From assembly GCF_029223185.1 (NCBI RefSeq), contig NZ_JARHUG010000013.1, forward strand, positions 62,001 to 126,000: a stretch of DNA of 64,000 nucleotides, in the 5' to 3' direction. The notes under the pieces were generated by a model that was given only the letters and a program-made list of their open reading frames with translations, was not told the DNA's origin and did no database searches. A program made the translations under genes and the position numbers. Source of the stretch: Aliiglaciecola sp. CAU 1673 (GTDB lineage: Bacteria > Pseudomonadota > Gammaproteobacteria > Enterobacterales > Alteromonadaceae). Numbering within the stretch: position 1 is the stretch's first letter; the number at the start of each line of letters is the position of its first letter. Positions 1 to 64,000 of the stretch are shown here, piece after piece.

Positions 1-2
1 CC

Positions 3-1055
3 GGCGGTCGTCCGGTCACCGCACTAGCGCCCACCAGCGAAATCCGCATGCAATGGGTTAGCCTGCCGGCTAAGGCAGGACGCAAAGCGTTGGCCGCTAT
101 CCCCTTTATGCTGGAAGATGAGCTGAGCACCGATATCGATAACCAACTCTTTGCCTTAGGCCCCAGACAAGGGCTTCGCCAGGCCGTGGCTATCGTTGAT
201 AAGCGCAGATTGCAGGAATGGCTCGACTGGTTAGCCGAAGGCGGCCTGGTCTGCAATAAGGTGCTTCCCGATGTTCTGGCCCTGCCACTACACGAAAATG
301 GTTGGTCTCTGCTTAAACTAGGCAATCAGATCATGCTGCGCCAGGACGAATGGCGCGGCATGCAGGGCGAACAAAGCTGGATGTTGGCCGCCATTGAACA
401 TGTGGCTAAACAGCAGGTCAGCCCACTGACACTGGCCAACTACAGCGATATTCAGTTACCCGCACTGCCCAGCCTGGAAGAGCAACCTGAGCAATTGGAA
501 ATGCCCATGAAAGTGCTTGCCCAGGGCGCTCTTGGGGCCACTTTCAACCTGCTGCAGGGCGAATTCAAGCCCAAGAAACAGCGCACTCAGCAAGGCAGCA
601 AGTGGCGCCTGGTGGCTGTACTGGCCGGTATCGCCCTGACCACCAGCCTGGTGGATAAAGCGGTGCAAGCCAATCACCTGGCCAATGAGCGCAACAATTT
701 GCAGTTGCAGATACTGCAGGAGTTTCAGCGGGCTTTCCCCGAGGTGAAGCGTGTTGTTAACGTTAAATCGCAGATGACCCAAAAACTGAATGAATTGCAG
801 CAGGGCAGCGGCGGTGTATCCATGCTGGTGATGCTGTCGCAGTTGTCTGATGCCTTCGAGAAAAGCCAAATTAAGCCACAGACCCTGAAGTTTGATGTAA
901 AACGCGCCGAACTGCGTATGCAGGCGGCAGGTAAGAACTTCGAGGCCTTGGAGCAATTCCGCCGCTTGGCCGAAAGTCAGGGTTTTACCGTGCAGCAAGG
1001 CGCGATTAACAACACCGATAATCAGGTGATTGGCACATTGTCCATAAGGAGTTGA
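3..1055 (+). CDS. gspL: Type II secretion system inner-membrane platform protein GspL (5' end outside window)
   Basis: GspL is the bitopic inner-membrane protein that links the secretion ATPase GspE to the pseudopilus assembly platform with GspM. The reading frame is already open at base 3, so the gene begins upstream of the window; the Met codon at 48 is internal. The visible start (APTSEIRMQW, then PFMLEDELS) matches the cytoplasmic actin-like domain of the family. A single hydrophobic segment (WRLVAVLAGIALTTSLV) lies near position 605-665 and is followed by a periplasmic ferredoxin-like domain. The stop TGA is one base before the gspM start, so the genes form one operon. Family assignment is firm; the missing N-terminus cannot be judged. 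Confidence 0.93.
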   Translation, partial: GGRPVTALAPTSEIRMQWVSLPAKAGRKALAAIPFMLEDELSTDIDNQLFALGPRQGLRQAVAIVDKRRLQEWLDWLAEGGLVCNKVLPDVLALPLHENGWSLLKLGNQIMLRQDEWRGMQGEQSWMLAAIEHVAKQQVSPLTLANYSDIQLPALPSLEEQPEQLEMPMKVLAQGALGATFNLLQGEFKPKKQRTQQGSKWRLVAVLAGIALTTSLVDKAVQANHLANERNNLQLQILQEFQRAFPEVKRVVNVKSQMTQKLNELQQGSGGVSMLVMLSQLSDAFEKSQIKPQTLKFDVKRAELRMQAAGKNFEALEQFRRLAESQGFTVQQGAINNTDNQVIGTLSIRS

Positions 1056-1056
1056 G

Positions 1057-1536
1057 GTGAAGCAGTTAGTGGAGAAATTCCGCGCCCTCAGTGAGCGCGA
1101 ACAACGCCTGGTAATAGTCGCCGCGCTTTTCATGATCATCGGCCTGTTTTACTTCCTTATTTGGTCACCGATGAATCAGTCTATCGAGCGCAACAAGGTG
1201 GCGGTACAAAGCCAGCAAGAACTGCTGGCCTGGGTGCAGAAAAATGCCAATAAGGCTATCCAGCTAAAGGGAAGCGGCAAGCAAAGCCAGCGCTTTAGTG
1301 GCTCTTTAACCCAAGCGGTCAATCAACATGCAGGACGCAGTGGCATCAGCATTGCGCGTATGCAGCCGCAGGGCGAAGAACTACTGGTGTGGGTAGACGA
1401 AGCACCTTTTAACCAGGTGCTGGCCTGGCTGCAAGCCATGGAACAGCAAGGGATCCAGATTCTGGATGCCGATTTCAGTGAAACCAGCACGCCTGGCCAA
1501 ATTAAGATCCGCCGTTTGCAATTAGGAACATCATAA
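1057..1536 (+). CDS. gspM: Type II secretion system protein GspM
   Basis: GspM is a small bitopic membrane protein that stabilises GspL in the inner-membrane platform. The 159-residue product has a short basic cytoplasmic N-terminus, one transmembrane helix at about residues 18-37 (VIVAALFMIIGLFYFLIW) and a periplasmic domain, the size and layout usual for the family. It starts with GTG one base after gspL and its TAA stop shares its last base with the ATG of gspN, so translation is probably coupled across gspL-gspM-gspN. Confidence 0.93.
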   Translation: MKQLVEKFRALSEREQRLVIVAALFMIIGLFYFLIWSPMNQSIERNKVAVQSQQELLAWVQKNANKAIQLKGSGKQSQRFSGSLTQAVNQHAGRSGISIARMQPQGEELLVWVDEAPFNQVLAWLQAMEQQGIQILDADFSETSTPGQIKIRRLQLGTS

Positions 1537-2282
1537 TGAGCCTACGCGTGCTAAAGCTGGCTGCGCTGGTTCTGTTCGGTTATCTGATATTTCTGGTGGC
1601 GTATCTGCCAGCGGTGCAGGTGTTACCGCGCCTGCCATTGCCATCGCAATTAAGCCTGCAAGGCGTCTCGGGCACCGTATGGCAGGGCAATGCCCTGCGC
1701 CTGAGCTATCAGGGCCTACCAATTGAGAATCTGAGCTGGCAACTAAGTCCGTGGGGATTATTACTGGGCAAAGCCAATATCACCGTCAAAGCTGGAAATA
1801 GCCGCGACGCCGAGCAGATCGCACTAGAGGGGCAAGTGGGTGCCAGCGCATCAAGCATTGCCAGTGACGGCCTGACGCTCTACCTGCCCACAGACCTGGT
1901 GATTTCACAACTACCTCTGCCACTGCCGGTAAATGCCAAGGGTCGATTTAAAGTCACCCTGGATGAGCTGGAATATGGCCCTGATTGTCAGGCACTGCTG
2001 GGCAAAGGACAGTGGCTCAATGCACAGGTGGCCGGTACTCAGGGCTTTATCGACCTGGGTAATTTCGATGCCGACCTTGGCTGTGTGGAAGGTGATATCA
2101 CCCTCAATGTGAAAGAGCCCAATCGCTTTGGGCTTAGCGCCGAGGCACGCATACCTGCCAACTTTAAGGTGAAGATTAGCGGCAAATTCAAACCCGATCC
2201 CAGCCTGCCCCAAGAAGTGCATAATGCCGCGAAACTCTTTGGTCAGCCCGATAGTCAGGGCTATTACCAGATACGCTTTTAA
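1536..2282 (+). CDS. gspN: Type II secretion system protein GspN
   Basis: GspN is an accessory type II secretion protein found at the end of many gsp operons; its exact role is less defined than that of GspL or GspM. The 248-residue product has one N-terminal hydrophobic helix (about residues 6-27) that anchors it in the inner membrane, followed by a beta-rich periplasmic region. The ATG overlaps the last base of the gspM stop. A strong hairpin follows within 20 bases, so this is the last gene of the operon. Conserved cysteines near the centre (GPDCQALLG and DLGCVEGD) could form a disulfide. Confidence 0.9.
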   Translation: MSLRVLKLAALVLFGYLIFLVAYLPAVQVLPRLPLPSQLSLQGVSGTVWQGNALRLSYQGLPIENLSWQLSPWGLLLGKANITVKAGNSRDAEQIALEGQVGASASSIASDGLTLYLPTDLVISQLPLPLPVNAKGRFKVTLDELEYGPDCQALLGKGQWLNAQVAGTQGFIDLGNFDADLGCVEGDITLNVKEPNRFGLSAEARIPANFKVKISGKFKPDPSLPQEVHNAAKLFGQPDSQGYYQIRF

Positions 2283-2297
2283 CACATCAAATCCCAG

Positions 2298-2330
2298 ACA
2301 AACAGGCGCCCTTTGGCGCCTGTTTGTGCC
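2298..2330 (+). terminator. Terminator of the gsp operon
   Basis: Perfect 13-bp stem with arms ACAAACAGGCGCC (2298-2310) and GGCGCCTGTTTGT (2315-2327) around a CTTT loop, 15 bases after the gspN stop. The downstream T-run is weak (GCCCTTT), so the hairpin itself is the main evidence. Confidence 0.75.
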
Positions 2331-2369
2331 CTTTCAAACTTGATAAGGCGAAGCTATTGCCGAACATTA

Positions 2370-2381
2370 AAACGCATGTTT
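2370..2381. promoter_or_regulatory. Possible PsrA/TetR-type operator upstream of acyl-CoA dehydrogenase
   Basis: AAAC-N4-GTTT (AAACGCATGTTT) in an AT-rich context 40 bases before the acyl-CoA dehydrogenase start. PsrA, which represses fatty-acid degradation genes in many non-enteric gammaproteobacteria, binds palindromes of this general GAAAC-N4-GTTTC form. The symmetric core here is only four bases per arm, so this is suggestive rather than established. Confidence 0.3.
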
Positions 2382-2421
2382 AAATTAAGCGTTTAGAGAT
2401 CATCCAACTGACGGAGGCTTT

Positions 2422-4206
2422 ATGGCCGATTACCGCGCTCCTTTAAAAGACATCCAGTTTGTACTTAACGACGTGTTCGATGCTCCCGCTTTGTGGCAAA
2501 GCTGTGAAGCCCTCGCCCAGGTAATCGACGCCGATACCGCTCAGGCTATCCTGGAAGAAGCGGCCAAGTTGGTGGAAAAGGAAGTCGCACCCCGGGCAAG
2601 AAACGCCGATGAGCAAGGTGTTAGCTGGGATGCCGGTAAAGTCACTACCCCCGATGGCTACAAGGAGTCGTTCCAGGCCATCGCCAACGGCGGCTGGATT
2701 GGCTTAAGCGGCGATCCCGAATTAGGCGGCATGGGTATGCCCAAGATGCTCTCGGCCCAGTACGAAGAGCTTTTGTGTGCCGGGGATGTTTCCTTCTCCC
2801 TTTACCCAGGCCTGACTTATGGCGCGACCATGGCTATTTTGGCTCATGGTAGTGATGAGCTGAAGCAAACGTATCTTCCAAAAATGTACTCGGGTGAGTG
2901 GGCCGGCAGCATGTGTTTGACCGAACCCCATGCCGGTACCGATCTTGGCATAATCCGCACTAAAGCTGTCGACAACGGCGATGGCAGCTATAGCATCAGT
3001 GGCACCAAGATGTTTATCACCGGTGGCGAGCAGGATCTAACCGACAATATTATCCATCTGGTATTGGCCAAGCTGCCCGATGCCCCGGCCGGCTCCAAAG
3101 GCATATCCATGTTCCTGGTACCCAAAATTGAGGTGTTGGAAAATGGCGAACTAGGGGGTCCCAATGGCGTTTCTTGCGGTTCTGTGGAGCACAAGATGGG
3201 CATCCATGGTTCGGCGACTTGCGTGATGAATTTCGACAACGCCAAAGGTTATCTGGTCGGCGACATTAACAAAGGTCTGGCCGCCATGTTCGTAATGATG
3301 AATTACGAGCGTCTGGGCGTGGGTATTCAGGGCTTAGGCTGCTCCGAACGTTCCTATCAAAATGCTTTGGCCTACGCCAAAGAGAGGCTGCAAAGCCGAG
3401 CGGCGACTGGCCCTGTTAATCCGGATAAAGCCGCCGACCCCATTCTGGTGCATGCAGACGTGCGCCGCATGCTGCTGAATATGAAAGCCCTGACCGAAGG
3501 TGGGCGCGCTTTCTCCACCTATGTCGCTAAACAGTTGGATCTGGCTAAATACGCCGATGATGCGGAGGTTCGCCAGCAAGCCGATAAGATGGTGGCCCTG
3601 CTAACGCCAGTGGCAAAAGCCTTCTTAACCGATATGGGTTTGGATATTACCGTGCTTGGACAGCAGATTTTTGGTGGCCATGGTTATATCCGCGAATGGG
3701 GCCAGGAGCAGTTGGTCAGAGATGTGCGTATTGCCCAAATTTATGAAGGCACCAACGGCATTCAGGCCCTGGATTTAATGGGCCGCAAGGTGGCCGCCAA
3801 TGGCGGCGAGTATATAAAACTCTTCACCGATGAGATCCAAGCCTTTACCGACGCCCAATCAGATGATGCGATGCAAGAGTTTATCCAGCCGCTGACAAAG
3901 GCACTGGGAACCCTGAACGAGGTAACCCAATGGGTATTGGCACAAAGCGCCAAAGATGCCAATGAAATCGGTGCGGCCTCGGTGGATTATCTGCATCTGC
4001 TTGGCTATGTCAGCTATGCCTACATGTGGGCGCTGATGGCCAAAGCCGCCCTTGAGGCCAAGACAGATGATCAGGATTTCTATCAAGCTAAACTGGCCAC
4101 CGCACGCTACTATTTCGGTCGCCTGCTGCCACGCATCTACAGTCTGCAAGCTGGCATTCAGTCTGGTAGCGCATTGCTGTACGGGCATAGCGACGAGCAG
4201 TTCTAA
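2422..4206 (+). CDS. Acyl-CoA dehydrogenase (about 595-residue, DmdC/AcdA-like subfamily)
   Basis: FAD-dependent enzyme that introduces the alpha-beta double bond into an acyl-CoA thioester, passing electrons to ETF. The product is 594 residues, longer than the classic 380-residue dehydrogenases, with an N-terminal extension and a C-terminal helical domain as in the subfamily that includes the methylmercaptopropionyl-CoA dehydrogenase DmdC. Visible motifs are the FAD-binding MCLTEPHAGTDLG region, GTKMFITGGEQ, the GGHGYIREWGQEQ stretch, and IYEGTNGIQ, whose Glu aligns with the catalytic base of medium-chain acyl-CoA dehydrogenase. A good ribosome site (GGAGG) precedes the ATG. The substrate cannot be read from sequence. 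The gene stands alone between two hairpins. Confidence 0.9.
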   Translation: MADYRAPLKDIQFVLNDVFDAPALWQSCEALAQVIDADTAQAILEEAAKLVEKEVAPRARNADEQGVSWDAGKVTTPDGYKESFQAIANGGWIGLSGDPELGGMGMPKMLSAQYEELLCAGDVSFSLYPGLTYGATMAILAHGSDELKQTYLPKMYSGEWAGSMCLTEPHAGTDLGIIRTKAVDNGDGSYSISGTKMFITGGEQDLTDNIIHLVLAKLPDAPAGSKGISMFLVPKIEVLENGELGGPNGVSCGSVEHKMGIHGSATCVMNFDNAKGYLVGDINKGLAAMFVMMNYERLGVGIQGLGCSERSYQNALAYAKERLQSRAATGPVNPDKAADPILVHADVRRMLLNMKALTEGGRAFSTYVAKQLDLAKYADDAEVRQQADKMVALLTPVAKAFLTDMGLDITVLGQQIFGGHGYIREWGQEQLVRDVRIAQIYEGTNGIQALDLMGRKVAANGGEYIKLFTDEIQAFTDAQSDDAMQEFIQPLTKALGTLNEVTQWVLAQSAKDANEIGAASVDYLHLLGYVSYAYMWALMAKAALEAKTDDQDFYQAKLATARYYFGRLLPRIYSLQAGIQSGSALLYGHSDEQF

Positions 4207-4214
4207 AAGAATAC

Positions 4215-4237
4215 AGGGGCGATAGTCGCCCCTCTTT
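4215..4237. terminator. Bidirectional terminator between acyl-CoA dehydrogenase and yrfG
   Basis: Arms AGGGGCGA (4215-4222) and TCGCCCCT (4226-4233) around a TAG loop, followed by CTTTCT, lying in the 31-base gap between two convergent genes. Confidence 0.7.
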
Positions 4238-4915
4238 CTATCGCCTCACCGGATTGGCACGGATATCATCCAGCAAGTAGCGGTAATCCTGAATCGCATT
4301 GAAGTCCTGAATGTCCCTCACCGGCTGTTTGGAATCGGGATTACTGACCGCCAGCAGATGGGCGATACCAAACTCCTGCGCTGCCTTGAGAATAATCAAA
4401 CTGTCATCCACAAACAGAGTTCTCGCCGGATCAAAACCCAGTCTGGCCTGTAACTGCTGCCATAGTGACTGAGATTCCTTGGTTACCCCGAATTCATGGG
4501 TGGAGATCAGGGTATCAATGTGCTGGTCGAGCGCCGTGCGCTCTACCTTCAGGGACAAGCTACCCGGGTGGGCATTGGTCACCAATACCACTTCTCTGCC
4601 ACTATCGTGCAGCGCATCCAAAAACGGCAAGGTATCCTCGCGGATACTGATCAGGTGTTGGATTTCACGCTTGGCACTGACCAAATCCATCTTCAACTTT
4701 TGCGCCCAATAGTCCAGGCAGTACCAATTCAAGGTGCCCATCACCTTGTCATATTCCACCTGCATACAGGCTTTGGCTTCAGCCAATGTCAGACCATCAC
4801 GCTCGGCCAGGCGCTGGGGAATAAACTCCAGCCAGAAATGGTTGTCGAAGTGCAAATCCAGCAGGGTGCCGTCCATATCCAGCAGCACGGTGTCGATATT
4901 TTTCCAATTAAGCAT
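4238..4915 (-). CDS. yrfG: HAD-family GMP/IMP nucleotidase YrfG
   Basis: Haloacid-dehalogenase-like phosphatase; the E. coli homologue dephosphorylates purine mononucleotides. Motif I is DTVLLDMDGTLLDL with the nucleophilic Asp and acid/base Asp; motif II is VTNAHP; the acidic motif near the end is LFVDDS. The frame could be opened further upstream with a TTG at 4939, but the ATG at 4915 puts motif I where it sits in the E. coli protein, so that start was chosen, giving 225 residues. It is divergent from nudE; yrfG and nudE are also neighbours in E. coli. Confidence 0.9.
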   Translation of the reverse strand: MLNWKNIDTVLLDMDGTLLDLHFDNHFWLEFIPQRLAERDGLTLAEAKACMQVEYDKVMGTLNWYCLDYWAQKLKMDLVSAKREIQHLISIREDTLPFLDALHDSGREVVLVTNAHPGSLSLKVERTALDQHIDTLISTHEFGVTKESQSLWQQLQARLGFDPARTLFVDDSLIILKAAQEFGIAHLLAVSNPDSKQPVRDIQDFNAIQDYRYLLDDIRANPVRR

Positions 4916-5016
4916 GAATGAGCCGTAAATTTGCCCCAATCCTTATTGCGATATGATGTTCAAGCGCTTAGGTATTGGGTTATAGTTATGAAGAATTATT
5001 CTAACTTGCCAGGACG

Positions 5017-5580
5017 ATGAGTAAAGTAGATCCAGACAGGCCATTGCCACGCATTCACGACACCGAAGTGGTGGCCAAAAGCAGGTTGTTTCATATCGAA
5101 AAGCTGGATCTGGAATTTTCCAACGGTGCGCGCCGTGAATTTGAGCGTATGCGTGGATCGGGCCGCGGGGCGGTGATGCTGGTGCCCTTTTTAGACGACA
5201 GCACCATGCTGTTGGTACGTGAATACGCTGCCGGAACCCATTCTTATCAGCTAGGCTTTCCCAAAGGCCTGGTGGATACCGGCGAAGATTCTTTCCAGGC
5301 TGGCAACCGCGAACTGATGGAAGAGGTGGGGTTTGGCGCCAAACGCCTGCATCGATTACACAGCGTCAGCATGGCACCTGCATTTTTCAATGCCAGCATG
5401 GACATTTTGGTGGCTGAAGATCTGTATGAACAGCGGTTGCCGGGCGACGAACCTGAACCGCTGGAAGTCGTGCCTTGGTCCGTTACCGAACTCGATGCCC
5501 TGTTGCATAGACAAGATTTCACCGAGGCACGCAGTATTGCCGCCTTGTTGTTAGTGGAGAGATGGCTAAGAAATAGATAA
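5017..5580 (+). CDS. nudE: ADP compounds hydrolase NudE (Nudix family)
   Basis: Nudix hydrolase that cleaves ADP-containing dinucleotides such as ADP-ribose, NADH and Ap3A. A complete Nudix box is visible from residue 86: GLVDTGED, then REL and EEVGF, fitting the pattern GX5EX7REUXEEXGU with the metal-binding Glu pair. The 187-residue length matches the E. coli enzyme. Its TAA stop overlaps the ATG of cysQ by one base, so nudE and cysQ are co-translated, as expected for two genes that handle nucleotide by-products. Confidence 0.93.
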   Translation: MSKVDPDRPLPRIHDTEVVAKSRLFHIEKLDLEFSNGARREFERMRGSGRGAVMLVPFLDDSTMLLVREYAAGTHSYQLGFPKGLVDTGEDSFQAGNRELMEEVGFGAKRLHRLHSVSMAPAFFNASMDILVAEDLYEQRLPGDEPEPLEVVPWSVTELDALLHRQDFTEARSIAALLLVERWLRNR

Positions 5581-6434
5581 TGTCTGATATAACTGACTCC
5601 GACATCGCGCGTTTATTAGAGATCGCCAAACAAGCGGCACGCAAAGCCGGCAGAGTTGTATTGTCCATCTATGACAGTGGAGACTACGACAGTTATGCCA
5701 AAGACGATGACTCCCCCGTTACCAGCGCCGACTACAAAGCCAATCAGATTATAAATACCTTCTTACAGGAGCATACGCCTGACATCCCCATTATGTCAGA
5801 AGAGCAAAACAACGGTATGCTTGCGGACAGACAGCACTGGAAGCGCTACTGGCTGATCGATCCCATCGACGGCACCCAGGAATTTGTCGCCCGCAGCGGC
5901 GACTTCGCCGTGAACATTGCCCTGATAGAGGACAACCAACCGGTAATCGGCGTGATCTACTGGCCGGCCGGGGACGTGCTTTACTACGCCAGCAAAAATC
6001 ACGGTGCTTACAAGGAATCGGCCAAAGAGGACAAACGCATCTTTGTGCGCAAACTGGACGATCCCAGTCAAAGCCGGGTGATTATCGCCGTCAGCCGCCG
6101 CCAGGCTCAGGAAAAAGTGCTGTCGAAAATGAGCAGCCATCGCCACTATGACGTGCTGCCCTTAGGCAGCTGTTCCCTCAAAGCCTGCCATATTGCCGAA
6201 GGCAAGGCGGATGTTTTTCTGAGGATTGGCACCACAGGTGAGTGGGACACCGGTGCATCACAATGTATTGTCAGCGAAGCAGGTGGCAAGGTACTGGCGG
6301 CCAATTTTGAGCCTTTAACCTACAACCGTCGTAATTCATTAGTTAACCCGGACTTTGTCGTGCTGGGTGACCCCGAAGTTAACTGGCCTGATGTGGTTCA
6401 ACACCGACAAGAGGATCCCCATGAGAAAAATTAG
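5580..6434 (+). CDS. cysQ: 3'(2'),5'-bisphosphate nucleotidase CysQ
   Basis: Inositol-monophosphatase-superfamily enzyme that hydrolyses PAP to AMP, removing the by-product of sulfate assimilation. The metal-binding motif DPIDGTQEFV and the second motif WDTGASQCIV are both present, with the upstream Glu-Glu of MSEEQNNG as the third metal site. At 284 residues it is longer than the E. coli protein (246), through an extended acidic-to-basic C-terminus. The first 14 bases of the next gene (ATG at 6421) overlap its 3' end, continuing a tightly packed operon. Confidence 0.92.
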   Translation: MSDITDSDIARLLEIAKQAARKAGRVVLSIYDSGDYDSYAKDDDSPVTSADYKANQIINTFLQEHTPDIPIMSEEQNNGMLADRQHWKRYWLIDPIDGTQEFVARSGDFAVNIALIEDNQPVIGVIYWPAGDVLYYASKNHGAYKESAKEDKRIFVRKLDDPSQSRVIIAVSRRQAQEKVLSKMSSHRHYDVLPLGSCSLKACHIAEGKADVFLRIGTTGEWDTGASQCIVSEAGGKVLAANFEPLTYNRRNSLVNPDFVVLGDPEVNWPDVVQHRQEDPHEKN

Positions 6435-6978
6435 CGCTTTGGCTTTGTGTTTGTTACCCAGCCTTTGCCTGGCTGACTGGCAATTGGACAACAACGCATC
6501 CAGCCTGCATTTCCTGTCTACCAAAAACAATCTGGTCACTGAAACCCATCATTTTAAACATTTAGAAGGTAGCATCAGCGATAGCGGTGAACTGCAGGTC
6601 ACTATCGACCTGGGTTCCCTGGAGACGAATATTCCGATTCGTAATGAACGCATGCAGGAACATCTGTTCAAGCTGTTCCCCAAAGCATTGTTCAAAGCCT
6701 CCTTGCCACAGGAGGTAATGTCCTTGGGAGCCGGGGATGCAAAAGTGCTGGAGCTACACGGGGCATTAACCTTAAATACCCATACGCAAACAGTGCCAAT
6801 GCAGCTCCAAGTAACCAAATTGGCCGACGGCAGCTTTCAGGCGACTACCATCCAGCCGATAGTCTTGAACACTATCCAGTTCTCACTCAGTGATGGCATT
6901 CAAAAACTACAGGAAATCGCCGGACTCAGCAGCATCGACAGAATGGTGCCGGTGACCTTTAATGTGCGATTTAAGTAA
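6421..6978 (+). CDS. Secreted YceI-family lipocalin-like protein
   Basis: YceI-domain proteins form a periplasmic beta-barrel that binds isoprenoid-type lipids; the physiological role is generally unclear. The 185-residue product has a signal peptide (MRKISALALCLLPSLCLA, cleavage before DWQLD) and the domain start WQLDNNASSLHFLS with the conserved ETHHFKHLEG strand. The frame is open further upstream inside cysQ, but the signal peptide fixes the start at 6421. It probably belongs to the nudE-cysQ operon and ends immediately next to the convergent yheU. Confidence 0.85.
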   Translation: MRKISALALCLLPSLCLADWQLDNNASSLHFLSTKNNLVTETHHFKHLEGSISDSGELQVTIDLGSLETNIPIRNERMQEHLFKLFPKALFKASLPQEVMSLGAGDAKVLELHGALTLNTHTQTVPMQLQVTKLADGSFQATTIQPIVLNTIQFSLSDGIQKLQEIAGLSSIDRMVPVTFNVRFK

Positions 6979-7206
6979 CTAATCGACATCGGGTGACCAG
7001 TCTTCTCTGGCCACAATATTGACCGTTTCATGCAATTCGGAATAGACCAATAGTGCATCGCCAGCCACCAGTTGGCGATGAACTTGCTCCACCTTGTCAG
7101 ATAGTGAACATTCACTATCACCATAATCTGTCCCTTCACGCAGCACGAAAGATTCAATCACCGCATGCAGGGTGTCTTTTTCTAATTGGTCGATGGGAAT
7201 AAGCAT
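6979..7206 (-). CDS. yheU: YheU family protein (UPF0270)
   Basis: Small conserved gammaproteobacterial protein of unknown function, 75 residues. The start MLIPIDQL, the core [13 protein letters not shown] and the end [10 protein letters not shown] are near-identical to E. coli YheU. As in E. coli it lies next to yheT on the same strand, 28 bases downstream of it. The coding regions of yheU and the convergent YceI gene abut with no gap. Confidence 0.92.
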
Positions 7207-7234
7207 TTAAAAGCCCGAAGTTAAAGGTCTGCCG

Positions 7235-8233
7235 CTACTTTGGCAGTTCGTCACCGAGAAAACGGCGAATACGTTCATGCAACCAGATTCGGGGATTGAG
7301 CGGTGAGCCCTGCATAAAACCCACATGCCCACCACGGCGACTGAGTTCCAGCCTGATCCAGGGAGAAATCTCATCGGCCATGGGCACCACCGAAGGGCTC
7401 ATAAAAGGATCATCCAGGGCATGTAGCACCAGCGTGGGTGTTTGTATGTTACGCATATAGCGCACGGCACTGCATTGCTCGTAGTAATGGTCAGCATCAC
7501 GAAAACCATGCAATGGCGCCGTGACTTTCTGGTCAAACTCCCGAAAGCTCTGTATGGATTGTACTTGCTCAGCGTTTAATCCCAGCTTTTCGCTGAAATC
7601 CATCAGCCCCATCTTTTGCACCAGCCGCTCTCGCATGCTCTTAAGCAGATAGCGTTGATAGAAGTTAGAGAATCCCTTACCGATGCTTTCGGCACAACTC
7701 GACAGGCGAAAAGGAGGTGAGACGGCAATGGCCGCTTCCAGAAAACGTTGACGGGAATGCTCACCTAACAGCTTTAACAACATATTGGCACCGAGGGAGA
7801 ATCCCAGGCCAACCTTTCGAAGTTTGGGTAAGCGTTGCTGCAGCCAATCCAGCAAATACAGGGCATCTTCGGTGTCACCTGAGTGATAGGCGCGATGCTG
7901 TTTATTGGGACCGTTGCCACAGCCCCTGAAGTGCATCATCACACCGCGCCAGCCATGCTGATGCAGCATTGCCAACATATCGTTGGCATAGTGCGAACGT
8001 GCTGAGCCTTCCAATCCATGAAAACAGACGACCAGGCCTTTGCTCTCTGGCACCTCTGGCGTCCAGGCCAGTTCCACAAAATCACCATCGGGTAGCGCCA
8101 ATTGCTCCCACTCAAGGATCACTTGTTGTCTGGACTGAAAAAATCTGGGCCAAATGGTTTGTATATGCCGATTTTTGGCCCACCAAGGCGCACGAAAATC
8201 GCTTTCAACTATTTGACCAAAACCACCCAACAC
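7235..8233 (-). CDS. yheT: Alpha/beta-hydrolase YheT (UPF0017 family)
   Basis: Alpha/beta-hydrolase of the AB-hydrolase YheT/ABHD1-3 family; the natural substrate in bacteria is unknown. The nucleophile elbow is GLGFSLGANMLLK, the oxyanion-side motif is FHGLEGSARSHYAND, and a late Asp and His (LHALDDPFM, RRGGHVGFM) complete the triad. The start is GTG at 8233, giving 332 residues; a TTG three bases later is also possible. It is the third gene of the minus-strand run yheS, TIGR02444 gene, small membrane gene, yheT, yheU. Confidence 0.9.
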   Translation of the reverse strand: MLGGFGQIVESDFRAPWWAKNRHIQTIWPRFFQSRQQVILEWEQLALPDGDFVELAWTPEVPESKGLVVCFHGLEGSARSHYANDMLAMLHQHGWRGVMMHFRGCGNGPNKQHRAYHSGDTEDALYLLDWLQQRLPKLRKVGLGFSLGANMLLKLLGEHSRQRFLEAAIAVSPPFRLSSCAESIGKGFSNFYQRYLLKSMRERLVQKMGLMDFSEKLGLNAEQVQSIQSFREFDQKVTAPLHGFRDADHYYEQCSAVRYMRNIQTPTLVLHALDDPFMSPSVVPMADEISPWIRLELSRRGGHVGFMQGSPLNPRIWLHERIRRFLGDELPK

Positions 8234-8313
8234 CCGTTATCACCCTCAAACCAAAACCTGAAGTCGGCATTGGACTACAGCCTGATGCTGAAGGCAATAG
8301 CGTTATGTTCAGC

Positions 8314-8445
8314 CTATTTTCTGTGGTCCGCCTCGTTAACATTATGGATAAAGAGATAAACGTAGTAGGCACAAATCCCTACCACCACACCAATGCCCAA
8401 CAATGAGCCCCAGGCTACCGGATCGCTGAAAATAAGGTTTAACAT
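8314..8445 (-). CDS. DUF3149-like single-pass membrane protein (43 residues)
   Basis: A short gene read from the reverse strand: ATG at 8445, TAG at 8316-8314. The product starts MLNLIFSDPVAWGSLLG, has one hydrophobic helix (about residues 13-33) and ends in a charged tail (NEADHRK). The size, the acidic start before the helix and the charged C-terminus fit DUF3149 proteins, which have no known function. A very good ribosome site, AAGGAG, lies eight bases before the ATG. It sits in the gap between yheT and the TIGR02444 gene, all on the same strand. The reading is secure; the family name is from resemblance. Confidence 0.75.
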   Translation of the reverse strand: MLNLIFSDPVAWGSLLGIGVVVGICAYYVYLFIHNVNEADHRK

Positions 8446-8501
8446 GGCTTGTCTCCTTCGACGAGTTGATGGGACAAGCATCTCAACAAATGAGGGAGCG
8501 A

Positions 8502-8963
8502 TTATTGACCAGGGTCAATCTTGCTATGGATGGTATTGAGCTGATGGAGTAATGCGTTATCCACTTCTACTCCGATGGTTTTACAGTAACTAAGTAAATT
8601 GCCTTTGCCGGATGCCTGCAGGGGAAGGCTTTGCAAAGCATCCAATAAATCACACTGTTGGCGGGCCTCAAGCGCAAGTTCCGCTTGTTTTAGACTGGCG
8701 TATGCTTGCGCATCCAATGCTTTGGTATGCTTTCGCACCTGACGAAGTGAAGTGAGCACAGACTCTGTGGGCACTAAAGCCTGACAAAGCGATGCCAACA
8801 TAATTTTATCCAGGTAGTAGCCCTGCTCTTGCAGATAGAGACACAGCAGTAATAGGTTGACGTTTAAGCCGTATCTGTCCTGCAAATGCAGGAAGTTATC
8901 TCGATGCTGCGAATAGCACTCCAGGCTGTAGGCCCAGAGCGCCTCTGCGCTGGGCTTAGGCAT
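8502..8963 (-). CDS. TIGR02444 family (DUF2390) protein
   Basis: Conserved protein of unknown function, usually next to yheS in Alteromonadales and Vibrionales. The predicted 153-residue product is mostly alpha-helical (LWAYSLECYSQHRDNFLHLQDRYGLNVNLLLLCLYLQ). An upstream TTG at 8978 is in frame, but the ATG at 8963, overlapping the yheS stop by eight bases, is the more likely start and implies translational coupling to yheS. No catalytic motif was seen. Confidence 0.8.
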   Translation of the reverse strand: MPKPSAEALWAYSLECYSQHRDNFLHLQDRYGLNVNLLLLCLYLQEQGYYLDKIMLASLCQALVPTESVLTSLRQVRKHTKALDAQAYASLKQAELALEARQQCDLLDALQSLPLQASGKGNLLSYCKTIGVEVDNALLHQLNTIHSKIDPGQ

Positions 8964-10863
8964 CCGCCATGGCCTCAAAGGCTTTTTGCATCTGTTCCAA
9001 TTGTTCCTGACTATCCAGCCAGTCCATCTCCAATTCTTCCAAAGCCTGTTTTTGCTTACTTTGCTGCTCTAAAAGAGATTTGAGTCTGGCCTTGTTGCGC
9101 TCCTCATACAGACTGGTGTCCAGCATTTCGTTTTCAATGGCAGCCAGTTCTTGCTGAAGCTTGTCCATCTTTTTTTCCTGCTCGGTAATCTGCTTGCGTA
9201 GCGGTTGTGTGGCCTGACGAAACTCTGCTTCCTGGCGTTTTTGCGCCTTGCGATCCACTTTTGGGGATGCTGTGTCATTGGTGACAACGGGTGCAGCGGT
9301 TTGCATCAACCAGTTTTTATAGTCATCCAGGTCACCGTTAAAAGGCTCCACCCGGCCACTATCTACCAGATAAAAATCCTCACACACTGTGCTGAGTAAA
9401 AAGCGGTCGTGTGATACCAGCACCAATGCACCTTCAAAGGCCTGCAAAGCAAGGTTCAGGGCATGACGCATATCAAGATCCAAGTGGTTGGTAGGCTCGT
9501 CCAATAGCAACAAGTTAGGCTTTTGGTAAACAACAAGGGCCAACACCAAACGCGCTTTTTCACCACCAGACATAGGTGCGACCTTCGCCAATGCCTCATC
9601 GCCATGAAAACCAAAACCGCCGAGGAAGTCCCGTAAGGATTGCTCTGTCGCCTTAGGATCCAGTCGCAGTATATGTTGTAGTGGCGAATCATCTGGTCGC
9701 AGATATTCCAATTGATGCTGGGCGAAATAGCCTATTTGCAGTCCTGCTGATTGATGGTAATGCCCGGCCAGCGGTGGGTTTTCGCCAGCCAGCATCTTGA
9801 TCAAGGTGGACTTGCCGGCACCGTTTCGCCCCAGCAAACCTATGCGACTGCCCGGTACCAGATTGAGTTGCAGCTTTTCCAGTATCACCTTGTCACCGTA
9901 ACCTGCCTGTACTTGCTCCATGCTGACAAGTGGGTTTGGTAACTTCGGCGGGGTAAAGAAAGAAAATGAGAAGCCGCTTTTATAATGAGCAGGCGCCAGT
10001 TTCTCCATCTTTTCCAACTGCTTAATGCGACTCTGGGCCTGTTTGGCTTTAGATGCCTTAGCTTTAAATCTGTTAATAAAGGACTGTAAATGCGCCACTT
10101 GCTGTTGCTGCTTCTGAAAAGCCAGATCTTGCAAGCGCATGCGCTCGGCGCGCTGCTCTTCAAAGGCACTGTAGTTGCCTTTGTAACTATGAAGCTGCTG
10201 TTGCTCGACACTGATAATTTCCGTCACCACCGCATCCAAAAAGGCCTTATCGTGGGAAATCAGTACCAAAGTACCGGGATAACGCTGCAGAAAACGCTCC
10301 AGCCAGATCACCGCATCTAAATCCAGGTGGTTGGTGGGTTCGTCCAGCAACAACAAGTCTGAATGACAAAGCAGTGCCTGAGCGAGGTTCAAGCGCATAC
10401 GCCAGCCACCTGAGAAGGTGCGCACTGGCCGTTGACAGGCCTCCTGCGAAAATCCCAAGCCATCCAGAATAATGGCGGCACGCGCTTCCACATCATAGCC
10501 ACCGGCCTGTTCCAGTAGCGCATGTAACTCTGCAATGCGTTCACCCAGATGTTGCTCCTGGGCATCGGCCAACTGTTGCTGGATTTGACGCAAACGCTGA
10601 TCCCCGTCAATCACGTATTCCAGTGCACTTTTGTCTGAGGCAGGGGTCTCCTGGGCTACCCAGGAAATTTGCCATTGCGAGGGCAACTCAAAATGCCCCT
10701 CATCGGCATGTAATTCATTGCGGAATAAGGCAAATAGGCTCGATTTTCCGCAGCCATTTGCACCCACCAAGCCCACTTTATGGCCTGGGTAAATGGTGGC
10801 ACTGGCAGATTTAAGCAACATCTTGTTGCCACGGATCAAGCCCAGATTGGCGATCTGTATCAT
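8956..10863 (-). CDS. yheS: ABC-F family ATPase YheS
   Basis: ABC-F protein with two ATPase domains and no membrane domain; members of this class act on the ribosome. First domain: Walker A GANGCGKSS near residue 34, signature FSGGWRMRL, Walker B LLLLDEPTNHLD. Second domain: Walker A GRNGAGKST, signature MSGGEKARL and the same Walker B. A linker with many basic residues (FKAKASKAKQAQSRIKQLE) joins them, and a Lys/Glu-rich coiled coil ends the protein. The start MIQIANLGL at 10863 matches E. coli YheS (635 against 637 residues); the frame is open another 41 codons upstream without homology. Confidence 0.94.
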   Translation of the reverse strand: MIQIANLGLIRGNKMLLKSASATIYPGHKVGLVGANGCGKSSLFALFRNELHADEGHFELPSQWQISWVAQETPASDKSALEYVIDGDQRLRQIQQQLADAQEQHLGERIAELHALLEQAGGYDVEARAAIILDGLGFSQEACQRPVRTFSGGWRMRLNLAQALLCHSDLLLLDEPTNHLDLDAVIWLERFLQRYPGTLVLISHDKAFLDAVVTEIISVEQQQLHSYKGNYSAFEEQRAERMRLQDLAFQKQQQQVAHLQSFINRFKAKASKAKQAQSRIKQLEKMEKLAPAHYKSGFSFSFFTPPKLPNPLVSMEQVQAGYGDKVILEKLQLNLVPGSRIGLLGRNGAGKSTLIKMLAGENPPLAGHYHQSAGLQIGYFAQHQLEYLRPDDSPLQHILRLDPKATEQSLRDFLGGFGFHGDEALAKVAPMSGGEKARLVLALVVYQKPNLLLLDEPTNHLDLDMRHALNLALQAFEGALVLVSHDRFLLSTVCEDFYLVDSGRVEPFNGDLDDYKNWLMQTAAPVVTNDTASPKVDRKAQKRQEAEFRQATQPLRKQITEQEKKMDKLQQELAAIENEMLDTSLYEERNKARLKSLLEQQSKQKQALEELEMDWLDSQEQLEQMQKAFEAMADA

Positions 10864-10924
10864 CTTTCGCTCGTATAAAGAAATTGCAGTATCATACCAT
10901 CTTCCCTTGCAGAGCCAGTTCAAG

Positions 10925-11128
10925 ATGTCACAAAAAACCCGCAAACGATTTATTGCCGGCGCTACCTGTCCAAGTTGCAAAGCCATGGATACCCTGATGC
11001 TTTACTTGGAGAACAATGTGGAGCACGTGGAGTGTGTGCAGTGCGGACACAAACAAACCCAGCCGGATGAAAAGGTTTCTGCCTCAACCCGTGTGCAGGA
11101 AAGTGTGATTGGCGTCTTTAAACCTTAA
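10925..11128 (+). CDS. yheV: YheV family putative zinc-ribbon protein
   Basis: 67-residue conserved protein of unknown function. Two CxxC pairs, CPSC and CVQC, form a likely zinc ribbon. The start MSQKTRKRF matches the family; the frame is open upstream, but there it runs through the yheS leader. It is divergent from yheS (61-base gap) and its last four bases overlap the convergent FNT transporter gene. Confidence 0.88.
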   Translation: MSQKTRKRFIAGATCPSCKAMDTLMLYLENNVEHVECVQCGHKQTQPDEKVSASTRVQESVIGVFKP

Positions 11129-12042
11129 CGCCTCTTGGTTTCCTGCCGCTGAGAATGGCGGATATGACCGTAGTTCAAAACGGCCACAAAGATACTACCT
11201 CCAACCAGATTACCGGCCAACACTGTGATAATTACCGGTGGTAACTGACTGAATTGCAGTACATTTGTTGAAAAATATGCGGCAAATAACTCAATGGAAC
11301 CGGCAATGCTGTGGTGAAAGCCCCCCAAGCCGATCAGAAAGGTCACAATATAAATACAAACAATCTGGCTCAGGGTGGAATAGGTCGCCAGCACTATCCA
11401 GGCGCCCAGTGCCATCAACCAACCTGCCAGAATGGCGCTGATAAACAGAGTTTGGACGGGAAACCCCAGCAAATGCTCGGCCAACAACAGATAGCCAGCT
11501 TTAGCGTGGATCACGGGCTCCGCCATGATAAGCAGTCCACTTGACGCCGCACCGCCAATAAGGTTGCCGGCGATTACTATTCCCCACAACTTGAATAATC
11601 CTTTGGGACTGGCTCGTCTATCCAACACCGGGTAGACAGCGGTGGCCGTGTGCTCGGTAAAAAGTTGGGTACGACTCAAGATACAAAGTACGAAACCAAG
11701 GGGATAGGCTGCGGCTAGGACCACACGTCCAAATCCATGATTCTGCTCGGGCACCAAGGTGGCCATGATCGCCACCGCAAGCACAGTAAAGCAAAGGATC
11801 ATGCCGGCGGCCATTGAGGATAACAGCAACGAGAAACCCGGTCGGCTAATCTGCTCCAGACCTTCACCGATGGCTTTTTCCAGGATGTCATCAGGATGGC
11901 GGAAAGTCTCGTCGGTGCGTTTGACAATAACGGAAACAAACTCGGTGTTTTCCTGTGCCCGCTCCTTGCCTCTCCCCGTATCTTGCTCACGGCCAAGAGG
12001 CTCACCGCTGCTTGAGACCAACTGCTGCTTTTTATCCTGCAC
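11125..12042 (-). CDS. Formate/nitrite transporter (FNT) family protein, YfdC-like
   Basis: Pentameric-channel family of FocA/NirC type, here closest in appearance to YfdC: a long charged cytoplasmic N-terminus (about 55 residues, DETFRHPDDILEKAIGEG) then six hydrophobic segments. The FNT signature region is visible as RTQLFTEHTATAVYPVL and GLGGFHHSIAGSIELFAAYF, with a conserved His in the re-entrant helix. The start is GTG at 12042 with GGGGAGGA upstream. Transported ion not known for this subgroup. Last four bases overlap yheV on the opposite strand. Confidence 0.85.
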   Translation of the reverse strand: MQDKKQQLVSSSGEPLGREQDTGRGKERAQENTEFVSVIVKRTDETFRHPDDILEKAIGEGLEQISRPGFSLLLSSMAAGMILCFTVLAVAIMATLVPEQNHGFGRVVLAAAYPLGFVLCILSRTQLFTEHTATAVYPVLDRRASPKGLFKLWGIVIAGNLIGGAASSGLLIMAEPVIHAKAGYLLLAEHLLGFPVQTLFISAILAGWLMALGAWIVLATYSTLSQIVCIYIVTFLIGLGGFHHSIAGSIELFAAYFSTNVLQFSQLPPVIITVLAGNLVGGSIFVAVLNYGHIRHSQRQETKRR

Positions 12043-12068
12043 CCTGCTTCCTCCCCGGACTTCGCTTT

Positions 12069-12299
12069 TTAGTAATGAGGCGGTGGCGCCTCTTCCGATT
12101 CGTTGGCGATATTGGAACCTTGCATATGTTTGAGGCGATCTACCACATGCTTCATCTGAAAACTCAGTTTCTCCAGCTGCTTTTGCTGGTCTGCCAACGC
12201 CTGGCTTAACATCTCAATGGTGTGCTCCTGAAAAGCCACCTTGGTTTGCAACACTTCAATATCGGACCTTGTCTGATCAGACTGCATCTGTTCCTGCAT
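12069..12299 (-). CDS. slyX: SlyX family coiled-coil protein
   Basis: 76-residue protein that is almost wholly one coiled coil (DIEVLQTKVAFQEHTIEMLSQ) and ends in the family's typical Pro-rich tail (EEAPPPHY). Function unknown. In E. coli slyX also lies next to fkpA; here a WD40 lipoprotein gene separates them. Confidence 0.9.
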   Translation of the reverse strand: MQEQMQSDQTRSDIEVLQTKVAFQEHTIEMLSQALADQQKQLEKLSFQMKHVVDRLKHMQGSNIANESEEAPPPHY

Positions 12300-12328
12300 T
12301 TATCTCTCTCAATCTTTAATTCCAGGTG

Positions 12329-13294
12329 TTAATACGCCCAGACTTCTGCCAGGCCACTGCTGCTTTCAGACAGCACGCGCCTGCTGGTTAAAAACCCCAC
12401 ATCATACACTACAGCGCTTTGCGGCTTGCTACCTTCTCTGGGAGCCACTCGCCATCCTTTTTCTTCATTGCCGGTCGCCACTTGCCACAAATTCAGCCCC
12501 CTTGCTGGCGAGCCAGTTAGCAAGTACTTGCCATCCTCAGAAAACTTGGCGGCCGTAAAAATCTTTTGTCGCTCCAGGAAGTGCAATTGGCTGACTTGCT
12601 GACCATTTCGCAAATCCCAAATGCGAGCGTTATCCTTGCTGTCCGCCGTGAAGGCATAGCGTCCCCAAGGATCCAGGGCTACCTTTGTCACCCTGCTGGG
12701 ATGCTGGAAGCTGAAAATAACCTGTCCGCTGCGCGTATCCCAAAGATAGGCTACGTAGTCATTGCTGCCGGTAAGGGCATAAAAGCCATTAGGTGAAAGG
12801 TCCAGGCTGTTTATCCTTTCCTGGTGACCAAGGAATTCCAACCGACGCCCCGTAGCAGGCTCGAAAAATAAGACCTTACCGTTACTTCTGCCCACCAGGA
12901 GGGCCTGTCCACCATCAGCAACTGCCACTGCCCGCACGCTTGACTCATCGATACGCCAAAAGCCCTCGGGATCGCCAGTGGAGAGATTCCACAAGGCAAA
13001 CGCTTCCCTGTCCGCGGTCACCGCGAAAGCCTTATCAAAAGCAATATGAATGTTGGCGACCAAGTTGTCCCCTTCGCCTTGGTGACGCCATTCAAACTTT
13101 ATCTTGTTATTCTTCAGATCCCAGACTTTTAACCCCTGCTCGATGCTGGATACAATTGACAACGTGCCATCCTGAGAAATAGCTGCCGCAAGGGAGCCGC
13201 CCTCGGCGTGAATATGGGATTCCAAAGCCTCACTACCCGGCAATGAACAGGCTGCCAGACAGAGGAAAATGGAAAGGATGATCGAATACCTCAA
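12329..13294 (-). CDS. WD40-repeat lipoprotein
   Basis: 321-residue protein with a lipoprotein signal (SIFLCLAAC, lipidated Cys at residue 16) and a repeat-built body. About six to seven blades can be seen from recurring endings such as GLKVWDLKNN, AFALWNLSTG, VLFFEPATG, VAYLWDTRSG, ARIWDLRNG and GLNLWQVATG, each about 40 residues apart, so a seven-bladed propeller anchored to a membrane is likely. The start is TTG at 13294 with GGGAAG upstream. It is upstream of slyX on the same strand and divergent from fkpA. Function unknown; propellers of this type usually bind partners. Confidence 0.85.
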   Translation of the reverse strand: MRYSIILSIFLCLAACSLPGSEALESHIHAEGGSLAAAISQDGTLSIVSSIEQGLKVWDLKNNKIKFEWRHQGEGDNLVANIHIAFDKAFAVTADREAFALWNLSTGDPEGFWRIDESSVRAVAVADGGQALLVGRSNGKVLFFEPATGRRLEFLGHQERINSLDLSPNGFYALTGSNDYVAYLWDTRSGQVIFSFQHPSRVTKVALDPWGRYAFTADSKDNARIWDLRNGQQVSQLHFLERQKIFTAAKFSEDGKYLLTGSPARGLNLWQVATGNEEKGWRVAPREGSKPQSAVVYDVGFLTSRRVLSESSSGLAEVWAY

Positions 13295-13547
13295 GGTGTA
13301 CTTCCCGGACTATCACTTTGCAAAAAGACGGTTTAGTATACTGTCTCCGGTTTTTATAGTCCGGAAAAGGATAAGATTCCCGCTTTTATTCGTGAGAAAC
13401 ATAAAAAAACGATCCTTTATAGATCAAATGGTGGCTCACGACATCAGGTACAAACTTGCCTAGCAGGGTTTCCCCGGCAACCAACGAATTATTGATGCCC
13501 AAGCTAAATACTCAATCTTTTATATCGAATAGGATTTGGAGACGTAG

Positions 13548-14285
13548 ATGAAGAATACCGCTATCGCCGCGCTGGTTATTTCCAGCCTGGGTTTGGCAGC
13601 ATGCCAGAAAGAAGAAGCCGTACAAAAGGCACCTGAAGTAAAACTGGAAACCACCTCACAGCAGCAGGCTTATGGCTTGGGTGCCTCTTTGGGTCAGTTT
13701 ATCGATCAGAAACTGGATATGCAGGAAAGTGTAGAAGTGAACCTAGACAGACAGCTGGTTATTCAAGGTTTTATCGATACCCTGACCGCTGAGTCTAAGT
13801 TGAACCAACAACAGATCCAGGAAGTGTTGACGGCACTGGATGGTGAAGTAAAAGAAAAACAGCAAAACAAAGAAGCACAGGTAAGTGAAGCTAACCTAGC
13901 CGCTGGCCAGGCTTTCCTGGAAGAAAACGCTAAGCGCGAAGGCGTAACCGTTACTGAGTCTGGTCTGCAATATGAAGTGGTGCAGCAAGGCGACGGACCC
14001 AAGCCCAGTGCCGAAGATACGGTAAAAGTACACTACACCGGCACTTTACTGGATGGCACTAAGTTTGACTCTTCATACGACCGCAACGAACCTGCAGTAT
14101 TCCCACTGCATCGCGTGATTGCCGGTTGGACCGAAGGGGTTCAGCTAATGAACGTTGGCTCCAAGTTTAAATTCTACATCCCTGCTGATTTGGCTTATGG
14201 CAAACGCTCTACCGGTCTGATCACGGCTAACTCTACTCTGGTGTTCGATGTAGAGTTGTTGGGTATCGAAAGTACAAATAAGTAA
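13548..14285 (+). CDS. fkpA: FKBP-type peptidyl-prolyl isomerase FkpA (predicted lipoprotein)
   Basis: Envelope chaperone and prolyl isomerase. Domains: signal with lipobox LAAC at residues 16-19; N-terminal dimerisation helices (QQAYGLGASLGQFIDQKL) to about residue 130; C-terminal FKBP domain starting VKVHYTGTLLDGTKFDSSYDR and including VIAGWTEGVQLM and IPADLAYG. A lipobox differs from E. coli FkpA, which is soluble periplasmic, so this one may be membrane-anchored. GGAG lies before the ATG, and a strong terminator follows 15 bases after the stop. Confidence 0.92.
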   Translation: MKNTAIAALVISSLGLAACQKEEAVQKAPEVKLETTSQQQAYGLGASLGQFIDQKLDMQESVEVNLDRQLVIQGFIDTLTAESKLNQQQIQEVLTALDGEVKEKQQNKEAQVSEANLAAGQAFLEENAKREGVTVTESGLQYEVVQQGDGPKPSAEDTVKVHYTGTLLDGTKFDSSYDRNEPAVFPLHRVIAGWTEGVQLMNVGSKFKFYIPADLAYGKRSTGLITANSTLVFDVELLGIESTNK

Positions 14286-14300
14286 CTCGATTCGCAGATG

Positions 14301-14336
14301 AAAAAAGCCGGGCGCTTTAAGCGCCCGGCTTTTTTA
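14301..14336. terminator. Strong rho-independent terminator after fkpA
   Basis: Arms AAAAAAGCCGGGCGC (14301-14315) and GCGCCCGGCTTTTTT (14321-14335) around TTTAA, a 15-bp perfect stem whose A and T tracts would serve on either strand. Confidence 0.92.
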
Positions 14337-14800
14337 TATGGATAATCGGCCTATTTTCCCTGCCGAACCTAGGGTCCCTCTTTACATTACCCGTTATACG
14401 GGTGTAATTGGCCGGATTTCTCCGGTATATCGATAACCAAATTGACTGCTAGCTGTCTTCACTCTTCTGGAGTTATGTCTGATAACGCTTGGCAAGAAAG
14501 TGGCCATTTGCTCAGACAGGTTCGATGGAAACCAGGCCCAGTAGCCAAACCTGAAACCACCTTGGTAAGCGGAAACTATCGAGATTCGAAATCCCTCCTA
14601 TATGCCGTTACCTTAGTTTAAGTCTAGAAGAAGACTGGCCCTTTCGCCTTCGCCTTTTGAAATAATTTTGTCATAAACAAGTGGGTGGAAATTCTGATTT
14701 ATTCCAAGCATAAACTTGACAGCACCAGCAATAGAAACAGACTAGCGCTGAAGTGGATATGGAGTAATACCTTGTCTGTTCAGGCAAAAAGGATCCTGTA
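14337..14800. other. Gene-free region between fkpA and greB
   Basis: About 460 bases with no convincing reading frame. It holds an imperfect hairpin near 14386-14411 (TTACCCG facing CGGGTGTAA) and a TTGACA at 14716-14721 that could be the -35 of greB, though no good -10 is at the right spacing. A stretch around 14590 (GATTCGAAATC) resembles a tRNA T-loop by chance only. No family of structured RNA was recognised. Confidence 0.5.
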
Positions 14801-15274
14801 TTGAAAACTAACCTGATTACCCGTGAAGGCTTTGAAGCCTTAAAGCATGAATTGGATCACCTATGGCGAAAAGAGCGCCCGGAAGTGACGGCCAAGGTAG
14901 CTTGGGCAGCGAGTCTGGGTGACAGAAGTGAAAATGCTGACTACCAATACAACAAAAAACGTCTTCGGGAAATTGATAGGCGTGTCCGGTTTTTAAGAAA
15001 ACGCCTGGAAGACCTGCAAGTAGTGGATTACTCCCCCCAGCAGGAGGGTAAGGTTTTCTTTGGCGCCTGGGTAGAAGTAGAGAATGATGCAGGGGAAATG
15101 CTCAAGTTTCGCATTGTCGGCCCTGATGAGATCTACGGCCGCAAAGATTACATTTCCATCGACTCCCCCATGGCGAGGGCGCTTTTGAAAAAACAAGTGG
15201 ACGAAGATGCTTGGGTGGCAACGCCGACCGGACGAAAACAATGGTTTGTAGTAAGCATATGTTACCCAAAGTAA
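14801..15274 (+). CDS. greB: Transcription elongation factor GreB
   Basis: Binds the RNA polymerase secondary channel and stimulates cleavage of backtracked transcripts. The N-terminal coiled coil carries the acidic tip in LGDRSENADYQYNKKRLREIDRRV, which holds the two residues that coordinate the catalytic metal; the C-terminal FKBP-like domain starts near VEVENDAGE. The 157-residue length is normal. The start is TTG, preceded by AAGGA, and MKTNLITREG aligns with the E. coli N-terminus, so the rare start is well supported. Confidence 0.95.
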   Translation: MKTNLITREGFEALKHELDHLWRKERPEVTAKVAWAASLGDRSENADYQYNKKRLREIDRRVRFLRKRLEDLQVVDYSPQQEGKVFFGAWVEVENDAGEMLKFRIVGPDEIYGRKDYISIDSPMARALLKKQVDEDAWVATPTGRKQWFVVSICYPK

Positions 15275-15284
15275 AACTCATGTA

Positions 15285-15376
15285 GCCCTGCGGTATGCAG
15301 GGCAAACTGTTGCAGGAAATACAAGCATTCTGACTGCAGGCGCTGGTATTTTTGCTGCTCAGCCCTTATAAAGGGC
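15285..15376. other. Two hairpins in the greB-tex gap
   Basis: First hairpin: arms GCCCTGC (15285-15291) and GCAGGGC (15297-15303), loop GGTAT. Second: arms GCCCTT (15362-15367) and AAGGGC (15371-15376), loop ATA. Neither is followed by a T-run, so the first may be a weak greB terminator and the second may lie in the tex leader. Confidence 0.4.
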
Positions 15377-15424
15377 CACATTCAGGAAATCACCTAACAT
15401 TCCCAACAGCCATTAGGGCACAAG

Positions 15425-17752
15425 ATGATCATTGAAAAAATTGCCTCTGAGTTATCCGTTTCTCCCCAGCAAATTCAGGCTGCAGTCCAGTTGCTGGATG
15501 AAGGTGCCACGGTGCCCTTTATCGCCCGCTACCGCAAAGAAGCCACCAATGGCTTGGACGACACCCAATTACGCACCCTGGAACAGCGTTTAGGTTATTT
15601 AAGAGAGCTGGAAGACAGGCGACAAGTCATTCTTAAAAGTATCGCCGAACAGGAAAAGCTCAGCGCTGAGTTAGAGCAGAAAATCCTTGCCGCTGACAAC
15701 AAGACAGAACTGGAAGACCTTTACCTGCCCTACAAACCCAAGCGCAGAACCAAAGGGCAGATAGCTATTGAGGCCGGATTGGAGCCTTTAGCGAATCAGT
15801 TGTTTGGAGACCCCATTCAAGATCCGGAAACATTGGCTACCCAGTATATTGATGTTGATAAGGGGGTCGCGGATAGCAAAGCCGCACTAGAAGGTGCCCG
15901 TTATATTTTAATGGAGCGCTTTGCTGAAGATGCTGATCTGTTACAGAAAATCCGTCAATCCCTGTTACAGCAAGCACATATTCAAGCCAAGGTAGTTGCA
16001 GGAAAGGAAAAAGAAGCAGCTAAATTCACTGACTACTTTGACCACTCTGAATTGTTGAACAAAGCCCCATCACACCGTGCATTAGCTATGTTCAGGGGAC
16101 GCAATGAGGGTCTGCTCCAGGTCTCTTTAGTTTCGGATCCCGCCAATGAAGAGGGTGATCGTAGCTCCCATTGTGAAGGCATTATTGCCAGCCATTTCGG
16201 GATTCGTGATCAGGGGAGACCAGCCGACGCCTGGCTTAAAGGTGTGGTGCAGTGGACCTGGCGGGTAAAAATCCTGCTGCACATGGAAAACGAACTGTTT
16301 GGCATGTTGCGTGAGCGTGCAGAGTTGGAAGCGATCAACGTATTCGCCAAGAACCTCAAAGATCTGTTAATGGCCGCACCAGCAGGAACTAAGACCACCA
16401 TGGGCCTGGATCCGGGCCTGCGCACCGGTGTAAAGGTGGCGGTGGTTGACAGCACCGGCAAAGTACTTGCTACCAATACGGTCTTTCCCCATGCCCCGCA
16501 AAATCACTGGGACAAGGCGATGCGCACCTTGGTAAACATGTGCCAGCAACACAAGGTAGAGCTGATTGCCATCGGTAACGGCACCGCCTCAAGAGAGTCC
16601 GATAAGCTGGCAGGTGAAGTAGTCAAAGCCTTGGGCGATATGAAAATCGCCAAAATCATGGTCAGTGAGGCTGGTGCATCCGTCTATTCAGCATCAGAGT
16701 TGGCCTCTCAGGAATTGCCGGAAATGGACGTATCCCTGCGAGGCGCAGTGTCTATTGCCAGACGCTTGCAGGACCCATTAGCTGAGTTGGTGAAAATCGA
16801 ACCCAAGGCAATTGGCGTCGGCCAATATCAACATGATGTTAGCCAAAGCCTGTTGGGCAAATCATTAGATGGTGTGGTGGAGGATTGTGTTAACGCCGTT
16901 GGCGTGGACGTAAATACCGCTTCGCCAGCGCTGCTAAGCTATGTTTCCGGTCTCAACAAAACCTTGGCCAATAACATCGTCAATTTTCGTAACCAGCATG
17001 GGGCTTTTAAAACTCGTAAAGCACTGATGGAAGTGGAGCGCTTAGGTCCCAAAGCATTTGAACAATCCGCCGGCTTCCTGCGCGTTATGAACGGGGAAAA
17101 CCCTTTGGATGCATCCGCGGTGCACCCGGAAGCATACAAACTGGTGGAACATATCAGTCAAAGTGCCAGCGCCAGCGTTAAAGAACTTATTGGTAATTCT
17201 GAACTGCTCCGTAAATTGAAACCCGCTGACTATGCCACCGAAAGTTTTGGTATTCCCACTATCAAAGATATCCTGTCAGAACTCGATAAACCCGGTCGCG
17301 ACCCCCGTCCGGAGTTTAAAACCGCTACGTTTAAAGATGGCGTGGAGAGCATTTCAGATCTCAAGCCCGGCATGATCCTGGAGGGCGTGGTCAGCAATGT
17401 GGCCGCCTTTGGCGCCTTCGTGGATGTGGGCGTGCATCAAGATGGTTTAGTGCATATCTCGGCAATGACCGACAAATATATTTCTGACCCCAGGGAAGTG
17501 GTCAAGGCCGGTGATATCGTCAAAGTAAAGGTGATGGAAGTGGATGTAGCGCGAAAGCGCATCTCCTTCAGCATGCGCATGAGCGATGAACCTAATCGCC
17601 AAGCCCAATCTGCTCAGCAAGACAGACCGGCAAAAGCTAAGCAGCAAGCTCCCAAAGGACAAGCACCAAAGCCTCGTCCTCAGACGCAACCTGCCAATGC
17701 CGCCATGGGCAATGCGCTGGCCGAAGCCTTTGCAAAAGCCAAGAAGTCCTGA
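15425..17752 (+). CDS. tex: Tex-family RNA-binding transcription accessory protein
   Basis: Nucleic-acid-binding protein related to eukaryotic Spt6. Domains in order: N-terminal helical Tex region (residues 1 to about 200); YqgF/RNase H-like domain from about 322 ([17 protein letters not shown]); helix-hairpin-helix region about 493-560 ([14 protein letters not shown]); S1 domain about 650-722 ([20 protein letters not shown] and KRISFSMRM); then a low-complexity Gln/Pro/Lys tail. At 775 residues it matches E. coli YhgF. It is a single-gene unit with a terminator directly after it. Confidence 0.94.
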
Positions 17753-17759
17753 AAAGCAT

Positions 17760-17788
17760 GAGGCCCCTGTAAAGGGGCCTCTTTTTTT
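17760..17788. terminator. Terminator after tex
   Basis: Arms GAGGCCCC (17760-17767) and GGGGCCTC (17774-17781), loop TGTAAA, followed by a run of seven T. It separates tex from the convergent SprA-like gene. Confidence 0.9.
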
Positions 17789-17797
17789 AAAACTGAC

Positions 17798-18748
17798 TTA
17801 AGCATTTTGTCTGAATGACGGCTCTGTCGGCTGAGATACCTGAGAATAAAATGCCGCAATACGTAAAGAGCGTGCAGCAACCTCACTGTCCACTTGACGT
17901 CTGAATTCCGTTGCAGGAGTTTCAAGGCCTGCGGCCTGAGCAACAGGATCCTCTTCTTCTTTCAGGCTGCGGTTGGGTGGCCTTACACCACCGTCAACAA
18001 TATCATTAAGCGACGGCGCTTCAATGCCGTTACCTTGTTCTTGCTGCTCCTCATCGCCAGTCAAACGGCCAACCACTTCCCGGCTAGCCTCCTGACGCTC
18101 TGCACTGATTTCCTGGCGAGCTTCATTGGATTGTTGCTGAGCTTCGGCGGCAACCCTTAAATCCTGGCCAGAAGGCTCGGCAGGAGCGAGTGCTGCCGCC
18201 CTGACCTGCTCCATCTTGCGCAGGGTCTGTTCAGGCGTTTTTTCCTCAGAGATATCGATGGAAACTTCGCCGCCAACCGCATATTGCTTGCCATCGGGCC
18301 CCAACTCGAACTCATACTGAGGCGAGCCTGCATACTGACCACCAACAGAGGCATGGGCTTGCTCGTGGGCTCTGACTTCGGCATCGCGGCGTTTTAACTG
18401 TTCGATTTCTTTCTTGTCGGCGGCCTGCTGCTGTTCTTGCTGGCGGCTCTCAGCATCTTGCTTACCAGCACTGGGATCTTCGCCATTGTCTTTGTTATTG
18501 GCTAGCTGACCATCCTGCTGTGCACCGTTAGGAGAGGGTTTTTCATAGGTGGTTGGCTGGGGAGGCTGACCGGGTGTTTTTACGCGATCAGATTCAGAGC
18601 CCAATCCGGACTCACCTGCAGATTTGTCTGAGTTGGCGGGCTTAGGAACCGTTTCCCGAATAATATTGTCACGGCGAACCGATTCCGTGTTCACGTTTGC
18701 CGTGTTGAGTGGAATAGCAGTAAGAGCCGGTGAGACAATATTCATCAT
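17798..18748 (-). CDS. SprA-related family protein (putative metalloprotease-like)
   Basis: 316-residue, highly polar protein. Only the centre is conserved: [18 protein letters not shown] with HEQAH at residues 128-132, followed by [21 protein letters not shown], the hallmark of the SprA-related/CJM1_0395 family. HExxH is a zinc-protease motif, but catalytic activity has not been shown from this sequence. The flanks are low-complexity, rich in Gln, Glu, Ala and Pro, without a signal peptide or membrane segment. It lies 15 bases downstream of the small rod-like gene on the same strand, so the two probably form an operon. Confidence 0.75.
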
Positions 18749-18763
18749 TTCGGGTAACCGTTT

Positions 18764-19039
18764 TTAGGCTGTCTCGTTAATTAAACGCCCCACCATCTCA
18801 TTTGCCACTTCAACAACCCTGGCGTTAGCCTGAGCGTAAGTCAGGTTGGTACTCAAACCTACTACTTCAGTGGTCAAATTAGCAGCGTTGGATGGTGTGC
18901 CTTCACTTGATGCCGAAGCACTCAGTGGTTGCTGAGCGATATTAGCACTGTTTTGCGCGATCCCTTGCGAGGCTTTATTCAGTCCCTGAACACCTGAATA
19001 CACGGCTGAACTCATACTGGCATCTAACTGGATCGGCAT
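18764..19039 (-). CDS. Small protein resembling fused terminal helices of flagellar rod/hook proteins
   Basis: 91 residues. The N-terminal part (SAVYSGVQGLNKASQGIAQN, then SANIAQQP) has the spacing of the rod/hook N-terminal motif (GLxxA...i..N.AN), and the C-terminal part (NLTYAQANARVVEVANEMVG, then RLI) resembles the FlgC/FlgG C-terminal helix (QRAYxANxxVxxxADEMLxxLL). The usual middle domain is missing. The ATG at 19039 is chosen over a TTG at 19045 because GGGGAG lies at ideal distance. The gene is upstream of the SprA-like gene. Known families were not matched by name; the resemblance is by eye. Confidence 0.65.
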   Translation of the reverse strand: MPIQLDASMSSAVYSGVQGLNKASQGIAQNSANIAQQPLSASASSEGTPSNAANLTTEVVGLSTNLTYAQANARVVEVANEMVGRLINETA

Positions 19040-19118
19040 GGACAACTCCCCTATATTACTTGGCTAATTATTAACCATTTCCAGGTAATTTGAAATAGTG
19101 CACAGAGCGGTTTTTTCT

Positions 19119-19901
19119 CTACCCCACCACTTCTGACAGGAAACCGCTGAGCATATTGGTAAACGCCTGACCGTGAGACAAAAAAGGCGCATGAGACGCA
19201 TTAGGGAAAAGCGCAGAACGGCTGGTAGGCAACAGCCGTTCCACCAGCTCAAGACTGGCCACCGGCACCAGACTGTCCAGCCGTCCATATATCCACAAAT
19301 TTGGGCACTGAATTTTCTCTAATTGCTCTCGTAAGTCAGCTTGCTCCAGGATCGCCAGCCCTCCGGCAAGAGCCTCAGCAGCAGGCGCAGGCCTCGCATT
19401 GATTAAGGCGCGGATAGCCATGATTTGCTCTTTGGGACGTTCGGCCCCCATGGCCTGGATGGCCAAAAATCTGTCTATGGTTTTTGCGGTGTCACCCCGT
19501 AGCTGACCGGCAAAAGCCTTTAATACGTCCGCCTTAATACCCGGCCAGTCTTGTTCCGACTGAAACTTTGGTGAACTGGTGACACACACCAGCGCAGCGA
19601 CCTTTTCGGGAAAATTTAAGGCCAGGGACTGTGCCACCAATCCTCCCAACGACCATCCGATTACTGCTGCCGGTTTGTGCATGGATGATGCTACCAGTTC
19701 GGTGACGCTCTCTAGGTCATAGGGCTCAGGGAAATGCCGGTAATTTTGTCCAAATCCTGGCAAATCTAATGTTGTTACACGGTAAGAGTGACTAAGTGCT
19801 TCGGCGATATCCTTCCAGATTCCGCTATTCATGCCCCAGCCATGCAAAAAAAGGATATCGGGGCCTGTGCCGATGTATTCGGATATCAGTTCTGTGCGCA
19901 T
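19119..19901 (-). CDS. bioH: Pimeloyl-[acyl-carrier protein] methyl ester esterase BioH
   Basis: Alpha/beta-hydrolase that removes the methyl group from pimeloyl-ACP methyl ester, releasing the biotin precursor. The nucleophile is Ser84 in IGWSLGG; the acid is in IYGRLDSLVP and the His in NASHAPFLSH; LFLHGWGMNSGIW is the oxyanion region. The start at 19901 (MRTELISEY) gives 260 residues against 256 in E. coli; the frame is open 33 codons further with no homology. It is divergent from comF, the arrangement also found in E. coli (bioH/gntX). Confidence 0.92.
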   Translation of the reverse strand: MRTELISEYIGTGPDILFLHGWGMNSGIWKDIAEALSHSYRVTTLDLPGFGQNYRHFPEPYDLESVTELVASSMHKPAAVIGWSLGGLVAQSLALNFPEKVAALVCVTSSPKFQSEQDWPGIKADVLKAFAGQLRGDTAKTIDRFLAIQAMGAERPKEQIMAIRALINARPAPAAEALAGGLAILEQADLREQLEKIQCPNLWIYGRLDSLVPVASLELVERLLPTSRSALFPNASHAPFLSHGQAFTNMLSGFLSEVVG

Positions 19902-19946
19902 TTCATCTAGAGTTAGATAACAAGGACGCACAGTGTAGAGGCATTT

Positions 19947-20636
19947 ATGACAAGTGCAACTCGATGGCTGACGGGAATACAAGCGCTGCTTCCCTGGCAA
20001 AGTTGCCTGCTCTGTGGGCTAAACAGCAACACCTTACTATGTGAAACATGCCAAGCCGATTTGCCACTGCTGGATTGGCATACCCACCCAAGAAATCTGC
20101 TGAACTGGCCCAAGGCCACCAAGGCGCTTGGCAAGGTCCAGTTTGATAGTCTCCTTACCTGCAGCTTCTATCAATGGCCGATGGACCATTTACTTACCGG
20201 CCTTAAATTTTCACAACGCCTGACTAACGCTAAAGCACTGGCCGGGTTGTTTTACCAGCATTGTCTGGCCGACAGAACAGAGCTTCCCGAGATAATAGTC
20301 CCCGTGCCCCTGCATAGTACGCGTTATCAACAACGCAAATATAATCAGGCCGCGGAAATGGCGAAGTATATCGCTGCATTGAGCAGTGTATCTCTGGAAA
20401 CGGGTATTTGCAGACGTCGATTGGCCACTGTGGCGCAAACAGAGTTAAGTGGCCCGCAAAGACGCCAGAATCTAAAGAATGCCTTTGAAGCATCCCGCCC
20501 ACCAGAGCATAAGCGGATTGCTATTTTCGACGATATTGTTACCACCGGGGCCACTGTTAACAGTCTTTGCAGGACACTGAAAAAGGCCAATCCTGACTTA
20601 TCTGTTGAGGTATGGTGCATCGCCCTCAGTCTCTGA
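19947..20636 (+). CDS. comF: ComF/GntX family phosphoribosyltransferase-like protein
   Basis: Two-part protein: an N-terminal zinc-binding region with CLLC and CETC pairs (about residues 20-36), then a phosphoribosyltransferase fold with the PRPP-loop motif RIAIFDDIVTTGATVNS near residue 190. Family members are needed for DNA uptake in naturally competent bacteria (ComF) and are called GntX in E. coli. 229 residues is standard. It is divergent from bioH and convergent with the M14 peptidase gene. Confidence 0.88.
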   Translation: MTSATRWLTGIQALLPWQSCLLCGLNSNTLLCETCQADLPLLDWHTHPRNLLNWPKATKALGKVQFDSLLTCSFYQWPMDHLLTGLKFSQRLTNAKALAGLFYQHCLADRTELPEIIVPVPLHSTRYQQRKYNQAAEMAKYIAALSSVSLETGICRRRLATVAQTELSGPQRRQNLKNAFEASRPPEHKRIAIFDDIVTTGATVNSLCRTLKKANPDLSVEVWCIALSL

Positions 20637-20640
20637 GCGA

Positions 20641-23199
20641 CTAGCCTTCAGCGTCGATAAAGGATGCCAGATACAAGGCGTTGCTTAACACTCTACTGGT
20701 GCCATACCAATAACCACGGAAATTAAGATTGTCGACCACAGCGATCACTTTGCCTTTGCCCACATTGTGCGCCACCACATTGGCGCTGCTGGCAATCAGT
20801 CGCTGTATTTCCTCACTGGCATAGCCCGCCTTTAAGGGGGCCCTGGTATAACGGGACGGTGCAACAAAGGGCCGGTTGGGCATACGCATAATCAGGTTAC
20901 TATCCCGCAAATAACTGAGTGTGGGCTCGCGGTAGCCAAAGAACAGAGGATGACTTAGGTCCAATTCTGCCTCAAAGACTGCTCCGGCCACATCTTGCCT
21001 GGATTTGAGATTTTCCTTATCAGCATAAATAAGGTTGTTGAAGTCAAATGCGCTGTTGATATCCTCTTTGGACAGGAAGTTGGCTTTAAGCCAGTCTTTG
21101 TCTGCGGCAAATTTGGCGGCGCGTTTTTGGGCAATCAGCACACCGCCAGCGTTTATCCATTGTTCCAGGCTTTTGCTGATCTGCTCAGATATACTTTTAT
21201 AGTTGCCATCAACCATAATCACATGGCTATATTGGCTGAGATCGATCTTAGCGAGCCGCTCCACTTCCACCAAGCTGGCCGCAATACCCAATCGTAAATC
21301 CAAGGCATGCCACACTTCTCCCAATTCATATTGAGAAGTACTTTCGCCACCAACCAACAGTACTTTAGGGGCCTTGGCCATCAGCATCTTTCGGCTGCCC
21401 AAGTCACTGCCTTGCTCAGTCAATCCAGTCACCACAGACCAAACAGGGATCCCTAGTGTTCGGGCTTGTCTGTCTATTATCTCTACCCAATCTCCAGGCT
21501 GCTTTAACCCTTTAGGCAGTATGATAGCGCCAGGCTTAAGGCTGACATTGCCTTGAGTAGTCTGGGCAGAGAATCCTGTGGACGCTATCTTTGCCTGAAC
21601 CCCCTCATCCAACAGGGCTTTGAGCAACCGCGGCGCTTGGCTGTCCTGCCAGGAAAACACATAAGCATAAGCATTTTGCTGCAGGGTTAATGGCGTTTGC
21701 ATGAAGCCAGGTACAGTGTCGGTTAGTGGCAGCTTGCGCCAAAACCGGCGCTCAACAGGCGCATAATCAATATTAAATGCCAAGGGTAAATTCCAGTTGG
21801 AAACATCGTAGAAGGTATTGTCTTCAAAACTGGTGCGGGTCGAGAAAATGGACTTGATCAGCCGGTAGTTGGGCTGCTCGAGAGGAATAAAAATACTGTT
21901 TTGCGCCAGGAAAGTTTTACCCTCGCGCTCCATATCTTTACTTAGCCCCTTTATTTCGATTTGATGCTGTTTGAGGATAGCCAGCAGCGCCCGCATGCGG
22001 CTCATATCCTCTGCTTCAGTCAAAAGATATCCCGCCACCTCGTCTTCCCGGGCCAGTTTCAAGGTATCTTGAGCAAATTCCTGCTGATAGCGCTTTAAAG
22101 CCGATGCATTTTCCAGTGCGCCTTCCAGGGTGGACAAGGATGTAAGCACCTGATTTTGAACAGTGTCAGGAAAGGCCAGAGGACCATGCACCGAATCCTG
22201 CAAATGCCCACGACTACTGGCCTGCTCAAACAGGATGCCGACACTGCCGAGGGCATCAGGATAGGTAGAACCTTTACCGTAATAAAAATCATCAAAGCCT
22301 TCCTCGGTAAAATACAGCTGACCGGTTTTATCGAAGGCCGCCGCATGGAATTTGGCCAGGCTGTTGGTCAAGGTCACATTAGCATCAGGGGTCCAGGGAT
22401 TTTTACGCGACGGCACGCCGGGCTGGAAGAAGTAGGTGCTGTCAGTGCCCATCTCGTGAAAGTCGGCCATGACGTTGGGGCGCCATTGGTGAAATTGAGC
22501 AATTCTGGCCCTTGATTCCGGGTGTGTCAGTAACAGCCAATCGCGATTCAGATCGAACCAATAGTGATTGGTACGCGCACCAGGCCAAGCCTGTACATGC
22601 TCGCGATGGACCTTGTCGGCAACCAGATTTTGCCCTTTATGCATATTGGCCCATTGGGCAAAACGTGAGAGTCCGTCTGGATTCAGTGAGGGATCTATCA
22701 GAACAATTGCCTTCTCCAATAAAGCTTCCACTTCCTTGCCTTGGGCGGCGGCCAAATAATAAGCCACCAACATGGATGCATTAGCACCTGAAGGCTCATC
22801 GCCATGTACGCTGTAACCTAACCAGATGACTAACGGAGCATCTTCAACATCACCTTCCACCAGACCCTGCAGATGCTTTTCTTTCAACCCATCCAGGCGC
22901 TGTTGGTTGGCTTTGCTGGTAAACTTCAGCATCAACAAAGGCCGTTGCTCATGGGTTCTGCCAATTTCGTCGATAGATACACGAGGTGAGCTTTTTGCCA
23001 AAAGGGTCATATAGTGCACCAGCTGGTCATGGCGCACATGCCATTGGCCAACCGGGTAACCCAGCACCGACTCAGGCGTAGGGACAGTAGCATCAAAGGT
23101 TAAACCCTTTGGCAGATAATCACTGGCTTTGCTGGGCTGGCCTTGAGCAAGCATGCTGCAGAAAAGGCAAAATATGACTAACTGATGCCAAAGCTTCAT
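20641..23199 (-). CDS. Secreted M14-family zinc carboxypeptidase
   Basis: 852-residue exported peptidase. Signal peptide MKLWHQLVIFCLFCSMLAQG. M14 domain: HGDEPSGAN (His132 and Glu135 as zinc ligands), the third ligand in MADFHEMGTDS, SLNPDGLSRF typical of the family, and the catalytic Glu in GILFEQASSRG. The remaining 450 residues hold a C-terminal region of glutamine-amidotransferase-like/Rossmann appearance (PKVLLVGGESTSQYELGEVW, LEQWINAGGVLIAQK). This long type is common in marine gammaproteobacteria; the substrate is unknown, probably extracellular or periplasmic peptides. Confidence 0.88.
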   Translation of the reverse strand: MKLWHQLVIFCLFCSMLAQGQPSKASDYLPKGLTFDATVPTPESVLGYPVGQWHVRHDQLVHYMTLLAKSSPRVSIDEIGRTHEQRPLLMLKFTSKANQQRLDGLKEKHLQGLVEGDVEDAPLVIWLGYSVHGDEPSGANASMLVAYYLAAAQGKEVEALLEKAIVLIDPSLNPDGLSRFAQWANMHKGQNLVADKVHREHVQAWPGARTNHYWFDLNRDWLLLTHPESRARIAQFHQWRPNVMADFHEMGTDSTYFFQPGVPSRKNPWTPDANVTLTNSLAKFHAAAFDKTGQLYFTEEGFDDFYYGKGSTYPDALGSVGILFEQASSRGHLQDSVHGPLAFPDTVQNQVLTSLSTLEGALENASALKRYQQEFAQDTLKLAREDEVAGYLLTEAEDMSRMRALLAILKQHQIEIKGLSKDMEREGKTFLAQNSIFIPLEQPNYRLIKSIFSTRTSFEDNTFYDVSNWNLPLAFNIDYAPVERRFWRKLPLTDTVPGFMQTPLTLQQNAYAYVFSWQDSQAPRLLKALLDEGVQAKIASTGFSAQTTQGNVSLKPGAIILPKGLKQPGDWVEIIDRQARTLGIPVWSVVTGLTEQGSDLGSRKMLMAKAPKVLLVGGESTSQYELGEVWHALDLRLGIAASLVEVERLAKIDLSQYSHVIMVDGNYKSISEQISKSLEQWINAGGVLIAQKRAAKFAADKDWLKANFLSKEDINSAFDFNNLIYADKENLKSRQDVAGAVFEAELDLSHPLFFGYREPTLSYLRDSNLIMRMPNRPFVAPSRYTRAPLKAGYASEEIQRLIASSANVVAHNVGKGKVIAVVDNLNFRGYWYGTSRVLSNALYLASFIDAEG

Positions 23200-23314
23200 C
23201 TTCAGACCCTTGTTTTACTTGATGATTTGCAGAAATTAACAGGTTAAGGATAACCATACCAGCCAAGCCCACGGGATTTCCTCTTCAGAATGAACGAATG
23301 CGGACTCAAATCAC

Positions 23315-23339
23315 TTACCCGAGTGTTTTACTCAAGTAA
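23315..23339. promoter_or_regulatory. Probable IscR type 1 operator upstream of nfuA
   Basis: A 25-base near-palindrome with arms TTACCCGAGT and ACTCAAGTAA around GTTTT. It fits 21 of 25 positions of the published E. coli IscR type 1 consensus (ATASYYGACT-RWWWY-AGTCRRSTAT), and the four deviations are symmetric. A possible -10 element, TATCAT, starts at 23347, so the site would overlap the -35 region and act by repression. IscR control of nfuA is known in related bacteria; here it is inferred. Confidence 0.7.
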
Positions 23340-23383
23340 TATTTGTTATCATAACAGCTAAGGCATAATGCATGAGAGCATCC

Positions 23384-23959
23384 ATGATCGTTATTACTGA
23401 ACCTGCACAAGCGCACTTTAAAAAGCTATTGGAAAAACAAGCGCCACAAACCAATATTCGGGTATTCGTGGTGAATCCTGGCACCTCCACCGCTGAGTGT
23501 GGCGTTTCTTACTGCCCAGCCGACGCAGTGGAAGATTCAGATATCAGTCTAGATTTCGACGGATTCAATGCCATCGTCGATCAAGAGAGCGCTCCCTATT
23601 TAGCAGAGGCGGTGATTGATTTCGTTACTGATCAAATGGGCTCCCAGCTGACCCTAAAGGCTCCCAATGCCAAAGTAAAAAAAGTATCAGACGATGCTCC
23701 TTTGGTGGAAAGGGTGAACTATATGATTGAGTCTGAAATTAATCCTCAATTGGCCAATCATGGCGGTAAAGTGATGCTGGTTGAGATCACCGAAGAGGGC
23801 AAAGCCATACTGCAGTTTGGCGGTGGTTGTAACGGCTGCTCTATGGTGGACGTGACCCTTAAAGAGGGTATTGAAAAGCAGATGATGGAGCAATTTCCAG
23901 AGCTAACCGGCGTCAAGGATGCGACAGAGCACCAAGCCGGAGAACACTCCTACTACTAA
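23384..23959 (+). CDS. nfuA: Fe/S biogenesis protein NfuA
   Basis: Fe-S carrier that delivers 4Fe-4S clusters to target enzymes, important under oxidative stress or iron starvation. N-terminal degenerate A-type (IscA-like) domain (residues 1 to about 95) and C-terminal Nfu domain with the cluster-binding CNGC in [20 protein letters not shown]. The C-terminal end [10 protein letters not shown] is almost identical to E. coli. The ATG at 23384 ([12 protein letters not shown]) fits the E. coli start; an in-frame ATG at 23372 would add four residues. Confidence 0.95.
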
Positions 23960-23978
23960 TTTTAACAAGCAGTGCCTT

Positions 23979-25361
23979 CTATACCAGCAGGCGCTGCTGC
24001 CTCACTCTCCTGAAAAGATCGGCTCCCAGGGTTACACCACGACTCAGTAAGAAGCCCAGAAACGCCAGCCATAAGCCATGATTTCCCCAGCCAGACAGGC
24101 TCCACCAGACAGGGAAGAATACTCCCAAGCTACTGATTAACATGCTATTTCGCATAGCCTTGCCCTGAGTTAAGCCAATGTAGACGCCATCCAGTAAAAA
24201 GCACCAATGTGCAATTAGCGGCAATATCCAAATATAAGGCAGGTATGCATCAGCGAGTCGCCTTAGCGACTCAAGATCGGTAAGAAGAGTGATAATCTGT
24301 TTGCCGAAGAGTATAAATATCAGGCAGTAGAGCATGGCCAAGACCAGAGACCAAAAAAGCCCCCGCGAAATACGCATGACCAGTAGCGTCCCATCGCCCC
24401 GCCCCTTGCTCTCACCACAAAGTGCTTCCACAGCGTAAGCGATACCATCCAGTCCCAGAGCCAAAATCACAAAGAACTGCATCAGTACTGCATTCAAAGC
24501 AACAGTCTCTTCGCCCAGCCTTGCACCTTGAAACACCATGAAGGCCAGCGTGATTTGCAGTGCCAGGTTGCGCATCAAAATATCGACATTAAGCGCCAGT
24601 ACGCTGCGGTAATTCTTAATTCTAAACCAGGCGCGTTGGGGCTTTTGCCCATTTAGTCTTCGCAGGGTTAGCCACAGCCCGGCTATAAAAATACCCCATT
24701 CAGCACAAACGGTGGCTGCTGCAACGCCTTTTACGCCCCATCCCAGACCCAACACCAACAGCAAACTTAATCCCGCATTTAGTAGATTGGCCAGGATCTG
24801 AATGGTCATCACCGTACGTGCGGCCTGCTGACCAATCAGCCAGCCCATCAACATTAGATTTGCCAGGGCTGCTGGCGCCCCCCACAGCCTTACACTGAGG
24901 TAGTCGTCGATCACGGGGGCGCTTTGCGCGGTAGCATCGGAAAAGGCGATGGCGGTAATGATTAACAAGGGGGCCGCCACTATCAGTAACATTCCTAGCA
25001 GTAGCGCAGGCGCTAACAGCTGATACATGCTTTTGGCCGCTGCCTGCTTATCGCCTCTGCCCAGCGCCTGCGCGCTCAAACCGGTCGCCGACATACGCAG
25101 AAATCCGCAAAGCCAATACAATTGACTGACCAGCATGGATGCCACAGCCGTGCCTGCCAGAAAATGCACACCCTGCATATGACCCACAATGGCGGTATCA
25201 ACCATGCCCAATAACGGGTTACTAAGATTGCTTAACACCATAGGGAATGCGATAGCCAAAATGCGCTTGTTTTCATGGCGCTCCAGCAATGCACTGAAAA
25301 AGGAGTTGCGTGGTTTAATGGACAAGCTACTCTCTGTGGTCTTTGATTTCTCTATGCGCAA
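23979..25361 (-). CDS. MATE family efflux transporter, DinF-like
   Basis: Multidrug and toxin extrusion transporter with about twelve hydrophobic segments; AFPMVLSNLSNPLLGMVDTA and IVGHM is the typical first helix of the DinF/NorM type. Length 460 residues. The start is unclear: TTG at 25361, or later TTG codons (13 or 25 codons on), because no ATG occurs before the first helix. If the first is used, the leader regions of this gene and the divergent deacetylase gene share only seven bases. Substrate unknown. Confidence 0.85.
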   Translation of the reverse strand: MRIEKSKTTESSLSIKPRNSFFSALLERHENKRILAIAFPMVLSNLSNPLLGMVDTAIVGHMQGVHFLAGTAVASMLVSQLYWLCGFLRMSATGLSAQALGRGDKQAAAKSMYQLLAPALLLGMLLIVAAPLLIITAIAFSDATAQSAPVIDDYLSVRLWGAPAALANLMLMGWLIGQQAARTVMTIQILANLLNAGLSLLLVLGLGWGVKGVAAATVCAEWGIFIAGLWLTLRRLNGQKPQRAWFRIKNYRSVLALNVDILMRNLALQITLAFMVFQGARLGEETVALNAVLMQFFVILALGLDGIAYAVEALCGESKGRGDGTLLVMRISRGLFWSLVLAMLYCLIFILFGKQIITLLTDLESLRRLADAYLPYIWILPLIAHWCFLLDGVYIGLTQGKAMRNSMLISSLGVFFPVWWSLSGWGNHGLWLAFLGFLLSRGVTLGADLFRRVRQQRLLV

Positions 25362-25368
25362 GGCTCTT

Positions 25369-26424
25369 ATGCTCAGGCTTAAAATTCAACTGTTGCTTTG
25401 CTTGTTTTTGGTATCGACAGCAAGCGCTACAGCATTGGACAGGCATGGTGTCATCCTGATGTATCATCATGTCAGTAGCAGCACACCGGCATCCACCTCA
25501 GTAAGCGTGGCGCAATTTGAGGAACATATGGCCTATGTGGCCAAGCATCATCAGGTGATCCCCTTACCCGACATGGTCTCTAAATTGCAGAAAGACCAAC
25601 CATTGGGCGATAAAGCCATTGCCATCACTTTTGACGATGGCTTCGACAATATTTTCGAAAATGCACATCCAATTCTTAAGCGCTACGGCTTTAACTACAC
25701 CGTCTTTATTAACCCGGCGCTGATCGGCAAGCAGCCACAGCAGTTGACCTGGGATCAGGTAAAAGCCATGGCAAAAGAAGGCGTGTGGTTTGCTAATCAT
25801 AGCGACAAGCACGATCACTTGCTTACCCGTCACCCCGGACAAAGTGACAAAGCCTGGCTGGAAGCGGTGATCCAAGATATACAAAGTGCCGAAACCCGAC
25901 TTGAACAAGAATTAGGCTACAGTCTTAAATATCTGGCCTATCCCTTTGGCGAATATAATCAGACGCTGGCGAAAAGTCTTACAGAACACGGTTACGTGGC
26001 GTTTGGCCAACATTCTGGTGCCGTCGCCCCACATAGCGATTTTGGTGCCCTGCCCCGCTATCCTGCTGCCGGCATTTACGCCAATTTGAGCAGCCTTAAG
26101 GTGAAGCTCAATACCCTTGCCATGCCGGTACTTTATGCCCCTTTAAATCCTGAACTAAGTTATGCCAACCGACAGCCACAATGGACCACCAAAATCGATA
26201 CCACCGATATCAATCCTAAGCAGCTGCAGTGTTATTTTAAAGGAGAACCCATAGCGTTACGGTGGGAAACGGCCGACGTGTTCAGCCTTAAGGCAGACAA
26301 GCCGCTTAACCCCGGTAGGGCAAGGTTTAACTGTACCGCCCCAAACCGTCAGGATCCCAGCCGCTATTACTGGTATTCACAGGCGTTTTTTGTACCAACG
26401 GCAGAAGGAAAGTGGCTCGATTAA
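25369..26424 (+). CDS. Exported polysaccharide deacetylase (NodB domain)
   Basis: Signal peptide MLRLKIQLLLCLFLVSTASA, then a NodB-type deacetylase domain: GVILMYHHVS, the metal-binding Asp-Asp in AITFDDGFDN, the His-x3-His type site in WFANHSDKHDHLL and the YPFGEYN strand. The layout resembles the deacetylase half of PgaB. A C-terminal region (about residues 260-351) has no recognised domain. The frame is open upstream, but the signal peptide places the start at 25369, or at ATG 25354 five codons earlier. The last four bases overlap sco on the other strand. Confidence 0.85.
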   Translation: MLRLKIQLLLCLFLVSTASATALDRHGVILMYHHVSSSTPASTSVSVAQFEEHMAYVAKHHQVIPLPDMVSKLQKDQPLGDKAIAITFDDGFDNIFENAHPILKRYGFNYTVFINPALIGKQPQQLTWDQVKAMAKEGVWFANHSDKHDHLLTRHPGQSDKAWLEAVIQDIQSAETRLEQELGYSLKYLAYPFGEYNQTLAKSLTEHGYVAFGQHSGAVAPHSDFGALPRYPAAGIYANLSSLKVKLNTLAMPVLYAPLNPELSYANRQPQWTTKIDTTDINPKQLQCYFKGEPIALRWETADVFSLKADKPLNPGRARFNCTAPNRQDPSRYYWYSQAFFVPTAEGKWLD

Positions 26425-27059
26425 TCAGCCATTCTCATCACAATGGGCATATCGGCCAGAATATGGTCGGCATCGACTATCGCCATCTGTCCTGGTATCA
26501 GCTCAGGTTTAAAACGCCCCAAGACCCTGGCTTCGGGGTCGATTATCACCACTGAAGAACTGTGATCCACCAGGTAATCAGGGGTCTCTGTGCTTCCGGC
26601 AATGGCATACATCATGCCCAGGCTACGCACAAAGGGAAATAACTGGACATGCTCACCAGTGGCAGCAATAAAATCAGGATTGAAAAACTGCACATACTCA
26701 TTCAGGCGCGCTGGGGTATCACGGTTGGGGTCGACCGATAAAAATAATATCTGCAGTGGAGAGTCCGTCGGCAAAGCCTTCAGCTCAGGATAGACACGTT
26801 TAAGCTCCGCCAGGGTGGTAGGGCAGATATCGGGGCAATAGGTATAGCCGGTAAAGGCCAGCGTCCAATGTCCTTTCAGCGCTTCCAAGGTTACCGCCTT
26901 GCCATGTTGGTCAACCAACTCAAAAGGCGGAATGTCTCGCGCCTGCGGGTAAAGCTGAGCATGCTGTGGTGTTTTTGGGGGCGCAATCAGCAGCGAGAGA
27001 CCTATTCCTCCGAGCAGCGCCAAGGCCACCAAAACGCCCCATAAAAATCGACTACTCAT
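26421..27059 (-). CDS. SCO1/SenC family copper chaperone for cytochrome c oxidase
   Basis: Membrane-anchored thioredoxin-fold protein that delivers copper to the CuA site of subunit II. One N-terminal helix (residues 5-26), copper-binding CPDIC with Cys75 and Cys79, and the later His in [13 protein letters not shown]. It is the last gene of the heme A/oxidase assembly run, overlapping cyoE by four bases (ATGA), which implies translational coupling. Confidence 0.93.
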
Positions 27060-27970
27060 GGCATAACCTTGAAGTAGTGATCGACCAGTAAGAATACAAA
27101 CAGCAGCATTAAGTGCAGGATAGAAAATTTGAACGTTTGCATGGCGGTATCCGGTTTAGGCGCATACTTGAGTTTCAAGGCAAAGTAGAGGAATACCGCA
27201 TTCAACAACGAAGAGCCCAGCAGATAGATGATGCCGGTCATACCAACCAAATAAGGCAACAGGCAAACCACGCCCAACATCAAGGTATACAGCAGAACAG
27301 ACACCTTGGTGTACTCAACACCATGGGTTACCGGCAACATCGGGATTTTGGCTTTGGCATAGTCCTTTTCCCTGTGAATGGCCAGCGCCCAGAAATGTGG
27401 AGGCGTCCAGGTATAGATAATCAGCACCAATAACAGCGCATGGGGATGCACTTCTCCGGTAATGGCGGTCCAACCAAGCAACGGCGGCGCGGCCCCTGCC
27501 AGCCCACCAATAACGATGTTTTGTGGTGTCGCCCGTTTCAGATACAGCGTATAGATAACCGCATAGCCCACTAAGCTTGCCAAAGTTAATAAAGCGGTAA
27601 GCTGATTCACTGCCAGCAACAGGACCACAAAGCCCACCAACGCGAGTAAAAAAGCAAAAGTAAGCGCTCGCTGCGGACTTACCTTGCCTTTGGGTAAGGG
27701 ACGATTAAAGGTCCGGGCCATCTGTGCGTCGATTCTTCTATCCAGCACATGGTTAATTACGGCAGCCGATGAAGACAGCGCACCGATACCAAACAGCCCA
27801 GCCATCACAGGTACCCAAGGCATTGCGCCCGGCACTGACAAACACATACCGACCAGGGCCGTCAGGAGCAACAATAAGACCACATTAGGCTTGGTCATTT
27901 CGTAATAGTCACGCCAACCAGCAGAAACGGGCATTTCTTTGGGATGAGTCGCACTGATGGATTTGTTCAT
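27056..27970 (-). CDS. cyoE: Protoheme IX farnesyltransferase (heme O synthase)
   Basis: Integral membrane prenyltransferase (UbiA superfamily) that adds a farnesyl group to heme b, giving heme O. The first Asp-rich motif is in [20 protein letters not shown] and the second in [14 protein letters not shown]; about nine hydrophobic helices follow the cytoplasmic start YYEMTKPNV. It lies between ctaA and sco on the minus strand, so heme O made here is oxidised next by CtaA. Confidence 0.94.
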
Positions 27971-27978
27971 AGGGACTC

Positions 27979-28956
27979 CTAAATTTTCCTGAACAGACTG
28001 TAATTGATCATGACCAATACCAGTAATAAGAGAGCTGCAACGGCATTGTGTGCCACTGCAACGGCCAGCGGCAGGCTAAATAGTACATTGGCCACGCCCA
28101 AAGAAACCTGGGTGGTTAACACCACCAGCAGTAGTACCGAGAGATTACGCAGTAATGGGGCTGCAGCGGTGCTATACAGTCGCAAGGCGAGCCAAGCAAG
28201 ATAAGCAAAAGTAATGAGTGCCCCAATACGATGCACAATATGCATGGTCATTCGCTCGTCGTAGTCGTGGGTGCCAAACTCATAACTGTTGGCTTCTACT
28301 AAGCTAAACGCACCGGCAAAATCCAATCTATCTGACCAGCCCGTCTGACATAACGGCAACTCTGTGCAGGCCAGCGCGGCATAGTTAGCAGAAACCCATC
28401 CTCCGAGGGCAATTTGCCCCACCAATATAAAGACGCCAACCAGCGCAAAGCGACAGAAGCGACGCAATCTGATATCCCCTCCGGGGATGCGGTAAGGGGT
28501 AAGTCGCAGGTAGAGCAAAAATAAGCAGGCAAGGATACTAAAGCCACCTAACAAGTGGCCCATGACCACCAGCGGCATCAGATTCATAGTGACGGTCCAC
28601 ATGCCGAGAGCGGCCTGAAAGATGACCAGCAACAATAAGAATAGCGGTAGTTTGAGTGGCCGTGGGGCTACCGTTTTTTTCAGGCTCAGAAGGGCAATTA
28701 CCAGAATGACCAAACCCAATGTGCCGGCGAAATAGCGGTGGATCATTTCGTTCCAGGCTTTATGCGCTTCCAAGGGACGCTCGGGAAAGGCTTCTTGCGC
28801 CTGAGCAATATGATGATCCTGCTTGGGCACAGATAAAAACCCATAGCAACCGGGCCAATCAGGACACCCTAATCCGGCATCGGTCAGCCTGGTATATGCT
28901 CCCAACATAATGACGACTAACGCCAACACCAGCGCCGAAAGCACCAACTTTCTCAT
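27979..28956 (-). CDS. ctaA: Heme A synthase CtaA
   Basis: Converts heme O to heme A by oxidising a methyl group to a formyl group. 325 residues with eight hydrophobic helices in two related halves; the heme-ligand His residues are in [35 protein letters not shown] and [12 protein letters not shown]. Two Cys in the periplasmic loop ([13 protein letters not shown]) form the conserved pair. It is one gene upstream of cyoE, with an eight-base gap. Confidence 0.94.
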
Positions 28957-28966
28957 AGCCTTTCCC

Positions 28967-29524
28967 TTAACCGATACGCGACAGCTTTAACAATTTCCTT
29001 AAGTCGGCCAGTATGTCTCTGCTGCCAAGCACCGCATTTTGTTGTTCTTGTTCGAGGGGATAACGCAAGATCACATTTCCCAAAGTATCGGATAGAAAAA
29101 TACCATTAGCGCCAGCATCTTTAAACACTTCATTAACATTCTGGGTATCGGACTTCTGAATATGAACGTGAGGCAGTTGCGCAAGCTTAGACTGAATAGT
29201 CGTATCACTCTCTGCAGTAACAACAGCCACAGCTTCAGCCCTGTCCTGCTCCTTGCCTAGAGCCTGCCAGACCTGATGAATGCTAAATAGGGCGTTTTCA
29301 CAATCACTACCACAGTTAACTGGCACCACATAGAGTAAGCGCCATTTTGGTGGTGTAGGCAATCCCAAACTTGCCAACGAGAGAGCTGGGTCGAGTAATT
29401 GACCTTTATTGGTTGCACCGCGGTTAAACCATTCCATTTCCAGGGCTAGTTTGGCCAGCAGTACCGGCACAACAAAAACCACCAGTAACACTATCAATGT
29501 TCGTTTATTGGCGATGGCAGACAT
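28967..29524 (-). CDS. Membrane-anchored thioredoxin-fold-like protein in the oxidase assembly cluster
   Basis: 185 residues, one N-terminal helix (LIVLLVVFVVPVLLAKLAL) and a soluble periplasmic part. Cys71 and Cys75 form NCGSDC, the same CxxxC spacing as the copper site of Sco, after a strand (WRLLYVVP) positioned as in thioredoxin folds; no clear downstream metal-binding His was identified. Found between surf1 and ctaA, so a role in oxidase assembly or copper/disulfide handling is inferred. The ATG at 29524 has GGAG nine bases upstream; an upstream start at 29563 is less likely. Related proteins in other cox clusters are usually called hypothetical. Confidence 0.7.
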   Translation of the reverse strand: MSAIANKRTLIVLLVVFVVPVLLAKLALEMEWFNRGATNKGQLLDPALSLASLGLPTPPKWRLLYVVPVNCGSDCENALFSIHQVWQALGKEQDRAEAVAVVTAESDTTIQSKLAQLPHVHIQKSDTQNVNEVFKDAGANGIFLSDTLGNVILRYPLEQEQQNAVLGSRDILADLRKLLKLSRIG

Positions 29525-29525
29525 A

Positions 29526-30239
29526 TTATTTCTCTCCATTTCGTTTGCGTAGTGCCAGCACATAAATCAGCAGGCAGGCAACTGCCAAACCAAACCACTG
29601 TAAAGCGTAAGCCAAATGCTTTTGCGCCGGCATCACCACCGGCCGCCAGTTGTTCTCAAGCCCCAGGCTTTGTGTGTCACCCAACTGCATCATAAAAGGC
29701 ATCAAAGGCTCGTTCCATAGCTTTTCCATCAAAGCAATATCCGGCTGTTGCAGGCGCAGAGGCCAACTCTGGTTATTGTCCAGCATTTCCCGCACCAATG
29801 GATTATCGCTTGGGATAGTCACCACACCTTCAAATACTTTTTTTTCCGCTGGAAGAACTATCTGAGGCAGCAATTCTCGACGCGACTCTGCAGGCACCCA
29901 GCCTAGATTTACCGCCAAATTCCCCTGCTCGGTCCGCAGCAGGGCTAACACTTCATAACCTACCTGACCATTCATGATCCGGTTGTCCCAAAGTAAGGGA
30001 CGGTCTGTATCGATACTACCTGTGACCTGCAGTGGAAAATCCCGGACATCGCCTTGCATTCTGTTAATATCTTGTAAATCCAGGGCGGGCTGTCCTTGTC
30101 TTGCTGCCAGTTGCTCGGCTCGTAGCTGCTTTTGCTCGGCACGTTCAAGCTGCCACCACCCCAGACGCAACAATACCCCTACTGCGAAGATGACGATCAG
30201 CGTGGGTAGAAGTGGATACCTGTTGTGGATTGATTGCAT
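29526..30239 (-). CDS. SURF1 family cytochrome oxidase assembly protein
   Basis: Protein with a transmembrane helix at each end (residues 10-27 and about 212-230) and a periplasmic domain between, the SURF1 layout. Family members bind heme A and help insert it into subunit I. The N-terminal GWWQLERAEQKQ and the C-terminal HLAYALQWFGLAVA are the recognisable signatures. 237 residues. It follows coxC on the minus strand but is separated from it by a small gene on the opposite strand. Confidence 0.92.
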   Translation of the reverse strand: MQSIHNRYPLLPTLIVIFAVGVLLRLGWWQLERAEQKQLRAEQLAARQGQPALDLQDINRMQGDVRDFPLQVTGSIDTDRPLLWDNRIMNGQVGYEVLALLRTEQGNLAVNLGWVPAESRRELLPQIVLPAEKKVFEGVVTIPSDNPLVREMLDNNQSWPLRLQQPDIALMEKLWNEPLMPFMMQLGDTQSLGLENNWRPVVMPAQKHLAYALQWFGLAVACLLIYVLALRKRNGEK

Positions 30240-30259
30240 TTTAAACGGGAGTACTACCG

Positions 30260-30469
30260 GTGATTTTCAAGATTATTATTGTCGCCCTGCTGTTTTTTAT
30301 GATTTTTAACTTGTTCCGCGCCATGGTCATTATGATTCAGAACAAGCCTGGGCAACCCTCTATGACTCGCTATATCGGTCGACGTGTTTTTACCTCTGCA
30401 TTGATTATCTTGCTACTGTTAGTGGCCATGGCACTGGGCTGGATCACGCCAAATCCCCGCCCCTATTAA
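30260..30469 (+). CDS. DUF2909 family twin-transmembrane protein
   Basis: 69-residue protein with two hydrophobic helices (residues 2-24 and 46-62) joined by a basic loop (MTRYIGRRVF). It starts with GTG, with GGGAG about ten bases upstream, and is divergent from surf1 with a 20-base gap. DUF2909 genes are commonly found inside cytochrome oxidase clusters of gammaproteobacteria, on the strand opposite the cox genes, as here. The function is unknown. Confidence 0.85.
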   Translation: MIFKIIIVALLFFMIFNLFRAMVIMIQNKPGQPSMTRYIGRRVFTSALIILLLLVAMALGWITPNPRPY

Positions 30470-30478
30470 TCAATAGGG
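30461..30478. terminator. Hairpin between the convergent DUF2909 gene and coxC
   Basis: Arms CCCTATT (30461-30467) and AATAGGG (30472-30478) around AATC. It includes the DUF2909 stop codon and sits 14 bases from the coxC stop. There is no T-run, so termination is likely weak. Confidence 0.5.
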
Positions 30479-30491
30479 ACGGGATATCCGC

Positions 30492-31373
30492 TTAAAGTAT
30501 GTAGACAAAAACAAACAACAGCACCCAGACCACATCCACAAAGTGCCAGTACCAGCTGGCAGCCTGGAAGGCAAACTGGTTCTGTGGACTGAAGTGCCCC
30601 TTCAACACCCTGAAAAACATGATGATCAATAGCAATGTTCCTAGGGTGACATGCAGTCCGTGGAACCCTGTCAGCATAAAGAAGGTATTACCATAAACGC
30701 CCGACTGCAGGGTTAAACCCATCTCACGATAAGCATGTACGTATTCTTCCACCTGCAATCCTAAGAAGCACAAACCCAGCAAGATCGTCAGTCCAAGCAT
30801 AAGTTTCAGTCTGCCACGCTTGTTTTCTTCAAGAGCGACATGCGCAAAATGTGCGGTAACCGAGGACGTCAGAAGTATAATGGTGTTCGCCAGCGGTAAA
30901 CCAAACCAGCCCATGGCTGTGGTGGTGGTGCCATCAGGTGTTTTTACCAGTGGCCAGATTGCCTCAAAACCAGGCCACAAAACTTCTGCGGTCATGGCAT
31001 TATTAGACGCTCCACCTAACCACGGCACGGCGATAACACGCGCGTAAAACAGCGCACCGAAAAAGGCTGCGAAGAACATCACTTCGGAGAAGATAAACCA
31101 GCTCATCCCCTGGCGATACGAACGACCTAACTGCTCACTGTGCATGCCAGACATAGATTCATCTATTTGGTTTTTAAACCAGCCAATTAGCATGTAGAAC
31201 AGCACTACAAGTCCTGCCAGCAGTATCCAGCCGCCGAACCCTTCCTTGCCCTTGGTCGTTTCTATGACAAAGTTGCCTGCGCCCACCGCAATCAGAAACA
31301 AGGCCACCGCCCCCACGAAAGGCCAGGGACTTTGCGCCGGTACATAGTATTTTTGATACTGTTGCTCTGACAT
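30492..31373 (-). CDS. coxC: Cytochrome c oxidase subunit III
   Basis: Seven-helix subunit of the aa3-type oxidase that stabilises proton uptake into subunit I. Typical stretches are MSWFIFSEVMFFAAFFGALF, TVTAHFAHV-like helix (SSVTAHFAHVALEENKRGRL) and FHGLHVTLGTLLL, ending ASWYWHFVDVVWVLLF. The start at 31373 (MSEQQYQKYYVP, with GGAGAG upstream) is preferred over an upstream in-frame Met, giving 293 residues. Confidence 0.95.
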   Translation of the reverse strand: MSEQQYQKYYVPAQSPWPFVGAVALFLIAVGAGNFVIETTKGKEGFGGWILLAGLVVLFYMLIGWFKNQIDESMSGMHSEQLGRSYRQGMSWFIFSEVMFFAAFFGALFYARVIAVPWLGGASNNAMTAEVLWPGFEAIWPLVKTPDGTTTTAMGWFGLPLANTIILLTSSVTAHFAHVALEENKRGRLKLMLGLTILLGLCFLGLQVEEYVHAYREMGLTLQSGVYGNTFFMLTGFHGLHVTLGTLLLIIMFFRVLKGHFSPQNQFAFQAASWYWHFVDVVWVLLFVFVYIL

Positions 31374-31420
31374 GTCGCTCTCCGTTTGAATGCTTCCAAC
31401 ACCGCCTTGGGCGGGCACTA

Positions 31421-31978
31421 TTACTTATTGTTCATCGCCACTTCGCTGGAGGTGGCTGTTACGTCATACAAGGTGTAGGACAGAGTGAAAAAGTGGATAT
31501 CCTCTGGTAGCTGAGGATCGACGTAAAACTTCATCGGCATCAGTGCCTCCTGCCCCGCCAGCAAAGGTTGCTGGTTGAAACAGAAGCACTCCGTCTTGTT
31601 CAGGTAAAGGGCAGCCGTACCGGGTGATACCGATGGAATGGCCTGACCAATAATGTCGCGGCTACTAGGGTTACGGACATAAAAATCTACCTGTGCCATT
31701 TCACCAGGGTGTACTTTGACCCGCTTGGTTTGGGCCTCAAACTCCCAGGGCATTCCCGAATTGGTGCGGGTGATAAATTCCACCGTCACCAGGCGACTTT
31801 CATCCACCGTCACAAAGTCATACGAGGCCGCAGTATTCCGTGTTTTGCCATTAATGCCGGTGATATCGCAAAACACGTCATATAGCGGCACCAGGGCAAA
31901 ACCAAAGCCAAACATGCCTACCACTATCGCAGCAAGGCGAAGCACCAGGGCTTTGTTGTTCTTGGTCTGCCCGTTCAT
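31421..31978 (-). CDS. ctaG: Cytochrome c oxidase assembly protein CtaG (Cox11)
   Basis: Delivers copper to the CuB site of subunit I. One N-terminal helix (LVLRLAAIVVGMFGFGFALV), then a periplasmic immunoglobulin-like domain with the copper-binding CFCF in NKTECFCFNQQPL. The usual VPLYDVFCDITGINGKT follows the helix. 185 residues. It sits between coxA and coxC, four bases after coxA. Confidence 0.94.
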   Translation of the reverse strand: MNGQTKNNKALVLRLAAIVVGMFGFGFALVPLYDVFCDITGINGKTRNTAASYDFVTVDESRLVTVEFITRTNSGMPWEFEAQTKRVKVHPGEMAQVDFYVRNPSSRDIIGQAIPSVSPGTAALYLNKTECFCFNQQPLLAGQEALMPMKFYVDPQLPEDIHFFTLSYTLYDVTATSSEVAMNNK

Positions 31979-31982
31979 GGCG

Positions 31983-33572
31983 TTACTTCACTACCGGAGG
32001 CGTTTCAAAAGTGTGATAAGGAGCTGGTGAAGGGATCTCCCACTCCAGACCTTCTGCCCCATCCCAGACCTTGTCTGACACTGGCTCGCCTTCTTTGCGA
32101 CAAGCCTTTAACAGCAGTGCGAGGAAGATGAACTGTGACAAACCAAAGGCAAATCCGCCAATACTGATCCATTGGTTAAAATCAGCAAACTGCAAAGAGT
32201 AGTCGGGTATTCGTCTTGGCATACCGGCCAGGCCGACAAAGTGCATAGGGAAAAACAGTACGTTGACGGAAATCAGTGAGCACCAGAAATGCCACTTGGC
32301 CAGCGTTTCGTCATACATTTTGCCGGTCCACTTGGGCAGCCAGTAGTACACCGCCGCCATGATGGAGAATACGGCACCAGTCACCAGCACGTAGTGAAAG
32401 TGAGCCACCACAAAGTAGGTGTCATGATATTGGAAGTCCACCGGTGTGATAGCCAGCATCAGGCCAGAGAAGCCGCCTAAGGTGAAAAGTACAATAAAGG
32501 CCAGGGCAAACAGCATAGGTACTTCAAAGCTGATAGCCCCCCGCCACATGGTAGCTACCCAGTTAAAGACCTTTACCCCTGTGGGTACAGAAATCAGCAT
32601 GGTCGCAAACATAAAGAACATTTCAGCGAACAAGGGCATGCCAGTGGTAAACATATGGTGCGCCCATACGATGAAGGACAGCAGGGCAATAGAGGTTGTG
32701 GCATAGACCATGGACGAATAGCCGAACAGCGGCTTTCTGGAAAAAGTCGGAACGATCTGCGAAATGATGCCAAAAGCGGGCAGGATCATGATGTAAACCT
32801 CGGGATGACCGAAGAACCAGAAAATATGCTGGAACATCACCGGATCTCCGCCACCGGCCGCATCAAAGAAACTGGTGCCGAAAAACTTATCGGTCAATAC
32901 CATGGTGACTGCGCCCGCTAGCACAGGCATCACAGCGATTAGCAGAAAAGCTGTAATCAACCAAGTCCATACGAACAGCGGCATTTTCATCCAGGTCATA
33001 CCAGGCGCACGCATATTGAAAATGGTCACTATCACGTTGATGGCGCCCATGATGGACGACGCACCCATGATATGCACAGAGAAAACAAACAGGGCCGTGC
33101 TGTCATTGCTGTAAGTGGTGGACAGGGGTGCATAGAAGGTCCAGCCAAAGTTAGGGCCACCGCCTTCCAGGAACAATGAAGACAGCAGAATCAGAAAGGC
33201 AAAGGGTAGGATCCAGAAACTCCAGTTGTTCATGCGCGGCAGAGCCATATCCGGAGCACCTATCATCAGCGGCACCATCCAGTTGGCCAGGCCGGTAAAG
33301 GCCGGCATTACGGCACCAAATACCATTATCAAACCATGCACTGTGGTCATCTGGTTAAAGAAGTTTGGGTCCACAATCTGCAGGCCGGGCTGGAACAACT
33401 CTGCGCGAATAACCATGGCCATGGCGCCACCAATCAGGAACATGATGAAGGCGAACCACAGGTAGAGGGTGCCTATGTCCTTATGGTTGGTGGTATAAAG
33501 CCAACGCTTAATACCCGATGGTTTGTGGTCATGATGGTCATCATGATGCAAATCGTCAGCAACTGTACTCAT
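31983..33572 (-). CDS. coxA: Cytochrome c oxidase subunit I (aa3 type)
   Basis: Catalytic subunit with twelve helices holding heme a, heme a3 and CuB. The cross-linked His-Tyr pair is in [18 protein letters not shown], the two CuB His in [13 protein letters not shown], and the heme ligands in [12 protein letters not shown]. The HPEVY Tyr places it in the A family with a standard K channel. 529 residues. The start is preceded by AGGAG. The N-terminal His/Asp stretch (HHDDHHDH) is notable but common in marine species. Confidence 0.96.
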
Positions 33573-33582
33573 CGCAATTCTC

Positions 33583-34728
33583 CTATTTACCCGTCATGAC
33601 AGCGTTAACGTCTTTGGCCTGTACTGTCTCGCCCGTGTTGTTACCCCAAGCATTTCTTTCGTAAGTGATCACCGCGGCCAGTTCTTTAAGACTTAGCTGC
33701 TTACCAAAAGCTTGCATGGCCGTGCCGGAAACGCCATTGACCACAATGTCGATATGTTTGGGCATATCCGTCAACGCAATCTTGCTGCCCTTGAGCGCCG
33801 GGAAGACACCAGGCAGGCCTTCGCCATTGGGCATATGGCAGGCGGCGCAAGCAGACTGATAGACTTTTTCGCCCACGCTCATCAACTCTCCCATATCCAT
33901 GTTCATGGCTAACAGCTTCTGCTCTTCTTCCTTCGCTCTACGCTGAGCCGCAGCTTGATCTGCCACCCAGGCATTGTATTCTGCAGGCTCCTTGGCAATG
34001 ACCACCACCGGCATAAAGCCATGGTCTTTACCGCACAACTCTGCACATTGACCACGGTAGATTCCAGGTTCGTTAACCTTAGTCCAGGCTTCGTTAATAA
34101 AGCCGGGGTTCGCATCTTTCTTCACTGCAAAATCCGGAACCCACCAGGAGTGAATCACATCATCAGAGGTGATCAGGAAACGGACTTTCTTGTCGGTGGG
34201 AATCACCAATGGGCGGTCAACTTCGAGAAGATAATTGCGGCCTTTTTCATACTTTCCCCCGATCTGCTCCGGACGGGTGGCCAGCAGTGAATAATACTCG
34301 AGGTCATTGTCCATGTACTTGTAGTGCCATTTCCATTGGGAGCCTGTCACCAGGATAGTAACGTCAGCTTCACTGGTATCTTCCATGGCGATCAATGTCT
34401 TGGCAGCAGGAACCGCCATAAAAATCAGGATAATAAAAGGGATGATTGTCCAGGCCACTTCCACTTTAACGCTCTCGTGGAAATGCGCGGGTTTTACCCC
34501 TTTGGATTTGCGGTGAAACACCATGGCGTAGAGCATGGCACCGAACACCACAACACCAATCGCCACACAAATGTAGAAGATGGTCATATGCAGGTCATAT
34601 ACCTGGGCGCTGATGTCCGTAACACCTTTGGTTAGATTCAGCTGATAAGGATCTGCGCCGGCGCTTTCGGCCAATACACCAGCACTGCTAAACAGTGCTA
34701 TGAGTGCGGATAAAGCAGCTTTGCCCAC
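33583..34728 (-). CDS. coxB: Cytochrome c oxidase subunit II fused to a cytochrome c domain
   Basis: Signal peptide, two helices (about residues 48-70 and 92-112), a CuA domain and a C-terminal cytochrome c domain. CuA ligands: His193, Cys228, Cys232, His236 and Met239 in [15 protein letters not shown]. Heme c site: CAACH at residues 294-298, with a later Met as probable sixth ligand. A tethered cytochrome c makes this a caa3-type subunit II. The start is GTG with GGAG upstream. It is the first gene of the cox operon. Confidence 0.95.
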
Positions 34729-35055
34729 TTGACGTCTCCTCTGTCAGAAAGATTGGCACGTGCGGCAGAGATGGTCTGCCGAACAACGACATGGCTCTCA
34801 GGAAGTGAGAATGACATGTTTTTGTTATATTTCTGTTAATGACTGTATAAGAATTACCCAATCAAAAGGGGCGAGTCCAGCCTTTTCTGACACAAAAAAC
34901 ATCGACTGCTCAAGATTTGAGCGAAGGTATGTGATAAAGAATAGAAAGCTAACTTATTAATTTAGCTTGAAATTACTGTGGGAGTGCGGGTTTGAGCAGC
35001 ATATCGGAGGGAAAATGGCAGTCATTGGCTGAATTTGACTACCATCCTTTTTAAC
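34729..35055. other. Leader region of the cox operon, between lexA and coxB
   Basis: 327 bases without a supported gene. It must hold the coxB promoter (minus strand). A perfect hairpin with arms CGGCAGA (34763-34769) and TCTGCCG (34775-34781), loop GATGG, lies 35 bases upstream of the coxB start and would be in the mRNA leader. No terminator was seen after lexA, so read-through from lexA is possible. Confidence 0.5.
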
Positions 35056-35682
35056 TTACATCCAGTCAGCGTTTCGGATCACGCCAACAGCGATCCCTTC
35101 AACGGCAAATGCTTGAGTGGCCAAATCAACCTTGATTGGGGCAAAAGATTCATTTTCGGCATGCAGCAAAATTTCGCGACGGCCACGGCGCTCGATACGC
35201 TTTACCGTCACATCATCTTCTACACGGGCCACCACCACCTGGCCATTCTGTACATCCACTGTCCGGTGTACAGCCAGCAAGTCGCCATCCAATATGCCGA
35301 TGTCTTTCATGCTCATACCACTTACACGCAATAAAAAATCGGCCTTGGGATGAAACAAATTCGGATCGACCTGGTAGTGGGCTTCGACATTTTCCTGGGC
35401 CAGGATAGGCTCTCCCGCAGCGACCTTACCGATCAGAGGTAATCCATATTCGTCCTCATGATCATCCAGTGGCGTATTGAGCTTTATGCCTCGGGAAGTA
35501 CCTGGCAATATTTCAATTACACCTTTGCGGGCCAGCGCCTTCAAATGTTCTTCAGCAGCGTTTGCTGAACGAAAGCCAAGGCGTTGTGCAATTTCGGCTC
35601 GGGTGGGTGGCATACCTGTCTCAGACATAGTGTCTTTGATCAGTTTCAATACTTCTTCTTGCCTGGGAGTAAGTGGACGCAT
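35056..35682 (-). CDS. lexA: SOS repressor LexA
   Basis: Represses DNA-damage genes and cleaves itself when RecA filaments form. N-terminal winged helix ([15 protein letters not shown], recognition helix near [11 protein letters not shown]), self-cleavage site Ala89-Gly90 in KVAAGEP, catalytic Ser124 in SGMSMKD and Lys161 in VTVKRIER, all as in E. coli. 208 residues. Two operator boxes lie directly upstream of the start, so it is autoregulated. Divergent from plsB. Confidence 0.97.
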
Positions 35683-35686
35683 AAGC

Positions 35687-35702
35687 CTGTTTTTCCATAC
35701 AG
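35687..35702. promoter_or_regulatory. LexA box 2 (start-proximal)
   Basis: CTGTTTTTCCATACAG fits CTG-N10-CAG. It ends only four bases from the lexA start codon, so bound LexA would also cover the ribosome-site region of the template. The centre is less AT-alternating than the consensus, so it may be the weaker box. Confidence 0.75.
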
Positions 35703-35707
35703 TTTAA

Positions 35708-35723
35708 CTGTTAGTATATCCAG
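35708..35723. promoter_or_regulatory. LexA box 1 (start-distal)
   Basis: CTGTTAGTATATCCAG fits CTG-N10-CAG with an AT-rich, TATA-containing centre. Its centre is 21 bp (two helical turns) from box 2, as in the double operator of E. coli lexA. Confidence 0.85.
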
Positions 35724-35835
35724 TTGTGTGGCGATCTCAACCTCTGTCACAAAAATTACTGCAACACGCCGTGCTTGGGACAAATTAATGGGCTCGTGCT
35801 ATGCTTCGCGCAATTTTCCTATAGATCATAATGAC

Positions 35836-38277
35836 ATGCATTGGCTGCACAATCTGCTGCTTAGCACACTCTCCTTACCGACCCGCCTTCTGGTGAAGGC
35901 CAAAAGTATTCCTGCCGACACCCAGCAAGAACTGGGTATTGTCCAGCACAAACCTATCATCTATCTGTTGCACACCCATTCCGCTTCTGATCAGTTGGCA
36001 CTGCAGCAATCTTGCAAGCAGCTGGGCTTACCGGATCCCCTTACACCTGTGAGGCTGGGCAATGAGGAGCATCCGGCCTGTTTGTTTTTGGAAAAACCGC
36101 AGGGCGTGTTTAGCAGCAAAATTCGTAGCATCGATATTGCCCAGAATTTTATACGGATATTGAAGATCCAACGTGACATCCCAGACTTAGATGTGCAGAT
36201 AGTGCCGGTATCCGTATTTTGGGGACGGGCACCAGATAAAGGTAAGCCCAGCTGGGCTGAATTGTTAACCGATCGGGCCTCGCCCAGTTGGCTGCGCAAG
36301 CTGATTATCGTGCTGTTCTTAGGTCGCGATAACTTTGTTAGCTATAGCCGCGCGGTATCTTCACAGCGGGTCGCCAAGGAGCACGGTACCGATGAACAAA
36401 TTGCCCACAAACTTATTCGTGTAGCACGTACTCACTTCTATAGGAAGTCGCAGTCTATAACAGGCCCCAGCCTGATTGACCGCCGGCAGCTAAGTAATGC
36501 CATCATGGGTTCAGCCGCAGTGAAGCAAGCCATTGCCGAAGAACAAAAGTCACGCAAAATCAGTCAGGAAAAGGCACGCGAAGTGGCCGAAGGCTATCTC
36601 ACTGAAATTGCTGCTGATTACCGTGAGAGAACCATTCGCCTGGCGGACAGGCTGCTCACACGCGTGTGGAACAAGATCTATAACGGTATCGAAGTCAGAA
36701 ACGCGGCCAAGGTCCGTGAGTTGGCGCAAAACGGCCACGAAATAGTATATGTACCCTGTCATCGAAGCCATATGGATTACCTTCTGCTGACCTATGTGAT
36801 CTACCATGAGGGCCTGGCTGTTCCCCATATCGCCGCTGGCATTAACCTCAATTTCTGGCCGGTAGGTGCCATATTCCGTCGTGGCGGGGCCTTTTTCCTG
36901 CGCCGCAGCTTTGCAGGCAATAAGTTATATACCGCGGTATTCAGAGAATATCTGGAGTTGCTGTTTAGCCGTGGCTACCCGGTTAAATATTATCCGGAAG
37001 GCGGTCGCAGTCGCACCGGGCGTTTGCTACCCCCTAAGACCGGCATGCTAGCCATGACCTTACAAGCCATGCTCAAAGGGATACAGCGTCCCATCAGCAT
37101 GGTCCCCGTGTATGTGGGCTATGAGAACGTGATGGAGTTGGGTAGCTATGTCAAAGAACTTAAAGGCAGCAGTAAAGAAAAAGAAAGTTTCTGGCATATT
37201 TTCTCTGCCATCAAAAAATTGAAGAATTTTGGCCATGGTTACCTTAGCTTCGGTGAACCGATTACCTTAGGGCCATTTTTGGACAACCGGGTGCCAGACT
37301 GGCGCGCCGACATAAAACTGGAAGCGGACAAAAAACCCAGTTGGCTAACTCCCACAGTCAACCAATTAGCCAACCAAATTATGGTTCGTATCAATCAGGC
37401 TGCCGCGATCAATGGGATGTCACTTTGCTCTCTTTGTCTTCTGGCAGCAGAGAACCATGCGCTGGATGAGGAATGCCTGGGCCAAAGTCTCGATCATTTG
37501 CTCTCTTTGCAGCGCCTGGCCCCCTACTCAGAATTGGTCAATGTACCCTCAGTGGATGGTCACGCCCTGTTGAAGCAAACGTTGGCGCTGAATAAATTTC
37601 ATATTCAGCAAGATACCTATGGACGCATTGTTTCCCTAGATGGATTTGGCGCTATTATCCAAACCTACTACCGCAACAATATTCAGCATTTGTACGCCAT
37701 TGCTGGCATTCTGGCGGCCACAGTAATCGCTGGCCAGGGTACTGAACGCAGTCAATTAGAAGACACTGTTGCCCATTTTTACCCACTGCTTCGCCGTGAA
37801 CTCTCTATGCATTTCAGCTGTGAGGAAGCCAAAACCTATACCGATGCGCAAATAGACGCCATGAAACAGCTTGGCCTATTGGAGCAACGTGGCAAAAAGC
37901 TTTTCGCACCGCAGCGCGCCAGTCAACAGGCCGGTACGCTTGAATTACTGGGTCAGACGATTCAGCAAACCTTACAACGTTATGCCATTGTCCTTACCAT
38001 ACTGGAACGGGAAGGTTGTTTAGCCAGAGCCGCTTTGGAAAAGCAAGGCAAGGAATTGGCAGAGCACTTATCGGCCGTCAATGGCATAAGTGCACCGGAG
38101 TTCTACGACAAAAATTTGTTTTCAACCTTTGTGAATGCCCTTAAGGACAATGGTTGGGTGGAAACCGATGATGATGGCGCGCTAAAACACAGTGACAAGA
38201 GCGCTGAGCTTAAAGCACTGGTGCTATCTCTTGTCACCCCCAGCGTAGCCCAGAAACTCCAACAGTTATTACAATAA
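35836..38277 (+). CDS. plsB: Glycerol-3-phosphate 1-O-acyltransferase PlsB
   Basis: Membrane-bound acyltransferase that makes 1-acyl-glycerol-3-phosphate, the first step of phospholipid synthesis. The four acyltransferase blocks are visible: HRSHMDYLLL (HX4D), GAIFRRGGAFFLRRSF, YPEGGRSRTGRLLPPKTGML and ISMVPVYVGYE. The frame is open from 35584 across lexA, but the product MHWLHNLLLSTLSLPTRLLV starting at 35836 aligns with known PlsB and gives 813 residues (E. coli 807). Divergent from lexA. Confidence 0.94.
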   Translation: MHWLHNLLLSTLSLPTRLLVKAKSIPADTQQELGIVQHKPIIYLLHTHSASDQLALQQSCKQLGLPDPLTPVRLGNEEHPACLFLEKPQGVFSSKIRSIDIAQNFIRILKIQRDIPDLDVQIVPVSVFWGRAPDKGKPSWAELLTDRASPSWLRKLIIVLFLGRDNFVSYSRAVSSQRVAKEHGTDEQIAHKLIRVARTHFYRKSQSITGPSLIDRRQLSNAIMGSAAVKQAIAEEQKSRKISQEKAREVAEGYLTEIAADYRERTIRLADRLLTRVWNKIYNGIEVRNAAKVRELAQNGHEIVYVPCHRSHMDYLLLTYVIYHEGLAVPHIAAGINLNFWPVGAIFRRGGAFFLRRSFAGNKLYTAVFREYLELLFSRGYPVKYYPEGGRSRTGRLLPPKTGMLAMTLQAMLKGIQRPISMVPVYVGYENVMELGSYVKELKGSSKEKESFWHIFSAIKKLKNFGHGYLSFGEPITLGPFLDNRVPDWRADIKLEADKKPSWLTPTVNQLANQIMVRINQAAAINGMSLCSLCLLAAENHALDEECLGQSLDHLLSLQRLAPYSELVNVPSVDGHALLKQTLALNKFHIQQDTYGRIVSLDGFGAIIQTYYRNNIQHLYAIAGILAATVIAGQGTERSQLEDTVAHFYPLLRRELSMHFSCEEAKTYTDAQIDAMKQLGLLEQRGKKLFAPQRASQQAGTLELLGQTIQQTLQRYAIVLTILEREGCLARAALEKQGKELAEHLSAVNGISAPEFYDKNLFSTFVNALKDNGWVETDDDGALKHSDKSAELKALVLSLVTPSVAQKLQQLLQ

Positions 38278-38289
38278 GCTATGTGGCGG

Positions 38290-39147
38290 TCATAGCAAGG
38301 CCGCCGCAATTCCCAAGGCCACCACCCATCCCAGGTGGTGGTTATTTAAAAACGCTTTGAAGCAACGCTCCCGGTCACGCCCAGCAATCAGCCATTGCTG
38401 ATAAAGACACAAGCAGCCGGCGATTATTAGCGCGACGAAATACATCCAATCCAACTGCAGATACCAACCCAAAAAGGCTAACAAGCTAATAGCGGCAACC
38501 TGCAGCATGCCAATGATGGCCCGGTCAAAACGGCCAAACAGGATTGCCGTGGATTTGATCCCGATTTTCAGATCATCATCTCTGTCGACCATGGCGTATT
38601 GCGTGTCATAGGCCACTGTCCACAGCAGGTTGGCTAAATACAGTAACCAAGCCCACCAAGGCAAACTATCGTGGATTGCCATAAAGGCCATCGGAATACC
38701 CCAGCTAAAAGCCGCCCCCAGAAAAAACTGTGGCAAATAGGTAAAGCGTTTCGTAAAGGGGTAAAGGGACGCAAGGAACAAAGCGCCAAAGGACAGTAAT
38801 ATGGTATTGAGGTTAAGCTGTAAAACTAAGAGAAATGCCACAGCCACCAGCACAGCGAACAGGCCCAAGGCCTCTTTTTCGCTTACCTCACCACTTACGA
38901 TAGGTCTCGCCTTAGTGCGTTTGACGGCACCATCCACATGGCGATCGGCATAATCATTGATAACACAGCCTGCCGAGCGCATTACCACTGTGCCCAGTAC
39001 AAACACCACTAGAATATGCCAAGGTGGCAGACCGCCTGCCGCCAGCCAAAGGGCCCACAGGGTTGGCCAAAGCAGCAGATAGATGCCAACAGGCTTATCA
39101 AGGCGCATCAGACGCGCATAGGCGCCCAACTTATCCCTTTGCCACAT
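38290..39147 (-). CDS. ubiA: 4-hydroxybenzoate octaprenyltransferase UbiA
   Basis: Membrane enzyme that attaches the polyprenyl tail to 4-hydroxybenzoate in ubiquinone synthesis. The two Asp-rich metal sites are [19 protein letters not shown] and [13 protein letters not shown]. 285 residues with eight or nine helices. The start overlaps the end of ubiC by 17 bases, so product and substrate enzymes are co-translated. Confidence 0.95.
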
Positions 39148-39745
39148 CGCTGATATTTCCCATATTTTTATAGGCCGGGCTTTGTGGCAGAAAGATCTCT
39201 GCCACCATCATCTGCCACTGTTGATACTGAAAACGCGAGCGTCTGCCCCACAACGATCGACGCTCGGACAATTCCAAGCTACCCAACAATGGATGCTCTT
39301 CAGGCAAACAGGTGATTTCAAAAGGCAGACGGGTAAACAGAGGATCATTGAACAAAATGCTACCCAGGGGCCTGTCGCCAAGATTGGCCAGTTTGCCATG
39401 CTCCTGCTCACACAGGGTTGAGGGTAAAAGCGAACGCGCAAAAACCCATGGCATATCATCGCCCCACAGGATCACCTCTCGCACCAGATAAGGCTCTGCC
39501 CCCATCTTCAGCAATTCATCCGCCATCAAAGGCGCCGTGGCTTGTCCCAACACTTGCACCCGAAACTGTCGACAGTGGGACTGCAGACGCTCCGTCAGTG
39601 AGCTGGTATCCAGTAGCCAATTCTTGAGGTGAAAATCGGGCACCGTCAGACAGTCGGCGGCCTGCCATTGCGTTTTTGGGGCTAAGGGAAAAGGGGGAAT
39701 AGTAGTCAATGAACTGTATGGCGTCTGCTTGAAAGCTGGCATCAT
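39131..39745 (-). CDS. ubiC: Chorismate lyase UbiC
   Basis: Splits chorismate to 4-hydroxybenzoate and pyruvate, the first step of ubiquinone ring synthesis. Recognisable parts are [13 protein letters not shown], the [23 protein letters not shown] stretch holding the active-site Arg, and [11 protein letters not shown], where a basic run lines the product pocket. The frame is open to a TTG at 39769, but the ATG at 39745 (or 39742) is taken, giving 204 residues. It sits upstream of ubiA in the usual order. Confidence 0.92.
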
Positions 39746-39848
39746 AGCAACAGCTGTTGGCACCAGCAAATGCTGGTCGCTTTCGTCTATTTTACTGATA
39801 AAATAAAGGCTTGGAGTAACTCCTAAAGGTTAAGAAGAGTAGAAGGCG

Positions 39849-40238
39849 ATGCAAAAGCTGTTAAAAGTGATACTGATGGTGAGCCTGATGGCTTGCGGTA
39901 AAGCCCAAGCGGCCTACGCCTACTATGGCCTTGAGCCAGATATCGTAACCAATTACATAGGAACCAGCAGCCAGAAGCTGGGCTACGTTCGGCTGACCAT
40001 TGAACTGATGCTTGAAGATGCCTCATTGATTCCACTGGCCGAACATCATGAGCCACTACTGCGTTCCACCATCATTGATATTCTTGGCCGACAACCTGAA
40101 GAGAAAGTGAAATCCCTTACCGGTCGCGAAGAAATTCGCCAGGTCTGCTTACAAAAGCTAAGGGAATTTATGAAAAAAGAAACCGGCAAGGACGTGGTCA
40201 AAGACGTTATTTTCACCAAATACCTGTATCAGGGGTGA
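39849..40238 (+). CDS. Secreted FliL-domain protein
   Basis: 129 residues with a cleavable signal peptide (MQKLLKVILMVSLMACGKAQA) instead of the membrane anchor of true FliL, followed by a FliL-like domain: DIVTNYIGTSSQKLGYVRLTI, then ELMLED and the conserved HEPLLRSTIIDILGR and RQVCLQKLREFM. The domain relates to stomatin/SPFH-like folds that surround the flagellar stator. No flagellar genes are next to it. A Cys in the signal region (LMACGK) might instead make it a lipoprotein. AGAAGG precedes the ATG. Confidence 0.75.
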   Translation: MQKLLKVILMVSLMACGKAQAAYAYYGLEPDIVTNYIGTSSQKLGYVRLTIELMLEDASLIPLAEHHEPLLRSTIIDILGRQPEEKVKSLTGREEIRQVCLQKLREFMKKETGKDVVKDVIFTKYLYQG

Positions 40239-40520
40239 AGCCCGGTTCGTCCTGCGAACTTGAAGTGACTTAACGTCACTTCAAGAGGGCTGAACGCGAG
40301 GCCGTGGATGGCCGAGCTGGGACCAAGCCACAGGACGTGTCACCCGCACTAGCATCATTCCGAAGCGCTAGACATCACTCGACAAGCGATGAACGGCCGG
40401 CCGTGGATGGCCGAGCTGGGCTTTTTACGGAGCAGGATGCGAGGGAAAAGGCGCGGTTGGACCCCAGCCACAGGATGTGTAGCTTCGTACGGCCCCTTAA
40501 AGCTTGCTAGCCTAAGCGAC
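40239..40520. repeat. Intergenic GGA-hairpin repeat region A
   Basis: Non-coding gap made of small palindromes. GGCC-GTGGAT-GGCC occurs twice (40300-40313, 40399-40412) inside an identical 22-base segment 99 bases apart. Each copy is followed by a second motif, AGCCACAGGACGTGT (40326-40340) or AGCCACAGGATGTGT (40466-40480), where CAC and GTG can pair around AGGAC/AGGAT. Copy two has extra sequence between the motifs, including GCAGGATGC. Upstream are arms GTTCG and CGAAC around TCCTG (40245-40259) and a perfect 11-bp stem, arms CTTGAAGTGAC and GTCACTTCAAG (40259-40285). The 11-bp stem may terminate the FliL-like gene. No gene is supported here. Confidence 0.75.
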
Positions 40521-41363
40521 TTAACGCCAAACCCGGCAATAAAGCCAAGCCAGTACACACCCACTGACCAATCCTAAAGTATGAGCAGTATTGGCCATCG
40601 ACACCCATAAAATATCGGCATAGCCTAATACCAGCCATACCAACATAAAACCCACCAGTGGCTTAGAGAGACTTAGTCCCCAGGCGGGTCTTAGCCAACC
40701 ACACCACCAGACAAAGCCCATTAGTCCGTAAACCACGCCTGAAAGCCCACCAAAATTGGGACCGGATACCATAAATTGTCCGGTATTGGAGGCGATGGCC
40801 GTGACCAGAAAAACCAACAGCAGGTGACTGGTGCCTAACTGTCTTTCCACCTGCCCTCCCAGCACCCACCACCAGAGCAAGTTAAAGACAATATGAAGGG
40901 CAGAAAAGTGGACAAAGGCAGGTCCTATTAAGCGCCACCACTGATGGTGCGCCACTAAAGTATCCAGGTCTTGAAAATGCAGCAGTTTTAGCAGCGGAAC
41001 AAACCACCCCAGCAAACTCGCCACATAAACCAGGATACAAGCCAAAAGAACGCTAAGGGTGAAGGGCAAGCCCCGGGCTGAAAGGTTTAGACCGCTCCAA
41101 GCACTTTCGGACTCACCCTGCATGGCTTGACCATGGGCCCAAGCTGCCTGTTGATATTTATCGGCATGGGGGTTGTGAACAAACTCGGCCACCAAAGACC
41201 TGGCTTTCTCCTGCTGGGAAGAGTCAAGCAACAGTATACGATGCGGATAGCTATCGTCACCGAGCTGATATCGCACTGCTATCCCTTGCTGGTGAAGGTA
41301 GTCGAGCAAGAGGCGGGCATCCGCCTCCCGGGCAAAGCCTGCTATAGATTGAACGTCAGTCAT
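40521..41363 (-). CDS. glpG: Rhomboid intramembrane serine protease GlpG
   Basis: Six-helix intramembrane protease with an N-terminal cytoplasmic domain (about 90 residues). The catalytic Ser is in NFGGLSGVVYGLMG and the His in NTAHTLGLVSG; WRLIGPAFVHFSALHIVFNLLWWW carries the conserved WR and HxxxN motifs. 280 residues. Overlaps glpE by eight bases. In E. coli glpG also follows glpE. Confidence 0.93.
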   Translation of the reverse strand: MTDVQSIAGFAREADARLLLDYLHQQGIAVRYQLGDDSYPHRILLLDSSQQEKARSLVAEFVHNPHADKYQQAAWAHGQAMQGESESAWSGLNLSARGLPFTLSVLLACILVYVASLLGWFVPLLKLLHFQDLDTLVAHHQWWRLIGPAFVHFSALHIVFNLLWWWVLGGQVERQLGTSHLLLVFLVTAIASNTGQFMVSGPNFGGLSGVVYGLMGFVWWCGWLRPAWGLSLSKPLVGFMLVWLVLGYADILWVSMANTAHTLGLVSGCVLAWLYCRVWR

Positions 41364-41679
41364 TCCCTGTCACAAATGGGAAACCCAAACGCCAGCCTTC
41401 AAACCCACCGTCCAGGCTATACACCTGTTGGTAACCCTGTTGTACAAGGAACTGTGCGGCCTGTTGGCTGCTGATCCCATGATAACAACAAACGATAACT
41501 GCCTTATCTTGTGGCGTATCCTGCATAAACTGCGAAAGATTGTCGTTGGTAAGATGAACCGATCCGGCAATATGGCCATTCAGAAACGACTGGCCATCGC
41601 GGATGTCGGCAACAACGGCACTGCCGCTTTCCAGACGCTCTTTTGCCTCTGCGGCATTGATATGCTTAAAGTTTTGCAT
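41356..41679 (-). CDS. glpE: Thiosulfate sulfurtransferase GlpE (single rhodanese domain)
   Basis: Transfers a sulfane sulfur from thiosulfate to an acceptor. Active-site loop CCYHGISS with the catalytic Cys as in E. coli GlpE (CYHGNSS), followed by YSLDGGFEGWR. 107 residues from the ATG at 41679; an upstream in-frame start at 41697 would overlap tdh. Starts eight bases after the tdh stop. Confidence 0.92.
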   Translation of the reverse strand: MQNFKHINAAEAKERLESGSAVVADIRDGQSFLNGHIAGSVHLTNDNLSQFMQDTPQDKAVIVCCYHGISSQQAAQFLVQQGYQQVYSLDGGFEGWRLGFPFVTGND

Positions 41680-41687
41680 GGACGGTC

Positions 41688-42713
41688 TTAATCCCAACTC
41701 AACACGACTTTGCCGGATTGTCCCGACGCCATTGTGTCAAAGCCCTTCTGGAACTGTTCCACATTGAATCTATGGGTAATGATGGGACTTAAATCCAAGC
41801 CGCTTTGCAGCAAGCTGGTCATTTTGTACCAGGTTTCAAACATCTCACGACCATAAATGCCTTTGATGATAAGGCCCTTAAAGATAACCTGATTCCAGTC
41901 GATGGCGGTTTCCCCTGAGGGGATACCGAGCATGGCAATCTTGCCGCCATGATTCATCTTCGCCAGCATATCTCTGAAGGCAGCCGGCACACCGGACATC
42001 TCCAGTCCCACATCGAAGCCTTCGGTCATCCCAAGGTCTTTCATTACATCAGCCAGGCTTTCACGACCCACGTTAACGGCGCGGGTAGCGCCCATCTTGC
42101 GGGCTAAATCGAGACGGTAGTCGTTCAAATCGGTGATCACCACATGGCGCGCGCCTACGTGACGAGCCACAGCCGCCGCCATAATACCAATAGGACCTGC
42201 ACCGGTAATCAGCACATCTTCACCGACTAAGTCGAAAGACAAGGCGGTGTGCACCGCATTGCCGAAAGGATCGAAAATAGAGGCCAAGTCATCGGAAATA
42301 TTATCCGGGATCTTGAAGGCGTTAAATGCCGGGATCACCAGGTACTCGGCAAAGGCCCCCGGGCGATTAACCCCCACGCCGGTGGTATTGCGACACAGAT
42401 GACGGCGCCCGGCACGGCAGTTACGGCAATGACCACAAGTGATATGGCCTTCACCGGAGACCCGATCACCGATTTTAAAGCCGGTGACCTCCTGGCCCAT
42501 CGCTGCCACTTCACCAACATACTCATGCCCCACCACCATGGGCACCGGAATGGTTTTTTGTGACCATTCGTCCCAGTGAAAAATATGCATGTCGGTACCG
42601 CAAATAGCGGTTTTGCGAATTTTGATCAGCAGGTCGTTATGCCCGACTTCCGGCTTATCCGCTTCGGTTAACCAGATACCGGGTTCGGCATGCAGTTTAG
42701 ACAGGGCCTTCAT
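41688..42713 (-). CDS. tdh: L-threonine 3-dehydrogenase Tdh
   Basis: Zinc-dependent, NAD-linked oxidation of threonine to 2-amino-3-ketobutyrate. Catalytic zinc site around [18 protein letters not shown], structural zinc Cys cluster in [18 protein letters not shown]-binding [13 protein letters not shown]. 341 residues, same as E. coli. Its start overlaps kbl by four bases, and the product is the substrate of Kbl. Confidence 0.96.
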
Positions 42714-43906
42714 TTGATTACTCCCAGTTCTTTACCTACTTCGATAAAGGCATCGATAGCCTGATCCAGTTGCGCCTGGCTATGGGCGGCAGACATTTGC
42801 GTGCGGATACGGGCTTGCCCTTTTGGCACTACCGGAAAAGAAAAACCAACAACATAGATGCCACGCGCCAGCATCTTTTCTGCCATCTGGCTTGCAAGAC
42901 GGGCATCCCCCAGCATCACCGGGATGATAGCGTGATCGGCACCGGCTAGGGTAAAACCTGCTTCAGTCATACGACGGCGGAAGTACTGGCTGTTGTCGCG
43001 CAGTTTGCGGCGCAATTCACTGCCTTGAGACAACATGTCGATGACCTTGATGGAAGCCGAAACAATGGCCGGCGCCAGAGAATTCGAGAACAGATAAGGA
43101 CGTGAACGTTGGCGTAACCATTCAATGATGATCTTGTTAGCCGAGGTATAGCCACCAGAAGCGCCACCCAAAGCTTTGCCCAATGTACCAGTGATAATGT
43201 CCACCCGCCCCATCACATCACAATATTCGTGGCTGCCACGACCTTGTTCGCCGACAAACCCGACAGCATGAGAGTCATCGACCATCACCATGGCATCGTA
43301 CTTATCCGCCAGATCGCAAATGGTACGCAGGTTGGCAATCACACCATCCATCGAAAACACCCCGTCAGTGGCAATCAATTTGAAGCGCGCACCATCGGCT
43401 TGGGCTTGCTGCAGTTGCTTTTCCAACTCAGCCATATCGTTATTGGAATAACGATAGCGTTTGGCCTTACACAGACGTACGCCATCGATAATACTGGCAT
43501 GGTTCAGCGCATCGGAGATGATGGCGTCTTCGGCATCAAGCAGGGTCTCAAAAAGACCAGCGTTGGCGTCAAAACAAGAGGAATACAGAATGGTATCTTC
43601 CATACCCAGGAAGTTACTGATGCTGCGCTCCAATTGCTTGTGAATATCCTGGGTACCGCAGATAAAGCGCACCGATGCCATACCGAAGCCATGACTGTCC
43701 AAGCCCTCTTTGGCAGCTTCAATCAACTCGGGATGATTAGCCAGTCCAAGATAGTTATTGGCACAAAAGTTAAGCACCTGGGCACCACTGTCAATCTTGA
43801 TGCTGGCTTGCTGTGAAGAGGTGATAACACGCTCGGCTTTGTAAAGCCCTTGCTCCCGCACATCGGCTAACTGTGCTTGCAGATGTTGGATAACGCCTTT
43901 ATTCAT
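42710..43906 (-). CDS. kbl: 2-amino-3-ketobutyrate CoA ligase (glycine C-acetyltransferase)
   Basis: PLP enzyme that cleaves 2-amino-3-ketobutyrate with CoA to glycine and acetyl-CoA. The PLP-binding Lys is in [34 protein letters not shown] holds the cofactor Asp and His. 398 residues, same as E. coli. First gene of kbl-tdh-glpE-glpG. Confidence 0.96.
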
Positions 43907-44060
43907 TGATGAATCCCGTGGACATATCTGATGCCCCTTATTCTAGTGGAGTTACAAGGCAAAGGTAATAGCCGACAGGAGATCTCGGCGATGACCTCGG
44001 AGGAGTTGTTAAGCAACCTGTAATAGATTGATTACATTCGTGAATCTAAGTTGCTTATGC

Positions 44061-45242
44061 TCAGAACCAATGGATTAGCTGCACAGCCCAGAGGTTCCAG
44101 TATTCCCTGTCATTGACCTGAGTATTGGGAATAAACACCGGCGTTAGCCTGGCAATACCCCTGAACCGATGCAATTCGGCTTTTACTTGCCAGTGGTTAG
44201 CAAAATCGTAACTGGCGCCGAATGTGAAATCATCCATGTAGGCAAAGTAGTTGGGGATCTGGCCCCCGCTTTGTTCAAAAATTATACTGCCGTTACGATC
44301 ATCTTTGTCGGTGTCAAAAAGATCCAGCCTTGCCAGTAAAGTCAGTTTATCATCAACAAACCAGCGTCCTTGAAAATAGATACCTTGCCCCCTGGTATCA
44401 CGTTCAAACCCGGGAAACAGCAGATCTTTAAAGTAGGTCCGGTCATACAGTGCCTCGCTGGAAAATTCCCAATCGGCCATACTGTAGCGATAGCTTAGAA
44501 TGGCCCTCTGTGTGACTGCGCCCCCTTTGAAAAAGATATCAAGCGACGACGGTTCATAACGGAAATCAGAGTCTACCAAAGACAAACCGAACTGTGAATT
44601 TCCATCCTGTGGTCTTACAAACACGCTGAACTGGTGATCAAATACCTGCTCCAATTCACCTTGCGCTTGTGCGCTCAATAACGAACGGGTAAGTGACCTG
44701 TTTACCTCTGTGCGCCCGTAACTCCAATGAATATCCCATTCCAATGCAGCCGACTCACCTTTGGCCACCAATGCAATGCCATCATTTCCCTTAGAAAAAT
44801 CCCTGAAACCATCAAAATAGACAGATTGCGGCAAGACAATACTGGGTCTTGTATGGGGCACATCACGCGTTGCAGAGTGCAACCAATGATAATTTTTAAA
44901 CCGCCCAAGGTGCACATTGAACTGCCATTGTTCAGTTTGCCAGGCCGTCCAGTCGAGGAACAAATAATCTAACCTGGCCCCATCGGGATAGCGGTTGCCG
45001 CCATCCAGATATACCGCTTGGGTGGCCAGACGCAAACTGGGCGAGAATTGGTATGACATATTAATTCCAGCTTCGGTCAATGCCGCCGAAATATTGCCGG
45101 AATCGTTAATAAAGTTGCTATGGCTGGCGCGGGCGACGCCTTGGGAAATAAAACCATGCACCACCGGCGTTTTCTCAGATTCGGCCCAAACCGATGAACT
45201 GACTGATAAAAGTGTCGCTAGCAAAACGATAAGCTGTCTCAT
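44061..45242 (-). CDS. Outer-membrane porin-like beta-barrel protein
   Basis: 393 residues: signal peptide (MRQLIVLLATLLSVSSSVWA), then alternating hydrophobic strands with many aromatic residues (TEQWQFNVHLGRF, WEFSSEALYDRTYF) and a C-terminal Phe (LWAVQLIHWF), typical for an outer-membrane barrel recognised by the Bam complex. No named family was recognised. Its start overlaps the end of the small binding-protein gene by four bases, so they are co-expressed. Confidence 0.72.
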   Translation of the reverse strand: MRQLIVLLATLLSVSSSVWAESEKTPVVHGFISQGVARASHSNFINDSGNISAALTEAGINMSYQFSPSLRLATQAVYLDGGNRYPDGARLDYLFLDWTAWQTEQWQFNVHLGRFKNYHWLHSATRDVPHTRPSIVLPQSVYFDGFRDFSKGNDGIALVAKGESAALEWDIHWSYGRTEVNRSLTRSLLSAQAQGELEQVFDHQFSVFVRPQDGNSQFGLSLVDSDFRYEPSSLDIFFKGGAVTQRAILSYRYSMADWEFSSEALYDRTYFKDLLFPGFERDTRGQGIYFQGRWFVDDKLTLLARLDLFDTDKDDRNGSIIFEQSGGQIPNYFAYMDDFTFGASYDFANHWQVKAELHRFRGIARLTPVFIPNTQVNDREYWNLWAVQLIHWF

Positions 45243-45673
45243 GGGTTCCCTTCCTCAATTGACACATTTATCAAGCCATCTATGCCCTGTTCTGTAACGG
45301 AAATGTAGCCGATGGCCCCTGGCGTCGATGCCACCTTTTCCAGCATCTTAGCCTGAGAATAGACTTCGGTTGGCCTTTCTCCCATTCCCGAATACACCAA
45401 CTTATTCCAAACCCGTTCCAGCTGATATGGATAGAGCTGTAACTGGGACTTAGCAAAATGTTGGTGTAAAGGATCATTGTTTGGCATCACGTAGACATGG
45501 ATAAGGCTGCCATCCGGCCACTGTCGTTGACGCATAGTAAAAATGCGACGCAGTTGCGCCGCAGAGAGCGTATTGGTGCTTTGCTCGGCATTTATGATCA
45601 CTTGCACCGAGTCAGCTGTCACGGTAGGGATCACTGACGTCCACAAAAGCAGACCTAAGACAAAAGCGAGCAT
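45239..45673 (-). CDS. Small PBP-like (phosphate-type substrate-binding) periplasmic protein
   Basis: About 144 residues with signal peptide (MLAFVLGLLLWTSVIPTVTA) and a single domain like half of a periplasmic binding protein of the PstS type: LSAAQLRRIFTMRQRQWPDG and STPGAIGYISVTE are the recognisable segments. Full PstS proteins are about twice as long, so this is a one-lobe or reduced form, frequent in Alteromonadales. The start is uncertain; the frame is open to 45772. No ABC transporter genes are adjacent; the partner is the porin-like protein. Confidence 0.65.
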   Translation of the reverse strand: MLAFVLGLLLWTSVIPTVTADSVQVIINAEQSTNTLSAAQLRRIFTMRQRQWPDGSLIHVYVMPNNDPLHQHFAKSQLQLYPYQLERVWNKLVYSGMGERPTEVYSQAKMLEKVASTPGAIGYISVTEQGIDGLINVSIEEGNP

Positions 45674-45905
45674 CCCCTGCTTAACGGACTGAACCAATCT
45701 TAATAACCAAGAACGATAAAAGAGCGCCAATTCAAGAACAAGCATCTGCGTTTTGCAAGCACAACCATGCAAAATGCCGGTTTTGTAATCAGAAAAGCGC
45801 CTGTAAGGCTTAAAATTGCAAACAAACCATTAGCCAAGCAGATTAAATACGAGCTCAAGAAAAACTTTGTTAAAGTAGCCACAGATTTCATTTTTTTGTT
45901 AGTCA

Positions 45906-47201
45906 ATGCAGGACGTTAAGCCCACCCCAAGAGAGCAGCTATCCCGCGCCCTTTTCACATTATTGCTGCTGTTACCCTATACGTTGGCGTTTATGCTGTT
46001 CGTAGGAAAACGATTATTCAGGGGAAAGCAGCAAAGTTTACGCGACGCCCAGCGGCTCGGACTTTGGTTATCCATTGAACGAAAAGGCGGCTTGCTACTG
46101 CACTGTGTCTCGGTAGGGGAAGTGGTTGCGGCCACTCCACTGATTAAGAGGATAATGCTGGAGCGTAGCGAGCTCCCCATCACTATTACCACTACGACGA
46201 AGACCGGCGCTGAGCGAGTGCAGGAGTTATTTGGTAACAGCGTTCAGCATCTCTACCTGCCTTTTGACCTTCCCTTTTTGATGCGTCGTCTGATGCGCCA
46301 GGTAGATCCTCAAAAAGTCCTGATTATGGAAGTGGAGCTTTGGCCTAATCTTGTGCATACCTGTTGGGAGCGACATATCCCGATATTTGTCATCAATGCC
46401 CGTATGACCACCAAATCCATGTTGCGCTACCGTAAACTAAATACGTTGGTCAGCCCTATACTGAACCATCTCAGTGGCATCTGCGCACAAGGACAACGGG
46501 ACTTTGATAATTACCTGGCACTTGGTGCACCAACTGACAGGCTCTTTCTGACCAATAATATCAAGTTTGACTTGCCTAAAGTGCCGCGAGAGCCGCTATA
46601 CCGAGAATTCCGAACCAAGTTTGATATGAATGGGCGCCAGGTCCTAATTGCAGGAAGCACCCACGATCCGGAAGAAAAAATTCTGCTTCAGGCGTTTAAG
46701 CGTCTGAAAGCAAAATTCCCAACCTTATTGCTGATTCTGGTACCCCGACATCCGCAGCGCTTCGAAACCGTAGGCAAACTGGTCGAATCTGAAAGCCTGA
46801 GGCTAATTAAGGTGAGTGAGAACCAACCTTGTGCTGAAAACACTGACGTCTTGTTGGCCGATCAGATGGGGCTGCTGAATCAACTCTATGCCACTGCCGA
46901 TATTGCCTTTGTCGGCGGCAGCCTGGCCGAGCGGGGTGGTCATAATGCCCTCGAACCCGCAGTTTTTGGTGTCCCGGTATTAATGGGCCCATCCAGGCAT
47001 AACAACCCGCAGATTTGTCAGTTGCTGGCCGAGACCGGCGCTTTGCAACTGGTCGAAAACGAACAACATCTGGTGGAAAAGGCCGGGCGCTGGCTGGCAG
47101 ATGGCCACAAAGCCCATGAAGCGGGCAACGCCGGACGGCAAATGATCCTCTCCAGCACCGGTGCAATAGATGCGACACTGGAAAGGATCTTTGCTCAATA
47201 A
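45906..47201 (+). CDS. waaA: Lipid IV(A) 3-deoxy-D-manno-octulosonic acid transferase WaaA
   Basis: Adds Kdo to lipid IVA at the inner membrane. N-terminal anchor (LFTLLLLLPYTLAFMLFV), the HCVSVGEVVAATPLI glycine-loop region, IMEVELWPNLV, and the nucleotide-sugar site FVGGSLAERGGHNALEPAVFG. 431 residues, as usual. Start of the LPS/envelope cluster. It lies convergent to a GT9 gene 15 bases away. Confidence 0.94.
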   Translation: MQDVKPTPREQLSRALFTLLLLLPYTLAFMLFVGKRLFRGKQQSLRDAQRLGLWLSIERKGGLLLHCVSVGEVVAATPLIKRIMLERSELPITITTTTKTGAERVQELFGNSVQHLYLPFDLPFLMRRLMRQVDPQKVLIMEVELWPNLVHTCWERHIPIFVINARMTTKSMLRYRKLNTLVSPILNHLSGICAQGQRDFDNYLALGAPTDRLFLTNNIKFDLPKVPREPLYREFRTKFDMNGRQVLIAGSTHDPEEKILLQAFKRLKAKFPTLLLILVPRHPQRFETVGKLVESESLRLIKVSENQPCAENTDVLLADQMGLLNQLYATADIAFVGGSLAERGGHNALEPAVFGVPVLMGPSRHNNPQICQLLAETGALQLVENEQHLVEKAGRWLADGHKAHEAGNAGRQMILSSTGAIDATLERIFAQ

Positions 47202-47216
47202 ATAACGGATAAGCCT

Positions 47217-48251
47217 TTATTGCTTGCCCGTATCCAACCACTGGTCAATACGTTGTTTGACCAATGCCACAGGTAGCCTGGCCATAAGATCAGGTCCTTT
47301 TGCTCTGGTTCCCCAGGGTAATGCATCCCAAGGCTTGTCTTTTTGCTCGGCAATAATCTCATCATAAACGGAAGCCACTAACGCTTGGCTTAAATAGGGC
47401 CCGGTGCGCCTTGGATTACTGTGGGCATAGAGACCAATGACGGGGGTATTCACTGCCGTTGCCATATGCGCAGGACCGGTGTCCGGCGCAATGACCAGCT
47501 CTGCTTGCCCCAACAAGGCAAGCAGTTGCTTTAAGTTGGTTTTACCCACTAAATCTTCGCGAATAGCCACGGTATGCTGCAAAATCCCGTCTGCGCTGTC
47601 CCTATCCAGCTTGGCTGGACCGCCGCAAAGTACCACGGCAAAGCCTTTTTCGCTTAAGTAATTGGCTACTGCAGCATAGCGCTCGGGCAACCAGTTGCGC
47701 TCGGCCTTACTGGCGGCGGGACTGATTATTATAAAGGGGCCAAGCTCTTTGCGTTTGGCTTGGGCCCAGGCCATATCCGCCTCAGAGATCGGAATGTCCC
47801 ACCTAGGCTTGTCCACTTTCGGTACACCGATGGCATCGGCAAAGGCCATAAAACCATCCAGTACATGGGCGTGGCGCTGTGGGGCAATGCGCTTGTCGGT
47901 AAACAGCCAGTGAAACTCTTTGCTACGCTGCCAATCGAAACCAATCTTGTGCTTTGCTCTGATCTGCTTAGCCGCCAGATTGGCACGTAGCGCCACTTGC
48001 ATGACCAACAGCGCATCGAAATAATCCTGCGCCAACTCTGCTTTCAGATCCCGGTATGCCTGCCGACCGCGCTTTTTATCGAACACCACAAATCGAATAC
48101 CAGGCATATCCCCTATTAATTGATGCTCTACCTTGCCGATGACCCAGGTAATGGCAGTCTCCGGCCATTGATCACGCACTCGCTGGACCATGGCTACTGC
48201 ATGGCAAACATCACCTATCGCCGACAGGCGCAAAATACAGATACTTTTCAA
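47217..48251 (-). CDS. Glycosyltransferase family 9 (LPS heptosyltransferase-like)
   Basis: Two Rossmann domains typical of GT-B enzymes. ILRLSAIGDVCHAVAMVQRV at the start is the acceptor-binding loop shared with WaaC/WaaF, and IAPDTGPAHMATAVNTPVIG is the ADP-sugar binding motif. 344 residues. The neighbourhood (waaA, kdkA) supports transfer of heptose to the Kdo region of the core, but WaaC, WaaF and other GT9 members cannot be told apart here. Confidence 0.85.
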   Translation of the reverse strand: MKSICILRLSAIGDVCHAVAMVQRVRDQWPETAITWVIGKVEHQLIGDMPGIRFVVFDKKRGRQAYRDLKAELAQDYFDALLVMQVALRANLAAKQIRAKHKIGFDWQRSKEFHWLFTDKRIAPQRHAHVLDGFMAFADAIGVPKVDKPRWDIPISEADMAWAQAKRKELGPFIIISPAASKAERNWLPERYAAVANYLSEKGFAVVLCGGPAKLDRDSADGILQHTVAIREDLVGKTNLKQLLALLGQAELVIAPDTGPAHMATAVNTPVIGLYAHSNPRRTGPYLSQALVASVYDEIIAEQKDKPWDALPWGTRAKGPDLMARLPVALVKQRIDQWLDTGKQ

Positions 48252-48320
48252 GGGACTGTCCGTTGTTGAAAAAGGTAGAATAGAGCGAACTATGGCAATT
48301 TATCACAAATACGGGTTTTC

Positions 48321-49046
48321 ATGTCTGCCCTGACTTACGGCTACCAGGACGATCATCATTTCTTATTTGATCCAAGCTGGTTTACAAAGATTGAAGCAAG
48401 GCACTTTGCGCCATCTTACTGGCTTGAACAAGGTGCCGTACTTGGCCAGGCCCAGGGTCGCGGCACCACCTATTTCGTGCGTTATGACAAAGGTAATCTG
48501 GTGCTGCGCCACTATCGTCGTGGCGGCATACCCGGCAAGCTACTGACCGACCAGTACCTCTACCCAGGCCTTGAACACACCCGTCCCTGGCGCGAACTGA
48601 AGCTGTTAAGCTGGATGCAGTCCCAAGGGTTACCTGTTCCCACCCCGGTGGCGGCCCATGTGCATCGAAGCGGCCTCATCTATCGCGGTGATATTTTGCT
48701 GTCGATGATCCCGAACAGCCACGATCTGCATCGCTGTCTTTGTGAAGGTGCCGTCGGCGAAGATATCTGGCAAGAGGTGGGACGAGTGATTGCCAAAATG
48801 CATGCCCTGCAGGTGTGTCACAGCGATCTCAATATTCATAACCTGATGCTTGATGACAGTGGCAAAATTTGGCTGATTGACTTTGACCGCTGCGAAAAAC
48901 GACAAGGACAGGGATGGAAAAAAGATAATCTTGCCCGTCTTAAACGTTCTCTAGAGAAAGAGCAGGGACGCATGCCTGATTATCATTGGCAAGCACAACA
49001 ATGGTCCAGTCTGATGGCCGGTTACAATGAACAAACCGGGTGTTAG
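48321..49046 (+). CDS. kdkA: 3-deoxy-D-manno-octulosonic acid kinase KdkA
   Basis: Kinase-fold enzyme that phosphorylates the Kdo of lipid A-Kdo; found where a single Kdo is present. The catalytic loop is HSDLNIHNLML and the metal-binding motif is IWLIDFDRC, as in eukaryotic-like kinases. 241 residues. Divergent from the GT9 gene, convergent with the GT2 pair, overlapping it by four bases. Confidence 0.92.
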   Translation: MSALTYGYQDDHHFLFDPSWFTKIEARHFAPSYWLEQGAVLGQAQGRGTTYFVRYDKGNLVLRHYRRGGIPGKLLTDQYLYPGLEHTRPWRELKLLSWMQSQGLPVPTPVAAHVHRSGLIYRGDILLSMIPNSHDLHRCLCEGAVGEDIWQEVGRVIAKMHALQVCHSDLNIHNLMLDDSGKIWLIDFDRCEKRQGQGWKKDNLARLKRSLEKEQGRMPDYHWQAQQWSSLMAGYNEQTGC

Positions 49047-49810
49047 TCCCGGCGTTCATGATGTTCAAATAATTTGGCTTCCTTCAAAAACGCATACATG
49101 GCCTCAATGTGCGCTTGCACTAAACCTCGCTTGCCGGATAAAAACATACGCCTGAACAAATAGGACTTAACAAAAGTGATGGGAAAAATTAGCGTCAGTT
49201 TTAGCAAAGAAGGACGCTTGCCTTTTTGATATTTCTCCTTGGCTTTTAAAGAGGAATACTTGTTTTGTTTCTCCATCATTAAGGCCGTGCTGCCATAGCC
49301 AAAGTGGATCACCAAACCGGGCACATCGGCCTCTGTAGCATCTTTTTTAAGTACCAGATTTTCATGCACCAGACGATCTGTAGGGTAATCAGCACGGCCT
49401 TGCTTGAATACGCGGATGATAGAGCGTTTACCCGAAGAAGGATGCATGGCCCGCCCCCAAAAAACATCTTCAAAGTACAATCTAAGCGCATCAGCCTTTT
49501 GACTATCAACCAGATCCTGAATGCTGTCGGCCACCTGCTCCGGCAGGATTTCATCACCATCCAGGTTCATGACCCATTCGTTTTTACACAAAGACTGGGC
49601 AAACTCTTTCTGCTTAGCGAAGCCTAACCAGTCCTGATGCACCACTTTGGCTCCCATTTCCCTGGCAATATCGACTGTGCCATCGGTGCTGCCGGAGTCC
49701 ACCAAGATCACTTCATCAAAGCGCTTCAGCGGCGCTAACACTGCACGGATATGCTTCGCCTCATTACAGGTGACCAGAAAGACACTGATAGGCACCTTGG
49801 CATTAGTCAT
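49043..49810 (-). CDS. Glycosyltransferase family 2 (WaaE-like core glycosyltransferase)
   Basis: GT-A enzyme with VFLVTCNEAKHI at the nucleotide site, DEVILVDSGSTDGTVDIA and the metal-binding NLDGDEILPE. The C-terminal half has a basic amphipathic or membrane-near region (LLKLTLIFPITFVKSYLFRR) like the WaaE/KdtX group. 255 residues from the ATG at 49810, which overlaps the previous gene by eight bases. Sugar and acceptor unknown. Confidence 0.85.
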   Translation of the reverse strand: MTNAKVPISVFLVTCNEAKHIRAVLAPLKRFDEVILVDSGSTDGTVDIAREMGAKVVHQDWLGFAKQKEFAQSLCKNEWVMNLDGDEILPEQVADSIQDLVDSQKADALRLYFEDVFWGRAMHPSSGKRSIIRVFKQGRADYPTDRLVHENLVLKKDATEADVPGLVIHFGYGSTALMMEKQNKYSSLKAKEKYQKGKRPSLLKLTLIFPITFVKSYLFRRMFLSGKRGLVQAHIEAMYAFLKEAKLFEHHERRD

Positions 49811-50588
49811 GAGATTTCGCCTTGTACTTGGCGTCAGCTTGCAGTGCCACCAGCGCTGCATACTTGTGATAGGCATACTGGCCAAGGATCACCGCCATCA
49901 TGTAGCCACGCCAACCATCAAGAAAGCCACCGCGTAGAATGAACTGTTGTAAAAAGTCGGTAAAAAAACGCAAGGTAGCATACGCCATGGAAGATCGTTT
50001 GCCCTTTGCCGCCTTTTCTTCTGCAATCAGGGTGGCGTATTTAAGGTGTTTCTCCAGCACATGGTGGTAATTGCGCCAGCTATGGTGAATAAGCGGTGCC
50101 TTTAAGATCTTCTCTTTGTATACCGGCATCAGCAAGGTTTCGTGCACTTGCCTATCCTTAAACTGGGCGCCTTGCTTAAAAAACAGCTTTCCTTGAGGAG
50201 AGGCGTAACGGCCATGTTTCAGAGGCTTTCCGAATAAAAAAGTGTGCCAGGGAAAGCTGATAATGGTGGCATCAAGACGAGGGCTTGAGAGCACCTGATC
50301 GATTTCCTTTTTTAACGCATCGGTGATGATTTCGTCAGCGTCGATATTAAGTACCCACTCATGTTTGCATAGGGCCAAAGCGCGGTTTCGTTGGGGACCA
50401 TACCCGGGCCAATCAGTTTCATGGACCTCGTCGGCATATTTCTTTGCCAATGCCACAGTGTCGTCCTTACTGCCGGAGTCCAGCACAATCAACTGGTCTA
50501 CCCAGCCGGCCAGAGGCGCAAGGCACTTTTCTATACGGTCCGCCTCGTTACAGGCGATAACAAAACAAGAAATGGGTCTTCTGGTCAT
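49803..50588 (-). CDS. Glycosyltransferase family 2 (second copy, WaaE-like)
   Basis: Same architecture as its downstream neighbour: CFVIACNEADRIEKCL, DQLIVLDSGSKDDTVALA, NIDADEIITD as the DxD region, and a basic C-terminal part (LRFFTDFLQQFILRGGF). 261 residues. The two genes share a layout and overlap, so they likely arose by duplication and act successively on the LPS core. The ATG at 50588 is preferred to a TTG five codons upstream. Confidence 0.85.
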   Translation of the reverse strand: MTRRPISCFVIACNEADRIEKCLAPLAGWVDQLIVLDSGSKDDTVALAKKYADEVHETDWPGYGPQRNRALALCKHEWVLNIDADEIITDALKKEIDQVLSSPRLDATIISFPWHTFLFGKPLKHGRYASPQGKLFFKQGAQFKDRQVHETLLMPVYKEKILKAPLIHHSWRNYHHVLEKHLKYATLIAEEKAAKGKRSSMAYATLRFFTDFLQQFILRGGFLDGWRGYMMAVILGQYAYHKYAALVALQADAKYKAKSHD

Positions 50589-50715
50589 AAAGGCGGGATC
50601 CAAAGGTATTTTTCATCGGCAAGGCCGAGGTTTATGAAAGTGGCAAAACTTGATGCCTAATATAACGAAAATTAACTGAAGACAGGAGAATAGCCATAAA
50701 AAAGAATGTTAAGCT

Positions 50716-51684
50716 ATGCATCCTCCAGCCCGCAGTGGCTTTGTAAGACATCCTGATTTGGTATATCAACGAATGGAAAAAATAGGCGCTGTATTACCGC
50801 TGAAAGCGCGTGGCAGTTACGATGTAGATGATCTGAATCGCACAGATATTTTGTTTACATCCCTCGCTCACTTCGGTGCAACCGGGTTTCTTGGCCCCTT
50901 TTTTGTTGTTGTGCCAAAAGATGAAGTGCAGCTGGTCAATGACAAGCTGGCCAAATGGACTCAATTCGACATCCGCGTTGTTAGTGAATGCACGGTCGTC
51001 CCGCAGCTATCCAATTACCCTGAGATGCGCGGCTGGCGCAAACAGCAGATCATCAAGCTGGCCATCGCGAAATTGATGCCGACTCGCTTTTATCTGACCT
51101 TCGACGCCGATGTTATCTGCCTTAAGCCATTGAGTTTCGACAAGTTAGTGATAGATGGCAAAGCGCTGCTGCAGTATGAGCAACGCGCCCAACACCCCAA
51201 GTGGTGGAAATCATCAGCCCGGTTACTTAGTATGAGCCCCGTCATTGGCGATCCGGACGTCGGTATGACGGTAACGCCGGCCATCCTTGCGGTGGATATA
51301 TGCAACAAGGTAATGCTCGAATTAACGGGCAAGGATGGACAGCATTGGGTGGATGAACTGTGCTCGCTGCATCAACCCAAGAATCCGCGAAATTGGCGTA
51401 TCAGCCGTTTCCTGATGCTTAAGTGGACAGAGTATTCACTCTATTACCTGTGTGCTTTGAAACATGCCATGCTGGACAAGTTCCATGTTATCGCCGGCAC
51501 CAAAGAGATACCCCAACGACTTTTGGTACATGAATCCCACCCCTACGAGCAGTGGGATCCCGCCTACAGCTTCAGTAATAGATGTCCCGGTTTGTTTTGT
51601 GTGGTTGGCAGCAAGTCGGGGCTGTCACCACAAACCGTATTAACCAGAGTGGGTCATTTCATCGGTTGGCAGGAGGCCAGATAG
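50716..51684 (+). CDS. DUF6492-type putative glycosyltransferase
   Basis: 322 residues, no signal or membrane helix. A central FYLTFDADVICLKPL looks like the DxD metal site of a GT-A fold, preceded by MRGWRKQQIIKLAIAKLM, a pattern seen in proteins of the DUF6492 family. The function has not been shown. The start is 50716 or ATG 50773. Its TAG stop shares a base with the GTG start of the Wzi-like gene, so the two are coupled; it lies within the LPS region, supporting a role in surface polysaccharide. Confidence 0.65.
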   Translation: MHPPARSGFVRHPDLVYQRMEKIGAVLPLKARGSYDVDDLNRTDILFTSLAHFGATGFLGPFFVVVPKDEVQLVNDKLAKWTQFDIRVVSECTVVPQLSNYPEMRGWRKQQIIKLAIAKLMPTRFYLTFDADVICLKPLSFDKLVIDGKALLQYEQRAQHPKWWKSSARLLSMSPVIGDPDVGMTVTPAILAVDICNKVMLELTGKDGQHWVDELCSLHQPKNPRNWRISRFLMLKWTEYSLYYLCALKHAMLDKFHVIAGTKEIPQRLLVHESHPYEQWDPAYSFSNRCPGLFCVVGSKSGLSPQTVLTRVGHFIGWQEAR

Positions 51685-53117
51685 TGATATCCAGAAACAG
51701 AATACTTCCTGTTTTGATGTTATTTTTTTTATCGACCACCGCTATGCAGGTCGAGGCTAAAGGACTGTCACCTCTGCTGCCTTTGCAGTTATCCCCGGAG
51801 ATCGAAAACCAGATTGAAAAGGTAATGGCGCTTACCGATGGTGCGCCATTGACCAAGCCCTACAAGGCAAGTGATCTGCAGGTCAGGGCAGAACAACTTA
51901 AAGACAGCCATCCATTGCTGTATCAGCGCATCCAGAACTACCTGAAGCGCTACAAAAAAACAGCTGCCATCACCCATAGAAGTGCAGAGCTTGCTGCCTC
52001 CGGCGGCACCGCAAGGGCTCTACCCAATCAACGCGGCGCTCTTAGCGAAGCCACTTACCGAGTGTCTGCCAATGGCTTTTATCAAGCCAATCCCTATGTA
52101 CTCTTATCTGCCGGAACAATGGTCACGGATGGTCAGGATATGGCCCACAACACTACGTATCTGGCGTTGGGGTATGAATACGCACAGGTAGAAATCGGCT
52201 ATCGTGAGCATTGGTTTTCCCCGTTTCAGGATTCGGCCATGCTGGTCAGTAGCAATGCCGAAGCTTCGCCGTCTATTACCATTAGTAACAGCAATCCCAT
52301 CAGTGATTGGAATATTCGCTACGAAGTTTTCTATTCACAATTGGAAGAAGTGCAAGGCATTCGTCTTGGTGATGAGCTCTTTCCCGGACGCCCTCGCCAT
52401 GCCGGGTTACACCTGAGTTTGACACCGCTGGATTTCTGGACACTTGGCTTTAACCGCACACTGCAATTCGGTGGCGGTAAACGTGAAGTGGACTTTAGTG
52501 ATGTGATGGAAGCCATCTTCAACCCGGCCGGCAAGGATAATGTCGGGGATGTGGATACCGACGATCCGAATTACGAGTTTGGTAACCAGCAAGCTTCGAT
52601 TACCAGTAAGTTTAATTTCCATCTGGGTACGCCTGTCTCGCTTTATATGGAATTTGGCGGCGAAGACACCCTGGATGAGAGCAATTACAAACTTGGCAAC
52701 CAAACCTACTCTTTGGGCCTTTTTTTACCACTGCTCACCGATGATCTGTCGCTGAGGTATGAATTTAGCCATTGGTCCACTGCCTGGTACGTGCATCACT
52801 TGTATCAACAGGGTTATACCAATGGAGGACAGGTGCTCGGACATTGGGGCGGTGATGCGAGACAGTTTAATGACGCGGTACCAGCCTCGGCGCATTCTCT
52901 GAACCTGAATTGGGCCCTCACCGGCAGCCAAATCATCGATGGCACCCTCAGAGTCTTGCAAAATGATCCTGGCCGGCAGAGTTACGAAACCGGTTATGAA
53001 GTCAATCTGCGCTACAGTCATGCCACCAGTCTCGGATTCTGGGGCGCGGAGCTATACTGGGGCAAAGATCCCCTTGGGCAGGATTTTTCGCGTCTAAGCG
53101 CCTTTTATCGCTGGTGA
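51684..53117 (+). CDS. Capsule assembly Wzi family outer-membrane protein
   Basis: 477 residues: signal peptide (ILPVLMLFFLSTTAMQVEA), an N-terminal helical segment, then a beta-barrel ending in an aromatic residue (LSAFYRW). The family stretch AQVEIGYREHWFSPFQDSAM and the later LGFNRTLQFGGG are typical of Wzi-like proteins, which hold capsule or polysaccharide on the cell surface. The start is GTG at 51684 with GGAGG six bases upstream, overlapping the DUF6492 stop; the frame is open further upstream. Its stop overlaps the next start (GTGA). Confidence 0.85.
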   Translation: MISRNRILPVLMLFFLSTTAMQVEAKGLSPLLPLQLSPEIENQIEKVMALTDGAPLTKPYKASDLQVRAEQLKDSHPLLYQRIQNYLKRYKKTAAITHRSAELAASGGTARALPNQRGALSEATYRVSANGFYQANPYVLLSAGTMVTDGQDMAHNTTYLALGYEYAQVEIGYREHWFSPFQDSAMLVSSNAEASPSITISNSNPISDWNIRYEVFYSQLEEVQGIRLGDELFPGRPRHAGLHLSLTPLDFWTLGFNRTLQFGGGKREVDFSDVMEAIFNPAGKDNVGDVDTDDPNYEFGNQQASITSKFNFHLGTPVSLYMEFGGEDTLDESNYKLGNQTYSLGLFLPLLTDDLSLRYEFSHWSTAWYVHHLYQQGYTNGGQVLGHWGGDARQFNDAVPASAHSLNLNWALTGSQIIDGTLRVLQNDPGRQSYETGYEVNLRYSHATSLGFWGAELYWGKDPLGQDFSRLSAFYRW

Positions 53118-54262
53118 TCCCCTTGCAGGACAACTCTTTTCCCCTGGTTCCCGAGCGTCTGTTATTGCAGGCGAAAAGAGTGTTGTACATGACCCATCTG
53201 GCATTGGGTGATTTTGTCTACCAGAGAGCCTATTTGGCGGAACTGGTCGCACGCTATCCACAGCTATCTGTGGATATCTGGATTGATGACTGCAGAAGCC
53301 GCCATAAAGCCTGGCATGAGGGACGCAATCAAACGCTGGTGCAATGGCTAAAAGCGGAAGATCATCTGCAACAAATCTATCCCATCGCCCGCGATAAGAA
53401 GCATCGACAGTCAATGCTCAAGCAGGCCAGGGAAGTGCAGTACGACCTGGTTGTTTTTATCGCAAGCACCCGCAGTGAACAGTATGCCAGATATGCGCGT
53501 CAGATCGCTCCCAAGGCTTATGTGGTAGGAACCCTGACCAATCCGGCGCACCATGCGCTGAGTAAATGGTGGTACTTCCGGCAACTGGATGGATATCTCA
53601 AGGTAGATTCGTTGCATAGCAGACAGGACCTGCATATCAGCGACATTTATCAGCAAAAGTTCAAGCAGCTGCTGGGCCTGTCTCTCCCCGCAGAAAAAAG
53701 GGTGGCACCGCTGAACGTTGAGGAAAACGCGCTGATTGAAGCCCGGGATCAGTTGGCCAAATGGACACAGAAGACCGGTTTAAACGCCTCGAGCACGTTA
53801 TTTATCAACCACCTTTCCACGACCAGTAAAAGGGATTACCAGTGGTCGCAGCTGACTGAGTTGTTGTTAGCAATTCAGGCCTCCCAGGGACCAACGCTCT
53901 TTGTGCTCAACGTCCCTCCGGCACAGTTACAAGAGACAAAAGACAGGCTGGCCCGTGAGACAGTGCTTCAGCAACTTGCAATACAGCCATTTTCTGCCTC
54001 TCACTTTGTCCAGTTACCGGCCATGATTGCCGCCTCTGATCGGGTAATTACCGTAGAGACAGCGATCATGCATCTGGCGGCCTGTGTGGGAACGCCGCAA
54101 GTTGCACTGCTAAGGGACTCAGCCACTAGTTGGCGACCACTTGGTCCGGCTGTTCTTGTTTATGGTAAGGAGAGAGTGGATCGCATCCCGGTAAGCCAGG
54201 TGGTGGAAGCATATTTACAACTTAGCTCCTTGCTATCGCATAAATTGACCGGTCGGGCTTAA
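53114..54262 (+). CDS. Glycosyltransferase family 9-like protein
   Basis: 382 residues with a GT9-type layout: VLYMTHLALGDFVYQRAYLA at the N-terminal acceptor loop and VITVETAIMHLAACVGTPQV at the donor site, equivalent to DTGPAHMA in the heptosyltransferases but with Glu-Thr-Ala-Ile in place of the usual Asp-Thr-Gly-Pro. This divergence suggests a different sugar or acceptor. The GTG start overlaps the Wzi-like stop by four bases, implying translational coupling. Confidence 0.72.
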   Translation: MIPLQDNSFPLVPERLLLQAKRVLYMTHLALGDFVYQRAYLAELVARYPQLSVDIWIDDCRSRHKAWHEGRNQTLVQWLKAEDHLQQIYPIARDKKHRQSMLKQAREVQYDLVVFIASTRSEQYARYARQIAPKAYVVGTLTNPAHHALSKWWYFRQLDGYLKVDSLHSRQDLHISDIYQQKFKQLLGLSLPAEKRVAPLNVEENALIEARDQLAKWTQKTGLNASSTLFINHLSTTSKRDYQWSQLTELLLAIQASQGPTLFVLNVPPAQLQETKDRLARETVLQQLAIQPFSASHFVQLPAMIAASDRVITVETAIMHLAACVGTPQVALLRDSATSWRPLGPAVLVYGKERVDRIPVSQVVEAYLQLSSLLSHKLTGRA

Positions 54263-54284
54263 TTTCTGTCATCGGCTAAGTTAA

Positions 54285-54806
<522 letters not shown>

Positions 54807-54897
54807 TCCCCATGAAAGGCGCTATTTCAAGTTTGTAATGTGACCCTATGCCTGACTCCGTCATCCACGGCCCACCTGCAACGGCTTACTATTCCCA

Positions 54898-55596
54898 ATG
54901 AGAATATATCAATCTCGTCGTGTGCTGTACGTAGAAGATGACATCAATAGCGCAGAAATCCTAACCCTGTATTTGAAGCAGCAAGGTCTGGATGTACAGC
55001 ACTACGACAATGCGCAAGATGCCACAAGAGCACTGAACAACCTTAATTGGGACATCGCTATTTTCGATATTATGCTGCCTGGCGGGGACGGTCGACAACT
55101 GCTGCATAAAGCTGTTGAACTGAACATTCCGACGATCATGGTAACGGCAAAGGTTTCAGAGTCTGACCGACTGCAAGGGTTTGATGCGGGCGCGGATGAT
55201 TATGTCTGTAAGCCTTACAGTCCCAGAGAGCTGACTTCCCGGGTGCTGGCTTTATTAAAGCGTACCCGCGTCGGCCATCAGAAAGACCGACTCCAATTTA
55301 CCGACCTAACTATCAATCCAAATAGCCACTGCGCAGAAATAAGCGGGCAGGATTTAGCGCTGACCAGCGCAGAGTTTTCATTGCTGATGGCATTTGCCAG
55401 CCAACCAGGCAAAGTACTCAGCCGCAAAGAGTTGCTGGACACCTTATATAAGCACGATGAAGCGGTTACAGAGCGAACTATAGACACACACATGGTTAAC
55501 CTCAGGAAAAAGCTAGGTGACAACAAGCACAGCCCAAAGTATATCGTCACTCGGTATGGGCAGGGCTATCAGTTTGTCGGCAGAAGGAGCATATAG
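54898..55596 (+). CDS. OmpR/PhoB-family response regulator
   Basis: Receiver domain (residues 8-122) with the acidic pair Glu13/Asp14-Asp15 region, phosphoacceptor Asp57 in IAIFDIMLPG, Thr83 and Lys105 (CKPYSP), followed by a winged-helix DNA-binding domain (LTSAEFSLLMAFASQPGKVL, TERTIDTHMVNLRKKLGD, YIVTRYGQGYQF). 232 residues. No clear ribosome site is seen before the ATG. Its stop shares one base with the GTG start of the kinase gene. Target genes unknown; the following protease gene is a candidate. Confidence 0.9.
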   Translation: MRIYQSRRVLYVEDDINSAEILTLYLKQQGLDVQHYDNAQDATRALNNLNWDIAIFDIMLPGGDGRQLLHKAVELNIPTIMVTAKVSESDRLQGFDAGADDYVCKPYSPRELTSRVLALLKRTRVGHQKDRLQFTDLTINPNSHCAEISGQDLALTSAEFSLLMAFASQPGKVLSRKELLDTLYKHDEAVTERTIDTHMVNLRKKLGDNKHSPKYIVTRYGQGYQFVGRRSI

Positions 55597-56987
55597 TGAA
55601 ACTTAGAACCAAGTTCACTTTGCTGGTTGCCGGTTGCACTCTGCTACTATTGGGCATCTATTACGCAATATCCGTACGCTCTGCTAATCACGCTCTGGTA
55701 GATTTCGGTCGGCAAAGTGCAGCGGTTTTCGCGGAAGTCCAGTTAAGTGACGACCAGGTCAGTGAAATCCTGGCTAGCAGTAACGACGATGCCACAATTA
55801 ACAAGCTGGCTCAAACACTGTTTAAACAGTTTCCCGAGCATTTTTTTCTGGTCCTCAATAATGGTCAGCTGGTTGATGAAAATGTCGCGGAAATGGATGC
55901 CCGTGTAACCTTGGAGTCCATAGATAGAGGCTACCAGTTTGTTGTGACCAGCCCAAAGCTGTCACCGAGTATAGTGCAGATGAATCACCCACAGCTGCAA
56001 TTTTCCGCTCAGGAGCAGAAATATGATCTATTCTGGTTTCCTAAAATAACCCTCACCCGCTACCAAGGACAGGAAACCTTGCGCCAGGATCTGCACCGTT
56101 CATTTCTCTACAGTCTGCTGCCTCTGTCTGCAGTCGCCATCCTACTCTCCTGGCTTGGTGCCTGGTATTTTCTGAGACCACTTAGAGATTTGCAGCAAAG
56201 TTTCAATGCCATAAAGCAAGGTAAATTTGACACACGCCTAGGCATGCAACGCCATGATGAAGTCGGTGACATCATTCAAAGTTTTAATCAGTTAGCCGCC
56301 TGGCTGCAAGGCTTACATCAGCGCTATGAACAGATGAACTCCGATCTCTCACATGAGTTGCGCACCCCCATCAACGCGCTGCAAGCAAGACTAGAAGCCC
56401 TGGAGGACGGATTAGTTAGCGCAGACAATCATCAATTCACTTTGATGCGCAATGAGCTAGCCCAGTTAACGCGTATCGTTGAAGATCTTCAGTTGTTGTC
56501 GTTGACGGAGGCGAACATGCTCAAAGTCAGTTTGGTAACGGCAAATCTGAGCCAGCTGGTGGAGGAAGTGGTCAGTCATTATGACACTCGTGCGGAGCGG
56601 CAAGGCCTAAGTCTGAAGACCGTTATCGAACCGAGGATTATGATAAAGACTGATAAAGATAGATTACGCCAAGTCATCATCAACCTGCTCGACAATGCCT
56701 TTAAATATGGCGCCGACGGCGGTCAAATCAGGATATCCGTTAGCAGGCAGGATCAGGTAGTGCTGGTTTCGGTAAAAGACTTTGGCAAGGGGTTAAGTGA
56801 AACGCAACAGTCACTGGTTTTTGAGCGTTTTTACCGGGTAGAACAAGCCAGACAGCAAAGCCATAATCTGGGGTTGGGCCTACCAATCTGTCGCCAGTTG
56901 GTCGATTTGATGGGCGGAACCCTGAGGTTACAAAGCGCCCCTTACAAAGGCTGCAACTTTATTATTTGCCTTCCTTTAACAGCTTGA
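55596..56987 (+). CDS. Membrane sensor histidine kinase
   Basis: 463 residues: helix 1 (FTLLVAGCTLLLLGIYYAI), a periplasmic sensor region of about 145 residues, helix 2 (LLPLSAVAILLSWLGAWYFL), a HAMP domain (LQQSFNAIKQGKFDTRLGM), dimerisation domain with His253 in MNSDLSHELRTPINALQ, and an ATPase domain (NLLDNAFKYGADGG, DFGKGLSETQ, GLGLPICRQLV). Classic type I kinase of the BaeS/CpxA kind. The GTG start has AAGGAGC upstream and is coupled to the regulator. The sensor domain has no recognised fold. Confidence 0.9.
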   Translation: MKLRTKFTLLVAGCTLLLLGIYYAISVRSANHALVDFGRQSAAVFAEVQLSDDQVSEILASSNDDATINKLAQTLFKQFPEHFFLVLNNGQLVDENVAEMDARVTLESIDRGYQFVVTSPKLSPSIVQMNHPQLQFSAQEQKYDLFWFPKITLTRYQGQETLRQDLHRSFLYSLLPLSAVAILLSWLGAWYFLRPLRDLQQSFNAIKQGKFDTRLGMQRHDEVGDIIQSFNQLAAWLQGLHQRYEQMNSDLSHELRTPINALQARLEALEDGLVSADNHQFTLMRNELAQLTRIVEDLQLLSLTEANMLKVSLVTANLSQLVEEVVSHYDTRAERQGLSLKTVIEPRIMIKTDKDRLRQVIINLLDNAFKYGADGGQIRISVSRQDQVVLVSVKDFGKGLSETQQSLVFERFYRVEQARQQSHNLGLGLPICRQLVDLMGGTLRLQSAPYKGCNFIICLPLTA

Positions 56988-57048
56988 TATTTCTCTGACA
57001 ATTGCCTGCCATTCTACCCCCGTAGACTTATATTGGCAGGAGACATAT

Positions 57049-57927
57049 ATGAAACAATCTTTACTGGCCGCCGCTTTACTCAGCGTCAGTGCCATCAGCA
57101 TGAGCACACCAATACACAATCAGGCTGTAGAACTGGATCTCGCCTATACCGACGATGGCCATGCCTATATCCACATGGGTATTAACCAGATCTCCAACTA
57201 TCCGATGATTGTCGATACTGGAGCGAACATAGGTGTATTGCCAACAAGCTTGCAGGCAACACTGGCGCTACCCGAAGATAAGATCAGTCGACTGGAAGTC
57301 CAGGCAGCCGTAGGTTCCAGTTCGCTGTTGATGGCAAATATTGACACCTCAACCGCACAAGAGATTGAAGTTTCCAATCTACCTTATGTATTCCAAGACA
57401 TGTCAGATCTGACAAATACAAAAGGTGAGATGCTTGGTGTTGTCGGATATGATTTTCTGTCCAAGCATTGTGTAGTCTTTAATTTCACCACGAACAAACT
57501 GAAACTCTCCCCCGCAGGCTGCCAGCAAGAAGACTTTCTGGGACTTCGACAGGCAGATTTTAGGCTTCAGAACAATCTGGTGATCGTCAACACCTGGTTT
57601 AACGGTAAGGAAATTGATGCCATATTAGATACCGGAGCACCTGAAAGCTTGATTAACGGGCCCCTGCACCAGCAGCTGAATGTTCCTATACTGGAGTCCG
57701 CTAAGGCAAGGGGGCTGCATGACAGTGCTGTAAGCCGACAAAAGCTGGCCGAGCTGGAGTTTAAACTGGGAAATCATGCGGTATCAGACGATAAGGTCTC
57801 TATGGCCGACCTCCCCGTGTTTGCCGCCCTTGGATATAAAGATAAACCGGTTATGCTATTAGGGCTGAGTTACTTTAAAAACAGCCATCTGGTGGTGGAT
57901 TACCGCAACCACAAAATTTACTTCTGA
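57049..57927 (+). CDS. Exported two-lobed retropepsin-like aspartic protease
   Basis: 292 residues with a signal peptide (MKQSLLAAALLSVSAISMS) and two copies of an aspartic protease half: Asp56-Thr-Gly in MIVDTGANIGVLP and Asp194-Thr-Gly in AILDTGAPESLIN. Each half ends in a similar block (MLGVVGYDFLSKH then VVFNFTTNKLKL; MLLGLSYFKNSH then LVVDYRNHKIYF), indicating an internal duplication. Two DTG sites could form one active site within a single chain, as in pepsin. AGGAG precedes the ATG; it follows the kinase gene by 61 bases and is probably part of, or controlled by, that operon. Confidence 0.82.
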   Translation: MKQSLLAAALLSVSAISMSTPIHNQAVELDLAYTDDGHAYIHMGINQISNYPMIVDTGANIGVLPTSLQATLALPEDKISRLEVQAAVGSSSLLMANIDTSTAQEIEVSNLPYVFQDMSDLTNTKGEMLGVVGYDFLSKHCVVFNFTTNKLKLSPAGCQQEDFLGLRQADFRLQNNLVIVNTWFNGKEIDAILDTGAPESLINGPLHQQLNVPILESAKARGLHDSAVSRQKLAELEFKLGNHAVSDDKVSMADLPVFAALGYKDKPVMLLGLSYFKNSHLVVDYRNHKIYF

Positions 57928-57952
57928 TAACAGACAGACCATTTCTCGGGGG

Positions 57953-57971
57953 CGGGATTTGGACAATCCCG
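57953..57971. repeat. Single GGA-loop hairpin between the protease gene and mutM
   Basis: Perfect stem with arms CGGGATT (57953-57959) and AATCCCG (57965-57971) around the loop TGGAC. It abuts the mutM stop. No T-run follows on either strand, so it is a poor terminator, but its stem-loop form matches the modules of repeat regions A and B. Confidence 0.6.
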
Positions 57972-58784
57972 TTAGCGCTGGCAACGGGGGCAGTAAAAAC
58001 TGTTACGCTGCCCCAAGGTGATACTTTTCACCGGCTCCTCACACACCAGACAGGGCTTTCCCGTTCGGCCATACACCCTCAGTTGCTGGGCAAAATAGCC
58101 CGGATTGCCGTCAACCTGGGTAAAATCCTTTAACGTGGTACCGCCTTGTGTAATCGCCTGTGCCAGGACCTCACGAATACAATCCGCCAAGCGTTCATAA
58201 GCCTGCCGCCCCACCCTGCCCGCCGCTTTGCGGGGATCGATGCCTGCCATAAACAAGGATTCACTGGCGTAGATATTACCCACGCCAACCACCACCTGAT
58301 TATCCATAATAAAGTTTTTCACCGCTTGCTGGCGCTTGCGGGACAACGTATACAAGCGGTCTGCATCAAAGGCTTCTGATAGAGGCTCAGGGCCAAGTCT
58401 GGTAAGCATTTCAAGCTGTGGTTCCCCAGCGGCTTGCCATAAGCAGGCGCCAAAACGCCTGGGATCGTTAAACCTGAGGCATTGGCCATTATCCAGCACC
58501 AGATCCAGATGATCATGCTTATTCAGCGGTGTGTTGGCTGGCACTACACGCAAACTGCCAGACATACCTAAATGCAATATCAGGCTCCCCGGGGCAGTAT
58601 CAATCAACAGGTATTTGGCGCGACGGCGCACACTATTAATCACTTGCCCTTCGGCCTGATACACTTCTTCTGGAATCGGCCAGCGTAACTGACGCTGACG
58701 GACAATAATGTTTTTCAGAGTGCGGTTAGTCAGATGGGGACTGATGCCAAGGCGACTGACTTCAACTTCTGGTAGCTCAGGCAT
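57972..58784 (-). CDS. mutM: Formamidopyrimidine-DNA glycosylase MutM (Fpg)
   Basis: Repairs oxidised purines such as 8-oxoguanine. Catalytic N-terminus MPELPEVEVSRLG (Pro2 and Glu3), helix-two-turn-helix region with NIYASESLF, and the C-terminal zinc finger CLVCEEPVKSITLGQRNSFY followed by CPRC. 270 residues. Its ATG overlaps the TGA stop of the upstream gene by one base. Confidence 0.96.
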   Translation of the reverse strand: MPELPEVEVSRLGISPHLTNRTLKNIIVRQRQLRWPIPEEVYQAEGQVINSVRRRAKYLLIDTAPGSLILHLGMSGSLRVVPANTPLNKHDHLDLVLDNGQCLRFNDPRRFGACLWQAAGEPQLEMLTRLGPEPLSEAFDADRLYTLSRKRQQAVKNFIMDNQVVVGVGNIYASESLFMAGIDPRKAAGRVGRQAYERLADCIREVLAQAITQGGTTLKDFTQVDGNPGYFAQQLRVYGRTGKPCLVCEEPVKSITLGQRNSFYCPRCQR

Positions 58785-59242
58785 CAGCGAAGTGCCTCCG
58801 GTACCAATTCATCCAGGGTTTTGTTCTGGATTTGGAAAAGCTTTTTATCGTATGCAACCCAGACGCTATCATCACGCTCTACTAGCCTGAAGATGCGGCC
58901 TTGAGCTTCGCCAGCAAGCCAGGCCACGACTACTATTCCAGTGTCTAGATCAGCCTCTCCCATTGGGATCAACAGGGCCTGCTGCCAATGATCCACCAGC
59001 GCCATTAATTGGGCTTCATCCAGTGAGGATGCAGGCCTCACACGCCAACCCTGACCAATACGCTCTAATTGATGAGCGCCAAACTCCAACTTCATCAGCG
59101 GAATGTCAGTGGGAAGCAGGGTATGAGAGGTAGCAGGTTCACCGTCGGTAAGAAAACGACCACTTTGGTTAAACAGCAGAATCATCAGCAAGGTGGCAAA
59201 AATCAGAACATTGTTCCAGCCCTTGCGTGAGAGTCGAATCAT
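58784..59242 (-). CDS. Membrane-anchored protein of unknown function upstream of mutM
   Basis: 152 residues: one N-terminal helix (NNVLIFATLLMILLF) after a basic start, then a soluble domain probably outside the cytoplasm. It contains a regular alternation (LMKLEFGAHQLERIGQGWRV, VAYDKKLFQIQNKTLDELVP) that looks like the antiparallel sheet of a small beta domain. No named family recognised. The stop TGA overlaps the mutM start codon, so the two genes are translationally coupled. Confidence 0.7.
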   Translation of the reverse strand: MIRLSRKGWNNVLIFATLLMILLFNQSGRFLTDGEPATSHTLLPTDIPLMKLEFGAHQLERIGQGWRVRPASSLDEAQLMALVDHWQQALLIPMGEADLDTGIVVVAWLAGEAQGRIFRLVERDDSVWVAYDKKLFQIQNKTLDELVPEALR

Positions 59243-59359
59243 AAAAAGCCCCGGTACGGCACATCGTTTTTAATCCGCTAAGCATATCCATTCGCTAGTT
59301 TAGCCTCAACCAGCAATTGGCCATGGTTGCACGCAGGGACACGAATCCCGCCATTGCCG

Positions 59360-59995
59360 AGCATGGTTGCCAGGAGCAACAATCAACAGCTTTAGCTGGC
59401 TTGCAAAGCAAGTGAGCCACAGGACCGAGGCGAATAGACAACGCTCCCCGCAGTTTCGGCATACGACCGCCATGGAAGGCGGAAGTGCAGATTATGCAAG
59501 GAGCATTCACCTGCCCGTCCATCCATGGACATCGCCGAAACAACGCTCCCGGCAGTTTCGGCATACGACCGCCATGGAAGGCGGAAGTGCAGATTATGCA
59601 AGGAGCATTCATCTGCCAGTCCATCCATGGACATCGCCGAAACAACGCTCCCGGCAGTTTCGGCATACGACCGCCATGGAGGGCGGAAGTGCAAATTATG
59701 CAAGGAGCATTCACCTGCCCGTCCATCCATGGACATCGCCGAAACAACGCTCCCGGCAGTTTCGGCATACCGTCCATCCATGGACATAACAGGTTTGCCC
59801 GGAGCAAACCGCAACATCGGAGGCACTACGATGGCCCGAAGGGTGGCGGGCAGGACGCTTTTTCCATACCAAAACGCCTGGAGCGTTTTGGAACGTCGAA
59901 GGAACGTCGACGGCCCGGAGGGTGGAAAACAAGGATGTTTTCCATCGCCGAAACAACGCTCCCCGCAGTTTCGGCATACCGTCCATCCATGGACA
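59360..59995. repeat. Intergenic GGA-hairpin repeat array B
   Basis: Gene-free array of perfect hairpins. With GGA in the plus-strand loop: GTTGC around CAGGA (59366-59380); CCGCC/GGCGG around ATGGAA or ATGGAG (59467, 59569, 59671); ATGC/GCAT around AAGGA (59494, 59596, 59698); GGTTTGC around CCGGA (59792); CCAAAACGC around CTGGA (59869); CGTCGA around AGGAACG (59894); CCC/GGG around GGA (59914); TGGAAAAC around AAGGAT (59923). With GGA on the minus strand: GTCC around ATGGAT (59517, 59619, 59721, 59772, 59981) and GCCGAAAC/GTTTCGGC with GGGAG in the loop (59534, 59636, 59738, 59947). Long open frames here are by-products of the repeats. Confidence 0.85.
59439..59766. repeat. 102-bp tandem repeat (three full units and a partial)
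   Basis: The block starting CAACGCTCCC recurs at 59439, 59541, 59643 and 59745, exactly 102 bases apart. Each unit contains four hairpins: GCCGAAAC/GTTTCGGC, CCGCC/GGCGG, ATGC/GCAT and GTCC/GGAC. In the first unit the left GCCGAAAC arm is degraded. Differences between units are single bases and fall mainly in loops or outside stems (for example ATGGAA to ATGGAG). Because 102 is a multiple of three, each frame repeats itself, which explains the long spurious open frames on both strands. Confidence 0.92.
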
Positions 59996-60022
59996 TAAAA
60001 AAACCCGGCAGAGCCGGGTTTT
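59996..60022 (-). terminator. Terminator of rpmB-rpmG
   Basis: Arms AAAACCCGGC (60000-60009) and GCCGGGTTTT (60013-60022), loop AGA on the plus strand; read on the minus strand it ends in seven T. Lies 23 bases after the rpmG stop. The plus-strand side has TTTTCTT and could also stop transcripts leaving repeat array B. Confidence 0.9.
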
Positions 60023-60045
60023 CTTGGAGACAAAAGCAAGCAAAA

Positions 60046-60201
60046 TTACTTGATTTTGGCTTCCTTGAACAGCACGTGCTTGCGAACAACGGGATCAAAC
60101 TTTTTGATCTCCATTTTGCCAGGCATGTTGCGCTTGTTCTTGTCAGTGGTGTAGAAGTAACCGGTGTTAGCGGTAGAAACCAGTTTGATCTTATCGCGCA
60201 T
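60046..60201 (-). CDS. rpmG: 50S ribosomal protein L33
   Basis: 51-residue ribosomal protein read from the minus strand, ATG at 60201 and TAA at 60046. It begins [19 protein letters not shown], continues [18 protein letters not shown] and ends VLFKEAKIK, near-identical to E. coli L33. It is the version lacking the zinc-binding Cys pairs. Ten bases downstream of rpmB, ending shortly before a terminator. Confidence 0.97.
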
Positions 60202-60211
60202 GAGTTATTCC

Positions 60212-60448
60212 TTAAATCTTTTCGCCACGGGCACGCATATCAGCCAAAACTGAATCGATGCCATTTTTATCGATGATACGCATACCTTTAGGAGTAACGC
60301 GCAGCTTAACGAAACGGTTCTCAGCTTCTACCCAGAAACGGTGCGTTTGCAGGTTGGGCAGGAAGCGACGACGAGTGGCGTTTTTAGCGTGTGAGCGGTT
60401 GTTACCTACCGCAGGACGCTTGCCAGTTACTTGACATACTCTGGACAT
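60212..60448 (-). CDS. rpmB: 50S ribosomal protein L28
   Basis: 78-residue ribosomal protein of the large subunit: [20 protein letters not shown] at the start, then [21 protein letters not shown] ribosome site precedes the ATG. First gene of rpmB-rpmG; the 170 bases upstream, to radC, hold the promoter, where a TATAAA on the minus strand near 60492 may be the -10. Confidence 0.97.
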
Positions 60449-60620
60449 TGTTTGTCTCCAAATTTACCTAATAATCAATTCTGGCTGGCCATTTATACAA
60501 CCCGAACCAGTTCACGCTAGTGACAAGAGGGCGCATTTTATACAGCAAAGGCCGTCCCAGATCAACCATTTTCCACTCAGTGCCGCTTGTTTATTGACCT
60601 CAGGCTGGAAAACATGGGGC

Positions 60621-61295
60621 TTACAGCAAGCCCCGCTCGGCAAAGGACACAGCCTGCCCATCGCCAATCACGAAATGATCTAATACACGAATATCCATCA
60701 GCGCCATGGCATCACAGATCCTTTGCGTGATCTGGCGATCCGCCTCACTCGGCTCAGCAACACCAGAAGGATGATTGTGTGCCAGGATCACCGCCGCCGC
60801 CTGGTGATCTAATGCCGTTTTAACCAGTACCCTGGGATGAACGGCGGCACTATCGATAGTACCTTGAAATACAGCTTTAAAGGCGATCAGACGATGCTGG
60901 GCATCTAATAGCAGCATGGCAAAGACTTCGTGGGGTTCATCACGAAGTCGGGCAATAAGGTAATTGCGGGTATCCTCGGCGTTGCAAAACACTGCTCCTC
61001 GTTGCAATGGCTCCAGCAAATAGCGCCTGGCCATTTCCAGTACTGCCTGCAATTGCACAAACTTAGCATCACCTAAACCTTTGGCTGCGCAAAAATCCTG
61101 CCGGTTTGCCGCCAGCAGAGCACGTAAACTGCCAAAACGCTGAATCAGCTGGGCGGACAATTCCACCGCATTCAGCCCACTAATACCGGTGCGAAGAAAG
61201 ATGGCAAGCAATTCGGCATCGGTCAGGGCGCAGGCCCCCAGCGTCAGCAATTTTTCCCTTGGACGTTCCTGCTTTGGCCAATCGGCGAGTTTCAT
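60621..61295 (-). CDS. radC: RadC family JAB-domain protein
   Basis: 224 residues: N-terminal helix-hairpin-helix part (about residues 1-90) and a C-terminal MPN/JAB domain with the metal site [14 protein letters not shown] (His173, His175, Asp186). The cellular role is uncertain; it is not a proven repair enzyme. Divergent from coaBC, as in E. coli. Confidence 0.93.
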
Positions 61296-61389
61296 GGCCG
61301 CCTCCTTCTGCCCTGGCGATATACTTTGGGCGTATTACCTCATTTGACCTTTAATGATAGGCTATGGGCAAATGACCGGGACGGCTTCT

Positions 61390-62598
61390 ATGTCTTTGTT
61401 AATCAATAAAAACATTCTATTGGGGATCTCTGGCGGTATTGCCGCATACAAAACCCCGGATTTAGTGCGTAAACTCAAGGCCAAAGGTGCCAATGTGCGC
61501 GTAGTACTAACCCCCTCGGCGAAAGAGTTTGTCAGCCCCTTAGCGCTTCAGGCCGTGTCGTCGTTACCGGTATCTATGGAAATGCTGGATCCGGCAGCGG
61601 AAGCGGCCATGGGTCATATCGAGCTGGCCAAGTGGGCCGATATGATCCTGATTGCACCTGCCAGCGCCAATATTATTGCTCGCCTGACTGCCGGCATGGC
61701 TGACGATCTGCTTACCACCTTATGCCTGGCCAGCGACGCGCCGCTATTTATCGCTCCCGCCATGAATCAACAAATGTACCGGGCGGCGGTTACCCAACAG
61801 AACCTGGCTACCTTGCGCTCCCGAGGTGTAACTTGTTTTGGCCCGGCGCAAGGTGAACAGGCCTGTGGTGACGTAGGACCCGGTCGTATGCTCGAGCCAA
61901 TGGAGTTGGCGGATCTTATGGAGCAACAATGCCAGCCAGCCTTATTGCAAGGACTGAAGTTGATGATAACAGCCGGGCCTACCCGCGAAGCCATCGACCC
62001 GGTGCGTTATCTTAGCAACCACAGTTCGGGCAAAATGGGATATGCGCTGGCCAGGGCGGCTGCGCTGATGGGTGCAGAGGTCAATTTAGTCAGCGGTCCG
62101 GTCAATCTGCCTGCCCCTTCGGGCTGCACATTACTTAAAGCGGATAGCGCCCTACAGATGCACGATCAAGTAATGGCAAAGATTCAGGAGATGGATATTT
62201 TTATTGGCTGTGCCGCCGTTGCCGACTATCGGCCCGCACAGGTAACCACGCAAAAAATTAAGAAATCCAATGATGAGTTAACCCTTACTCTCATTAAAAA
62301 CCCCGATATACTTGCAGATGTCGCCGCTTCATCGAAACCGCCATTTACTGTGGGTTTTGCTGCCGAAACCCAGGATGTGGGCCAGTATGCAAAAGACAAA
62401 ATGGTCAGAAAACGACTGAACATGATTGCAGCCAATGACGTATCGAAGCAGAATAGCGGCTTCAACAGTGAACTGAATGCACTGTCGGTGTATTGGCCTG
62501 GCGGCGAGCAACACTTGCCCCTTTGCGACAAACTCACCTTGGCAACCCAATTGCTGACGCTCATTGCACAACGATATAAAGAACAACAAGATGCATAA
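61390..62598 (+). CDS. coaBC: Bifunctional phosphopantothenoylcysteine decarboxylase/synthetase CoaBC
   Basis: Two steps of coenzyme A synthesis in one chain. CoaC half (residues 1 to about 190): [19 protein letters not shown], the active-site His in [21 protein letters not shown] and the catalytic Cys in [12 protein letters not shown]. CoaB half: [20 protein letters not shown] and later NPDILADVA. The start [14 protein letters not shown] at 61390 matches E. coli; earlier in-frame ATG codons lack homology. 402 residues. Overlaps dut by eight bases. Confidence 0.95.
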
Positions 62599-63046
62599 GA
62601 TTGACGTTAAAATTCTCGACCCACGGATTGGCGACAGCATTCCCCTGCCCGAATACGCCACTCCGGGTTCGGCCGGCATGGATTTGCGCGCTTGTCTGGA
62701 CGCGCCGTTGAGCCTGGCCCCCGGGCAAACCACGTTGGTGCCCACCGGTATCGCCATTCATATCGCCGATCCGAGCATTTGTGCCACCATCCTGCCCCGC
62801 TCAGGTTTAGGCCATAAACACGGTATTGTGCTGGGTAACTTAGTAGGGTTGATCGATTCCGATTACCAAGGACAGTTGATGGTATCCATGTGGAACCGGG
62901 GTCAGGATAGTTTTGTGATTGAGCCCGGCGAACGTATTGCCCAATTGGTTATCCTGCCGGTAATCCAAGCCCAATTCAGCATCGTTGATGATTTTGAATC
63001 CAGTCAAAGGGGACAGGGTGGCTTTGGCTCATCCGGTCGCAGTTAG
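62591..63046 (+). CDS. dut: Deoxyuridine 5'-triphosphate nucleotidohydrolase Dut
   Basis: Hydrolyses dUTP to dUMP, keeping uracil out of DNA. Trimeric dUTPase motifs in order: [45 protein letters not shown] and the C-terminal [11 protein letters not shown]. 151 residues from the ATG at 62591, same as E. coli. Coupled to coaBC by overlap. Confidence 0.96.
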
Positions 63047-63057
63047 TAGGACGTCAC

Positions 63058-63648
63058 ATGCCAGCCACCAAGAGACCCAATCGCCGTGCCCAGATCTTAC
63101 AATGCCTGGCCAGTATGCTGGAAACCAGTCCCGGACAGCGCATTACCACAGCCAAATTGGCCGCCGAAGTAGGCGTATCTGAAGCCGCCCTGTATCGCCA
63201 TTTCCCCAGTAAGGCGAGGATGTTTGAAGGCCTGATCGAGTTTATTGAAGAAACTCTGTTTTCCCGTATTAATAAGATCCTGGAAGAAGAAAAAGATGCT
63301 GCTATACGCAGCCAGCATATCCTGCATCTCATCCTCGGCTTTGCAGAGCGTAACCCCGGCATTACCCGTATCCTTAACGGTGATGCACTGATGGGAGAGC
63401 AGGACCGTTTACGCGCGCGCATCACCCAGCTTTTTGAGCGCCTCGAAGCTCAGCTTCGCCAGGTGTTACGTGAAAGAAAGCTGCGCGAAGGCAAACCCAT
63501 GGCCACCGATGAAGCGCATATCGCCAACATTCTGATTTGCTATGTGGACGGTCGGATCAACCAGTTTATCCGCAGCGAATTTACCCGCCGCCCTACCGAC
63601 GGCTTTGCCGAACAATGGGCTTTTATGCGTACCCGCTTTTTTGCCTGA
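63058..63648 (+). CDS. slmA: Nucleoid occlusion factor SlmA
   Basis: TetR-type DNA-binding protein that blocks FtsZ ring assembly over the chromosome. N-terminal helix-turn-helix ([20 protein letters not shown] then [16 protein letters not shown]), C-terminal helical domain with [20 protein letters not shown]. 196 residues. Last gene of coaBC-dut-slmA; a terminator follows. Confidence 0.95.
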
Positions 63649-63658
63649 GTTTTTTGCT

Positions 63659-63690
63659 CAATAAAAAGGGCCCGAAGGCCCTTTTTATTG
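63659..63690. terminator. Bidirectional terminator between slmA and the M28 peptidase gene
   Basis: Perfect 14-bp stem with arms CAATAAAAAGGGCC (63659-63672) and GGCCCTTTTTATTG (63677-63690), loop CGAA. T-rich on both strands and placed between convergent genes. Confidence 0.9.
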
Positions 63691-63700
63691 TCATTATCAA

Positions 63701-64000
63701 CTACTTCGAGAAAGCTCGTCCAAAGAAGTCATCCTCATTCCAGGTTGGGCGCTTATTATCATCGGCCAGGCTCAAACCAATCTGGAAATTAACCTCGGCA
63801 AAACGCTTGGCGGCCTGCCAGTTAAAACTGTCATTCAGCTCGTCGGAGGGCTTGTGGTAATGCTTTTGAATAAACTCACCGAACTTCTTGGCGCCATCGA
63901 CATTGGGATCCATGGATTTGAGGCCGGGTACCAGAAACACAGACGGGATCCCCTGCTTCACAAACATATAATGATCGGAACGGGTAAACAGTGCCTGTTC
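63701..64000 (-). CDS. M28 family metallopeptidase, C-terminal part (5' end outside window)
   Basis: Only the last 99 codons are present; the frame stays open to the window edge, with TRSDHYMFVKQGIPSVFLVP upstream of and across the internal Met at 63967. SDHYMFVKQGIPS is typical of M28 zinc peptidases before the last metal ligand, which is probably the His in HYHKPSDELND. The N-terminal zinc ligands and any signal peptide lie outside the window. Convergent with slmA. Confidence 0.85.
   Translation of the reverse strand, partial: EQALFTRSDHYMFVKQGIPSVFLVPGLKSMDPNVDGAKKFGEFIQKHYHKPSDELNDSFNWQAAKRFAEVNFQIGLSLADDNKRPTWNEDDFFGRAFSK

Follow-up and report, generated by a model that had tools for sequence, protein, structure and literature searches.

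A palindromic array between rpmG and a mutM-linked ORF

Within the 64,000-nucleotide stretch of Aliiglaciecola sp. CAU 1673 DNA that we analysed (the window), positions 59360-59996 are occupied by a patchwork of palindromic modules, with loops of the GGA type on either strand. On one side of this array is a small minus-strand gene model (60046-60201), which from gene order and sequence we take to be rpmG (L33). Downstream of it stands the terminator that bears the array, a hairpin at 60000-60022 that on the minus strand is an intrinsic terminator with seven T at 60003-59997. The opposite flank is formed by a minus-strand ORF of 152 amino acids (58784-59242), upstream of mutM (57972-58784); this ORF is matched in all eight Alteromonadaceae genomes tested and has no Pfam match. 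Isolated GGA-loop hairpins also occur outside arrays in other gaps of the window (at 40239-40520, 57953 and 6625).

On the plus strand the hairpin list opens with a pentaloop hairpin, GTTGC-CAGGA-GCAAC (59366-59380). Module B, a hairpin of the C-ANGGAN-G type that was also recovered by pattern matching, is present three times (CCGCC-ATGGAA-GGCGG at 59467-59482, a second copy at 59569-59584 and CCGCC-ATGGAG-GGCGG at 59671-59686), as is a mid hairpin, ATGC-AAGGA-GCAT (59494-59506, with copies at 59596-59608 and 59698-59710), and six hairpins of the array are three tandem copies of one 102-bp unit. Further along come GGTTTGC-CCGGA-GCAAACC (59792-59810), which on the minus strand is a terminator-like hairpin; a 9-bp pentaloop hairpin, CCAAAACGC-CTGGA-GCGTTTTGG (59869-59891); CGTCGA-AGGAACG-TCGACG (59894-59912, with a second register at 59893); and TGGAAAAC-AAGGAT-GTTTTCCA (59923-59944), with ACAAGGATGT at its tip, a match to CARGGAUG, which forms the core of the SELEX consensus for E. 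coli CsrA. These are 11 distinct perfect hairpins with GGA in the loop (stem at least 4 bp, loop 3-8 nt, 59366 to 59944); CCC-GGA-GGG at 59914-59922, with a stem of only 3 bp, brings the tally to the twelve that a first-pass annotation of this DNA had claimed.

The minus strand carries nine GGA palindromes, again as had been claimed. Five have the short-loop form GTCCA-TGGA-TGGAC and are copies of module A: GTCC-ATGGAT-GGAC at 59517-59530, further copies at 59619-59632 and 59721-59734, a fourth at 59772-59785 that, read on the minus strand, lies behind the terminator-like hairpin 59792-59810, and a terminator-proximal one at 59981-59994, where the T-tract runs into ATGTCC-ATGGAT-GGACGGTATG. 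The other four, from the palindrome list, are copies of GCCGAAAC...GTTTCGGC with GGGAG in a 13-nt loop (59534-59562, 59636-59664, 59738-59766 and 59947-59975). A TTTT/AAAA stem at 59859, with TCC in its 8-nt loop, is taken as chance.

Short-loop hairpins in 59360-59996 (stem at least 4, loop 3-7, one hairpin counted in two registers) comprise 12 GGA and 5 TCC loops, against means of 0.64 and 0.52 in dinucleotide shuffles; the 13-nt-loop palindromes stand outside this test. None of the 500 shuffles reaches the observed count, and the excess over shuffled sequence on which the first-pass annotation depended is therefore real within the array. When two of the three 102-bp tandem copies are removed, 8 GGA and 3 TCC loops are left against 0.42 and 0.31, again unmatched in 500 shuffles. 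Plain GGA words number 25 on the plus and 17 on the minus strand (12.8 and 9.7 in mononucleotide shuffles), about twice chance; the GGA words of the array stand out by their placement in loops, not by their number. The fold z-scores are -8.7 for the plus and -9.7 for the minus strand (20 shuffles).

The array belongs to a dispersed and polymorphic repeat family

Segments of the array have 22 matches in the source genome, counting the array itself. Nine of 40 genomes contain them: the five of the genus (Bowmanella, the nearest relatives by mutM, with names as in the records), G009 of another genus, which matches well, and three that match weakly. At the rpmG site of eight genomes, the array is present in two (the source and G003), a single module is present in one (G002) and five have neither, so that six of the seven other genomes lack the array. 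A similar terminator stands behind rpmG in all eight, and in the loci L019-L022, whether an array follows or not. Because a like terminator is kept with or without the array, we assign the hairpin at 60000-60022 to rpmG. It had been proposed as the end of a plus-strand RNA; the hairpin is there and is two-sided, but it belongs to rpmG on the minus strand.

The arrays are built from common modules that vary in order, number and orientation, and hairpin blocks are found inside the loop of another hairpin. At two loci (L085 near 15345 and L233 near 117) an extra hairpin block lies within the mid-hairpin loop (GCA / GGAGC), which suggests that loops serve as insertion sites. We collected 28 clusters with at least three C-ANGGAN-G hairpins; they contain 133 hairpins, with 50 distinct combinations of stem and loop and 21 stems. 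A GGA or TCC loop is present in 53 of the 105 distinct hairpins within clusters (stem at least 5, border terminators included), where shuffles give 4.1 of 42.9. The ratio of GGA on the minor strand to GGA on the major strand has a median of 0.65 over the 28 clusters.

With many copies, and with presence or absence at an orthologous site, the array is a member of a dispersed, modular and polymorphic family of intergenic palindromes. The first-pass annotation had offered, as its second reading, mobile modules that also attract CsrA; that reading is supported by the anatomy together with the loop conservation described below, the attraction of CsrA being a prediction. We recognised no description of this repeat family in the titles and abstracts of the open-licence PMC papers that our searches listed.

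The window array has no match in collections of plasmids and named phages. Module A occurs in four IMG/VR contigs, two of which share one stretch, leaving three distinct viral contigs. A six-T pattern with an open loop matches 26 viral contigs, three of them with ANGGAN; the remaining 23 are apparently fortuitous.

Most module A starts lie directly behind terminators

Starts of module A in the fetched loci were located with the pattern ATGTYC-ANGGAN-GRAC[GTA]GTA. Directly behind a terminator-like hairpin and its T-tract lie 29 of the 41 distinct starts (many of the loci were fetched with a pattern starting TT, which is a small bias), compared with one of 48 for module B and 78 of 3000 random, mostly coding, positions. 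Among the remaining 12, eight belong to a second copy in an array, and in L192, L196, L200 and L263 no such hairpin with four T precedes module A. Because the terminators differ in sequence, the rule concerns a kind of site.

The same placement is seen in other families, at two places in G327 and at one in G162 (this copy is on a 4.5-kb contig and is possibly contamination), as well as in the viral contigs L269 and L270/L271; in viral contig L272 the hairpin is present with just three T directly before module A. In L270 the terminator and module A (9425-9554) are flanked by a Clp-protease-type gene on one side and by a Phage_capsid gene on the other. Those of L269 lie near position 3540, and two ORFs of this contig have no Pfam match.

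The loop is kept while the stems vary

CsrA is a global regulator of metabolism and lifestyle in many Gammaproteobacteria; on the prevailing view, a small number of dedicated RNAs titrate it. The loop recognized by CsrA/RsmE is closed by C and G. In the portion of PMC6692469 used here, the RsmE site is given as (A/U)CANGGANG(U/A) and the E. coli CsrA SELEX consensus as RUACARGGAUGU. To see which loop letters are kept, we used loop-open searches in which the stems were fixed and six loop bases left free, with the flanking C and G set by the pattern: TTATGTYC-N6-GRACGG for module A in 59 genomes, and CCRCC-N6-GGYGGAAGTGCAG for module B in six genomes with one mismatch allowed.

A-N-GGA-N fills the loop in 121 of 127 matches (both modules, all matches; module copies are not independent of one another). 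For module A it is found in 50 of 54 matches, with 14 distinct sequences; the exceptions are matches in G423 and G004, which look like chance, an ATGAAA loop (G005) and a GGGGAT loop (G017). For module B the figure is 71 of 73, with 38 distinct sequences. Loop positions 1, 3, 4 and 5 are near-invariant in both modules. Position 2 is G in 29, T in 16, A in 8 and C in 1 of the module A matches, and A in 20, G in 23, T in 25 and C in 5 of those of module B. Position 6 is T in 46 of 54 for module A, where it could pair with A1, and T in 39, C in 14, A in 13 and G in 7 for module B. This arrangement of A, N, GGA and N between C and G is that of the CsrA/RsmE loop, the outer A/U letters not being required. 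Among hexaloops with GGA at positions 3-5 and free flanks, counted in hit-guided samples, A1 and a closing C-G pair are found together in 14 of 23, 31 of 37 and 16 of 25. AGGGAT or AAGGAT accounts for 57 of the 121 loops, where one in eight is expected if both N are random; these loops therefore fit CARGGAUG.

The stems, in turn, change with pairing preserved. In matches with GGA, the variable stem pair of module A is C-G in 42 and T-A in 9 and is never mispaired, and that of module B is G-C in 32, A-T in 27 and G-T in 10, with 3 mispaired. In 16 units, whose selecting pattern held helix 1 largely and helix 3 partly constant, 94.5% of pairs are standard (88.1 in shuffles), five pairs are altered on both sides (2.4 in shuffles, with 2 of 500 reaching five) and the covariation score is 0.169 against 0.074 (0 of 500); the number of pair types shows no excess (8 against 7.1). 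Three of the five doubly altered pairs are in helix 2, which is mostly free in the selecting pattern.

Distribution of the loop across the class

Across 369 genomes of the class, GTCC-ANGGAN-GGAC has 255 matches in 82 genomes, 63 of them in G164 alone. The permuted-loop control ANGAGN has 41 matches in 32 genomes, and the patterns read backward have about 73 and about 131 (hand count), with at most four per genome. Nine genomes from eight families have 5-63 matches each and 147 in total, and the other 73 genomes have 108. Because these 108 are within the range of the controls, the class-wide excess is confined to the nine.

The carriers are unlike one another. In G164 the hairpins belong to a MITE-like element that is bounded by terminal repeats and has its three C-ANGGAN-G hairpins on the same strand; in Bowmanella arrays no terminal inverted repeat is defined, and their far ends vary by eye. 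The ends of the G164 element are CTAGGGAAG...CTTCCCTAG (loci L137-L149, for example L138 7677-7810). In this genome GGA (16 against 9.3 expected, stem 4) is outnumbered by at least one other loop word, and its C-ANGGAN-G hairpins, 11 against 1.0 expected, are mainly copies of one element. In G121 and G175 the hexaloop is accompanied by a GGA pentaloop hairpin, in a different sequence context. In loci L128 (G121) and L262 (G175), a CAAAATCGC-C[AG]GGA pentaloop hairpin accompanies a C-AGGGAT-G hairpin, L261 (G175) is similar, and the L128 composite is within a GTAGGTTGGGGTGA inverted-repeat element. The matches in L131, L250, L257 and L258 resemble coding or unrelated sequence by eye.

Outside the arrays the picture is different. 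A hit-independent 200 kb of the source genome holds two hexaloops (0.34 expected) and five pentaloops, and the control genome G006 two hexaloops (none in coding sequence) and one pentaloop. In G009, the 14 of 20 stretches that were not chosen by matches hold five hexaloops (0.13 expected) and two pentaloops. An earlier genome-wide enrichment rested on partly hit-guided samples, and enrichment of GGA loops is claimed for arrays only: the excess over expectation that the first-pass annotation had proposed to count genome-wide holds in arrays and is not evident beyond them in the hit-independent sample of the source genome.

The arrays as a possible scattered CsrA sponge

The csrA gene is found in 37 of 40 genomes tested, and in eight of the nine genomes with at least five GTCC-ANGGAN-GGAC matches; the ninth, G047, is 75% complete. 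It was not matched in G162 (95% complete, 5% contaminated, four hairpin matches) or in G234 (no hairpin matches). The CsrA of the source genome keeps L4, R6, V42, R44 and E46, residues of CsrA that are named in the consulted part of PMC6692469, and E. coli read-through RNAs are described as binding CsrA in that of PMC8144298.

On the strength of these sequence patterns, we give about even chances to the reading that the arrays are mobile repeats whose transcripts bind CsrA and act as a scattered CsrB. Modular palindromic repeats would spread from site to site, the module ATGTYC-ANGGAN-GRACGGTATG settling immediately after the T-tract of an intrinsic terminator, and more hairpin modules would pile up behind this terminator module via duplication and nested insertion. 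RNA crossing the array would come from terminator read-through, or from antisense transcription that ends at this terminator, which is often two-sided, and CsrA would bind such RNA at many sites. According to this proposal, the ANGGAN loop behind C (or NNGGA) would be kept as the CsrA/RsmE recognition loop because array-crossing RNA is bound by CsrA, while the stems drift by compensatory changes. In the cell, the array would then act as a scattered CsrB sponge, or would tag the transcripts of the element itself with CsrA, and would not be a csrB gene.

A model based on RNA alone faces real difficulties in the strand symmetry of the arrays and in their place behind, not before, a terminator. 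The two-way GGA (ratio 0.65) runs against selection on RNA from one strand, and the mRNA terminated behind rpmG does not extend into the array. Both difficulties would be resolved by read-through into the arrays from either side, or by recognition of the loops as DNA, which would account for loop conservation equally well. More tentatively, and at somewhat less than even chances, we suggest that mobile palindromic repeats of several unlike kinds, in Gammaproteobacteria and in certain of their phages, converged on CsrA-binding loops, one branch landing exactly behind intrinsic terminators, where CsrA would capture read-through RNA.

Alternative explanations

A mobilizing enzyme, an HUH/Y1 transposase or similar, might read the hairpins and GGA loops in single-stranded DNA and insert beside a hairpin with a T-tract, the likeness to CsrA sites being coincidental. 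We consider this a serious though rather unlikely explanation. Presence and absence at the rpmG site, the strict placement behind terminator hairpins, modules in both orientations and blocks within the loop of another hairpin all speak for it, as do the MITE-like carrier in G164 and the copies in viral contigs; however, no such enzyme was found beside an array. The source genome has two Y1-type genes (125- and 111-aa fragments), one of which matches the IS200 model while the other is below both cut-offs and nearer to the REP-associated model, and the roughly 1.5 kb around each contains no C-ANGGAN-G hairpin, just scattered short GGA loops. Nor does reading in DNA by itself predict that N2 and N6 vary freely or that CARGGAUG is over-represented.

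REP/BIME elements and MITEs are short, non-coding intergenic palindromes that are dispersed, clustered and found in both orientations, and the arrays share all these properties. They differ in that a CsrA-type loop is kept while the stems drift, and in being placed exactly behind a T-tract; no Y1 gene is seen at the arrays, and Bowmanella arrays are without a defined terminal inverted repeat. Known REP elements have their signature, of the GTAG/GGAG type, at the foot of the hairpin instead, which also counts against a DNA-level reader of the loop. A REP/RAYT system is not supported in the source genome, where neither Y1 gene is flanked by the palindromes within about 1.5 kb.

It is improbable that the arrays are inert mobile repeats, in which the loop is inherited without selection from a recent common ancestor. 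The modules are indeed homologous, copies within an array are duplicates, and the source genome has no hexaloop excess outside arrays. Such inheritance sits poorly, however, with N2 and N6 varying beside a fixed A, G, G and A within a single unpaired stretch of six, with compensated stems, and with the same loop in unlike carriers.

The first reading of the first-pass annotation was a CsrA-titrating RNA gene of about 600 nt, of the CsrB type, and we rejected the array as a single gene of this kind: GGA is on both strands, no promoter, GacA box or Rfam match was found, and the terminator is that of rpmG. A stand-alone CsrB/RsmY-type gene of this length on the plus strand, ending at 60022, would be in keeping with 25 GGA on that strand, repeated in apical loops as in CsrB, with the two-sided terminator hairpin and with the plus-strand fold (z-score -8.7); we nevertheless regard it as very improbable. 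The minus strand folds equally well (z -9.7) and has 17 GGA, where CsrB concentrates its GGA on one strand, and the site is without the array in six of seven other genomes. The Rfam/Infernal check that had been recommended for CsrB returned no family at gathering score in the window, and the rsmX model scores 18 bits at the array against a cut-off of 56. A simple sigma-70-like consensus, a weak test in which shuffles average 0.5, found no promoter in 59150-60100, and, in agreement with the first-pass annotation, a search with the GacA box consensus found none close to the array at up to two mismatches.

RF00018 is not found in the source genome (all 84 candidates scored), nor is the CsrB model in G004 and G009 (28 candidates scored). 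In three members of the genus it locates a separate locus, at 52.6-68.8 bits and below the cut-off of 71: L275 934-1268 (G001), L274 993-1326 (G002) and L273 991-1317 (G003). In these CsrB-like loci one strand has 23-24 GGA and its complement 2-3; TGTAAGACATTTCTCACA, one letter off the GacA box, stands upstream, and a terminator-like hairpin is seen by eye downstream. That a CsrB-like locus with a GacA-box-like sequence lies elsewhere in these genomes is a further point against the array as such a gene.

There is a very slim chance that the arrays form a kissing-loop scaffold, in which GGA loops pair with opposite UCC loops of the same strand and this pairing conserves them: opposite-facing modules co-occur in many arrays and their core loops are complementary by construction, but such pairing should bring N2 and N6 into agreement across opposite modules of an array, and agreement is 0.31 and 0.42 against 0.35 and 0.54 when permuted (129 pairs).

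Relation to known Csr RNAs and implications

Like the array, CsrB/CsrC and RsmX/Y/Z (RF00018 and relatives) have serial GGA-loop hairpins with a CsrA-type loop core and a terminator at one end. They are genes with a promoter, a GacA box and GGA on one strand, whereas the arrays are two-faced, dispersed and polymorphic. Verified Csr sRNAs are also known from Pseudoalteromonas, a related marine genus. According to the part of PMC11882849 consulted, Pf1-Pf3 of Pseudoalteromonas fuliginea have 25, 21 and 9 GGA motifs and are verified CsrA ligands; unlike the arrays, they are promoter-driven sRNA genes with conserved upstream sequences. The TwoAYGGAY RNA (RF01731) has two hairpins with AYGGAY loops, and CsrA binding has been proposed for it from motif matches (PMC2864571, PMC4333381). 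It has no match in the window at gathering score and is not among the matches listed at E of at most 10 for 59200-60100; in the sections of the two papers cited here it is not described as mobile or terminator-linked. A precedent for terminator read-through is that of RrA/RrB/RrF from the E. coli rRNA operons, read-through RNAs with GGA loops that bind CsrA in vitro (PMC8144298); as described in the cited portion of that paper, these are three near-identical loci between tandem terminators, with no dispersed hairpin array.

If the suggested convergence on CsrA-binding loops is true, it would mean either a distributed, evolving layer of Csr sponges or mobile DNA that uses or placates CsrA. Intergenic palindromes are commonly treated as inert, and a class of them would acquire a function and a testable selective force. 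Were mobile repeats to place high-affinity CsrA loops behind many terminators, free CsrA would depend on read-through and on the number of repeats per strain, which did not emerge from the Rfam scan made here. The loop-open pattern search is a simple test that is applicable to any genome, and some bacteria may carry many hidden CsrA sponges.
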